Shown: in pieces, positions 1 through 39,979 of the stretch
Numbering within the stretch: the stretch's first letter is position 1
Layout of the letters: each line of letters starts with the position of its first letter
NCBI GenBank assembly: GCA_028351415.1
Contig: JAOMJV010000009.1
Location: forward strand, 1 to 39,979
DNA length: 39,979 bases
Direction: 5' to 3'
DNA from: Candidatus Nitrosopumilus sp.
GTDB taxonomy: Archaea; Thermoproteota; Nitrososphaeria; Nitrososphaerales; Nitrosopumilaceae
Program-made: the position numbers and the translations under genes
The notes under the pieces: model-generated
What the model was told of the DNA's origin: nothing
The model's database searches: none
What the model saw: only the letters and a program-made list of their open reading frames with translations

Positions 1-1353
1 CTTTCCAATTACTTCAAAATTCTCGGCAACTAGTTCTCCTCTGACCATAGTCTTAACAGGCCAGCCTTTTAGATTTTGTCCCTCATATACAATGTAATCA
101 GAAAAACCACCAAATAGCTCAGAAGTTACTTTTTTCTCTTTTTTTAAATTAATCATAGTTACATCAGCATCAGAATTTTTTACAAGTGTTCCTTTTTGCG
201 GATACATGCCAAAAATTCGAGCTGCATTTTGACTAGTAAATTTTACAAGCTGTTCAACAGTAATCCTATTTTGATTTACTCCATAATTGAGTAATAGCGG
301 TAAAGAAGTACCAATTCCAGGAAATCCAGCTAACGCACCCCAAACGTCATCACCATCTAGTTTTAGTTTAATCTGATTAGCAACATGATCAGTTCCTATC
401 GTATCAATTTGGTTATTGGATAATGCATTCCAAACTGCTTTCTGATCATTTTCAGTTCGTATTGGAGGCATAACTTTAGCAAGATACCCATTTTGTTTTT
501 CATAAGATAGTGTAAGATAATGAGGACAGGTTTCTACAAAAATTTTGGTGCCAAGTTTTTTTTCTTCCTGAATTTGTAATAATGCACGCTCTGAACCAAT
601 ATGGACAAAATAAATTACACAGTCATATTCTCTTCCAAACTTAGATATGGTTTTAATTGATTTGGCTTCAAATTCAGGGGAACGACTTGATGACCATGCA
701 GATAATCCATCTTGATTTTTTTCTTTAGCTTTTTTAATTCCGCATCCACATGATTCATAATCTTCAGCATGAACAAGTACAGGACAACCAAGTTGTGCTG
801 CATTTTTTACAATTTTTTCAACAAGTTCATCTGTAACATTTACTTTAGATGGTACAAGATTAGAAGAATTTGGCGGCATGTCCATGTACACATGACCAAC
901 TTCACCACCAAGATTCATGTAAATTTTAAAGGACGTGATGCCCTTATCAATACAAAAATTCATTTCGTCAATTTGTTGTGGAGTAAAAATAGAAGCATGT
1001 ATTGCATAATCAACATAATGATATTCTGATGCAGATTGGAGTTGCGGAGGTAAAGAATTTACAAAAGAACTTTCCAAACGGAGCATTCGCATCATAGTTG
1101 TAACTCCACCTATAGCCGCAGCATGAGATTCAGTTTTTGCAGCTTCATTAATTGGAGAATAAACACCATAGTGGACATGAGTGTCAATTACACCAGGAAT
1201 TGAAATTAATCCATTTCCATTAATTTTATGATCACATGCAGGAATGTCACTAGTTAGTCCCACAATTTTTCCATCATCAATTACAATATTTTTATCAATT
1301 TTTCCAGTAGGTAGCATAACATGTGAATCAACAATCACAGTATCATATGTCAT
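1..1353 (-). CDS. Dihydroorotase/dihydropyrimidinase-type amidohydrolase (3' end cut by window)
   Basis: The frame is open from an ATG at 1353 to the window edge (451 codons, no stop), so the C-terminus is missing. It is a cyclic-amide hydrolase of the metal-dependent amidohydrolase superfamily. Visible features are the HxH metal motif (DTHVHYG, H59 and H61), the probable carboxylated lysine K143 in GITSFKIYM, a later VLVHAED histidine, VHIGS, and the TDH aspartate/histidine near the end. This set is shared by dihydroorotase, allantoinase and hydantoinase. Dihydroorotase (pyrimidine synthesis) is the likeliest role in an autotroph, but the substrate cannot be fixed from sequence. It is divergent from the gene at 1428. 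Confidence 0.85.
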   Translation of the reverse strand, partial: MTYDTVIVDSHVMLPTGKIDKNIVIDDGKIVGLTSDIPACDHKINGNGLISIPGVIDTHVHYGVYSPINEAAKTESHAAAIGGVTTMMRMLRLESSFVNSLPPQLQSASEYHYVDYAIHASIFTPQQIDEMNFCIDKGITSFKIYMNLGGEVGHVYMDMPPNSSNLVPSKVNVTDELVEKIVKNAAQLGCPVLVHAEDYESCGCGIKKAKEKNQDGLSAWSSSRSPEFEAKSIKTISKFGREYDCVIYFVHIGSERALLQIQEEKKLGTKIFVETCPHYLTLSYEKQNGYLAKVMPPIRTENDQKAVWNALSNNQIDTIGTDHVANQIKLKLDGDDVWGALAGFPGIGTSLPLLLNYGVNQNRITVEQLVKFTSQNAARIFGMYPQKGTLVKNSDADVTMINLKKEKKVTSELFGGFSDYIVYEGQNLKGWPVKTMVRGELVAENFEVIGK

Positions 1354-1395
1354 CAGGAAATTTTACACCATGGACTCTATTATGCGTTAAGGAAT

Positions 1396-1405
1396 ACGCT
1401 TAAGT
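1396..1405 (+). promoter_or_regulatory. TATA/BRE-like promoter element
   Basis: ACGCTTAAGT is centred 27 bp before the ATG at 1428. The same ten bases sit at the same distance before the GTG at 31914. This is the spacing expected of an archaeal TATA box serving a leaderless transcript. Confidence 0.55.
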
Positions 1406-1427
1406 GGATTATTCTTAAAGAAAAATA

Positions 1428-1625
1428 ATGGAAGGTTCAGAAATAGCAAAACGGGACCATCAGAGAAATAAATCAGAAATTGTAAAATTAGTGAAAGAAA
1501 TGTTTAGTCAAGAAAAATGGGGTGATCAAGAATATAAGAAAAAACTGCAAGAATTAGTTGTAAAAGACGAAAAATTAGTGAAAGATGTTATTAAAAAAAT
1601 TAAGATAGAAAGAGGATTAGAATAA
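1428..1625 (+). CDS. Small charged helical protein, unknown function
   Basis: I do not recognise this 65-residue protein. It is almost entirely predicted helix, very rich in Lys and Glu, with no cysteine and no membrane segment. The second half (KKKLQELVVKDEKLVKDVIK) could form an amphipathic helix for protein or nucleic-acid contact. A promoter element lies 27 bp upstream, so translation probably begins at the first transcribed base. It stands alone between the divergent amidohydrolase and tRNA-Ala. Confidence 0.65.
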   Translation: MEGSEIAKRDHQRNKSEIVKLVKEMFSQEKWGDQEYKKKLQELVVKDEKLVKDVIKKIKIERGLE

Positions 1626-1679
1626 ACATAAATCTGCTTAGAAAATGAATAAAAGCCCAATTTAGTCCACATAATTTGA

Positions 1680-1751
1680 GGGCCGGTGGTTTAGGGGTAG
1701 AATGCTTCGTTCGCAACGAAGATGTCGAGGGTTCGATTCCCTCCCGGTCCA
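1680..1751 (+). tRNA. tRNA-Ala (anticodon CGC)
   Basis: A full cloverleaf of 72 nt folds. The acceptor GGGCCGG/CCGGTCC carries the G3:U70 wobble that marks alanine tRNAs. The anticodon stem CTTCG/CGAAG holds loop TTCGCAA, giving anticodon CGC. The T arm is GAGGG-TTCGATT-CCCTC and the discriminator is A. There is no intron and CCA is not encoded. Confidence 0.95.
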
Positions 1752-1794
1752 TTTAACCAGAAACTATTATACATAAATAAAAAATAGCATCATC

Positions 1795-2154
1795 ATGGAA
1801 GTTTTTGATGGTAAACAGGCTGCACAAGATTATATGTCAAAGCATACGCTAGCGTTCTCTACTCCAGAATTAACTTTAATGAGATTTTCATTTTGGTTAG
1901 GAGATTCAGTTCCAGATCCAAAAAATGATGGAAAAGGAATACCAAGAATGATGACATATTTGGTAGAACAGGACTTCGAACCAGTATTAATTGATGATGA
2001 AACATATGTTCCATCAGGCGCAGTAAAAAGTTCAGCAAATGTTGGAAATGCATTCATGGAAGTAAAACAAGATGGAAAATTCTGTTCAGAATGTGGGAAT
2101 ACTCTTTCAATGACAGCAAAGTTTTGTCCTGAATGCGGTACAACACAAGAATAA
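1795..2154 (+). CDS. Zinc-ribbon protein, unknown function
   Basis: A 119-residue protein with an N-terminal alpha/beta region of about 90 residues that I do not recognise. It ends in a two-knuckle zinc ribbon (CSECG near residue 96 and CPECG near 112). The ribbon closely resembles those at the ends of the next two zinc-ribbon genes (2175-2702 and 3218-3991), which suggests a shared interaction module. There is no signal peptide or membrane segment, so it is probably cytosolic. Start ATG at 1795, about 40 nt after the tRNA. Confidence 0.75.
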   Translation: MEVFDGKQAAQDYMSKHTLAFSTPELTLMRFSFWLGDSVPDPKNDGKGIPRMMTYLVEQDFEPVLIDDETYVPSGAVKSSANVGNAFMEVKQDGKFCSECGNTLSMTAKFCPECGTTQE

Positions 2155-2174
2155 GAAAATTATATTTTTAATTT

Positions 2175-2702
2175 TTATGCTTTAGCTCCGCACTTTGTGC
2201 AGAATTTTGAATTTGGTCTTAATTCAGCACCACATGATGAACATCCGTTTCCAGCTTGTTGTTGTGGTGCTGTTTGTCTTGGCATCAAAGATGGATCAGG
2301 AGAAGGTAAAGTTCCAACATCTCCAAATGATTCTTGTGCAGATACAATTCCAGGTGGACCTCCACCTACTGGATTAGCTGAAGTTCCTGCTCTTGGTGGC
2401 GGATTCATTCCGCCAGGTTGACCCATTCCAGGCATTAAACCAGGAGATTGTGTATTTCCAGGACCCCCAGAACCTTGAGATTTTTTTAATTCAAAGATCA
2501 CTTTGATAGCTAAAAATTCTAATGCAGAATATGCAACTGTGTAATCACCTAGTTTTTGAAAAAAGGCTTTATCACTAATTTTACCTGCTTTGTACATGTT
2601 GTTAGTGTCTAAAAATGATTCATAGTATCCCTGAGATTCATCAAACAAACTTTCTAGTTTCTCAAAAAGCATTCCAAGTGTATCTACTTCACCAAATGAC
2701 AT
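2175..2702 (-). CDS. Zinc-ribbon protein with Gly/Pro-rich linker, unknown function
   Basis: The N-terminal ~90 residues are helical (SFGEVDTLGMLFEKLESLF onward). They are followed by a Pro/Gly/Met-rich low-complexity linker of about 65 residues and a C-terminal zinc ribbon (CSSCG ... CTKCG). I choose the ATG at 2702 over the in-frame ATG at 2714 because a TATA-like TAATTAATAT at 2723-2733 lies 26 bp before 2702. It is convergent with the gene at 1795. The layout suggests an adaptor: a helical binding domain tethered to a small zinc knuckle. The function is not recognised. Confidence 0.7.
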   Translation of the reverse strand: MSFGEVDTLGMLFEKLESLFDESQGYYESFLDTNNMYKAGKISDKAFFQKLGDYTVAYSALEFLAIKVIFELKKSQGSGGPGNTQSPGLMPGMGQPGGMNPPPRAGTSANPVGGGPPGIVSAQESFGDVGTLPSPDPSLMPRQTAPQQQAGNGCSSCGAELRPNSKFCTKCGAKA

Positions 2703-2774
2703 ACTCAGTCTCAAATTTTGGAATATTAATTACTTTAGGATGAAAAAATAATAAAAAACGTTTTCTGTAGTAAT

Positions 2775-3101
2775 CTATGCTAGTGCTCTATCAATCATAC
2801 TTTGGTATGATTCTTTAGAAGCTGCACCTACCTGCTGACTAACTATTTCACCTTTGTTAAGGAGAATTAAGGTTGGAATACTAAATACATTGTATTTTGA
2901 AGCCAATTCATTAGCCTCATCAACATTAACCTTGACAAATTTTACTTTGCCATCATAGTCATTTGCAAGTTCTTCAACTACTGGACCTACCATTCTACAT
3001 GGACCACACCATTCGGCCCAAAAGTCTACGAATACAGGAATGTCAGAATTTATGACATCTACTTCCCAAGACTTGGTATCTGAAATTTGAGTAACTCCCA
3101 T
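2775..3101 (-). CDS. trxA: Thioredoxin
   Basis: A classical single-domain thioredoxin for cytosolic thiol-disulfide exchange. The active site WCGPC lies in FWAEWCGPCRM and the cis-proline in FSIPTLILL, and the whole fold is present at normal length (108 residues). I take the ATG at 3101 because the thioredoxin fold begins just after it. A GTG at 3140 would add 13 residues (NVFRYDKYSKNI) with no counterpart in the family. That longer form cannot be excluded, since a TATA-like CTTTAAAA lies at 3160-3167. The gene stands alone and divergent from the gene at 3218. Confidence 0.92.
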   Translation of the reverse strand: MGVTQISDTKSWEVDVINSDIPVFVDFWAEWCGPCRMVGPVVEELANDYDGKVKFVKVNVDEANELASKYNVFSIPTLILLNKGEIVSQQVGAASKESYQSMIDRALA

Positions 3102-3185
3102 TATATTTTTCGAATATTTATCATACCTAAAAACGTTCACCAGATTCTAAATCTTTATTTTTTAAAGAAAGATTAAATTTCATAT

Positions 3186-3195
3186 ATACTTAAAT
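3186..3195 (+). promoter_or_regulatory. TATA element for the gene at 3218
   Basis: TATACTTAAA-type sequence centred about 27 bp before the ATG at 3218, supporting a leaderless start there. Confidence 0.5.
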
Positions 3196-3217
3196 GACGT
3201 TTTGATAAAACTGATTT

Positions 3218-3991
3218 ATGAGTTCAGAACTTAGATTAAAAAAATTAAGAGGTTCTGGAGGCTACATTATGGCCACAGTTACAGATGAGCAACAAGTGAA
3301 AGGAAACTTAGGAGGTCCAGATTTATTTTTAGCACCAATTGGAAGATTAAATGATGATAAAATTACTAAACATTTCTGCAATACATGTGAAAAAGAATTT
3401 GAAGGTCCGCCAAAAATAGAATTTGAAAATCCAAATGAAGAAGTTGCAGAAAATTTGGTTCTAGCCGAACGAGGTCAGTATATTTGTAAAGTATGTAATG
3501 CTTCAATTGCAGAATATAGAGAGTTCAAAAAACCAAATGAGGAGGAGGAAGTTGGAGGTGCAAAACCACTAGACGCAAACGTTGCACCAGCAGTAGAACC
3601 TCCAACATTACCTAAAGCAGAAACTGCACCTGTAGCAGAAACTGCACCTGTAGCAGAAACTGCACCTTTAGTAGAAGTTACACAACCAAGTTCATCTGCG
3701 TCAGTTAGTTCAATTGAAGGAAGAGCAGTAATAGATGAAAATGCAAATAAAGTTGGCATTGCAAAACAAGTTGGAGTTGATGCCAATACACAATCAATGG
3801 TTTTGGTTATAACTAAAAACGATGGTACAGAAGGAAGCATCCCTTGGACTAGTATCAAAAAAGTAGGTGAAGTAATTCTACTAGGAAAACCTGAAGAAGC
3901 CGTTGTTACTCAACCAGGAAAATGTTCTGAATGTGGATTTGTAAATAAAGACGAGTCTAAATTTTGTGAAGATTGTGGAACAAAAATTTAG
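3218..3991 (+). CDS. Double zinc-binding protein with PRC-barrel-like domain
   Basis: The 257 residues fall into four parts: a first zinc-binding region (FCNTCEKEF and YICKVCN, around residues 50-90); a low-complexity linker with the repeat ETAPVA three times; a small beta-rich domain (about 168-225) resembling a PRC barrel; and a C-terminal zinc ribbon (CSECG ... CEDCG). The promoter spacing supports the ATG at 3218. An internal ATG at 3269 has a GGAGG site eight bases upstream, so a shorter form lacking 17 residues is possible. PRC barrels occur in proteins of RNA processing and cell division; the role here is not known. Confidence 0.75.
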   Translation: MSSELRLKKLRGSGGYIMATVTDEQQVKGNLGGPDLFLAPIGRLNDDKITKHFCNTCEKEFEGPPKIEFENPNEEVAENLVLAERGQYICKVCNASIAEYREFKKPNEEEEVGGAKPLDANVAPAVEPPTLPKAETAPVAETAPVAETAPLVEVTQPSSSASVSSIEGRAVIDENANKVGIAKQVGVDANTQSMVLVITKNDGTEGSIPWTSIKKVGEVILLGKPEEAVVTQPGKCSECGFVNKDESKFCEDCGTKI

Positions 3992-4033
3992 TAATTAAAA
4001 AAATTAATGAATATTACTAAGGAGATAATGTAA

Positions 4034-4747
4034 TTGGCTAAAAGATCAAACTCAAAAGGGATAATCAGAGATATTGGAATTGTCGTTGTAGCAGTTGTAA
4101 TAATGTGGATTGGAATACAAGTAGTATTTGGTACAGAGGTGCTAACTTTAGAAGGAAATCAAATCAAAGTCGGGGGTCCATTTTATGTAGTTGTAAGTGG
4201 AAGTATGATTCCAGTTTTACAAGTTTATGACATCATAGTTATTCAAGGGCATGATACATTTGAAGAAGTTGAAATAGGGGATATCATAGTTTTTGATAGA
4301 CCTTCGGATCATAATAGGGTAATAGTTCACAGAGTGGTATCAATAACTAATGAAGACCCTAGGACAATCAGAACACAAGGAGATGCAAATCCAGGATCCA
4401 TTCCAGGAACAGATTTTCCAATTACTGAAGAAGAGTATATTGGAAAAGTTGCACACATAATTCCACAATTAGGATATGTTACACAAATTTTGCAACCTCC
4501 AACAAATTACATAATTATTGCAGTTGTAATTGGAATTATGATAATTAAACAATTTACAGGTAAGAAAAAAGACGCAGATGATCTTGTAACTAAAGAGACA
4601 TTAGAAGAATTGTCAGATATTGGTAAAATTGAAGCGGATTCAGAATATTCTGAAGACATAAAAAAATCAGAAATTACTGAAGAAAAAATTGAAGATTCAG
4701 AAGAATTAAGTAAAAAAGATATTTCTGATAAAGAAAATAATCAATAA
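4034..4747 (+). CDS. Signal peptidase I (archaeal/ER type, S26B)
   Basis: It cleaves signal peptides from exported proteins at the membrane. Membrane segments are at about residues 12-32 and 158-172. The catalytic serine is S57 in VVSGSM and the histidine H99 in VIVHRVV, as in the Ser/His archaeal class. GDANPG (D117) is the conserved C-terminal box. About 60 mostly acidic residues follow the second membrane segment, an extension beyond the usual length. The start is TTG at 4034 with GGAG at 4021-4024. An ATG immediately followed by TAA (4028-4033) lies between the two. Confidence 0.92.
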   Translation: MAKRSNSKGIIRDIGIVVVAVVIMWIGIQVVFGTEVLTLEGNQIKVGGPFYVVVSGSMIPVLQVYDIIVIQGHDTFEEVEIGDIIVFDRPSDHNRVIVHRVVSITNEDPRTIRTQGDANPGSIPGTDFPITEEEYIGKVAHIIPQLGYVTQILQPPTNYIIIAVVIGIMIIKQFTGKKKDADDLVTKETLEELSDIGKIEADSEYSEDIKKSEITEEKIEDSEELSKKDISDKENNQ

Positions 4748-4761
4748 ATTAAAGACTACAG

Positions 4762-6288
4762 TTAAAGAACAGAGTCTTTTGTTTTAAAAACTCTTTTGAA
4801 GTAATCAGATGGCTCATTAGGTTCTTCAACGTCATTTGTAATTCCAGCTAAATTCTTTGCTAAATTCTTCTTGTAACCTATTTGCATTTGTCGTTGAATT
4901 TGGATTCTTTGAGCCTGTGGTGAACCTGCACCATGCATAGATTCTGTAAGATATCCAACTGAATTTCTACCAAGTGTCATATTTTCTATTAATCTTAAAA
5001 TTCTCATTCTGTTTTCTACATCTACACCTTTTCTTCCAGCAAGATATTTTTTTAACATTGGACCAGCTTCTGGATGTCTAAAGTCTTGTTCTGATGGTAA
5101 GGTGACCATTAATCCACCTGCAATATCTTGTGCCAATCTACTAATTTCATATGGGAATCTAGTAACATTGTGTTTACAAACTTGTGCAAGCATATCATCA
5201 TTTAGATAAACACCAGATTTCATTTTCTGTCCTTGGTGTGAAGATGCAATACCTGCTGCAAAAATTGTTTCGTTAAGATGAGTCATCTCAATAATTTTAT
5301 CTTTAATGTGGGAAACTTTGGGTACTCCGTTATAATCTGCAATTGTTGCAGCAGCACCAATTAAGACATCACCTAATCCAGTTTTACAAACATAACTGCG
5401 TCGGTGATAGCAAGTAAAACGTTCAACTAACATTGATGCAAATTCAAATTCTCCATTCATAAAAATTTTATCCCATGGGATAAACACCCTATCTAAAATC
5501 ATCAAAGCTTCTTGTCCACCAAATTTTGCATTACCAGAATCAATATCACCCTCCTCCATAGCCCGAGTATCACAAGATTGTCTACCATAAATGTAAGTTA
5601 GTCCTTCAACATCTGCTGGAATTGCACCTACAATTGCCCAATCTTTGTCACTTTCAGTTAATCTAATAGTTGGCATCAAAATTATCCAATGGGAGTTTAT
5701 GCAACCAGTTTGGTGTGCTTTAGCTCCAGATACATAGACTCCTTTCTCATCACTGTCAACTACTCGTGTGAATAAATCAGGATCATCTTGTTCAGATGGA
5801 CCCTTACTTCTATCGCCTTTCGGATCAGTCATTGCGCCTCCGATTACAAGATTTTCTTGTTGAACCATCTTTACAAATTCTAAGAATCGTTTATGATAAT
5901 CAGTTCCATGTTTTTCATCTATTTCAAATGTAGTTGAATGTAAAGAATTCATGGCATCCATTCCAACACATCTTTGAAAACACGTACCAGTGTTTTGTCC
6001 TAATTTTCTTTGCATTTTATTTTGTAAAACTAAATCTTCTGCACTTTCTGCAATGTGTAAAAATCTATTAACTTTCAATCCAGTAATTGAGGAATCAGCA
6101 GAAGCAAGTGATTCTTCACGCATTGCAAGATCATAAGTTTCAGCAACTGCATTAATTGATGGTCTAATTATTGGATGATCTACAGGTTCTTTAACTAATT
6201 CGCCAAAAAGATAAATTTTGAGATTTCGATTTCTAAGACTTTCAATGTAATCATCGCCAGATCTAATTGTCTTTAACACATTTGCCAT
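4762..6288 (-). CDS. abfD: 4-hydroxybutyryl-CoA dehydratase
   Basis: A flavin and [4Fe-4S] enzyme converting 4-hydroxybutyryl-CoA to crotonyl-CoA, the signature step of the 3-hydroxypropionate/4-hydroxybutyrate CO2-fixation cycle. The family is 4-hydroxyphenylacetate 3-hydroxylase-like and 508 residues is normal. Cluster ligands are visible as C103 and C107 (TGTCFQRCVG) and H295 and C301 (HRRSYVC). FAD and CoA regions such as MTDPKGDRS, HQTGC and GRQSCDTR are intact. A TATA element lies about 25 bp before the ATG. It has its own promoter but lies next to the probable 4-hydroxybutyryl-CoA synthetase gene on the same strand. Confidence 0.95.
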   Translation of the reverse strand: MANVLKTIRSGDDYIESLRNRNLKIYLFGELVKEPVDHPIIRPSINAVAETYDLAMREESLASADSSITGLKVNRFLHIAESAEDLVLQNKMQRKLGQNTGTCFQRCVGMDAMNSLHSTTFEIDEKHGTDYHKRFLEFVKMVQQENLVIGGAMTDPKGDRSKGPSEQDDPDLFTRVVDSDEKGVYVSGAKAHQTGCINSHWIILMPTIRLTESDKDWAIVGAIPADVEGLTYIYGRQSCDTRAMEEGDIDSGNAKFGGQEALMILDRVFIPWDKIFMNGEFEFASMLVERFTCYHRRSYVCKTGLGDVLIGAAATIADYNGVPKVSHIKDKIIEMTHLNETIFAAGIASSHQGQKMKSGVYLNDDMLAQVCKHNVTRFPYEISRLAQDIAGGLMVTLPSEQDFRHPEAGPMLKKYLAGRKGVDVENRMRILRLIENMTLGRNSVGYLTESMHGAGSPQAQRIQIQRQMQIGYKKNLAKNLAGITNDVEEPNEPSDYFKRVFKTKDSVL

Positions 6289-6306
6289 GAATCAATTATG
6301 TCTAAG

Positions 6307-6319
6307 TTCTATAAATAGT
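6307..6319 (-). promoter_or_regulatory. TATA element for the dehydratase gene
   Basis: Read on the minus strand, ACTATTTATAGAA is centred 25 bp before the ATG at 6288, so the transcript is probably leaderless. Confidence 0.5.
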
Positions 6320-6358
6320 CTGAATTCCAAGAATGAGGATTTTACGAATGAGAGATGA

Positions 6359-8455
6359 TTATAAGCCGATTCTAACATCTAAAATTTTACAACCCTTTCC
6401 TTTTTCCATCACTAGTACAGGATTCATGTCTAATTCTTTAATCTCTTTAAAGTCAGAGACTAGTTGAGAGAGTCTCTGAATACATTCAGAGAGTTTTGCA
6501 ATATCGGACGGTTTTTCTCCTCTAACACCTTGAAGAAGTTTTTGTGTTTTAATTGAGGCAATCATATCATCTGCTTCATTATCAGTTACTGGTGCAAGCT
6601 TGAATGTAACATCCTTTAGAACCTCTACATAGATTCCACCCATTCCCAACATAATTACTGGACCAAATCCAGGCTCCAGTTTAGAACCAATGATTAATTC
6701 TTTACCTCCTTTGACCATCTCTACAATCAAAACTCCCTTTATCTCAGCATTTTTATCATATTTTTTAGCATTTTTGATGATTGTTTTGTAGGCATCTTTA
6801 ACTTCAGCATCATTAGTGAGATTTACTTTAACTCCACCTGCATCAGACTTGTGAATAATTTGCGGTGATGCAATTTTCATCACAACAGGATAACCAATTT
6901 TCTTTGCAGTTTTTACAGCTTCTGTTTCGTTTGTAGCAAGTGCACTAGCAGGAAGAGGTAGACCATATGCTTTGAGAACTTCTTGACACTCTTCTTCTAA
7001 GAGATTAGGTCTTTTTTCATTTTTAACTTTATCAAAAATTTTCTGTGCTTTTGCTTTATTTACTTTAAATTTAGTGATTTTACCAGTAGGGGATTTAATC
7101 CAGTTTCTAAATCTAATCATTGCTGCAAGAGTTCGAATTGCACCTTCAGCATATGTATAGTATGGAACATTACCCTTTGCTAAAATTTCTCTATTAGTAA
7201 TTCCTTCATCCAATCCCATCAAACTAGCAAGCATTGTTTTTTTGTATTTTTTTGACATACTAACAATTACATTTGCAAGTTCATCATAATCTAAAGTTCC
7301 AGAAGGAGTACACATTGAAATAACTGAACCGACTTTTGGATGAGCAAGTACACGATCTAAAACATTGTTGAATCTATCAGAATCAGCATCACCGACAATA
7401 TCAACAGGGTTTCTGGAGCTGCCCCAAGGCGGAATTACAGCGTCAATTTTTTTTCTAACAGTATCAATATTTGCCATTTTAATATTCAGTTTTGAACATG
7501 CATCAGTTGAAATAATTGCAGGTCCACCTGCATTTGAAACAATTACAAGATCACCTGCTAATGGTAATGGTTGCTTAGAAAATGCAGTTGCATAATCAAA
7601 TAGTTCTTCCATGGTATCAACTCTAATTGCACCAGATTGTTTTAGTAACGCATCATAAATTTCATCAGAGCCCATTAAAGCTCCAGTATGAGACATTGCA
7701 GCTTTTGCACCTTCAGGACTACGTCCAGATTTAAGAACAAGTACAGGTTTTTTGAGTTTTTTAGTAATATTTTTACAAACTTTAAGAAATTCTTGACCAT
7801 CACCCATATCCTCAAGATACATTACAATAACTTCAGTTTGTTTGTGATTTGCAAGAATTTTAAGAATATCTACTTCGCTCATTGCAGCTTTGTTTCCAAG
7901 ACTTACAACAGCTGAAAAGCCAATTCCTTGTGCACTAGCATCTTCAACTAATGCTGCACAGATAGCACCACTTTGTGATACAAGTGCAATCTTTCCAGAT
8001 TTTGGAGTGATTTTAAGAAATGTAGAATTCATCATTGTTTTTGGATCAAGATTCATGACACCAAGACAATTTGGTCCAATGATTTGGATTTTGTATTTTT
8101 TAGCTATATCTTTAATTTCTTCTTCACGTTTTGCACCCTCTTCATCGACTTCTTTGAATCCAGCTGTTATGATAATTACACCTTTGATTTTTTTCTTTCC
8201 ACATTCCTCTAAAACCGGCGCAACAAGAGTATTTTTAATTACAATAACTGCAAGATCGATTGGTTTTGGAACATCCAAAACAGTCTTGTATGCTTTTTTA
8301 GAAAAAACTGTTTCTCTTGAAGGACTAATTGGATAAACAACTCCTGTAAAGCCATTAATGATATTAGATGTAATTGTAGCACCAACGCTGCCAGGTTTAT
8401 CAGATGCACCTATCACTGCAATAGATTTCGGAGATAAGAAAACAGATTCTGCCAT
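6359..8455 (-). CDS. ADP-forming acyl-CoA synthetase, probably 4-hydroxybutyryl-CoA synthetase
   Basis: A 698-residue fused alpha-beta NDP-forming acyl-CoA synthetase. The parts in order are a CoA-binding Rossmann domain (IAVIGASDKPGSVG at 12-25), succinyl-CoA-synthetase-like domains with the phosphohistidine H256 in SHTGALMG, and a C-terminal ATP-grasp domain (about 465-698, IIHKSDAGG with H535). In thaumarchaea two such paralogues activate 3-hydroxypropionate and 4-hydroxybutyrate at the cost of one ATP to ADP. Adjacency to the dehydratase favours 4-hydroxybutyrate, which is an inference from context. A TATA element lies about 29 bp before the ATG. Confidence 0.92.
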   Translation of the reverse strand: MAESVFLSPKSIAVIGASDKPGSVGATITSNIINGFTGVVYPISPSRETVFSKKAYKTVLDVPKPIDLAVIVIKNTLVAPVLEECGKKKIKGVIIITAGFKEVDEEGAKREEEIKDIAKKYKIQIIGPNCLGVMNLDPKTMMNSTFLKITPKSGKIALVSQSGAICAALVEDASAQGIGFSAVVSLGNKAAMSEVDILKILANHKQTEVIVMYLEDMGDGQEFLKVCKNITKKLKKPVLVLKSGRSPEGAKAAMSHTGALMGSDEIYDALLKQSGAIRVDTMEELFDYATAFSKQPLPLAGDLVIVSNAGGPAIISTDACSKLNIKMANIDTVRKKIDAVIPPWGSSRNPVDIVGDADSDRFNNVLDRVLAHPKVGSVISMCTPSGTLDYDELANVIVSMSKKYKKTMLASLMGLDEGITNREILAKGNVPYYTYAEGAIRTLAAMIRFRNWIKSPTGKITKFKVNKAKAQKIFDKVKNEKRPNLLEEECQEVLKAYGLPLPASALATNETEAVKTAKKIGYPVVMKIASPQIIHKSDAGGVKVNLTNDAEVKDAYKTIIKNAKKYDKNAEIKGVLIVEMVKGGKELIIGSKLEPGFGPVIMLGMGGIYVEVLKDVTFKLAPVTDNEADDMIASIKTQKLLQGVRGEKPSDIAKLSECIQRLSQLVSDFKEIKELDMNPVLVMEKGKGCKILDVRIGL

Positions 8456-8477
8456 AATAAAGGGGATCTAAGATTTT

Positions 8478-8489
8478 GTATAATAAAGT
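8478..8489 (-). promoter_or_regulatory. TATA element for the acyl-CoA synthetase gene
   Basis: Read on the minus strand, CTTTATTATACA is centred about 29 bp before the ATG at 8455. Confidence 0.45.
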
Positions 8490-8517
8490 TATTCATAGAA
8501 ATGTCTGATCTTAGATT

Positions 8518-8874
8518 TTAACTTCCAAGCATCTTACCTGCAAGATTTTCTTTTCTAGAAATCCAAATGATGGATATGCTAGAAAATTTTGCAATTAGTA
8601 CCCAAGATTCTCTTGCTAGATCACGAAGTTTTTCATTATTTATAGCAAATTCATGATTTAGTTGATTTACAGTATTTTTTGAATCGCTGTAGATAGTAAT
8701 TTCATCATCGGTCTCAACAAATTTTTTTAATGCCAAAATTATTGCCATATATTCAGCCTGATTATTTGTAATTTCAGATTTTTTTTCATAAAAGGATTCT
8801 CCAGTTTCTTTTACAAAGAATCCAAACCCACTGTTTGAACCACCAGAGCCATCAACATAAACAGTAATTTTCAA
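8518..8874 (-). CDS. rnhA: RNase HI-like protein, fourth catalytic Asp replaced by Gly
   Basis: An RNase H fold of 118 residues with the first three acidic residues in place: D8 in YVDGSGG, E41 in NNQAEY, D64 in IYSDSK. The usual N-x-AD near the C-terminus reads ENLAGKML, so G113 (codon GGT) stands where Asp (GAT) is expected. The protein also ends soon after. I choose the TTG at 8874 because a TATA element at 8904-8913 is positioned for it. The ATG at 8922 would add a hydrophobic leader unlike any RNase H. The family cleaves RNA in RNA/DNA hybrids; activity here may be weak or altered. Confidence 0.85.
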   Translation of the reverse strand: MKITVYVDGSGGSNSGFGFFVKETGESFYEKKSEITNNQAEYMAIILALKKFVETDDEITIYSDSKNTVNQLNHEFAINNEKLRDLARESWVLIAKFSSISIIWISRKENLAGKMLGS

Positions 8875-8903
8875 GTTTATACGATCTATGGTCAGAATAG
8901 AAA

Positions 8904-8913
8904 CTATAAAAAA
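8904..8913 (-). promoter_or_regulatory. TATA element for the RNase H gene
   Basis: Read on the minus strand, TTTTTTATAG predicts transcription beginning near 8880. This is downstream of the ATG at 8922 and just ahead of the TTG at 8874, and it decides the start. Confidence 0.5.
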
Positions 8914-8944
8914 GATAATCAAACAAAATGAAATGAATTAAAAT

Positions 8945-9826
8945 ATGATGTTAAATTATGATGCACCAATGTATAGACCTCCATCAGAGGCTAGATCATT
9001 AATTTTTCAAGTTACACTAGGTTGCTCATTCAATGAGTGTTCATTTTGTGATATGTATAGATCAAAAGAATATTCAGAGAGATCATGGGATGATGTTAAG
9101 GCTGAAATTGATATGATGGCAAATTATGTACCAGATACAAAGAGAATATTTCTTGCAGATGGTGATGCATTAAATCTTGATTCTGAATATATGATTAAAA
9201 TTTTAAAATACATCAAAGAAAAATTTCCAAATATTGAAAGAATTTCATGCTATGCAATGCCTATGAATATTTTGAAAAAAACACCAGAGGAATTAAAAAA
9301 AATGAATGATGCAGGATTAGATATGTTTTATCTAGGAATTGAAAGTGGTTCAGACATTGTTTTGAAAAAAGTAACTAAAGGTGCGGTTGCAAAAACAATT
9401 ATCAAATCTGTCAATAAAGCAAAGGAAGCAGGCTACATTATGTCATGTATGGTGATTTTAGGATTAGGTGGAAAAAAATATTCAAAGGAACACATCAAAG
9501 GAACTGCAGAAGTGATCAGTGCATGTTCACCAAATTATGTTGGTGCATTAACACTTTATCTAGAAAATGGAATCAAACAAGAATTTATTGATAAATACAA
9601 AGGAGAATTTGTTAAAATAAATGATGACGAGGGATTAGAAGAGCTTTATGAGTTGGTCAATCAAATTAATACAAAAGAAAAAATTGTATTTAGAGTAAAT
9701 CACGGTTCAAACGCATATACCGTGAAAGGCACATTCCCGCAAGATAAACAAGAAATGCTAGAGAAAGTAGAATGGATGAAAGATCATCCAGAGATTGTAC
9801 GTCCTCAAGGAATTAGAGGATTTTAA
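8945..9826 (+). CDS. Radical SAM protein
   Basis: A 293-residue radical S-adenosylmethionine enzyme. The [4Fe-4S] cysteines are C27, C32 and C35 in GCSFNECSFCDMY. This is CX4CX2C rather than the commoner CX3CX2C, a spacing known in a subgroup of COG1032-type proteins with CSHNxCxFC motifs. The TIM-barrel glycine and SAM motifs follow (FLADGDAL, LGIESGSD, LGLGG). There is no B12-binding or TRAM domain. The substrate is unknown. It stands alone, divergent from the RNase H gene, and ends in a T-tract. Confidence 0.88.
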   Translation: MMLNYDAPMYRPPSEARSLIFQVTLGCSFNECSFCDMYRSKEYSERSWDDVKAEIDMMANYVPDTKRIFLADGDALNLDSEYMIKILKYIKEKFPNIERISCYAMPMNILKKTPEELKKMNDAGLDMFYLGIESGSDIVLKKVTKGAVAKTIIKSVNKAKEAGYIMSCMVILGLGGKKYSKEHIKGTAEVISACSPNYVGALTLYLENGIKQEFIDKYKGEFVKINDDEGLEELYELVNQINTKEKIVFRVNHGSNAYTVKGTFPQDKQEMLEKVEWMKDHPEIVRPQGIRGF

Positions 9827-9837
9827 ATTAAAATCTC

Positions 9838-9843
9838 TTTTTT
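9838..9843 (+). terminator. T-tract terminator after the radical SAM gene
   Basis: Six T residues lie 12 bp after the stop codon, typical of archaeal U-tract termination. Confidence 0.45.
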
Positions 9844-9880
9844 AAAATCAGAATAATTCTTGAAAGGATTAAGAATAAAC

Positions 9881-10080
9881 CCTGCCTATTGCATACCCGC
9901 TCCAAGAGTATCGTGCCCGTACACAATAGGCAACCTAAGCATGCCATACATGCATTAGATAACAAATTATTTTTCATACCTACATTAATTGATTAAGAAT
10001 GTCACTGGTAACCGAAGTTACCAGCGGAGAATTATTTTGTTTCGTAACCGAAGTCACTAACATACAATAACCAATTCTCG
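9881..10080 (-). ncRNA. Candidate structured small RNA of unknown class
   Basis: The gap 9827-10260 has no convincing gene but folds strongly on the minus strand. In transcript order: stem GAGAATT/AATTCTC (10073-10079 with 10027-10033) encloses a GUGAC-UUCG-GUUAC hairpin (10044-10057). A directly abutting 10-bp hairpin with a C(UUCG)G tetraloop follows (10003-10026), then GCATG/CATGC (9939-9953), then a 15-bp helix (9919-9933 with 9882-9896). Five positions that would be A.C mismatches on the plus strand become G.U on the minus strand, which fixes the strand. A TATA-like TTCATAAAATTA (about 10096-10109) could start the RNA near 10077. No RNase P, SRP, 5S or riboswitch signature was found. Confidence 0.6.
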
Positions 10081-10140
10081 TGGCGTGCAAATTGTAATTT
10101 TATGAATTCATGAGTTTACAAAAATGTTGTTGTTTGATTA

Positions 10141-10171
10141 ATTAATCTATTAAAAAAGACATTTCGCCCTA
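10141..10171 (-). promoter_or_regulatory. Shared upstream element of the structured RNAs, copy 1
   Basis: The minus strand reads TAGGGCGAAATGTCTTTTTT followed by AATAGATTAAT. It matches the element at 25488-25518 in 23 of 31 positions without gaps, and better with a one-base shift at GTC. The CGAAA plus T-rich run resembles a BRE/TATA promoter, but it lies about 70 bp before the first helix. Confidence 0.45.
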
Positions 10172-10260
10172 ATGTTCATAATTATACAAGAAAAGGGCTT
10201 TTCAAAAGTAAAATTAACTTTCTGAGAATTGCATAGACGTAGTTTTATTCAAATTAAAAA

Positions 10261-10518
10261 TTATAAATTCTCAATTACAGATTTTAAATTTTCAGGTAAT
10301 TCAGGTAATTCAGTATGACTTTCATTATTTTGAAGAACCTCAGGCCCTATTCGTCTTACTATCTGAGTTGCAATTAGAGTGTCAATATTTCTTTGAATAT
10401 ATTTTTCACTCATAATGGTTTTTAATTTTTCAAAAACAATTTCCTCATTTTCATATTTTTTAATTCCGTATTGAACTAAGATAGTTTGTTCAGTAGATGA
10501 AAATTCAGTCATAGCCAT
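10261..10518 (-). CDS. Small soluble protein, unknown function
   Basis: I do not recognise this 85-residue protein. It is helical, with a pattern that could be a small winged-helix or helix-turn-helix fold (SSTEQTILVQYGIKK, then IQRNIDTLIATQIVRRIG). A polar, Pro/Glu-rich stretch follows before a final short helix. There is no cysteine or membrane segment. ATGs at 10518 and 10512 are both possible starts. A TATA-like CTTTAATTTTAAAT lies just upstream. It is divergent from the membrane protein at 10570. Confidence 0.6.
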   Translation of the reverse strand: MAMTEFSSTEQTILVQYGIKKYENEEIVFEKLKTIMSEKYIQRNIDTLIATQIVRRIGPEVLQNNESHTELPELPENLKSVIENL

Positions 10519-10569
10519 AATTTAAAATTAAAGGGTAAAAATCTTGTGTTATTAAAAAATCCTTAAAAT

Positions 10570-11085
10570 ATGATAGAGTATGAGTCAAATGACATGCAAA
10601 CCAAAATTGAATTAATTTCAAACGTATTAAGAATAAAAAAATATGCAATAATTGGAATAATTAGTGGGGCAGGTTTAGGAATAATTTACTATTTTTTAAC
10701 AATGTCAATGTTGCCAACTCATTTTGATGCAGCAGTTGAATTAGCACCACATTATATTCTAACATCAATTGGGTTGACAATAGCAATTTCAACATTAGCT
10801 GGAATTAATTTTGCAATGATGGGATACAAGATGAATCAAATTAAAAAAATGAATTCAGTTAAAAGTAATTCATCAGCAATATTTGGAGGAATATTTGCAG
10901 CATTTACACCTGGTTGTCCAGCATGTACAGCTCCATTAGCAGTAATTTTAGGAGCGGTTGGTGGATTATCATTATTTCCAATGCAAGGATTAGAATTGAA
11001 ATTTATTTCAGTTGGAGTATTGATATTTTCAATTTATTGGATTACAAAAGGATTGCAAAATAAAAGTTGTTGTAAGATAGGATAA
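10570..11085 (+). CDS. Membrane protein with CPAC motif and C-terminal CC, unknown function
   Basis: A 171-residue integral membrane protein with about four membrane segments (roughly 24-45, 62-85, 104-130, 143-162). The third begins with TPGCPACTAPL, a thioredoxin-like CxxC at a membrane boundary. The chain ends in KSCCKIG, a second cysteine pair. This suggests thiol chemistry or soft-metal handling, for example copper, but no family assignment is secure. The start may be the ATG at 10570 or the one at 10594. It is divergent from the gene at 10261. Confidence 0.7.
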   Translation: MIEYESNDMQTKIELISNVLRIKKYAIIGIISGAGLGIIYYFLTMSMLPTHFDAAVELAPHYILTSIGLTIAISTLAGINFAMMGYKMNQIKKMNSVKSNSSAIFGGIFAAFTPGCPACTAPLAVILGAVGGLSLFPMQGLELKFISVGVLIFSIYWITKGLQNKSCCKIG

Positions 11086-11099
11086 CAACATATTAAAAA

Positions 11100-12080
11100 T
11101 TATTTATTTCTTTTAACTTGAAAAATTGTATATCCATATTTTTTATTTATTTCAGTTTCAGATAATTGTGAAATATCATACTCCGCAAAATCTTTCAAAG
11201 CCAGATACAAATTATTATCAATAATAAGACCATTTTCAGGGCATAATGAATTTATTTTAAAACATCGATTAACTGTTGGGCCAAAAATGTCACTAGTTGT
11301 AGACGTAGTACTCTGAGCTACCTTTACTGAGCCATAACTAATACTAATTTTATAATTTAATTCAGGCATTTTTTCTTCTTCAAGTTGTTTCTTTAAATCA
11401 TCATGAGATTCAATCATGTATAAACAACATTCTAAAATGTTTTTTGTTGTTTTACTATCACTAAGATCAGTATTTGGAAATCTAAACATCAATGCATCCC
11501 CAATATTTTTTACTACTTCCCCATCATATTTTTGAACAATTTTAGCCATAAAATTTAAAAAAGTTTCATACAATTTAGTAACATCGTTATCAGATAGTTT
11601 TGCAGAAATTTTTGTAGAGTCTTTCATATCAATTACACCAACACAATCATTTTGTGTATGTTGAGAAAATTTTAGAAGGATATCTTCTTGTTGTTTGATT
11701 ACCTCCTCTTTTTGTTTAATAGTAATTTCAGCTTCTTGAAGTTTTTTTGCCATGTTATCAAATGACTCAGAAAGATCACCTATTTCATCACGTGATTTTA
11801 TATTAGTTCTGATATTAAATTCACCTCGGGAGATTTGATAACTTGCTTCACTAAGCTTTGTAATAGGATCAGAAAGACGTTTTGCCAAAAAATACGTAAC
11901 AATACTTAATCCAATCATTAAAGAAATACCAATTAAAATTATATTTTCTTGTAATTCAAAAATTGAGATATTATCAAAATTTAAAAATATTATAGTTGTA
12001 ATAGAAATTGAAATAAAAGTAGTAGATAAAACTAATACTAGTAATTTTTTTTGTAGACTGAAAAAAGTAAAAGAGGACAT
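11100..12080 (-). CDS. Membrane adenylate cyclase (class III) with HAMP domain
   Basis: 326 residues: two membrane helices (about 12-34 and 45-66) with a very short external segment, a HAMP linker (about 65-115), a coiled-coil stretch (115-140) and a class III cyclase domain (145-325). Metal aspartates are D151 (VIDMKDST) and D195 (KNIGDALM). The adenine-selecting pair is K191 and D264 (SDIFGPTVN), which points to cAMP rather than cGMP. N271 is kept, but the usual catalytic Arg four residues later is K275. It probably converts a membrane signal into cAMP. The gene stands alone. Confidence 0.88.
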   Translation of the reverse strand: MSSFTFFSLQKKLLVLVLSTTFISISITTIIFLNFDNISIFELQENIILIGISLMIGLSIVTYFLAKRLSDPITKLSEASYQISRGEFNIRTNIKSRDEIGDLSESFDNMAKKLQEAEITIKQKEEVIKQQEDILLKFSQHTQNDCVGVIDMKDSTKISAKLSDNDVTKLYETFLNFMAKIVQKYDGEVVKNIGDALMFRFPNTDLSDSKTTKNILECCLYMIESHDDLKKQLEEEKMPELNYKISISYGSVKVAQSTTSTTSDIFGPTVNRCFKINSLCPENGLIIDNNLYLALKDFAEYDISQLSETEINKKYGYTIFQVKRNK

Positions 12081-12153
12081 TCCAGTTATCGGTAGTAATC
12101 ATCACTTATAGGATTGATGAATATCACCATATCCTGCTTAATAAGAGCAAAAA

Positions 12154-12228
12154 TGGGCCCACAGTGATTTGAACACTGGATCTTCGCCGTGTAAGGGCGA
12201 CGTCATAACCGAGCTAGACTATGAGCCC
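12154..12228 (-). tRNA. tRNA-Val (anticodon TAC)
   Basis: Minus-strand cloverleaf. The acceptor GGGCTCA/TGGGCCC has one G.U pair. The anticodon stem TCGCC/GGCGA holds loop CTTACAC, giving anticodon TAC. The T arm is intact and the discriminator is A. A run of five T residues follows the 3' end. There is no intron and CCA is not encoded. Confidence 0.95.
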
Positions 12229-12300
12229 ACTGAAACATCCCTCGTTGAAATCCATTTAAACTTTCAGACAAAGGAAAATCTAGAAATTTGATTAGAAATA

Positions 12301-13341
12301 ATGAAAACTGTGAATACTTATAATTTTTTTTCCAGTCCAATTGGATTAGGCCACGTGACTAGAGATATTGCAATAGTAAATAATTTGAAAGATATTGGAA
12401 TTAATTTTGTTACAGGTAGTGGAGCTGCAAAAATTTTAAAAAAATTAGAATTTAAAGTAAATGATGTCTATAGCCCGCCTTCATTTAGTGTAAAAGATGG
12501 AATTTTAAATAATCAAACAAAATGGTTGTGGAACTATTATCAATATTATAAAAATTGTAAAAAGATATCAGAAAAAATTCTTGAAAAAAATAATTCAGAT
12601 TTAATAATTAGTGATGAAGATTTTGCATCATTAACTGTTGCACAGGATTTAGAGATTCCAAATATATTGATTACAGATGTTTTAGAAACAAAATTTACAA
12701 AAGGGATTACATCATTTATTGAAAGAAAAATGAACAAATCAATGATGAACATTATAAAAAATTGTGATGTTGTAATAATTCCAGAAGAAGGAGATAATCA
12801 CGATAATATTAAAAGGGTAGGGCCAATAGTTAGAAAAATAAATTGTTCACGAGAAGAATTAAGAGAGAAATTTTCATTTAGCAAAATAACGATACTTATT
12901 TCAATTGGAGGCACTGATACAGGGTTATTTTTAATAGATAAAGCAATTAAATCAATTTTAAAAATTAATCAAAATATTGAAATTGTAGTGGTATCAGGTC
13001 CAGCAGTTAATAAAAAATTTCTAAATGTAAAAAATTTAGGATTTGTAGATAATTTACATGAATTAATTTTTGCATCAGATTTGGTAATTTCTCTAGCAGG
13101 TAAATCAACAATAGATGAGGCTAAAGCATACGGTACACCAGGAATATTTATTCCAATTAAAGGTCATTTTGAACAAGAACATAATGCAAAAATCGAAGGA
13201 TTTGTTTTTGAAAATATCAATAATCTTGAAATGTTAATTTTACAAAAATTAGAACAAAAAAGAAATAAAGTAAATACAGATGGTGCAAGATTTGCATCAG
13301 AAATTATTAAAAAAATGATCAAAGAGAGATCAAATAGTTAA
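12301..13341 (+). CDS. GT-B glycosyltransferase, MurG/GT28-like
   Basis: A 346-residue glycosyltransferase of the GT-B fold. The N-terminal domain has the glycine motif GLGHVTRD (17-24), the loop found in MurG-type enzymes. The C-terminal domain has ISIGGTDTG and the nucleotide-sugar site around LAGKSTIDEAKAYGTPGIFIP, with a downstream EQEHNA box. It has no membrane segment and probably acts at the inner membrane face on a lipid or surface-layer glycan. Donor and acceptor cannot be named. The ATG at 12301 has a TATA-like CATTTAAAC about 43 bp upstream. It is followed closely by the aspartate kinase gene. Confidence 0.8.
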   Translation: MKTVNTYNFFSSPIGLGHVTRDIAIVNNLKDIGINFVTGSGAAKILKKLEFKVNDVYSPPSFSVKDGILNNQTKWLWNYYQYYKNCKKISEKILEKNNSDLIISDEDFASLTVAQDLEIPNILITDVLETKFTKGITSFIERKMNKSMMNIIKNCDVVIIPEEGDNHDNIKRVGPIVRKINCSREELREKFSFSKITILISIGGTDTGLFLIDKAIKSILKINQNIEIVVVSGPAVNKKFLNVKNLGFVDNLHELIFASDLVISLAGKSTIDEAKAYGTPGIFIPIKGHFEQEHNAKIEGFVFENINNLEMLILQKLEQKRNKVNTDGARFASEIIKKMIKERSNS

Positions 13342-13371
13342 TAGATGGTAATTTGCTTTTAAGGTAATAAT

Positions 13372-14787
13372 ATGACTAACTTGATAATTGCAAAATTTGG
13401 AGGTAGTGCAATAGGTCCAGATGGAATATCAATACCGCAAATAATTGAGAGAATTAATAATTTAAAAAAAGACTCCAAAGTAATTGCTGTGTTTTCAGCA
13501 CCACTAACATTACACAATGGGAAAAAACGATCATTAACAGATGTTGTACTAGAACAAGGGAAGAATGCAGAAAATGGCATTAGACCATCACTGGATATTG
13601 TGAAAATGGCATATCAAAAAATTCTTCAAAGGGTTAATGAGGATAATAAAAAAAATTGTGAAAATGTTGTAGACATACATTTGAAAAAAGCACAGGTAGC
13701 ATTGGATGATGCATTTGAAAATAAAGAGTTTGCAGATGAAACACGATCAAAGGCATTAGCATTTTCAGGGGAGATCTTGATGGCTCATGTAATGAATTAC
13801 ATTCTAAGGAGTAATCAAATTAAAACAGATGCTGTAGAATTTGATAACTGGCCAATAATTACAGACAATAACATAGAATCTACAAATTTTCTCAGAACAG
13901 AATCAAATGAGAGAATGGGTGGAATTTCAAATTTAGTTGAAAATAATGAAGTGGTTACAATTGGTGGATTTATAGGAAAAACCGTAGAGGGTATAACTAC
14001 AACATATGAACGAGGAGGCTCAGATAGAACTGCAGCAGATCTTGGAATATTGTTTCATAAAAAATATGATACTAGTATAGATTTCGAAAAAGATAGTTCA
14101 GTAGTATCAGCAGATCCAAAAATTATTGAATTAGGCTTAAGAGAAGTAATTCAATTATCATACAACGAGGCAAGACTAGCTGGAATGTTTGGAATGAAAA
14201 TTTTAGATCCAATCGCAATAAAAGAAATTGTAGAACACGGTGTAGACATGCCAATTAGAATTACAAATATAAAAAATCCAGAAAAAATCACAATAATAAA
14301 AAGAGAACTAGGTACGCACAAAGGTCATCCAATTAAAATAGTTACAGGAAAAGAAAACTGTGCAATTTTTAGAATTGAAACAAATTCTATTCAAAAACTA
14401 TTGACATCATTAGAAAAAGATAGACGTTACAGTGAATTTGTTATTTTATCACCATTTACAAAAGATGGTGTGGGATTATCTAGAATATTATTTTTGGATG
14501 GAGATTATGTAAAAAGAAATGAAAAATATCTACTAGGATTTGATCCACTTGCTACAATTACATACAACAGAGGAGTAATCACATTAATTGGTGATGAAAT
14601 GTGGCGAGTCCAACAAGTTGCATCAAGAACTAGTGCAAAAATTGGAGAGTCTGGATTAAATATTTTGAATATGGATGCACAGGAAGAAACATCACGAATA
14701 ATTATTGTTGTAGAGGATGCAGAAGAAAACATAAAAAAAGCTATCAAAGCAGTGCATGAAGGAATTGCAGAAATTAATTTTATTTAG
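13372..14787 (+). CDS. lysC: Aspartate kinase
   Basis: It phosphorylates L-aspartate, the first step to lysine, threonine and methionine. The N-terminal kinase domain begins with KFGGS (8-12) and contains the FIGKTVEG ... YERGGSDRTAADLG substrate region. Two ACT domains occupy about residues 320-471 and would give feedback control. The length (471) is that of monofunctional archaeal enzymes. An AAGGT ribosome site precedes the ATG, and only 30 bp separate it from the glycosyltransferase gene, so the two are probably cotranscribed. Confidence 0.93.
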   Translation: MTNLIIAKFGGSAIGPDGISIPQIIERINNLKKDSKVIAVFSAPLTLHNGKKRSLTDVVLEQGKNAENGIRPSLDIVKMAYQKILQRVNEDNKKNCENVVDIHLKKAQVALDDAFENKEFADETRSKALAFSGEILMAHVMNYILRSNQIKTDAVEFDNWPIITDNNIESTNFLRTESNERMGGISNLVENNEVVTIGGFIGKTVEGITTTYERGGSDRTAADLGILFHKKYDTSIDFEKDSSVVSADPKIIELGLREVIQLSYNEARLAGMFGMKILDPIAIKEIVEHGVDMPIRITNIKNPEKITIIKRELGTHKGHPIKIVTGKENCAIFRIETNSIQKLLTSLEKDRRYSEFVILSPFTKDGVGLSRILFLDGDYVKRNEKYLLGFDPLATITYNRGVITLIGDEMWRVQQVASRTSAKIGESGLNILNMDAQEETSRIIIVVEDAEENIKKAIKAVHEGIAEINFI

Positions 14788-14921
14788 TAAAAATTACGAT
14801 ATCACAAGTAAACGTATTATGGATTTTTTATGTAAATTAAATTTTATGGAGCAACAGTTAGCGTAAACTAAAACACGTTATGGTTAATGCAAATTTTTAC
14901 TATAAATTCTGACAAAGTAGA

Positions 14922-15128
14922 TCAGATACGTTCAGCTGCATACCAACAAGTGATACCAATTCCAATAATTGCATACCATTTGAAATTACTCTTATTCATG
15001 AAAATATTGGGTGAGGCTAATTCATCATTATTGTAATTAGCCAAACGAATATTTCTCATTTGAAATGCCTGACCAATCAAGCCTATACTTAAAAAAATTA
15101 TTCCAATAAAACCTAAAGTCCACTCCAC
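14922..15128 (-). CDS. Small two-helix membrane protein, unknown function
   Basis: I do not recognise this 68-residue protein. It has one membrane helix at about 5-23 (LGFIGIIFLSIGLIGQAF), a polar loop of 25 residues and a second helix near the C-terminus (YAIIGIGITCWYAA). Start ATG at 15128. It is divergent from the aminotransferase gene. The upstream 14788-14921 gap is AT-rich with nothing else I can support. Confidence 0.6.
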   Translation of the reverse strand: MEWTLGFIGIIFLSIGLIGQAFQMRNIRLANYNNDELASPNIFMNKSNFKWYAIIGIGITCWYAAERI

Positions 15129-15193
15129 ATGATAACTCCCAGTTTATCTGATATGTATTTTTTAAATATAATACGACCAAATAAAAAATAATT

Positions 15194-15201
15194 CTTTAAA
15201 T
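15194..15201 (+). promoter_or_regulatory. TATA element for ilvE
   Basis: CTTTAAAT is centred 27 bp before the ATG at 15225, indicating a leaderless transcript. Confidence 0.5.
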
Positions 15202-15224
15202 TACCAGAGTTTTTTTCTTTTCCT

Positions 15225-16139
15225 ATGATAGAAACGGGTAAAATATGGATGAATGGAAAATTAGTTCCATTCAAAGATGCCAAAGTCCATGTGTTAACCC
15301 ACGCATTACATTATTCAACATCAATTTTTGAAGGAATAAGATGTTATGATACTCCAAATGGTTCTGCAGTATTCAGATTACCAGAGCACGTGGATAGGTT
15401 ATTCAAATCTGCAAAATTATATTCAATGAAAATGCAGTATACAAAAAAAGTAATCTCAGATGCTATTTTACAAACTGTTAAAGCTAGTGGGCTAAAAGAA
15501 GCATACATCAGACCATTAGCATATTATGGTTATGGAACAATGGGACTAACTCCTACTACAAACAAAGTGGACATGTCAATTGCATGTTGGGAATGGAAAA
15601 TGGGAGAGTCAAAAGCAGGTAAATTTTCAGGTGCAAAATGTAAAGTTTCAAGTTGGATAAAAATTGATTCAAGATCTCAGCCGATGCAAGCAAAAGCAGC
15701 ATCAAACTATGCAAATGCAGCTCTAGCAAGAATGGAAGCATTAGAGAATGGATTTGATGAGGCAATTATGTTAAATTCTCAAGGAAAAGTTGCCGAAGGT
15801 AGTGCCGAAAATATATTCATAATTAAAGATGATATTATTCAAACACCACCACTTTCAGCAGGAGGGTTAGAAGGAATTACAAGAGACAGCATTATACAAA
15901 TTATTGAAGAAAACAACGGATTTGTAATTGAACGAGATCTAGAGAGAGATGATCTCTATACTGCAGATGAAATTTTTATGACTGGTACTGCTGCAGAGGT
16001 AAAATCAGTTACACAAATAGATAAAGTCAAAATTGGAACTGGAAAAATGGGAAGTGTAACTAAAGCATTACAAAAGTCATATAGAGATGCAGTAATGGGT
16101 AAAGATGAAAGATTTTTGCCATGGTTAACATTTATTTAA
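15225..16139 (+). CDS. ilvE: Branched-chain amino acid aminotransferase
   Basis: A PLP class IV transaminase making valine, leucine and isoleucine from their 2-oxo acids with glutamate. The PLP lysine is K157 in MQAKAASNY. The N-terminal HALHYSTSIFEGIR, the IRPLAYYGYGTMG substrate loop and the phosphate-binding GGLEGITRDSII and FMTGTAAEV segments are all present. 304 residues is normal for the family. It has its own leaderless-type promoter. D-alanine transaminase or ADC lyase share the fold, but the motifs favour IlvE. Confidence 0.93.
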   Translation: MIETGKIWMNGKLVPFKDAKVHVLTHALHYSTSIFEGIRCYDTPNGSAVFRLPEHVDRLFKSAKLYSMKMQYTKKVISDAILQTVKASGLKEAYIRPLAYYGYGTMGLTPTTNKVDMSIACWEWKMGESKAGKFSGAKCKVSSWIKIDSRSQPMQAKAASNYANAALARMEALENGFDEAIMLNSQGKVAEGSAENIFIIKDDIIQTPPLSAGGLEGITRDSIIQIIEENNGFVIERDLERDDLYTADEIFMTGTAAEVKSVTQIDKVKIGTGKMGSVTKALQKSYRDAVMGKDERFLPWLTFI

Positions 16140-16179
16140 TTTCAAAGAACTTTTTTATCCATAAAAAATATTGAAGATT

Positions 16180-16341
16180 ATGGATTTATGTGCGACTGGA
16201 GATACACCGGAAATTTGTTGGTTTTGTAGAAAGGGGCGTCATGATGATTGTATGAAAAATATTCCAACACAAGGAAAATCAGATGGACCACATGATTGTA
16301 CTTTTGATACAAAGTTAATTCCATGTAAATGCAAACATTAG
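16180..16341 (+). CDS. Cys/His-rich 53-residue protein, possible zinc-binding
   Basis: A short frame of 53 codons with a striking metal-ligand pattern: C4, then C13-WF-C16, H21, C24, H38, C40, and C49-K-C51-K-H53 at the end. It resembles a small two-site zinc module. ATG at 16180 and stop at 16339-16341, between ilvE (40 bp upstream) and the methyltransferase gene (44 bp downstream). The density of cysteine in a genome this AT-rich argues that it is a real gene. The opposite-strand frame here has no such pattern. Function unknown. Confidence 0.6.
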   Translation: MDLCATGDTPEICWFCRKGRHDDCMKNIPTQGKSDGPHDCTFDTKLIPCKCKH

Positions 16342-16384
16342 GAAAAAGAAGTAATAACAAATACAGCTTTAGTTAAAAAAGCAT

Positions 16385-16942
16385 ATGCAGTATAATGAGG
16401 AATTTTGGAATAAATATGCAGATGAAAATGAATCAAGATATAATGAAGAATTTGCAAAATATGTCAGAGATTTAGCTAGTTCCTTACCAGGTGTACAGAG
16501 TATTTTAGAGATAGGTTGCGGTACAGGGATTGATTTAAGATTATTTTCAGACTCATTCCAATTACACGGGATTGATCTAAATGAACATGCATTAGAAATT
16601 GCAAAAGAAAAATTATCATTTGCAAATTTTCAAAAAAAAGACATAACTAAATTACCATTTGATGATTCCTCAATAGATTTTGTATTTACACATGGATTAA
16701 TGAATTATCTAGATGATGATGTATTAGAAAAAGGGATTGCAGAGATGTTTAGAGTGTCTAAAAGATGGATAATGCATTGTGAAAAATATGAAAAAACTGA
16801 AAAATGGATTGATAGTAATCACAAATTTAGAAACATGGGAGAAAAATGGTTAGAATATAAAATAAAACTTGTTAGTGATGTAGACTTGCATGAAGATTAT
16901 GGACAAGAACAAACAAGATTTACTTTATTAAAAAAAATATAA
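16385..16942 (+). CDS. Class I SAM-dependent methyltransferase
   Basis: A 185-residue Rossmann-fold methyltransferase of the type-11 group. Motif I is ILEIGCGTG (40-48). The acidic residue at the end of strand 2 is D64 in HGIDLN. FQKKDITKLPFDDSSIDFVF covers motifs II-III. The substrate domain after residue 125 is short and not diagnostic. It may share a transcript with the small Cys-rich gene upstream. The substrate is not recognisable. Confidence 0.85.
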   Translation: MQYNEEFWNKYADENESRYNEEFAKYVRDLASSLPGVQSILEIGCGTGIDLRLFSDSFQLHGIDLNEHALEIAKEKLSFANFQKKDITKLPFDDSSIDFVFTHGLMNYLDDDVLEKGIAEMFRVSKRWIMHCEKYEKTEKWIDSNHKFRNMGEKWLEYKIKLVSDVDLHEDYGQEQTRFTLLKKI

Positions 16943-16982
16943 TTTTTATGACTAATTAAAAATATTTTAAAATAAGTAAAAG

Positions 16983-17056
16983 CGGGTCTAGAGGGATTCG
17001 GACCCTCGACAACCGGATTAAGAGTCCGGTGCGCTACCTGGCTGCGCCATAAACCC
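16983..17056 (-). tRNA. tRNA-Lys (anticodon CTT)
   Basis: Minus-strand cloverleaf. Acceptor GGGTTTA/TAGACCC with one G.U pair, anticodon stem CCGGA/TCCGG, loop CTCTTAA giving CTT, T arm GAGGG-TCCGAAT-CCCTC, discriminator G. No intron, and CCA is not encoded. Confidence 0.95.
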
Positions 17057-17113
17057 ACACAAAGTAAAAAATGCCTAGAGTTGTTATTAATCTTAAGATT
17101 TTAAAATAAATTA

Positions 17114-17722
17114 TTATTTAGTTTCTGATTTAGCTTCCATTTCAGTGTACTTTTCTAAAATTGCTGTAAGTGCAGTTGAAACTGGTACATTGTTCATCTT
17201 TTTCTTTTCTGCAAGAAGTTTTTGATATGCATCTAGTGTGATGTACACAGGGATAGAGCCATTTCCTTCAAGTAACCCTCTAACATTGTAAAGTGCAGTT
17301 TCCATTCCTTTATCAGCAGATTTTGCAAATTTTGCTTTGTCTAGAATTGCTCCTAGTGGACCAAATGGCATTTTATAATCTACAGACATTGTTATTCTTG
17401 TAAGATTATTACCTAATGATTTGAATTCGTTTGTAATCTCCCATTTCTTAAATGGACCTTTAATTTGCTTAGCAACAATTTTCTCATTTCTAACAAATTC
17501 AGTTGTTTCACAATCCCACTCTAAACGCTTTCCGCTAAAGTCACCAATAATTCTAAATGTTGTACCAACGCCCATTCCTTCTTTGATATCCAATGGAACG
17601 ACTGTCATTCCAACGGTGTCATTTTTGATTTGATCAGAAACATGTTCTGGTCTTGCAAAATATGTGAATACATTATCCACAGGCGTTTTAATATCAATTG
17701 ATTTACTAACTAAGGTCAACAT
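17114..17722 (-). CDS. SRPBCC (START-like) protein with ribbon-helix-helix-like tail
   Basis: Residues 1 to about 150 form an SRPBCC/polyketide-cyclase-like ligand-binding fold (opening with VSKSIDIKTPVDNVFTYFARPEH, and ending in the long C-terminal helix before residue 150). The last 45 residues (SIPVYITLDAYQKLLAEKKK then VPVSTALTAILEKYTEM) have the strand-helix-helix pattern of ribbon-helix-helix DNA-binding domains. If so, this is a ligand-binding domain fused to a dimeric DNA-binding tail. The first half is well supported; the tail assignment is inference. The ligand is unknown. Start ATG at 17722. Confidence 0.8.
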   Translation of the reverse strand: MLTLVSKSIDIKTPVDNVFTYFARPEHVSDQIKNDTVGMTVVPLDIKEGMGVGTTFRIIGDFSGKRLEWDCETTEFVRNEKIVAKQIKGPFKKWEITNEFKSLGNNLTRITMSVDYKMPFGPLGAILDKAKFAKSADKGMETALYNVRGLLEGNGSIPVYITLDAYQKLLAEKKKMNNVPVSTALTAILEKYTEMEAKSETK

Positions 17723-17817
17723 TGTGATTTCTTGTCAATAATAATTTAAAGGTTGTGAAGATTTCCTTGAAAGAAATTGATGTACAATATATTCATCTAT
17801 GAATCATTCATAGTATA

Positions 17818-18339
17818 ATGATTAAAGTGCGATCAATATTATTAATTACAATAATATTATTTTCATCTATTTCAGCAGTAAATACGGCATATGGTCATTC
17901 ACTCTTTAATTCTGCAGAAAAATTCTATGGAGGATATAGGGTACAAGTAGCCACAACGCCAGAATTTCCACAAATTAATGAGACATCACAATTTTTGGTC
18001 AGAGTAACTGATGAAAATTTTGAAGAAGTAGAAAGTTTCACAATGGGAATCAGAGTTTTTTATAATGATAAACAAGTAAATGCAATTCCTCCAACAACGA
18101 TCAAGGAAGGTCATTGGGATATTGATTACATTTGGACAAAACAAGGAAATCATATTGTGTTAATTGACTTGTATGACATGGATGGAACACAAGGAACATT
18201 GACCTATACATTTAACATGGGAACTCAAAGTCCATTTGGAGTGATATTTATCGCTGCAATTACAATTGGTGCAATAAGTTTTGCAGTAGTAATAGGATAC
18301 ATTTACCTGCCGAAAATTTTTAAAAAATCTAAATTTTAG
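17818..18339 (+). CDS. Exported membrane-anchored protein with Ig-like domain
   Basis: 173 residues: a signal peptide (about 1-26, ending in AYG), an extracellular beta-sandwich of about 110 residues with a pattern like YtkA or FixH-type domains (QFLVRVTDENFEEV, GHWDIDYIWTKQGNHIVLIDLYD), and a C-terminal membrane helix (about 142-166) with a basic tail. It is convergent with the heme A synthase gene, overlapping it by 11 bp. Placement beside the oxidase operon hints at an accessory or copper-handling role, but no ligand motif proves it. Confidence 0.75.
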   Translation: MIKVRSILLITIILFSSISAVNTAYGHSLFNSAEKFYGGYRVQVATTPEFPQINETSQFLVRVTDENFEEVESFTMGIRVFYNDKQVNAIPPTTIKEGHWDIDYIWTKQGNHIVLIDLYDMDGTQGTLTYTFNMGTQSPFGVIFIAAITIGAISFAVVIGYIYLPKIFKKSKF

Positions 18340-18772
18340 GTTTTATTGGCATTTTTGCTATACGGAATGCAAACAGGGTAGTTAGTAGCACCATTGAAAA
18401 TAAAAATATTCCAATTCCTAAATGAACAGATACTAAAACTGCATGTAATTTTAAATCAATTACTAAAGCACCTAAAGTAATTTGTGTAATTACTAATGCA
18501 GTTGCAAGAGAACTAGTAATTTTTATTTTCATATCTGAATTTTTATTAATCAGACTTGCAACCATTGTAGAAATTACTAAAACGCCTACACTTGCTGCAA
18601 CTAATCTATGAGTCCATTCAACAAAATACTCAGCTGAAGGCATGAAACCATTTGGACATTGAGGCCATTCAGGACAAGTGAGTCCAAGTCCTGATGCTGA
18701 AATATATCCTCCAATAAACATCAAAGAATACAAAACAACTAAAGTTGATAATGCCAGATATTGAATTGCCAA
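18329..18772 (-). CDS. ctaA: Half-size heme A synthase (CtaA/Cox15)
   Basis: It oxidises heme O to heme A for the terminal oxidase. It has four membrane helices, half the bacterial length, as in archaeal CtaA proteins that act as dimers. The motif CPEWPQCPNG carries the external cysteine pair. EWTHRLVA holds the heme-ligand histidine and its glutamate, and a second histidine is in VSVHLGIG. I choose the TTG at 18772, two bases after the stop of the cupredoxin gene. The ATG at 18832 would overlap that gene by 58 bp and add a polar leader. Last gene of the oxidase operon. Confidence 0.85.
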   Translation of the reverse strand: MAIQYLALSTLVVLYSLMFIGGYISASGLGLTCPEWPQCPNGFMPSAEYFVEWTHRLVAASVGVLVISTMVASLINKNSDMKIKITSSLATALVITQITLGALVIDLKLHAVLVSVHLGIGIFLFSMVLLTTLFAFRIAKMPIKPKI

Positions 18773-18774
18773 AA

Positions 18775-19731
18775 TTATTCTACGATAAATTCGCCTATCA
18801 TTCCTTGTAATGCATGTCCTGGAACTGTACAAATGTAATGGTATGTTCCAGGTGCACCAGCAGTAAAGGTTGTACTACCAGACTCGCCAGGTTTTAACGG
18901 ATTAGTTGCTGCTGCAATTGCTGAATCAAAAATAACACTGTTAAAGTCATCAGGATTTGAAACCACACCAAATGCGTGAAATGACATTCCAGCATTGTTT
19001 GTAGTAATAGTTACTTCGTCACCAGAGTTAACAATAATTTGAGGATTATTGCCTTCTTCTCCAGGTAATGCATCAAATGCTAAAGTCCTAAAGTCTGCTG
19101 ATTCTATAAAATCAAGTTCAAATTCATGAGATATACCAGTTGGGGCTGCTGCAACTGCAGGTCCGCTAGAACCAGATACAATAATTTCTCCAACCATTCC
19201 TTGATCTCTATGACCTGGAACTGTACAAATGTAGTAGTAAGTTCCTTCTTCACCTGCGATAAATTCAGATGTACCAGACTCGCCAGGTTTTAACGGATTA
19301 GTTGGGGCTGCAATCTCACTACCAGGAATGATTCCAGCAAAACCTTCAGTGTCTTGCGTAACACCAAATGCATGGAAGGACATTCCATCATTTACAACAT
19401 CAAACACAATTTTATCACCAACACTCATCTCAATTGTTGGATTAACTCCGGGTTCATCTTTCAGCGCATTAAATGTCAAAGACCTAAAGTCAGCTGATTC
19501 AAGAAATGAAAGATCTTGTGTAATTGTTTGTCCAGTTGCTTCTGCAGGTCCAGCATGAGTTTTTTCTCCTGCCATTAATGCTACAACTGGCGGTGGTTGT
19601 GAAATCCAATAATCCCACATTGAAAAGAAAATAATTCCACCAATTAGACAAACTCCCAACATAATGGCCAGCATTCGGTTAACTCGATTAGGTGAAGTCA
19701 TGTAAACATTTTGGGAATTATTTTTACTCAT
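18775..19731 (-). CDS. Membrane-anchored double cupredoxin
   Basis: 318 residues: an N-terminal membrane helix (about 18-38) and two tandem plastocyanin-like domains outside the cell. Each has a full type-1 copper set: H120, C169, H174, M179 and H252, C301, H306, M311 (both CTVPGHxxQGM). Thaumarchaea use blue copper proteins in place of cytochrome c, so this probably delivers electrons to the CuA site of the neighbouring oxidase. AGGAG lies ten bases before the ATG and overlaps the stop of the subunit I gene. A 33-bp stretch is identical in the two domains, evidence of recent duplication or gene conversion. Confidence 0.92.
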   Translation of the reverse strand: MSKNNSQNVYMTSPNRVNRMLAIMLGVCLIGGIIFFSMWDYWISQPPPVVALMAGEKTHAGPAEATGQTITQDLSFLESADFRSLTFNALKDEPGVNPTIEMSVGDKIVFDVVNDGMSFHAFGVTQDTEGFAGIIPGSEIAAPTNPLKPGESGTSEFIAGEEGTYYYICTVPGHRDQGMVGEIIVSGSSGPAVAAAPTGISHEFELDFIESADFRTLAFDALPGEEGNNPQIIVNSGDEVTITTNNAGMSFHAFGVVSNPDDFNSVIFDSAIAAATNPLKPGESGSTTFTAGAPGTYHYICTVPGHALQGMIGEFIVE

Positions 19732-19743
19732 TTCATTTATCTC

Positions 19744-21270
19744 CTAATGTGATGGGTTCTTTGCCTCAAATGGATAATAGTATTTGCCTCCAAGTCCAAA
19801 CGGATCATCTGTATCTGCAGGTTTTCCTTTTCCAGAACTGTGTATCATGTTTGCTAAGAATATTACCATACTGATTCCAATAATCATTGCACCTACTGAT
19901 GCTATTTGATTCATTGCAATCCATTCTGGAATTGGCGGATAATCGTAAATTCTTCTTGGCATTCCATACAACCCAAGTATGTGTTGTGTGAAGAATACTA
20001 AGATAGTACCAATAAAGGACAAGATAAAGTGAACCTTACCCCATGTTTCATTATACATTCTACCTGTAACATATGGGAACATGTAGTAGAGATAACCAAT
20101 TGAACCAAATGCAATAGTACCCATTACAAAGAGATGGAAGTGTCCAACTACCCAGTATGTGTCGTGTGTTGTAAAGTCTAGTGGCATTGCACTGTTAACT
20201 ACACCACCTGCACCTGCAGAGAAGAATAATGCAATTCCTCCAACAGCCCACATCATTGGTGTTGCGAATCTAATTCTACCATTCCACATTGTTGCAACAA
20301 AGTTGAAAACGTGCATGGCAGATGCTGGGACAGCTGCTAAAGTTCCAACCATAAAGACTGTTTTTTCGGTGAAAGACATTCCGGTTGCGTACATGTGATG
20401 TGCCCATGATGAGAAACCGACAATAGACAACATAACAAATGCAAAGACTCCGGAATTGTAACTGTAAATTGGTTTTCTTGAAAATCTTGGAATAATTTCA
20501 TACATCATTCCAATTGCAGGAATTACCAACACATACACTTCAGGATGGAATGTAAACCAAAACAAGTGTGCATATGCAATTGGATCACCACCCATTGCTG
20601 GATTGAAGAATCCACTTACACCAAGTCTGTCAGTTAACAGCATTAACAGGGCTGCAGCAAATGTTGGAATTGCAACTATAATTATTAATGAGGAAGACAA
20701 GAAAGCCCAAGCCATTAATGGAATTTGTCCAATTGACATGTCAGGATGTTTACATTTTAGAATTGTAACGACAAAATTTAGAGCACCTAATACAGAAGAG
20801 ATACCCAAAATCTTTAATCCAAATATCCACATATCCGCCGCAGGTCCTGGTGCACTAATGATAGAATACGGAGGAGTTGCATACCATGTAAAATCTGCAA
20901 ATCCTAACCAAATTAGGACACCAGCAGGAGGAATCATCCAAAAGGCAATTGCATTAAGTTTTGGATATGCCATATCCCTGTATCTCACCATAATTGGAAC
21001 GTAATAGTTACCAACAGCGGATGCAAATGGAATAATGAATAGGAAAATCAGGGTTGTTCCGTGAACAGTAAAAATTCTATTAAATGTCATAGAATCTGCG
21101 ATTATTTGAGATCCTGGATAAAATAATTCAGCTCTAATTCCAAGTGCTAGTGAACCACCTAAGAATAAGAAAGTAAGTGAGGTGATTAGGTAAAGTAATC
21201 CAACATCAGTATGGTGTGTTGAAAACATAATTTGCCAAATCGGACGTGGCTTTTGTAATTCTAGAGTCAT
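19744..21270 (-). CDS. coxA: Heme-copper oxidase subunit I
   Basis: The 508-residue catalytic subunit of the terminal oxidase, about 12 membrane helices. Heme and CuB ligands are present: H70 (TVHGTT), H242 with cross-linked Y246 in HPEVY, H291-H292, and H377/H379 in GHFH. E244 in HPEVY marks an A-type D-channel. The K-channel lysine of A-type enzymes is replaced by H320 in AVPASAMHVFNF. GGAG precedes the ATG by nine bases. The operon order is subunit II N-part, subunit II CuA part, subunit I, double cupredoxin, heme A synthase. Confidence 0.96.
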   Translation of the reverse strand: MTLELQKPRPIWQIMFSTHHTDVGLLYLITSLTFLFLGGSLALGIRAELFYPGSQIIADSMTFNRIFTVHGTTLIFLFIIPFASAVGNYYVPIMVRYRDMAYPKLNAIAFWMIPPAGVLIWLGFADFTWYATPPYSIISAPGPAADMWIFGLKILGISSVLGALNFVVTILKCKHPDMSIGQIPLMAWAFLSSSLIIIVAIPTFAAALLMLLTDRLGVSGFFNPAMGGDPIAYAHLFWFTFHPEVYVLVIPAIGMMYEIIPRFSRKPIYSYNSGVFAFVMLSIVGFSSWAHHMYATGMSFTEKTVFMVGTLAAVPASAMHVFNFVATMWNGRIRFATPMMWAVGGIALFFSAGAGGVVNSAMPLDFTTHDTYWVVGHFHLFVMGTIAFGSIGYLYYMFPYVTGRMYNETWGKVHFILSFIGTILVFFTQHILGLYGMPRRIYDYPPIPEWIAMNQIASVGAMIIGISMVIFLANMIHSSGKGKPADTDDPFGLGGKYYYPFEAKNPSH

Positions 21271-21310
21271 TAGTTAATCTCCTCGATAATAATTTGTGAT
21301 AAAAGCGTTA

Positions 21311-21742
21311 TCAAGATAATGGCTCCGTAACATAGAGTGTTCCTCTCATGTTATAGTGAATTAATCCACAATACTCTCTACATTGAATATCGTGTTCACC
21401 AACTTTATCAGGTGCAAACCATACAGTATTGACTCTGCCAGGAATTGCATCAATTAAAACAACATAGTCGTGAATGTTAAAGGAATGATTTACGTCTGTT
21501 GATACTATTTCAAACTTATAGGCTTTTCCAACTTCTACATGTAACTCACCAATTTCTTTTGTTCCATCTTCATGTTCAAAAGTCCAGAACCATTGTTGTC
21601 CTGTTACAATAATTGTTTTAGCATCTGCAGGAACGTGTTCAACTAATCTTTCTGCTTCCCATGCTTCTGCGCCTACCCAAGTCATTAATGCAATAACTAC
21701 AGCAACATAAATCCATTCAGGCCAATTAGAATGTCCGGACAT
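21311..21742 (-). CDS. coxB: Oxidase subunit II, CuA-domain part
   Basis: 143 residues: one membrane helix (about 10-26) and the CuA cupredoxin domain. Copper ligands are complete: H86 (NHSFNIH), C121, E123, C125, H129 and M132 in CREYCGLIHYNM. The aromatic electron-entry patch is seen as GQQWFWTFEH. It lacks the first membrane helix of a normal subunit II, which the preceding small gene encodes. Its ATG lies two bases after that gene's stop, implying coupled translation. Confidence 0.93.
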   Translation of the reverse strand: MSGHSNWPEWIYVAVVIALMTWVGAEAWEAERLVEHVPADAKTIIVTGQQWFWTFEHEDGTKEIGELHVEVGKAYKFEIVSTDVNHSFNIHDYVVLIDAIPGRVNTVWFAPDKVGEHDIQCREYCGLIHYNMRGTLYVTEPLS

Positions 21743-21744
21743 AT

Positions 21745-22005
21745 CTACCAGTCAGTTCCCTCATAGCGAGTTGGTGTTGCTTTTGGATGGGATTCTCTAA
21801 ATCTCCAAACTTGCCAAATAATAGTACCAGAAACTACTGAGCCAACTGTAAATGCAACAGTCATCATCTTATAGAATAAATTCCAAATGACTACTCTACG
21901 ATCAAGATACTCACCAGGTTCATCACCGGCTGCAAATGCAAGATCTACAGCTGGAACTATAACTAAAACTCCAATTATCAATAAGAATCCAAATATGAAC
22001 TTCAT
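21745..22005 (-). CDS. Oxidase subunit II, N-terminal membrane part (split gene)
   Basis: 86 residues: a cleavable signal peptide (to about AFAAG) and one membrane helix (about 42-68), followed by a positively charged stretch (WRFRESHPKATPTRYEGTDW). This matches the N-terminal helix of a conventional subunit II. The second helix and CuA domain are in the next gene, in another frame two bases after this stop. First gene of the oxidase operon, with a TATA element about 36 bp upstream. The assignment rests on position and topology; sequence similarity is weak at this length. Confidence 0.75.
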   Translation of the reverse strand: MKFIFGFLLIIGVLVIVPAVDLAFAAGDEPGEYLDRRVVIWNLFYKMMTVAFTVGSVVSGTIIWQVWRFRESHPKATPTRYEGTDW

Positions 22006-22031
22006 TAGCGATTATTTGACTTCGACTTCAA

Positions 22032-22044
22032 ATTCTTTATAAGG
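22032..22044 (-). promoter_or_regulatory. TATA element of the oxidase operon
   Basis: Read on the minus strand, CCTTATAAAGAAT is centred 32-37 bp before the ATG at 22005, giving a leader of roughly ten bases. Confidence 0.5.
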
Positions 22045-22061
22045 GTTATCAAAATTATTGT

Positions 22062-22685
22062 CTACCAATTCTGATCGAATCGGGAAGGATGCATCACATT
22101 AATTCCAGAAAGAGAGAATTTGCGATCTTTTTCTTTAAAAATATTAAGTGAAGCATTAGCAATAATGAGTTCAAAGAGATTGGTTGAAGATAAATCAACT
22201 ATTGTTGAAAGCATTGCCTTAATTGGATCCATATGGGTAACCAGAACAACATTTTCATCAGGATGCTTCTCAAGTACATGATCAACTATTCCTAAAACCC
22301 TTTTTTTCACATCTGCAAAGGTCTCTACTCCATTATGGGCAATTTCCAATTCACCATTATAGAATTTCATAAAGACATTACCATGACTAGTAAAAATTTC
22401 ATCATAGGGCACACCAGTAAATTTGCCCATATCAAGTTCAATAAGACGATCATCGATTGTAACATCAATAGAATTATGCTTCCCAGCAATTTCAGCAGTA
22501 TGTTTTGCTCTTTGGATAGGACTTGAATAAATTGCAGAGATATTCATTTCTTCAAGTAATTCAGCAGTCTGTTCTGCTTGTTTAATTCCTACATCAGTTA
22601 AAGGAACACCCGGAGTTCTGCCAGTTAGAATTCTTTCAGTGTTATTTGTTGCCTGACCATGTCTAAGGAAAATTATTTGACCCAA
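22062..22685 (-). CDS. Histidine phosphatase (phosphoglycerate-mutase-like)
   Basis: A 207-residue member of the histidine phosphatase superfamily. The phosphoacceptor is H9 in FLRHGQATNN. The second histidine is in VLVTHMDPI and the acid/base glutamate lies in the ELDMGKFTGV region. Similar proteins include cofactor-dependent phosphoglycerate mutase, alpha-ribazole phosphatase and broad phosphatases. The short length and ELDMGxFxG box favour a phosphatase over a mutase. Start ATG at 22685, divergent from the F420 reductase gene. Confidence 0.85.
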   Translation of the reverse strand: MGQIIFLRHGQATNNTERILTGRTPGVPLTDVGIKQAEQTAELLEEMNISAIYSSPIQRAKHTAEIAGKHNSIDVTIDDRLIELDMGKFTGVPYDEIFTSHGNVFMKFYNGELEIAHNGVETFADVKKRVLGIVDHVLEKHPDENVVLVTHMDPIKAMLSTIVDLSSTNLFELIIANASLNIFKEKDRKFSLSGINVMHPSRFDQNW

Positions 22686-22736
22686 GTTGAACGTCTTTCA
22701 AATAGAGATAATAATAACATTTTCAGAGGGTAAATT

Positions 22737-23408
22737 ATGAAAGTTGGAATTATCGGTGGAACAGGTGGAATGGGGAAGGGTTTTGCACTAAGATGGGCAC
22801 AAAATCATGATATTATAATTGGTTCAAGGGATGCTACAAGAGCATCAGAGTCAGCAGTAGAATATACAAATCTTGTAAAAGAATCTTTTGGAGACGTTAA
22901 AGGAAGTATTACTGGAAATGATAATGTTTCAGTTGCAAAAGAAAGTGATGTTTTAATTTTATCAATACCATATGAAAATATTGATTCAGTATGTTCTGGA
23001 ATTTTATCTGAAATAAAAGATACTTGTGTTGTTGTATCTCCAATCGTTCCAATGACAAAAACAGATGTTGGTTTTGAATGTATTTCAATTAAAGATAACA
23101 AACCGTTTTCATACAAACTTGTATCAAACCATATGAAAGATAAATCAAAACTTGTATCAGCATTTCATGTAATTTCTGAAAAAAAATTAGTTAATCCTAC
23201 ATTGGAATTAGATTATGACATATTTGTTTGTGGAGATGACAATGAATCAGTTCAAGTGGTAAATGGTTTGATTGATGAAATTAAAGGATTAAGATCAATT
23301 TACTTAGGACCAATAGAATTATCATATCTTGCAGAAATGTCTACACCATTGCTACTTAATGCAATGATAAGAAACAAGATTAAGAATCCAGGCATCAAAA
23401 TCATCTAG
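22737..23408 (+). CDS. npdG: NADPH:F420 oxidoreductase (NpdG)
   Basis: It transfers hydride between NADPH and coenzyme F420, a deazaflavin used by thaumarchaea. The N-terminal Rossmann domain has GIIGGTGGMGKG (3-14) and the NADPH-selecting GSRD follows strand 2. The rest matches the F420-binding half, with a PLLLNAMIR-type C-terminal helix. Length 223 is normal. GAGGG lies seven bases before the ATG. The small membrane protein and flavin/F420-type gene that follow are probably in the same operon. Confidence 0.9.
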   Translation: MKVGIIGGTGGMGKGFALRWAQNHDIIIGSRDATRASESAVEYTNLVKESFGDVKGSITGNDNVSVAKESDVLILSIPYENIDSVCSGILSEIKDTCVVVSPIVPMTKTDVGFECISIKDNKPFSYKLVSNHMKDKSKLVSAFHVISEKKLVNPTLELDYDIFVCGDDNESVQVVNGLIDEIKGLRSIYLGPIELSYLAEMSTPLLLNAMIRNKIKNPGIKII

Positions 23409-23418
23409 GGCACTTATC

Positions 23419-23652
23419 ATGAGTGATGAATATCAGAGGCGAGGCAGAAATTGGTATACAGCAATTGGTCTAATGTTTTGTATAATGGCAACAATAGTTT
23501 TAATCCAACAATTGTTGATATGGGGTCCAGAATTTGTAGAAGATTTTTTATTTAATGCAGAAATTACAAATGAAAAAGTTTCGACTGGAATGCTAGCATT
23601 TGGGATTTTTATGATAGTACTGGGATTTACAAAATATGAACAAAAGAGATGA
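23419..23652 (+). CDS. Small membrane protein, unknown function
   Basis: 77 residues with two membrane helices (about 13-33 and 52-70) joined by an acidic loop. I do not recognise it. The ATG at 23419 lies ten bases after the F420 reductase stop, and its 3' end overlaps the next gene by 17 bp, so it is in the operon. It could anchor or support one of its neighbours. Confidence 0.65.
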   Translation: MSDEYQRRGRNWYTAIGLMFCIMATIVLIQQLLIWGPEFVEDFLFNAEITNEKVSTGMLAFGIFMIVLGFTKYEQKR

Positions 23653-24037
23653 ATTTCTAAAAACACAAAAAATTTTACGATTATGCACTATTGATAAGAA
23701 TAATTTTCCACATATTACGCCTGTCTGGTATAGATATATTGGAAAAAAAATTTACATAGGAACCAATACTAAAAGCCAAAAAATAAAAAATCTGCAAAAA
23801 AATAATCACGCATCATTTTGTGTAGATGTAGGTGTGAATTCTCCAGATATCTATGGAGTTATGGGACAAGGGATTGGAAATATTATTTTAGAAATGCCTA
23901 AAATAAAAAATATTGCAAAAAAAATACTTTTGAAATATTTTAAAACATTAGAAAATAAATCTGCAAAAAAATTACTTGATGATACTGATTGTGTTATAGA
24001 AATAATTCCACAAAAAATTTCAGTTTGGGATTACTGA
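23636..24037 (+). CDS. Pyridoxamine-phosphate-oxidase-fold protein (FMN or F420 dependent)
   Basis: 133 residues with the split beta-barrel opening pattern LRLCTIDKNNFPHITPVWYRYIG, followed by NTKSQKIKNLQKNNHASFCVD. This is typical of the FDOR/PNPOx superfamily, which binds FMN, F420 or heme. The adjacent F420 reductase gene favours F420 as cofactor, an inference from context. The substrate is unknown. Start ATG overlaps the preceding gene; the 3' end overlaps the convergent aminotransferase gene by seven bases. Confidence 0.8.
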   Translation: MNKRDEFLKTQKILRLCTIDKNNFPHITPVWYRYIGKKIYIGTNTKSQKIKNLQKNNHASFCVDVGVNSPDIYGVMGQGIGNIILEMPKIKNIAKKILLKYFKTLENKSAKKLLDDTDCVIEIIPQKISVWDY

Positions 24038-25206
24038 GTAACAAATTCTTCGATTTTATTCATTGCAGAATCTAAAATTTCAATATTTGCAAGATAAACA
24101 AGTCTGAAGTGTCCACGTCCATATTGTTCTCCAAATCCAGAACCATGAACAGTTAGAACTCCTTTGGATTCTAATAACTTTGTAACAAATTCTTTATCAT
24201 TACCAAATCTATTATCTTCAATTTTTGGAAATGCATAAAATGCACCTTTAGGAGTAGAACAAGAAAGTCCAGGCATTTCATTAAGACGTTTTACAACTAA
24301 ATCTCGATGTTTTTTCATTTCTGAAACAAAATCGTGTATGTAATTTTGAGGTCCACGAAGAGACTCTAAAGCTGCATGTTGTACTGGAAGACTAGTTGCA
24401 ATTCTCACTCTTGCAAGTTTAGGAAGATGCTCCCTTAATGCTTCAAGTTGAGGTGACTGATTAAATGCAATATAACCAATTCTCCAACCAGACATTAAGT
24501 GTACTTTAGAAAATCCATTTAGAATAATTATAGGTGAATCACCTGCAACTTTTCCAATTCCTACAAATTTATCATCAAAAATTATTTGATCATAAATTTC
24601 ATCACAAATAATGTAAAGATTATGTTCATTAGCTATGTCTACTAATTTTTTGAGTGCATTTTCATTAAACACGACACCAGTGGGATTATTTGGACTAATC
24701 AAACAAATTGCAACAGTTTTAGATGTAATTTTGGATTTAATATCATCAAAATTAGGAGTTGAATCATTCAAGTCCACTGCAAATTCTACAGGAATTCCAC
24801 CGTGTAATCTTACATACGAAGCATATGGAGGATAGTAAGGTCCAGGTAAAAGAATTTCATCGCCTTCTTCTACAATTGAAGAAATTACCATATCAAGTCC
24901 TTCAGAAACACCGTTTGTAATTAAAACATCATCGGCTGTAATAGAAAGCCCCTTAGCATTTTCTTTTTTTGCAATCTCTTCTCTTAATTCTAAAAGACCT
25001 TCAGATGTAGAGTAATAATTTTCACCATTTTTAATAGCATCAATCAATGCTTGTTTTACATTATCAGGAGGTTGAAATCCAAATTGTACAGGATCACCAA
25101 TATTGAGATAATCTACTTTCATGCCTGTTTGTTCAACTTTTCTTGCAGCTACTACAATATCTCTAATTGCATATTCAACTCCTACAACTTTTTTTGAAAC
25201 TTTCAA
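24031..25206 (-). CDS. Class I/II PLP aminotransferase (aspartate/alanine type)
   Basis: A 391-residue fold-type I aminotransferase. The PLP lysine is K234 in NGFSKVHLMSGWRIGY, the ring aspartate D202 in ICDEIYD, and the SPNNPTG segment is at about 171-177. The C-terminal arginine lies in GRGHFRLVY. Members include aspartate, alanine and AlaA-type enzymes, and the exact amino acid cannot be fixed. It probably feeds nitrogen from glutamate into aspartate or alanine. Single gene downstream of, and opposed to, tRNA-Arg. Confidence 0.9.
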   Translation of the reverse strand: MKVSKKVVGVEYAIRDIVVAARKVEQTGMKVDYLNIGDPVQFGFQPPDNVKQALIDAIKNGENYYSTSEGLLELREEIAKKENAKGLSITADDVLITNGVSEGLDMVISSIVEEGDEILLPGPYYPPYASYVRLHGGIPVEFAVDLNDSTPNFDDIKSKITSKTVAICLISPNNPTGVVFNENALKKLVDIANEHNLYIICDEIYDQIIFDDKFVGIGKVAGDSPIIILNGFSKVHLMSGWRIGYIAFNQSPQLEALREHLPKLARVRIATSLPVQHAALESLRGPQNYIHDFVSEMKKHRDLVVKRLNEMPGLSCSTPKGAFYAFPKIEDNRFGNDKEFVTKLLESKGVLTVHGSGFGEQYGRGHFRLVYLANIEILDSAMNKIEEFVTQ

Positions 25207-25249
25207 AGTATCTAGAAGATATTTAGACCTGTTAAAATCTTAATTGTTT

Positions 25250-25324
25250 GGACTCGTGGCTCAGCCTGGATAGAGCAAGCGGCTTCGAACCGCTAGGTCG
25301 AGGGTTCAAATCCCTTCGAGCCCT
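25250..25324 (+). tRNA. tRNA-Arg (anticodon TCG)
   Basis: Cloverleaf with D arm GGCTC...GAGC, anticodon stem AGCGG/CCGCT, loop CTTCGAA giving TCG, and T arm GAGGG-TTCAAAT-CCCTT. The acceptor GGACTCG/CGAGCCC contains an A.C mismatch at 3:70, and the base after the acceptor is T rather than the usual purine. A run of eight T residues follows. Confidence 0.92.
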
Positions 25325-25330
25325 TTTAGA

Positions 25331-25338
25331 TTTTTTTT
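25331..25338 (+). terminator. T-tract terminator after tRNA-Arg
   Basis: Eight consecutive T residues begin seven bases after the tRNA end, consistent with archaeal U-tract termination. Confidence 0.5.
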
Positions 25339-25345
25339 ATCAGTC

Positions 25346-25476
25346 GAGTCTAAGATCCACACACTAGACTATCACTAATTGGCCTGAAAAAGAATCAAGA
25401 GGGTTATTGTTAGTATCCTCGTTCCTCTCGATTCTAAACAACAGCGATGTAACTGGCGGAGTAAATTCGCTGCGTG
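25346..25476 (-). ncRNA. Second candidate structured small RNA
   Basis: The gap 25325-25678 has no supported gene. On the minus strand, in order: stem GCAGCGA/TCGCTGT (25467-25473 with 25441-25447, 19-nt loop), a 12-bp helix AGAATCGAGAGG/CCTCTTGATTCT (25424-25435 with 25391-25402, 21-nt loop) and AGTCTA/TAGACT (25365-25370 with 25347-25352). Two positions that are A.C on the plus strand become G.U on the minus strand, indicating strand. TCCGCC in the first loop can pair with GGCGGA in the upstream element (25510-25515). The T-rich box of that element lies about 27 bp before the first stem, a good promoter distance. Confidence 0.5.
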
Positions 25477-25487
25477 ATAGAGATAGG

Positions 25488-25518
25488 ATCAATCTTGTAA
25501 AAAAAGACTTCCGCCCTA
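25488..25518 (-). promoter_or_regulatory. Shared upstream element of the structured RNAs, copy 2
   Basis: The minus strand reads TAGGGCGGAAGTCTTTTTTT followed by ACAAGATTGAT, matching the element at 10141-10171. With the T-rich run as TATA box, transcription would begin near 25475, at the foot of the first hairpin. Confidence 0.45.
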
Positions 25519-25678
25519 GCATTACGTAACGTAAACTAAAAGGCCTTTTTTAAAACCAAAATTAAATTCCCTAAATATCCGAGATTAATTGGCAAATACA
25601 CCAAATCAGTAACAAAATACATGAAAAATACGCATAATGTATGCGGTTTGGAATTGATTGTTTTATTAATCAAATAAT

Positions 25679-26191
25679 ATGGAAGATAGTAAAATGAAGA
25701 TATCAGCACTGAAAATTGGAATACTTGTGGTAGTAATTGGGATGGTTTGGGTTTCAGCAATATTAAATGAAACAGAAAAAAATCATGAGGAGATAGTATT
25801 AAAAAAAGCAAATTCTATTGAATCAAAAATAGAACTTGCAGGAAAAAATGGAATAGGGTATTACAAAATATACATGCCTGAATTTGAGAAAGAAAAAAGT
25901 GTATTTGTTCAAATTTTAGACACAAATTTGAATGTCATAAAAGAACAAAAAATTAATACCAAATTTTTGGTTTCATATTTTGATTTTAATAAAGATGGAA
26001 TATATACAATAAAAGTATCAAACATTTCAGAAAATCAAGTTAATGTACAAATAGAATTTGGAGATACAAATTCACAAGGAATGGTAGTTCCAGGAGTCAT
26101 GATACTATTAGGTTCTTTGTTAATTATGTTAATTTCTTATGTAAAAATAAAAAATTACAAAATAGAACAGCCTGATGAAAATATTACATGA
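25679..26191 (+). CDS. Bitopic membrane protein with external beta domain, unknown function
   Basis: 170 residues: a membrane helix at about 11-29, a beta-rich external domain (about 45-130, with repeating VQILDTNLNVIKEQKI-like strands) and a second membrane helix (about 138-158) before a short basic tail. I do not recognise the domain; it resembles small pre-peptidase-type sandwiches. Start ATG at 25679 or 25694. The 3' end overlaps the convergent membrane-protein gene by 37 bp. Confidence 0.65.
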   Translation: MEDSKMKISALKIGILVVVIGMVWVSAILNETEKNHEEIVLKKANSIESKIELAGKNGIGYYKIYMPEFEKEKSVFVQILDTNLNVIKEQKINTKFLVSYFDFNKDGIYTIKVSNISENQVNVQIEFGDTNSQGMVVPGVMILLGSLLIMLISYVKIKNYKIEQPDENIT

Positions 26192-26748
26192 ATTTGAATA
26201 CATTGTATAGTGTGACCAAAAGTTAAAACCAAATTAAAAAGTAACCAAGTTACAAAAAATAAAAATGCCATAATGGAAAAAGGAAGAAATAATTTTAATT
26301 TCGTGTGTTCTCTATTTTTTATTATTAACACTGCTCCCAATGATGCAAGAATTAAACCAAATTCAAGTGGTTGATGAGACAAGGAAACCAATCCATCAAT
26401 TCCAAATAAATCATGAGATAACGAATCACCAAATCCAGAAATCATTTGAATGATAGATCCTGCAATAACAAGTTTAATTCCGGTTTTTAAAGATCCATGA
26501 ACGGATTTTCTAAGTAATAACAAACAACCCATCCCAGCAGCAAAAGTTGTCATAAAAACTCCAGTGTAAACTAGCATATGAGATGGGCTCCAAAAGAATT
26601 CTTTTTCTTCAAACATATGTGATATAGCATCCCAAAATCCAGCGGAAACAATTACGATAGGACCAATTACTGCTAAAATGGATACAAGTGAAACAAGTGT
26701 ACTAGATTTTAAAAATGAAGAATTTGAAAATATCTGAATTAATTTCAT
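26155..26748 (-). CDS. Polytopic membrane protein with conserved-looking His motifs, unknown function
   Basis: 197 residues with about five membrane helices. Two similar polar motifs lie at membrane boundaries: WDAISHMFEE followed by SPSHML, and GDSLSHDLFG followed by SHQPLE. They have paired acidic residues and histidines that could bind a metal or heme. The C-terminal IHVIFSSGCSIL is unusual. No family assigned. ATG at 26748; convergent and overlapping with the gene at 25679. Confidence 0.65.
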   Translation of the reverse strand: MKLIQIFSNSSFLKSSTLVSLVSILAVIGPIVIVSAGFWDAISHMFEEKEFFWSPSHMLVYTGVFMTTFAAGMGCLLLLRKSVHGSLKTGIKLVIAGSIIQMISGFGDSLSHDLFGIDGLVSLSHQPLEFGLILASLGAVLIIKNREHTKLKLFLPFSIMAFLFFVTWLLFNLVLTFGHTIQCIQIHVIFSSGCSIL

Positions 26749-26845
26749 GGTATTGTTAGGCTAAAAGAGGGTTATTTGAAATATGGTAATACTAGAATTA
26801 GAAGAAATGAAAATTATGCGCAATTTTAAGAATTAACTATATTAC

Positions 26846-27106
26846 ATGAAGCATCATGGAGTAATCATGACTCCAGGAATAGGATTAATGAAGAGAAGGT
26901 TAGAAAAAGAAAAAGATGCAATTGCATTAGCAATATCAGGTATTTCCAAAAAATATGACATAAAACCAGAAAATCTCAAAACATTAGAAACAAAGTATCA
27001 TGATGATGCAGGGGATTGGTATGTTGCACTTGGATGGGATGAAAAAAAAGCAATAATAAAGATGGATTCAGTATTAGGAACCATTACTGAAATTAAAGAA
27101 ATTTAA
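26846..27106 (+). CDS. Small soluble protein, unknown function
   Basis: 86 residues, mixed helix then beta: a basic helix with acidic patches (LMKRRLEKEKDAIALAISGI), then strands (DWYVALGWDEKKAIIKMD). The second half looks like a small beta-meander of the PepSY-like type seen in some archaeal proteins. This is a weak impression only. Start ATG at 26846; an in-frame ATG at residue 8 is also possible. It is separate from its neighbours. Confidence 0.6.
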   Translation: MKHHGVIMTPGIGLMKRRLEKEKDAIALAISGISKKYDIKPENLKTLETKYHDDAGDWYVALGWDEKKAIIKMDSVLGTITEIKEI

Positions 27107-27174
27107 TTTATTGTTAAAAATTATTTAGAAAATTAAAAAATAGGATTATAATTGGATTAACATGAATATTATCA

Positions 27175-27558
27175 GTGGAAATTACAATAGAGCCTTGGAA
27201 GAAACTAGTCATTCATGAAATTATTGAGTATAAGTTTGAGGATTGGGTAAAACAAATAGCATTTAGTACAAAATCATCAGGTGGAGGCATTCCAACTATG
27301 CAATGGACAAATGGAATTGTTTTTGCATCAGCAAGCCTCCCAACTACAAATGCAACAGTTGAAGAGCAATTGAAGGGAATTTTACATTGGTCATCAGTCT
27401 CATTTGCAATTAAAGAGAAATTTGAAAAACAAATTGTTAAAGAAAATGCAACGATAAATTTAGTAGATGTAAGCGTAAATGAAATTTTTAATAAATTATC
27501 TATTGAGTTAAAATCACAGTCAAAATATGTAGTTTCAGAATCTGGCAAAAATCAATGA
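27175..27558 (+). CDS. Soluble protein, unknown function
   Basis: 127 residues starting at GTG (27175). Mixed alpha/beta with no cysteines and no membrane segment. A central glycine-rich turn (STKSSGGGIPTMQW) precedes a strand (GIVFASASLP). I do not recognise it. Its stop overlaps the start of the next gene by four bases (ATGA), so the two are translationally coupled and probably work together. Confidence 0.65.
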   Translation: MEITIEPWKKLVIHEIIEYKFEDWVKQIAFSTKSSGGGIPTMQWTNGIVFASASLPTTNATVEEQLKGILHWSSVSFAIKEKFEKQIVKENATINLVDVSVNEIFNKLSIELKSQSKYVVSESGKNQ

Positions 27559-28235
27559 ATGTTGAAGAAGAAATTAAAAAATGTGAAGTATACTTAAAAC
27601 AAATTAAACAATATGATCCTGATCCATTTTATGTAGATTATTTTTTTAATAAATACATTAATTCAATTAATAATATAATTAATGGAATTTTTGAGGAAGC
27701 AAATATAGATTTTGGATTATGCATCACAGAGAAAATTACTCAGAGAAAATTTAATGAAAAAGCAAATATGAAAAAAGATACAAATGCCTTAAAATTTTTA
27801 GAATGGTTTTCAATAAAATATAAAAAAGAACATGAAAGTCCATATCCAAATTTTATGAATGAAATTTGTCAATTTAAAAATAAAAATGAATCATTGCCTA
27901 AAATTAAGATTAGGATAAGGGCAATAGACAGATACAAAAATGATTTTAATCAAGAAATTAAAATTGATTTAAAAAATGGAAAAATTATGTCAAAAGAGCA
28001 AGTGGATATAGAAATAAAAAGACAAACCCAAATATTTTTGAAAGTAATTAATGCAAAAAGAAATGAAAAGGAGGAACCTAAAGTAGATAAGAAAAAAATT
28101 ACCGCATCAGCATTTGTAAATTTAGAAAAAGATCAGAGTATTGAAATTATGTATCTATGTCAAATTTACACGCCTGTAATTAGACGGTTAATCGACGAAT
28201 CAAGAAATAAAATTAAAGAATTAACAAATTGGTAA
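27555..28235 (+). CDS. Charged helical protein, unknown function
   Basis: 226 residues, strongly Lys/Glu/Asn-rich and largely helical, with likely coiled-coil stretches near the ends. There are four Cys but no motif. It is coupled to the preceding gene by an ATGA overlap. The stop codon lies inside the first copy of a 28-bp tandem repeat, so the last residues (NKIKELTNW) are repeat-encoded. No recognisable family. Confidence 0.65.
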   Translation: MNVEEEIKKCEVYLKQIKQYDPDPFYVDYFFNKYINSINNIINGIFEEANIDFGLCITEKITQRKFNEKANMKKDTNALKFLEWFSIKYKKEHESPYPNFMNEICQFKNKNESLPKIKIRIRAIDRYKNDFNQEIKIDLKNGKIMSKEQVDIEIKRQTQIFLKVINAKRNEKEEPKVDKKKITASAFVNLEKDQSIEIMYLCQIYTPVIRRLIDESRNKIKELTNW

Positions 28236-28284
28236 TAAAATTAAAGAATTAACAAATTGGTAATAAAATTAAAGAATTAACAAA
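28209..28284. repeat. 28-bp tandem repeat, about 2.7 copies
   Basis: The unit AAAATTAAAGAATTAACAAA plus TTGGTAAT is repeated without spacers at 28209, 28237 and 28265 (the third is cut after 20 bases). The two full copies are identical. The first spans the last codons and stop of the gene at 27555; the rest fills the gap to the convergent thioesterase gene. Confidence 0.9.
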
Positions 28285-28291
28285 AATTCTA

Positions 28292-28837
28292 TCATTTTTT
28301 TTGGCGATTTTTTAATCGTGTTTCCATTCTAGACTTACCTTCTTCAAACTTAACACGATCCTCATCTGTTTTAAGAGATAAATTTGGAACGGGAATTGGC
28401 TTACTATTTTTACCAAGAGCAACAAAAGTTACAAAAGCAGTTGCAGTAATAGTACGAATTCCAGTTACAATATTTTCAGCTTCTGCTTTAACTTCAATCT
28501 CCATTGAAGAATTATGAACATAGTTTATTCTAGCATTTAGAAAAAGAACATTTCCAACAAAAACAGGCTTCAAAAAATTTACACTGTCTAATGATACGGT
28601 AACTGCATTAGATTGAGAATGACGTTGTGCAACTATACCCGCAACCATATCAATATTCTTTAAAATTTCACCACCAAATACATTCCCAGCAGGGTTTGCA
28701 TCTGAAGGGAACATTCGAACAATTACTTCAGCATGTGATTCAGATGGGCTTTTTTCAGGTACATTGGAATTTTCTGATGTCATTTTGATCTCTAAATTAT
28801 CCATACATTCATCCAATTTAATGTGATCAGTTAACAA
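28292..28837 (-). CDS. Acyl-CoA thioesterase (hotdog fold, YciA/BACH type)
   Basis: 181 residues. It hydrolyses acyl-CoA to free acid and CoA. The hotdog helix with catalytic Asn/Asp is in PAGNVFGGEILKNID, followed by the strands HSQSNAVTVSLDSVNF and FLNARINYVHNSSMEIEV, characteristic of the YciA/BACH group. The start is uncertain: TTG at 28837, ATG at 28804 or ATG at 28783. The first ~25 residues are not part of the fold. It lies three bases after the UbiD-family gene and is probably cotranscribed with it. Confidence 0.87.
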   Translation of the reverse strand: MLTDHIKLDECMDNLEIKMTSENSNVPEKSPSESHAEVIVRMFPSDANPAGNVFGGEILKNIDMVAGIVAQRHSQSNAVTVSLDSVNFLKPVFVGNVLFLNARINYVHNSSMEIEVKAEAENIVTGIRTITATAFVTFVALGKNSKPIPVPNLSLKTDEDRVKFEEGKSRMETRLKNRQKK

Positions 28838-28840
28838 TGC

Positions 28841-30172
28841 TTATTTGAAATATTTTTCTAGTTTAATTTTATCAATTTTAGGAATTTTTGCCATCTCAAA
28901 TCCTTCAGGACGCTTTGAAGATGAACGTGTTGCATCAATACCCATTTTTGCAGTTTGTAATTTTTTCTGATCACTTGAAGGATCAAGACTAGATCCACGT
29001 ACATCGGTAATAATGACCAGATCCTTATCTGCTTGAAATCTAGTTGCCATAGCATATTCAACAGATTCTGCATTATTAGGATCAATATCCTCATCGACTA
29101 TAGTAACTTGTTTTAAAGAGCGATGAGATTCAAAAGTTTTTTTGATAATTTTTTTAGGATCGGATTCAGTTTTCTTTTTTATTTGAACAACAGCATGTAA
29201 CCAATTAGATCCTCCATTAGTCATAGAAACTTGTTTAACTTGAGAAAAAGCATTTTTCAATTCCCCATTTAGTTTAGATTCAATTGGCATTCCCATCAGC
29301 AATCTATGTTCACCATAACCAGATAGAACATCATGAAAAATAGGATTATTTCTAAAATACAAATTTTCAATTTCAAAAATTGGTTGTGATCTTTTATGAT
29401 CATATGTTTGAAGCATTTCAACCATCCATTCTGGATGAACTTTATCACGAAGAATTTTTCCCTCCATTACAATTTCAGCACCAGATGGAACATTCAATCC
29501 AGAAAAAGGAAGTTTTGCCAAAGTTAATTTTCCACCTAAAAGTGAATTTGCAATATCAATTTCATCTTTACCCCAATCAAATTGATAAGCACCAGCAATA
29601 GAAATTGCAGGGTGAACACCTACAGTAATTGCAATTTTAAGATCCTCACCATGTTCTTTTGCATCAATAAAACATCGATGTAAATGGCGACCTTCAACCA
29701 TTCTAATTGAAAGATGTGTTTTGTCAATTGGCATCATTCTATGAAAAGATGAATTTTGTTTTCCAGTTTCAGGGTTTTTGGCATAAGCTACTGAAGATGT
29801 GATAAAAGGTCCAGATTCCTTTTCAAAATGAGTGACAATAGGCATGGAATAGATATTTTTTGAACTGTTTTCCATAAATTTTCCTGTTGGAACTATTTTT
29901 GGTTTTTTTGCATTTTTGATAGCAGAGATTACTTTTTGATGAATGTTATTCTCAGTACCACCAACTGCTAAAGCAAATCTTTTTCGAGTTCCCACTAAAT
30001 TAGAAATTAGTCGAAAATCACTTTCTTTAATATTTTCAAATAAAACAGCATGTGATTGATCAACTTTTGCGGTAATTCCAGCAATTTCATATTTTGTTGA
30101 AACTTTAGTTTTTATCGTTTTAAGTTCATTAACTTTTTTAACTTGAGAAATGTACTCTCTTAAATCACTCAT
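28841..30172 (-). CDS. UbiD-family decarboxylase, candidate anhydromevalonate phosphate decarboxylase
   Basis: A 443-residue prenylated-FMN decarboxylase. Family features seen include the central SSFHRMMPIDKTHLSIRM segment, VGVHPAISIAGAY and the catalytic glutamate pair in PSGAEIVMEG. In archaea with the modified mevalonate pathway, a UbiD homologue decarboxylates trans-anhydromevalonate 5-phosphate to isopentenyl phosphate. This is a plausible role here, but inferred. The ATG at 30172 overlaps the stop of the upstream chaperone-like gene by eight bases; a TTG at 30178 is less likely. Confidence 0.85.
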   Translation of the reverse strand: MSDLREYISQVKKVNELKTIKTKVSTKYEIAGITAKVDQSHAVLFENIKESDFRLISNLVGTRKRFALAVGGTENNIHQKVISAIKNAKKPKIVPTGKFMENSSKNIYSMPIVTHFEKESGPFITSSVAYAKNPETGKQNSSFHRMMPIDKTHLSIRMVEGRHLHRCFIDAKEHGEDLKIAITVGVHPAISIAGAYQFDWGKDEIDIANSLLGGKLTLAKLPFSGLNVPSGAEIVMEGKILRDKVHPEWMVEMLQTYDHKRSQPIFEIENLYFRNNPIFHDVLSGYGEHRLLMGMPIESKLNGELKNAFSQVKQVSMTNGGSNWLHAVVQIKKKTESDPKKIIKKTFESHRSLKQVTIVDEDIDPNNAESVEYAMATRFQADKDLVIITDVRGSSLDPSSDQKKLQTAKMGIDATRSSSKRPEGFEMAKIPKIDKIKLEKYFK

Positions 30173-30506
30173 TTTCAATCATTTCCATAATTTCAGACAT
30201 TAAGGCTTTTGCGGTACTGGTTTCTAATTCTTTTTGAACAAAACAAGAAACTAAAGCAATACCCTTCATTCTAGTACTAATTCTTTCAGCAATTAGTCTC
30301 AAAAATAATGATTCGTTTCTTGAAGGAATTATAGTTGTAGTTGTAGGTGTTGGTCCAGTTGCTAAAGAAACAATCATAGAACCAAGTTTATCGTTACCCT
30401 CAGTTACAGAAATAAAATACCCATTTTCAAATTTTTGAATTTTTAAAGAAAAAGTACGACTCCCAAAATTTACTATTTTATGGAAAAATCCATTTTGAGA
30501 GTTCAA
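30165..30506 (-). CDS. Proteasome assembly chaperone 4 (PAC4)-like protein
   Basis: 113 residues. The run GSMIVSLATG, then TTTTIIPSRNESLFLRLIAE, then TRMKGIALVSCFVQKE and a final helix parallels eukaryotic PSMG4 (strand, T-rich turn, helix, strand, C-terminal acidic helix). Archaeal members of this group are thought to help 20S proteasome assembly. This is recognition from pattern, not a search. It overlaps the UbiD-family gene start by eight bases, so the two are translated together. Confidence 0.55.
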   Translation of the reverse strand: MNSQNGFFHKIVNFGSRTFSLKIQKFENGYFISVTEGNDKLGSMIVSLATGPTPTTTTIIPSRNESLFLRLIAERISTRMKGIALVSCFVQKELETSTAKALMSEIMEMIENE

Positions 30507-30523
30507 TGAACTTTGAACATCTA

Positions 30524-31069
30524 TTATGCTTTTATTGCTATTGATCCATTTTCAGAGGAATCCTGATCATTCTGTGGTTTTTTACTACACTTTGTTTCAT
30601 GTTTAGCGATAAACACATATGGTTTTTCACAGTATTGACAGGCTGTTTTTTCCTTTGTTTTTGTTGTTTCAGATTTAGCTTTAGTAACTTTAGCTTTAGT
30701 AACTTTAGCTTTAGTAACTTTAGCTTTAGGTGCCTTAGCAACTTTAGCTGCCTTAGTTAATTTAGCTTTAGCTGCTCTAGCTGCTTTAGCTTTAGCTGCT
30801 TTAGCTTCTGCTGCAAGTTCTGCCTCCATATCAGAAATAGATTTTGCCTCAGCCTCAATTGAATCAGCTTCAACTCTTGCACGTAATTTTGCTTTGTATT
30901 TCAAATTACGTGGTTTAGTTCTTAATCTGTATCCACAACAAGGACACCAAAGTCCTTCCCATTTAATGAATATTTCACAAATTTGACATCTTCTTTGTCC
31001 AGAGGCATATCTTCCTGTGCCAACCGGCTTTTGAGCCTTATATCTTACACAAATTCCTTTACATGTCAT
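30524..31069 (-). CDS. Zinc-finger protein with histone-H1-like Lys/Ala repeat region
   Basis: 181 residues in three parts: an N-terminal zinc-binding region (CQICE and CPCCG, around residues 29-45), a helical Ala/Lys/Glu region running into repeats of AKVTK (about 90-135), and a C-terminal C2H2-like finger (CQYCEKPYVFIAKHETKC). The middle resembles histone H1 tails or bacterial Lys/Ala nucleoid proteins. Nucleic-acid binding is likely; the target is unknown. A TATA element lies about 31 bp before the ATG. Confidence 0.75.
   Translation of the reverse strand: MTCKGICVRYKAQKPVGTGRYASGQRRCQICEIFIKWEGLWCPCCGYRLRTKPRNLKYKAKLRARVEADSIEAEAKSISDMEAELAAEAKAAKAKAARAAKAKLTKAAKVAKAPKAKVTKAKVTKAKVTKAKSETTKTKEKTACQYCEKPYVFIAKHETKCSKKPQNDQDSSENGSIAIKA
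30673..30731. repeat. 15-bp tandem repeats inside the Lys/Ala gene
   Basis: Unit TTTAGCTTTAGTAAC (plus strand) occurs three times in a row, followed by a diverged fourth copy. It encodes the KVTKA periodicity on the minus strand. Confidence 0.85.
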
Positions 31070-31094
31070 TTTAGTAATTTATATGGAAATTATA

Positions 31095-31105
31095 AGTATA
31101 TAAGC
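31095..31105 (-). promoter_or_regulatory. TATA element for the zinc-finger gene
   Basis: The minus strand reads GCTTATATACT, centred 31 bp before the ATG at 31069. Confidence 0.5.
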
Positions 31106-31352
31106 ATGGATCGCGATAAAATAGGAAAAAAAATAAGAAAAAGTGTAATTATTTCATATTATTTTATAATAAATTTATAAATTTCAAAAAATTCCTTGAA
31201 AACAACAATAAATATGTATAGGTGAATTTAAAATCATGTTTCTTGCAATTATAACATAGGGGATATACTTCTTTGAGTAAAAATCAGGGTTTTTTCTAAA
31301 TAAGATGAAAAAAATAGATTTAATTTTAATTGTAGCAAGTAAAAAGTTCTAA

Positions 31353-31360
31353 CTTTAAAG
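31353..31360 (+). promoter_or_regulatory. TATA element for the rhodanese gene
   Basis: CTTTAAAG is centred 33 bp before the ATG at 31390. Confidence 0.4.
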
Positions 31361-31389
31361 ATAAATTACTGTATAACCCAGAATATTCT

Positions 31390-31680
31390 ATGGCAGATAA
31401 AATTACTGCAAAAGAATTGATATCTCAGAAAAATGATTTTCTAGTTATTGATGTTCGTGAATTAGATGAATTAGACAACGGGGGAATTAAAGATTCAATT
31501 CACATGCCTTTGGGATTATGTATTCGAAATGTAAAGAAAAACCAAATTGATAATATGAAAGATAAAAAAATTTGTACTTACTGCGGTACTGGATATAGAG
31601 GCAATATTGCAGCTGATGAATTAACTAAAGCAGGATTCTATGCAGTAACCCTTGAAGGCGGTTACTCTAATTGGACGTAA
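31390..31680 (+). CDS. Single-domain rhodanese-like protein
   Basis: 96 residues, one rhodanese domain. The active-site loop is C65-GTGY-R70, a six-residue Cys-to-Arg loop typical of sulfurtransferases (the preceding C62 gives CTYC). The N-terminal FLVIDVRELDEL and the C-terminal GFYAVTLEGGYSNW box are standard. Probably cytosolic sulfur transfer to thiols or in cofactor or tRNA thiolation. Isolated gene. Confidence 0.9.
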   Translation: MADKITAKELISQKNDFLVIDVRELDELDNGGIKDSIHMPLGLCIRNVKKNQIDNMKDKKICTYCGTGYRGNIAADELTKAGFYAVTLEGGYSNWT

Positions 31681-31881
31681 AATAGACAAAAAATCATAAT
31701 AATTGTTTCACATCAATAATTTATTTTTTAAAAATTTTCCTAAGTACAATTATAGAAAATATCATCAAATGTATTCTAAAATTTGGTATTGGGCATATCA
31801 CTCAATTGATAGAATCAGAGTATTTATTTTAAATTTTATTTTTGATGAAGTTAATTTATACAGGATTTTTGTTTATCCAAC

Positions 31882-31891
31882 ACGCTTAAGT
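31882..31891 (+). promoter_or_regulatory. TATA/BRE-like promoter element
   Basis: ACGCTTAAGT is identical to 1396-1405 and again centred 27 bp before the start codon (GTG at 31914). It supports the GTG as a leaderless start. Confidence 0.55.
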
Positions 31892-31913
31892 TTATAGAAA
31901 AATTACAATAGTA

Positions 31914-32156
31914 GTGAATTATAGAAATACAGGATTAATTTTATTGGTCCCATCAACGATTATTGGTATTATTGTTTTAGGAATGAATAGTTATTTACCA
32001 AATGGGATAGAGTTACCAATTCCATTATTGTATGTTTCAATAATTAATGGAACAATCTGGGTTACAGGCATAATATTACTAAATTACAAGGCAAAACATT
32101 CTAGCGGTAAAAAAAAGAATTTCAAAAGAACCAATACCAAAACATACGATAATTAA
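31914..32156 (+). CDS. Small two-helix membrane protein, unknown function
   Basis: 80 residues from a GTG start supported by promoter spacing. Membrane helices are at about 6-27 (LILLVPSTIIGIIVLGM) and 35-58, then a basic cytoplasmic tail (KKKNFKRTNTK). I do not recognise it. It is convergent with the gene ending at 32182. The 31681-31913 stretch before it holds nothing I can support beyond the promoter. Confidence 0.6.
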   Translation: MNYRNTGLILLVPSTIIGIIVLGMNSYLPNGIELPIPLLYVSIINGTIWVTGIILLNYKAKHSSGKKKNFKRTNTKTYDN

Positions 32157-32181
32157 ATTTTAAATTAAGATTGATAGCAGA

Positions 32182-32517
32182 TTATGCTTTCAAAATTGTA
32201 GAAACAACATGTTTTACCATATCATCAAAATTGGCATTTGTGTTGGATTCAATTTTGGTCAATTTGGAATCACCTTCTTGAACAATTCCAGTAGATTCAA
32301 TGTTTGCTTTTTCTTTTGCTGCATTGATTATTACTTCAGCTTCTTTCATAGCCATTTCACGTGTTTTCTCTAATAATGTATCAATTTCACCCAAAGTCTT
32401 GACAGTTAGTTGTTTTTTCATATCTCCAACTTTATCAGTTAAAGAGTCAAGATCATCTTCCAAACCATTCAAAGATTGAATTATTCCAGTGACTTTGGAT
32501 TCAACAACATCAGCCAT
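32182..32517 (-). CDS. Coiled-coil protein resembling ATPase peripheral stalk subunit H
   Basis: 111 residues, almost wholly helical. The N-terminal coiled coil (about 5-45) is followed by EMAMKEAEVIINAAKEKANIE, a pattern seen in A/V-type ATPase subunits E and H (AhaH), and a small C-terminal domain ending in MVKHVVSTILKA. It could be the peripheral stalk subunit of the A-type ATP synthase, although no other ATPase gene is in the window. ATG at 32517 preferred; the frame extends to an ATG at 32526. Confidence 0.6.
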   Translation of the reverse strand: MADVVESKVTGIIQSLNGLEDDLDSLTDKVGDMKKQLTVKTLGEIDTLLEKTREMAMKEAEVIINAAKEKANIESTGIVQEGDSKLTKIESNTNANFDDMVKHVVSTILKA

Positions 32518-32592
32518 TATATTCACAGTTCCAAAATTCCATTAATTAAATCATTCATTTTTAGAACATATTGTAGGCATAAAAGGCAAATT

Positions 32593-32937
32593 TTAACCCG
32601 ATGTTAATAGTAAAATTGCTCTTGCTAGATCGCCTTTAGCTTCCTCTAAAGCACTTTTTGCTTTTTCCTCGTCAACACCAGCTTGTTGACTCACTAACTG
32701 AATATCTTCATCTGAGAAAATTTGAACTTCTAATTCTACCTCCTCGTAACTATCAGCAGTTACTGTAAAAATGGAACTATCTTTTGCCTTCATTTCAGTA
32801 ACAGCAGGTTTTGAAATAATAATTTGTTTTTTATCAGTTTTAATTATAACTTCTTGAACATTTTGTAGCTCATTCATATCAAGACCCATCTTATCCATCA
32901 TTCTTCGCATTTCGCGATTGCCTCCTCTACCACTCAT
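32593..32937 (-). CDS. nac: Nascent polypeptide-associated complex protein (archaeal NAC)
   Basis: 114 residues. An N-terminal ribosome-binding region (SGRGGNREMRRMMDKMG) precedes the NAC beta-barrel (about 25-72, VQEVIIKTDKKQIIISKPAV). A C-terminal UBA domain follows (about 76-112, LVSQQAGVDEEKAKSALEEA). It binds emerging chains at the ribosome as a homodimer. Its ATG overlaps the stop of the PUA gene by four bases, so the two are translationally coupled. Confidence 0.95.
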   Translation of the reverse strand: MSGRGGNREMRRMMDKMGLDMNELQNVQEVIIKTDKKQIIISKPAVTEMKAKDSSIFTVTADSYEEVELEVQIFSDEDIQLVSQQAGVDEEKAKSALEEAKGDLARAILLLTSG

Positions 32938-33407
32938 ACCACTGGATCCTCCTTGCGACTTTTTAAACTATCTCTAACTTTAATGGCCACACCTCTTTTA
33001 AAATCAGATATCATTTCAGAAGATAAAACAGATCTACCAACTGCAATTACTTGATTTTCAAATATTATAGGAGTATCAGATGAAACACGTACATTTTTTC
33101 CAGACCAAATAACATGTTTGCAAAATACAGATCTGCCTTCTTGAACAAATGGGGCTGCATCTTCATTAATTTCAATACAATTTTCTCGAAATGCTTTATG
33201 TTGTAATAACATTTGAGCAAAAGGGATACTAATTGCCAAGCTACCATCAATTCTCAAAGTGCAAAGTAATTTTCCTTTATGCGAAGCAGTTCTAATTCTT
33301 CCAGTTCTTCGCGATAATCTTATGTCAACATCTTTTGGCAAGTATTTTGAGGTTCCAGTACCAAATAGAGCATCCAACGAATGTTGAAGTTTCACAAAAT
33401 GTTCCAT
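32934..33407 (-). CDS. PUA-domain RNA-binding protein
   Basis: 157 residues. The N-terminal half (about 1-70) has a small fold similar to the pre-PUA domain of archaeal TGT-like and MCT-1/eIF2D-like proteins. The C-terminal half is a PUA domain (INEDAAPFVQEGRSVFCKHV, then FENQVIAVGRSVLSSEMISD then RGVAIKVRDS). It likely binds tRNA or rRNA. Coupling to NAC suggests a translation role. Start ATG at 33407. Confidence 0.85.
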   Translation of the reverse strand: MEHFVKLQHSLDALFGTGTSKYLPKDVDIRLSRRTGRIRTASHKGKLLCTLRIDGSLAISIPFAQMLLQHKAFRENCIEINEDAAPFVQEGRSVFCKHVIWSGKNVRVSSDTPIIFENQVIAVGRSVLSSEMISDFKRGVAIKVRDSLKSRKEDPVV

Positions 33408-33466
33408 ATCAAACTAAAAATTATTCTAAATATTAGTTGAATGTTAAACTATAGTAGAAATAAATA

Positions 33467-33477
33467 ACTATATAGAA
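33467..33477 (+). promoter_or_regulatory. TATA element for the PhoU-like operon
   Basis: AACTATATAGA is centred 26 bp before the ATG at 33498. It probably drives the run of four genes to 36733. Confidence 0.55.
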
Positions 33478-33497
33478 AGATATTTTATAATTAGATT

Positions 33498-34544
33498 ATG
33501 GAAGAACAAGGTGAAACTAGAAAAATACAGTTCACAGGTAAATCATCGTATATAGTTTCACTACCAAAACAATGGATTAAGGAATTAGGTTTGAAACAAG
33601 GTGATCAAATAAGAATGATCAGAAAAGGATCATCAACATTAGAATTGTATCCGCCAAAATTTGAATCTCGTGTACAGAAAAAAGAAGATGCAACAATTGA
33701 AATTGCAGAAGAAGAACAACCAGATTCCATAGTTAGAAAATTAATTTCATTATACTTTTTAGGATTTAAAATAATTAATCTTAAATCAAAAAATGGAAGA
33801 CTAAACCCAATTCAAAGAAACACTGCAAAAGAAGCAGTTAAGAGAATGTTAATGGGTTCTGAAATTATTTCAGATTCAAGTAATGGAATGACAATTCAAG
33901 TAATGGTAAATTTATTAGAATTATCAGTTGACGGGGCATTCAAACGAATGATACATTTAGCAAAATCAATGTCAAATGATGCACTTTTAGCAGTTAAAGA
34001 AAATAATTTGGATTTAGCCCAAGAAGTAATCAATACAGATGATGAAGTAGATAGATTTGGATTTTATATTATTCGTCAATTAAAAATTGCAATACAAAAT
34101 GAACATATTTTAAAAGAAATGGGTTTTAGAAATGCCAGAAATTGTTTAGGATATAGATTAGTGGTAAAAAATATAGAAAGAACAGGGGATCATGCTGCAT
34201 TTATTGCAAAAGATCTTTTAGAATTTAAAAAATCAATCAAAAAAGAAATTTTAGAAAAACTTCAAGAAATGAATGATTTTTCATTGAATGTTTTAGATGA
34301 ATCATGCTTAGCACTATTCAAAGAAGATTACTATCAGGCTGAAAAAATCATCAAAAAAATAGAACAAATTAGTAAATTTGAGAAGAAAATTAAAGATGCC
34401 TCAAAATCAATAAAAGGTGATGAAGAGATGTACAGAGTTAGAAGATTAGCCGAAAATATAAGAAGGATTTCAGAATATGCCAGTGATATTGCAGAAATTG
34501 TGTTAAATATGAATATAGAAAAAACTTTGAAAAAAACGGACTAA
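33498..34544 (+). CDS. AbrB-PhoU fusion regulator (phosphate uptake regulator family)
   Basis: 348 residues: an N-terminal SpoVT/AbrB-type DNA-binding domain (about 1-50, KIQFTGKSSYIVSLPKQWIKEL) and two PhoU-like three-helix bundles (about 110-340, with paired acid residues such as DDEVDRFGFYIIRQ and NIERTGDHAAFIAKDL). Archaeal proteins with this architecture are thought to control phosphate transport, and PhoU bundles bind metals. First gene of a compact run with hflX, trm56 and tfe. Confidence 0.9.
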   Translation: MEEQGETRKIQFTGKSSYIVSLPKQWIKELGLKQGDQIRMIRKGSSTLELYPPKFESRVQKKEDATIEIAEEEQPDSIVRKLISLYFLGFKIINLKSKNGRLNPIQRNTAKEAVKRMLMGSEIISDSSNGMTIQVMVNLLELSVDGAFKRMIHLAKSMSNDALLAVKENNLDLAQEVINTDDEVDRFGFYIIRQLKIAIQNEHILKEMGFRNARNCLGYRLVVKNIERTGDHAAFIAKDLLEFKKSIKKEILEKLQEMNDFSLNVLDESCLALFKEDYYQAEKIIKKIEQISKFEKKIKDASKSIKGDEEMYRVRRLAENIRRISEYASDIAEIVLNMNIEKTLKKTD

Positions 34545-34553
34545 TATATCAAA

Positions 34554-35669
34554 ATGGACAAAGCAATTCTAATTACATATGATAAAGAAGATGCCATAAA
34601 TGAGGCAAAGGGATTATGCGAAGCTGCAGGGTATGAAGTAGTTCACATAATTCAACAAAATTATCTGCAAAAACCAAAGTACGGAATTAGCGGTGGAGTT
34701 TTAGAACAATTACGGGAAATTGCGGATAAAATTAGACCAGATGTAATAGTGTTTGATGAAATTTTAAAACCCAGTCAAAATTATAATTTAGCAACAGAAC
34801 TACAAAGAGAAGTTTTAGACAGAGAAGGATTAATTCTTGAAATTTTTGAAAGTAGAGCATCTAGTTCAGAATCAAAATTACAAGTTAAATTAGCACAATT
34901 AAGATATGAAATGGTTAGGGCAAAAGAAAAAGTTCGTCTTGCTAACATGGGAGAGCAACCAGGGTTTATGGGAATAGGACAATTTGAGATTGATGTTTAC
35001 TATAACGACATCAAACATAGAATGCAGACAGTAAAAAAGAAACTTGAAAAAGCTGGAAAACAAAGAGAACTTCACAGACAAGGAAGAAAAAGAATGGGAT
35101 TTTCAACAATTTCATTAGCAGGATATACATCTGCAGGAAAAACAACATTGTTTAACAAAACTACAGGTGAAACAAAAACTCAAAGTAAAGAATTGTTTAC
35201 AACACTTTCTACCACTACTAGAAGAATCACAATTAATCAAGAACCAGTATTAATTGCAGATACAGTTGGCTTCATCAGTAAATTACCCGCATATATGATA
35301 GATGCGTTCAAATCAACATTAGAAGAATTAACCTATACAGATATTATTATTCTAGTAATTGATATTAGTGATTCACAATTGGAGTTAAGGAAAAAATTTG
35401 CAAGCTGCATGAGAACATTAGATGAGTTAGGAGTTAAAAAAGAAAAAATAATTTTTACATTAAATAAATCAGATTTAATGAAAAAAGAGCAAATTGATTA
35501 TAAAAAAGAATTACTAAATTTAACTGAAAATGAAAAAGTAATTTCAGTTTCTTCAAAAACAGGTGAAAACATAGATGAGTTAAAAATAATAATTGAAAAT
35601 TTCATAATGAATAAAAATCCATATAAATATAAAAAAAATCAATGGGAAAGTAAAACATATGATAATTGA
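34554..35669 (+). CDS. hflX: GTPase HflX
   Basis: 371 residues: an N-terminal HflX domain (1 to about 180, including the [10 protein letters not shown] and [14 protein letters not shown] segments) and a GTPase domain with G1 GYTSAGKT (190-197), G3 DTVG (236-239), G4 NKSD (304-307) and a G5-like SSKTGE. It is a ribosome-binding GTPase linked to 50S handling and rescue of stalled ribosomes. The ATG lies nine bases after the PhoU-like gene; the 3' end overlaps trm56 by 11 bases. Confidence 0.93.
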
Positions 35670-36192
35670 AGTTGTTAGAATAGGACAACGTGTTGTAAGA
35701 GATGATAGAGTTACAACTCATGTTGCATTAGTTTCAAGATCTTTTGGAGCAGAAAAAATATTCATGACAGAAGTGAATCCAGAAATTAAAGACACCTTAG
35801 AAAAAATTAACAATACATGGGGAGGAAATTTTATTGTTGAATTTATTGATAACTGGAAATCGGTGATAAAAAATAAAAAAAAAGAGGGATTTAAAATAAT
35901 ACATCTATCAATGTATGGTGAAAAAATTAATGATGTTCAAGAACAAATCCATGTGGAAGAAAAAATTTTAGTGGTAGTTGGTGCAGAAAAAGTTCCAAGA
36001 GAAATTTATGAATTAGCTGATTATAACGTAGGAGTAGGAAGTCAGCCTCATTCAGAAATTAGTGCATTAGCTATATTATTAGACAGAATCCAAAATGGAG
36101 AACAATTTGAAAAAACATTCCCAAACGCCAAAAGAAAGATCATACCCACAAAAAATGGTAAAAACGTCGAAGTAAATGAGAGAAGGGATTAA
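35659..36192 (+). CDS. trm56: tRNA (cytidine-56-2'-O)-methyltransferase aTrm56
   Basis: 177 residues, a SPOUT-class enzyme found only in archaea that methylates C56 in the T loop of tRNA. Recognisable by the opening [20 protein letters not shown], a middle IIHLSMYGE, and the knot region [20 protein letters not shown] then [13 protein letters not shown]. It overlaps hflX by 11 bases, so it is cotranslated. Length is normal for the family. Confidence 0.93.
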
Positions 36193-36211
36193 TACTAGAA
36201 ACTTGAAGTGA

Positions 36212-36733
36212 TTGAAGTTGGTAGACAAATACGAAGATCCTTTTGTTAGAATTGCATCAATGATTGGTGGCGATGAATATCTCAAAGTAGCAAGATCGTT
36301 ACTAAAAGCAGAAGATGCAACTGATGAAGAAATTGCTAGTTCTACAGGACTCAGAATCAACATGGTAAGAAAAGTATTGTATGATCTTTTTGGAAAATCT
36401 TTGATTACGGGCATTAGAGTAAAGGATGAAAGAAAAGGCTGGTTTGTATACAGATGGAGAACTAGAAGAGAAGAAGTTGAACACTTTATTGAAAATCAAA
36501 AAAAGAAAATTCAAGAACGATTACAACAGAGATTTGATTATGAAAACGCATCTGACTTTTATCATTGTGGTAATGAGGACTGTCCAAGAGTTACATTTGA
36601 AGAGGCACTTGATGGTATGTTCAAATGTCCATCATGTCAGAGTGTATTAAACATAAAAAAGAATGAAAAATCACGAAAAGCATATTCAAAGAAAATTGAT
36701 GAAATTAAACAAGATATGCAACAAATATTTTAA
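36212..36733 (+). CDS. tfe: Transcription initiation factor TFE (alpha subunit)
   Basis: 173 residues. It helps RNA polymerase open promoters. A winged-helix domain (about 5-90) with the characteristic aromatic/basic wing GWFVYRWRTR is followed by a helical linker and a zinc ribbon with C119, C124, C139 and C142. The first knuckle is C-x4-C rather than C-x2-C. The start is TTG at 36212; another TTG lies two codons later. It is 20 bp after trm56, and so links basal transcription with translation genes. Confidence 0.95.
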   Translation: MKLVDKYEDPFVRIASMIGGDEYLKVARSLLKAEDATDEEIASSTGLRINMVRKVLYDLFGKSLITGIRVKDERKGWFVYRWRTRREEVEHFIENQKKKIQERLQQRFDYENASDFYHCGNEDCPRVTFEEALDGMFKCPSCQSVLNIKKNEKSRKAYSKKIDEIKQDMQQIF

Positions 36734-36785
36734 GTGATTAAAAAATAAATCTAATAAAAAATTTTAAAGAAAACAAATTTTATAA

Positions 36786-37076
36786 TTATTCATCTTCATC
36801 CAACTCATCATCTTCATCTAACTCATCATCTTCACATTGTTCTAATTCAATATGACTAGGAATTCCATCATCTTGGAAAAAAATCTCAATACAGATATCT
36901 GTGCTCAAAGTTGAAACCAATGTTTCAGCTAGATCTTTGGGGAAATTACCTAACCTACTAGGATCAGCAGAATAACGGTATTCAGTAATTTGTTCTTCAT
37001 GATGAAAGTCAATTTCAATATCACCATTAGAAAATTTTCTAACTCTAATGACTTCACCAAATATACTATTAGTCAA
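36786..37076 (-). CDS. Small protein with very acidic C-terminal tail, unknown function
   Basis: 96 residues. A beta-rich first half (IFGEVIRVRKFSNGDIEIDFHHEE) is followed by a mixed region and a tail almost wholly Asp/Glu (the unit DDELDE repeated), encoded by short tandem repeats at 36790-36835. The tail could mimic nucleic acid or bind basic proteins. TTG start at 37076, two bases after the hemerythrin stop, so it is in an operon with it. Confidence 0.65.
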   Translation of the reverse strand: MTNSIFGEVIRVRKFSNGDIEIDFHHEEQITEYRYSADPSRLGNFPKDLAETLVSTLSTDICIEIFFQDDGIPSHIELEQCEDDELDEDDELDEDE

Positions 37077-37078
37077 AA

Positions 37079-37636
37079 TTAATTTTTACCATTAGAAACA
37101 TCACGAGTAAGATTTTCAGCTAATTCCTCATAATGCTGTCTAGATTTTCCTAAATCATTTAGTTGATCTTTTTCAATCATATCAAGATCTTCATTAACTT
37201 TTTTAGAAACATTTTGTAGTCTCACTTCTGCCATCATGAATAATTTATTATTTTCTTTCCACAAATGCTCGGTAATATGATCAACGTAAAGTTGCATATC
37301 AGCAATCAATTTTTCAGAATTACCTGATGAAAGATATTCTTTTGCAGATTGTTCCATTTCATTTCCAATTTGTCGTGATCGTTGATGATCAATTAGCATC
37401 ATAGCAATAGGTCCCATGTTAGTAGGCATTCCAGCTTCCTCTAATGCAGGAAATAGTGATTTTTCTTCTTTAGTATGATGGCAAACATCGGTAAAGTTTT
37501 TTGAGAAATCAATTACCGGAAGTAAAATTGATTCAGGGATTTGTTTTTTATCATTTAATAATTCAATTGTAGATTGCATAGCTTTGATTACTTTTTCAAT
37601 TAACTCATGATCACGTCGTAATGATTCAGTAGACAT
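37079..37636 (-). CDS. Hemerythrin-like (HHE) protein
   Basis: 185 residues, a four-helix bundle with di-iron ligands: H10 (RRDHELI), H53/H54 and E57/E58 (CHHTKEEKSLF), H84 (IDHQRSR), H120 and H124, E128 (DHITEHLWKENN). A C-terminal helical extension of about 45 residues follows. It could bind O2 or NO, or act in iron or redox sensing in an aerobic ammonia oxidiser that makes NO. Start ATG at 37636; probably bicistronic with the acidic protein. Confidence 0.9.
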   Translation of the reverse strand: MSTESLRRDHELIEKVIKAMQSTIELLNDKKQIPESILLPVIDFSKNFTDVCHHTKEEKSLFPALEEAGMPTNMGPIAMMLIDHQRSRQIGNEMEQSAKEYLSSGNSEKLIADMQLYVDHITEHLWKENNKLFMMAEVRLQNVSKKVNEDLDMIEKDQLNDLGKSRQHYEELAENLTRDVSNGKN

Positions 37637-37730
37637 AACTATAAAAAATAAAATCCAATATCTATATCTTTTTAATAAAAATAATTAAAATAGAAAAAAA
37701 ACAGTTAACGAGTATGAGTTAACAATAGGT

Positions 37731-38009
37731 TTAACGATTAGATAGACTATTTGCTTTTACAAATATCCAGATTCTTTTAGTCATCTCACTAGGAGCTATT
37801 GGTTTTTTTCCAAATACTTGTTCTACAGTTTCTTGACGACCTGCGAAATTAATTGCGTATCCTCCAAATGCTGGTTTCTTTGCTTTTGATTTAGTTGTAG
37901 TCTTCTTTTTTGTTGCAACTTTCTTTTTTGTTGCAACCGTCTTTTTTGGTGCAACCTTCTTTTTTGGTGCAACCTTCTTTTTTGTTGTAGCTTTCTTTTT
38001 TATTGCCAA
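37731..38009 (-). CDS. Lys-rich chromatin-like protein with conserved C-terminal module
   Basis: 92 residues. The first half is repeats of KKxVAP/T (histone H1/alanine-lysine-like). The second half (about 49-92) is a compact module (GGYAINFAGRQETVEQVFG then IAPSEMTKRIWIFVKANSL) whose end recalls the helix of SWIB-type domains. DNA binding is likely. The repeats could also be a translation or solubility tail. Start ATG at 38009; the gene stands alone. Confidence 0.7.
   Translation of the reverse strand: MAIKKKATTKKKVAPKKKVAPKKTVATKKKVATKKKTTTKSKAKKPAFGGYAINFAGRQETVEQVFGKKPIAPSEMTKRIWIFVKANSLSNR
37901..37998. repeat. 18-bp tandem repeats encoding the Lys-rich tail
   Basis: About five imperfect copies of a unit like TTCTTTTTTGGTGCAACC in the N-terminal half of the Lys-rich gene. 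Copies differ mainly at the third and eleventh positions. Confidence 0.8.
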
Positions 38010-38045
38010 TTTCTTGTAATTTTATTTTAAATAAAGTATAAGAAC

Positions 38046-38702
38046 TTACACTTTAACATAATTCAGTACAAGATAGCTTTTGAGCCTCTTTATTGACTTT
38101 AATTTCAAATTAGGGGAATTAGAAATTTTTGCAAATCCTTTTCCCTCAACAAAAGAGATAGCATCAGTACCTCCAATTAGAAAAGGAGATAATGTAATTA
38201 TCAATTCATTGAAAAGATTATTTTTGATAAATTCCCAATTTACAGTTCCGCCTCCTTCAACCAAAATAGTTTTAATTTTTCTACTAGAAAGTTTTTTTAA
38301 TAATAATTTTAAATTTACAGAATTATCTCCAGACATAATTACTTCTACAGGTAATTTTTGTAATCTTAATAAATTTTTTTTACTAATTTTTTTTGAGACA
38401 GCTATTATGGTTTGAACATCATTACTTGTTTTTATAACTCTAGAATTAGTTGGTATACTACCAGTAGAATCTAAAATTATTCTTATGGGATTTTTACCTT
38501 TAGTATAGCGTACAGTTAGTAAAGGATCATCTTGTAAGAGTGTGTTTTTACCTATAAGAATTGCATCCACTTTTGATCGTAATTTATGTAATCTAATACT
38601 ATCAGATTTAGAAGATAATTTAGAATCGCCAATGTTTGTAGAAATTTTTCCATCTATTGATATGGCTGCACTTAAAATTACATATGGATTAAATTTTTCC
38701 AT
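38046..38702 (-). CDS. Diaminoribosylaminopyrimidinone-phosphate reductase (archaeal riboflavin pathway)
   Basis: 218 residues. Reduces the ribosyl group of the pyrimidine intermediate in riboflavin and F420 precursor synthesis (ArfC/RIB7 type, RibD C-terminal domain). Markers are LSAAISIDGKIST, DAILIGKNTLLQDDPLLTVR, NPIRIILDSTGSIP and ILVEGGGTVNWEFI. ATG at 38702 preferred; the frame extends to 38720. Its start overlaps the end of the amidohydrolase gene by 14 bases, so the two are coupled. Confidence 0.9.
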   Translation of the reverse strand: MEKFNPYVILSAAISIDGKISTNIGDSKLSSKSDSIRLHKLRSKVDAILIGKNTLLQDDPLLTVRYTKGKNPIRIILDSTGSIPTNSRVIKTSNDVQTIIAVSKKISKKNLLRLQKLPVEVIMSGDNSVNLKLLLKKLSSRKIKTILVEGGGTVNWEFIKNNLFNELIITLSPFLIGGTDAISFVEGKGFAKISNSPNLKLKSIKRLKSYLVLNYVKV

Positions 38703-39879
38703 GTACAATTTCTCCTCCAATCATTACTGCTTTAATACATGATTCAGATGCTCGATGTACAATAGATGCATGTGGGTTATGCATTGGTTCTAAATCTAAT
38801 GCATGTTTATCAAGAAATATACAATCAGCAATTTTTTTATTTTGAATAATTCCAATATCTTTTTTTAAAATTTTTCCGCCATTAACCGTAGCCATTTTAA
38901 GAATATTTTTTGGATCAATTCTTTTTTTCTTAATTCCCATTGTTACCTTCCAAAGAAAATCCATTTCACGAAACATGTCGGGTGAATTTATCATAACATT
39001 GTCTGTACCTAATGCCAAAAGACATCCAGCATTTTCCATTTTTTCAATATCAGGAATCCCTTCAGCCAAAGAGGAATTTGCCCTAGGACAAATGACAATA
39101 CCCCTAGTTGCCTTAGATGCAGCCTGAAGATCACTTTTTGAAGCATGAGTCATATGAATTAAAAAATCAGGCTTCATAGATAATGCTCGAATAGTTTCAG
39201 ATTGGCCAGTAATTTGTTTAGATTTACGAATACTTTCTCGAGTTTCAGAAGAATGAATTGATCGAAGTTTTTTTGTTTTAGAATAGGAAGTTAATACAGA
39301 TTCACTATGCTCATTTGCACCGCTAATGCCGATTCCATCACATGTTTTAACTAAAGAAGGAAGATCCTGAATTTTTTCTTTAGGAAAAGGAGTATTTTTT
39401 TTAATTTCAGAAGAATTTTGATGAAAATCAAGTCGTCCTAAAATAATTGAACGAATTGGAATGTCAGAAGATACTTTTTTCAGTAAAAGTGATCCATCTA
39501 AACCACCTTCTCTAAAATCAACAAATGTAGTAATTCCTTTAGAAATCATCGAATGGCAAGTATTTTTCATAAAACTAGACAGATTTTCTTCTGAAGTATT
39601 TTTTAGTATTTTAGATTTAATTCCAAACATGGGGTGAATTTTTTGATTCACAGTACTGTTTATCGTAATATCTTTTCCAATAGAATCAGCAATATGGGTG
39701 TGGGCATTAATGAATCCTGGAATTAACAATAAACCTTGGCAATCAACTGTATTTTTCTCTAAAGTGGATTTAATTTCTGGTTGAATTTTTTGAAATTTAT
39801 TATTTTTAATTTCAATATCAACATTTGAAACAAAATCTAATTCTTCTCCCAATAAAGCACTAATATTTTTTAGTAACAT
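38689..39879 (-). CDS. Amidohydrolase of the cytosine/SAH deaminase (chlorohydrolase) type
   Basis: 396 residues. Metal motif H60/H62 in GFINAHTHIADS, a central histidine in RSIHSSETRES, another in FLIHMTHASKSD, and the aspartate in LALGTDNVMINSPD, as in SsnA/MtaD-like deaminases. The substrate is probably an aminated purine or pyrimidine ring. Coupling to the riboflavin reductase suggests a pyrimidine deaminase role in the same pathway; this is an inference. The ATG overlaps the preceding stop by one base (TAATG). Confidence 0.8.
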   Translation of the reverse strand: MLLKNISALLGEELDFVSNVDIEIKNNKFQKIQPEIKSTLEKNTVDCQGLLLIPGFINAHTHIADSIGKDITINSTVNQKIHPMFGIKSKILKNTSEENLSSFMKNTCHSMISKGITTFVDFREGGLDGSLLLKKVSSDIPIRSIILGRLDFHQNSSEIKKNTPFPKEKIQDLPSLVKTCDGIGISGANEHSESVLTSYSKTKKLRSIHSSETRESIRKSKQITGQSETIRALSMKPDFLIHMTHASKSDLQAASKATRGIVICPRANSSLAEGIPDIEKMENAGCLLALGTDNVMINSPDMFREMDFLWKVTMGIKKKRIDPKNILKMATVNGGKILKKDIGIIQNKKIADCIFLDKHALDLEPMHNPHASIVHRASESCIKAVMIGGEIVHGKI

Positions 39880-39979
39880 TATAATTCATAAACATCAGGT
39901 TTTGGTTTTCCAGAATCCCTAATATCACGAATTGTGTCCAGAGCTTTTGTGGCTAATTTTACTGCATCCCTACTAGTCT
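39879..39979 (-). CDS. C-terminal fragment of a truncated gene
   Basis: The minus strand is open from the window edge to a TAA at 39879-39881. It encodes a helical, charged C-terminus ending in GKPKPDVYEL. The stop overlaps the amidohydrolase start by one base, so this is the first visible gene of the riboflavin-type operon. Only 32 residues are visible and I do not recognise the family. Confidence 0.7.
   Translation of the reverse strand, partial: TSRDAVKLATKALDTIRDIRDSGKPKPDVYEL

Follow-up and report, generated by a model that had tools for sequence, protein, structure and literature searches.

Within the window (the whole 39,979-nucleotide stretch analyzed here), a gap is flanked by a radical SAM gene (8945-9826, plus strand) and a small gene (10261-10518, minus strand). 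A first-pass annotation had read positions 9881-10080 of this gap as a structured non-coding RNA on the minus strand. Re-examination recovered every helix that it had named, among them a 15-bp helix (9882-9896 with 9919-9933) and two UUCG hairpins (minus-strand loops 10013-10016 and 10049-10052), and at all five positions singled out as evidence of strand (9882-9933, 9892-9923, 9893-9922, 10004-10025 and 10046-10055) an A.C mismatch on the plus strand corresponds to a G.U pair on the minus strand. The predicted folding energy of 9871-10090 is -66.9 kcal/mol for the minus strand (shuffles -50.4 +/- 3.6; z -4.6) and -51.2 kcal/mol for the plus strand (z -4.2); since both are low, energy alone gives no confident choice of strand, which comes instead from comparison with relatives.

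The same comparison replaced the single RNA of about 200 nt proposed earlier with two adjoining units whose distributions across the phylogeny are unlike. When the whole gap was compared by blast with 95 congeneric genomes, two independently occurring blocks emerged, one from ~10140 to 9980 and the other from ~9975 to 9863 in window coordinates. These blocks lie ~1 kb apart on opposite strands in genome G089 and on different contigs in G085, indicating that RNA-A and RNA-B, as we term the units, are separate. The earlier boundaries also fell short of the conserved 5′ end of RNA-A, which begins ~13 nt further 5′, at ~10093. The resulting features, delimited for RNA-A with a first covariance model (R1) and a second built from 13 more distant members (R3), are as follows.

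10115..10124, minus strand: TATA-like box TTTTTGTAAA, putative RNA-A promoter; box center ~28 nt before TTTGCACGCC
9995..10093, minus strand: RNA-A, whole unit; covariance match 10091-9995 with models R1 and R3
10082..10091, minus strand: nearly invariant 5′ segment UUUGCACGCC, also the probable att core of integrative elements
10027..10079, minus strand: hairpin P1/P2; P1 10079-10073 with 10033-10027, P2 10057-10053 with 10048-10044, loop UUCG
10003..10026, minus strand: hairpin P3; 10026-10017 with 10012-10003, cUUCGg tetraloop
9995..10002, minus strand: 3′ tail ACAUUCUU, T-rich in relatives, possible terminator
9873..9974, minus strand: RNA-B, second structured unit; hairpin 9958-9949 with 9943-9935 and a 14-15 bp hairpin 9933-9919 with 9896-9882

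RNA-B (model R2) was found in 8 of 250 genomes, as five distinct sequences representing only three divergent forms. All cells of its alignment are paired, three pairs carry changes on both sides and 11 G.U but no A.C cells occur; sliding the partners lowers pairing to 19-46%. The covariation is not significant, with shuffles doing as well in 88 of 500 cases. RNA-B is likely a second small RNA with a conserved stable structure, and as it follows RNA-A by ~20 nt in the window, a joint transcript of the two is possible. In G132, which belongs to another genus, 23 nt match the beginning of RNA-B (L032 1494-1555); this hit was set aside because it lacks the RNA-B structure, and it overlaps the start of an open reading frame.

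Conservation and covariation of RNA-A

Read from 5′ to 3′, RNA-A comprises UUUGCACGCC, the long P1/P2 hairpin, the UUCG hairpin P3 and an ACAUU tail. An alignment of 15 copies displays an upstream stretch of ~45 nt with the TATA-like box, an invariant TTTGCACGCC, the paired regions and an ACATT tail, and copies at different loci share these ~45 nt and the RNA but little else. The TATA-like box stays with RNA-A at different loci (L008-L014, L026), whereas the sequence further upstream diverges, and T-rich positions recur at -34 to -30 across 93 non-redundant core sites. We infer that the box may be the RNA-A promoter, and at sites with a divergent recombinase gene it could belong partly to that gene. 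Among 54 RNA-A members, TTTGCACG is exact in 50 and ACAT falls within the last 12 nt of 51. In most relatives the 5′ end forms a hairpin with an AUUGG/CCAA stem and UUUGCACG as its loop; another group has a CAGG/CCUG stem, a paired change, and window-type RNA-A has lost the left arm (ACAA).

Model R1 matches 29 of 250 Nitrosopumilaceae genomes; R3, whose weak matches depend largely on the 5′ segment, matches 78 of the 250 at E <= 0.05, in six genera. A class-wide search returned nothing outside Nitrosopumilaceae, and plasmid records gave no match. The Rfam scan proposed in the first-pass annotation identified four tRNAs in the window and nothing in the 9881-10080 region, and RNA-A matched no family of Rfam 15 at gathering or relaxed thresholds. 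No reading frame is conserved among the members, in which the longest closed frames span 6-28 aa and vary in length. The gene after RNA-A lies on the opposite strand in nearly all members, and the flanking genes differ. The gap beside the radical SAM gene, where orthologs had been expected, is common only to a small clade, and the family otherwise occupies different loci, mostly near argS.

Covariance modeling of the relatives revealed covariation for RNA-A. In an alignment of 13 sequences, 97.9% of cells are paired and eight pairs show double changes, against a shuffle mean of 2.7. A larger alignment of 56 model matches, in which fitting to the model inflates pair counts and two rows are opposite-strand echoes of palindromes, has 94.5% of cells paired as compared with 68.6% in shuffles (0 of 500 as high) and changes on both sides in 29 of 30 pairs; when partners are slid, pairing falls to 33-58%. 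Both-side changes occur there in every pair of P1 and P2 and in 9 of the 10 pairs of P3, which is 98.4% paired. The ratio of G.U to A.C cells on the minus (sense) strand is 53 to 2 in the smaller alignment and 141 to 20 in the larger, extending the initial five-position argument to the whole family. Members folded one by one form the same hairpins in most cases. YNMG and UUCG loops are stabilizing in RNA but not in DNA; the P3 tetraloop is of the YNMG type in 25 of 38 cases, 23 of them cUUCGg. Together, these alignments indicate that single-strand folding of RNA-A on the minus strand is under selection. RNA-A displays the conserved minus-strand RNA secondary structure of an archaeal small RNA gene, which backs the original reading of a non-coding RNA that would be transcribed from this strand.

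The RNA-A 5′ core as an attachment site

The 5′ core of RNA-A, (GG)TTTGCACG(CC), appears to serve a second role as an att site. The 12-mer GGTTTGCACGCC is present in 119 of 250 genomes, usually as one copy, and a reversed control is found almost nowhere. The sequence right of the core varies: it may be an RNA-A body, a short hairpin set directly against the stop codon of argS, or a third type marked by a CCAA...TTGG repeat. Direct core repeats occur 1.4-24 kb apart in several genomes. A 14-base pattern run against all genomes and, separately, against viral contigs was less informative, as the pattern is too short and, among the matches listed, most were chance bacterial ones.

In G036, a 398-aa open reading frame begins 54 bp left of the core and contains the motifs HGFRKR, GHK and Y. 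Its Phage_int_SAM_5 match is below threshold, its homolog in G015 has none, and the H-x-x-R, GH and Y motifs were read by eye; the motifs and the sub-threshold match suggest a divergent tyrosine recombinase. All eight close homologs with at least 52% identity and an intact N-terminus, some of them broken, that were found in 95 genomes (G036, G066, G040, G092, G015, G043, G067 and G091) start 51-55 bp from a core. Two direct core copies beside argS in G040 (contig C96 4512-14937, L499) bound a 10.4-kb element that has an RNA-A body at its left end, then cargo, then the recombinase at its right end; the core and argS follow. G036 has a 20.5-kb element of the same layout between direct cores beside argS, with the third body type at the left end. 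The argS site of G027 carries no element; its core, body and argS match those on the right of G040. The elements between direct cores, the adjacency of the recombinase and the empty G027 site all indicate, from genome comparison, that the core is the attachment site of tyrosine-recombinase elements beside argS.

Conservation of the core can be explained by recombination wherever a recombinase exists. The window contains neither a recombinase nor a second core and nonetheless keeps the core itself, and other genomes with window-type RNA-A (G000, G003, G012, G018, G061, G080 and others) similarly have no close recombinase yet retain the exact core and the compensatory structure.

As judged from its translations, the cargo of the G040 element seemingly includes a HicAB-like pair and GHKL-ATPase-like and metallo-beta-lactamase-like genes.

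Nature of RNA-A and competing explanations

Taking these observations together, we consider it reasonably probable that RNA-A is a small non-coding RNA of ~95-120 nt encoded on the minus strand, representing a new Nitrosopumilaceae family in which the 5′ end also serves as a target for integration. Transcription would start from the TATA-like box ~28 nt upstream. The RNA would begin with the exposed, nearly invariant UUUGCACGCC, which would form the loop of a 5′-terminal hairpin in most members. The RNA may act in trans, either as a small RNA or as the RNA component of a small particle; UUUGCACG would contact a protein or RNA partner, and the hairpins, together with the U-rich end, would act as scaffold and terminator. 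Tyrosine-recombinase elements beside argS would have adopted the 5′ end of the RNA-A gene as their att site, and because each appears to bring along an RNA body of its own beside the core, integration would swap promoter halves and bodies without destroying the gene. The window copy would be a stationary descendant, with RNA-B as a putative second small RNA just downstream.

Two candidate targets of the 5′ segment were considered and rejected. Antisense matches to GGCGTGCAA in 18 genomes fell mostly in coding regions and shared no common start-codon site. For 23S rRNA, an exact 8-nt complement, CGUGCAAA, was also obtained in 31 of 300 shuffles, which is near chance. In the 23S rRNA of G006 and G003 (L495, L496), CGUGCAAA lies in a stretch predicted to be unpaired.

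The main rival holds that the feature is folded single-stranded DNA, an attC-like recombination site that ends modules beside argS and has no function as RNA. Association of the core with one recombinase subfamily fits this idea, as do modules flanked by structured bodies (in G020, for example, an SDF symporter gene lies between two RNA-A copies) and the retention of structure over sequence; the strand bias is compatible with any single strand. Nevertheless, we regard it as unlikely, if worth serious consideration. Structure and core persist in many genomes with no close recombinase, a TATA-like box recurs at fixed spacing, the tetraloops counted here are of a kind generally understood to favor RNA over DNA, and the conserved ends do not pair with one another as attC core sites do. 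By inspection, UUUGCACGCC and ACAUU do not pair, and the RYYYAAC/GTTRRRY end boxes of integron attC are absent. A variant that grants the elements use of the folded strand, or of the RNA itself, during integration, so that modules would be captured beside argS in an integron-like manner with an RNA-A-type site as the address of each, strikes us as somewhat more doubtful.

Less likely again is the proposal that only the core is conserved, as an att or dif-like site in duplex form, the neighboring hairpins being ordinary terminators between convergent genes. Elements are indeed flanked by direct core copies, a convergent gene adjoins most sites, and in several genomes the stop codon of argS directly borders a P3-like hairpin, but a site used as duplex would not be expected to show compensatory changes with G.U pairs on one strand, and a terminator has no need of P1/P2. 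A chromosomal dif was rejected specifically: ~0.31-0.44 of the chromosome separates the site from cdc6 (0.05 in G112), several genomes have at least two sites and up to four copies occur per genome, and this position off the terminus and multiplicity argue against a terminus dif.

We consider it very unlikely that RNA-A is a cis-acting leader or 3′-end element of a neighboring gene: a same-strand gene follows in three or four members (the SDF gene of G020 is 182 nt downstream), but in nearly all others the next gene is on the opposite strand, which makes a leader or riboswitch role improbable, and the neighbors differ. A diverged RNase P, SRP, C/D or H/ACA guide RNA is hardly credible. The size and structure of RNA-A suit a stable RNA and an ACA follows P3, but even relaxed Rfam thresholds give no match (H/ACA families scoring only far below threshold), an exact C box (RUGAUGA) is found in none of 54 members and a near C box together with the D box CUGA in one, and P3 is continuously paired, with no internal pocket.

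Four observations favor the small-RNA reading even though the core is used by mobile elements. Duplex DNA sites do not require structure on one strand with G.U pairs; UUCG loops suit RNA; genomes lacking a close recombinase keep core and compensatory structure; and copies at different loci conserve a promoter-sized upstream stretch with the RNA and little else.

Relation to known systems

Like archaeal intergenic small RNAs (PMC3432209), RNA-A is short, structured and intergenic, has an upstream TATA-like box and lacks a reading frame; it differs from them in the unusual strength of its structural conservation and its linkage to an att site, and in being known here from its sequence alone. Tan1, a 229-nt RNA of marine group II Euryarchaeota with demonstrated expression (PMC5069720), is likewise a structured RNA of unassigned type from an abundant marine archaeon, but belongs to another phylum and is about twice as long.

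Thaumarchaeal integrated elements likewise place a tyrosine recombinase at a conserved RNA gene, such as a tRNA gene, and leave short direct repeats (PMC6563490), whereas here the core occupies the 5′ end of an RNA that is not a tRNA, next to argS, a gene not among the targets named in the main text of that survey. In the literature searched, we found no account of RNA-A or of argS as an integration target. Integron attC sites and archaeal integrons (PMC9668308) resemble RNA-A in their palindromic single-strand folds, similar length and position next to cargo, and the integrase gene is likewise directed away from the core; RNA-A differs in having two stacked hairpins and no R′′/R′ core boxes pairing at its ends, and the putative recombinase may not be an IntI. 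Archaeal Xer/dif sites share short inverted arms around a spacer with the core, which nonetheless lies off the terminus, often in more than one copy, and has an 8-bp rather than a 6-bp spacer (PMC2958812). Thaumarchaea are reported to lack xerA (PMC2958812), and another system is therefore expected in them.

The case for RNA-A as a previously unlisted, strongly conserved family in ammonia-oxidizing archaea appears well supported by these comparisons. Nitrosopumilaceae rank among the most abundant marine archaea, and the open literature searched describes few regulatory RNAs from them. The family offers a nearly invariant putative contact sequence, and because relatives occur in complete genomes, its expression and partners are directly testable. 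Naming an integration hotspot beside argS and its recombinase subfamily should also aid in delimiting genomic islands.

Several further core sites were noted. In G020 (contig C36 126-5884; L075, L171), three tandem core sites enclose the SDF symporter gene and genes that look arsenic-related by eye, resembling cassette-like modules with no recombinase of their own; the 446-aa open reading frame between two RNA-A copies there, initially taken for an integrase, is the SDF symporter. Two cores of G013 (contig C20, L502) lie 15 kb apart around ABC-transporter-like and ETF-protein-like genes, in what may be either an element or chromosome. The third type of body, located to the right of the core (CCAAATACTGTTTACCGAGTATTGGCTACGCATG; L205, L206, L208, L209, L211, L212) has an inverted repeat resembling the start of RNA-A and is probably the element-side arm of the att site. 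Finally, in three genomes of other genera (G124, G097 and G178; L218, L217 and L150), a single strong hairpin (CCAGAAGG...TTTCTGG) comes after the core, in the first two at a common locus that is not argS, and this arrangement probably represents a sister RNA type.
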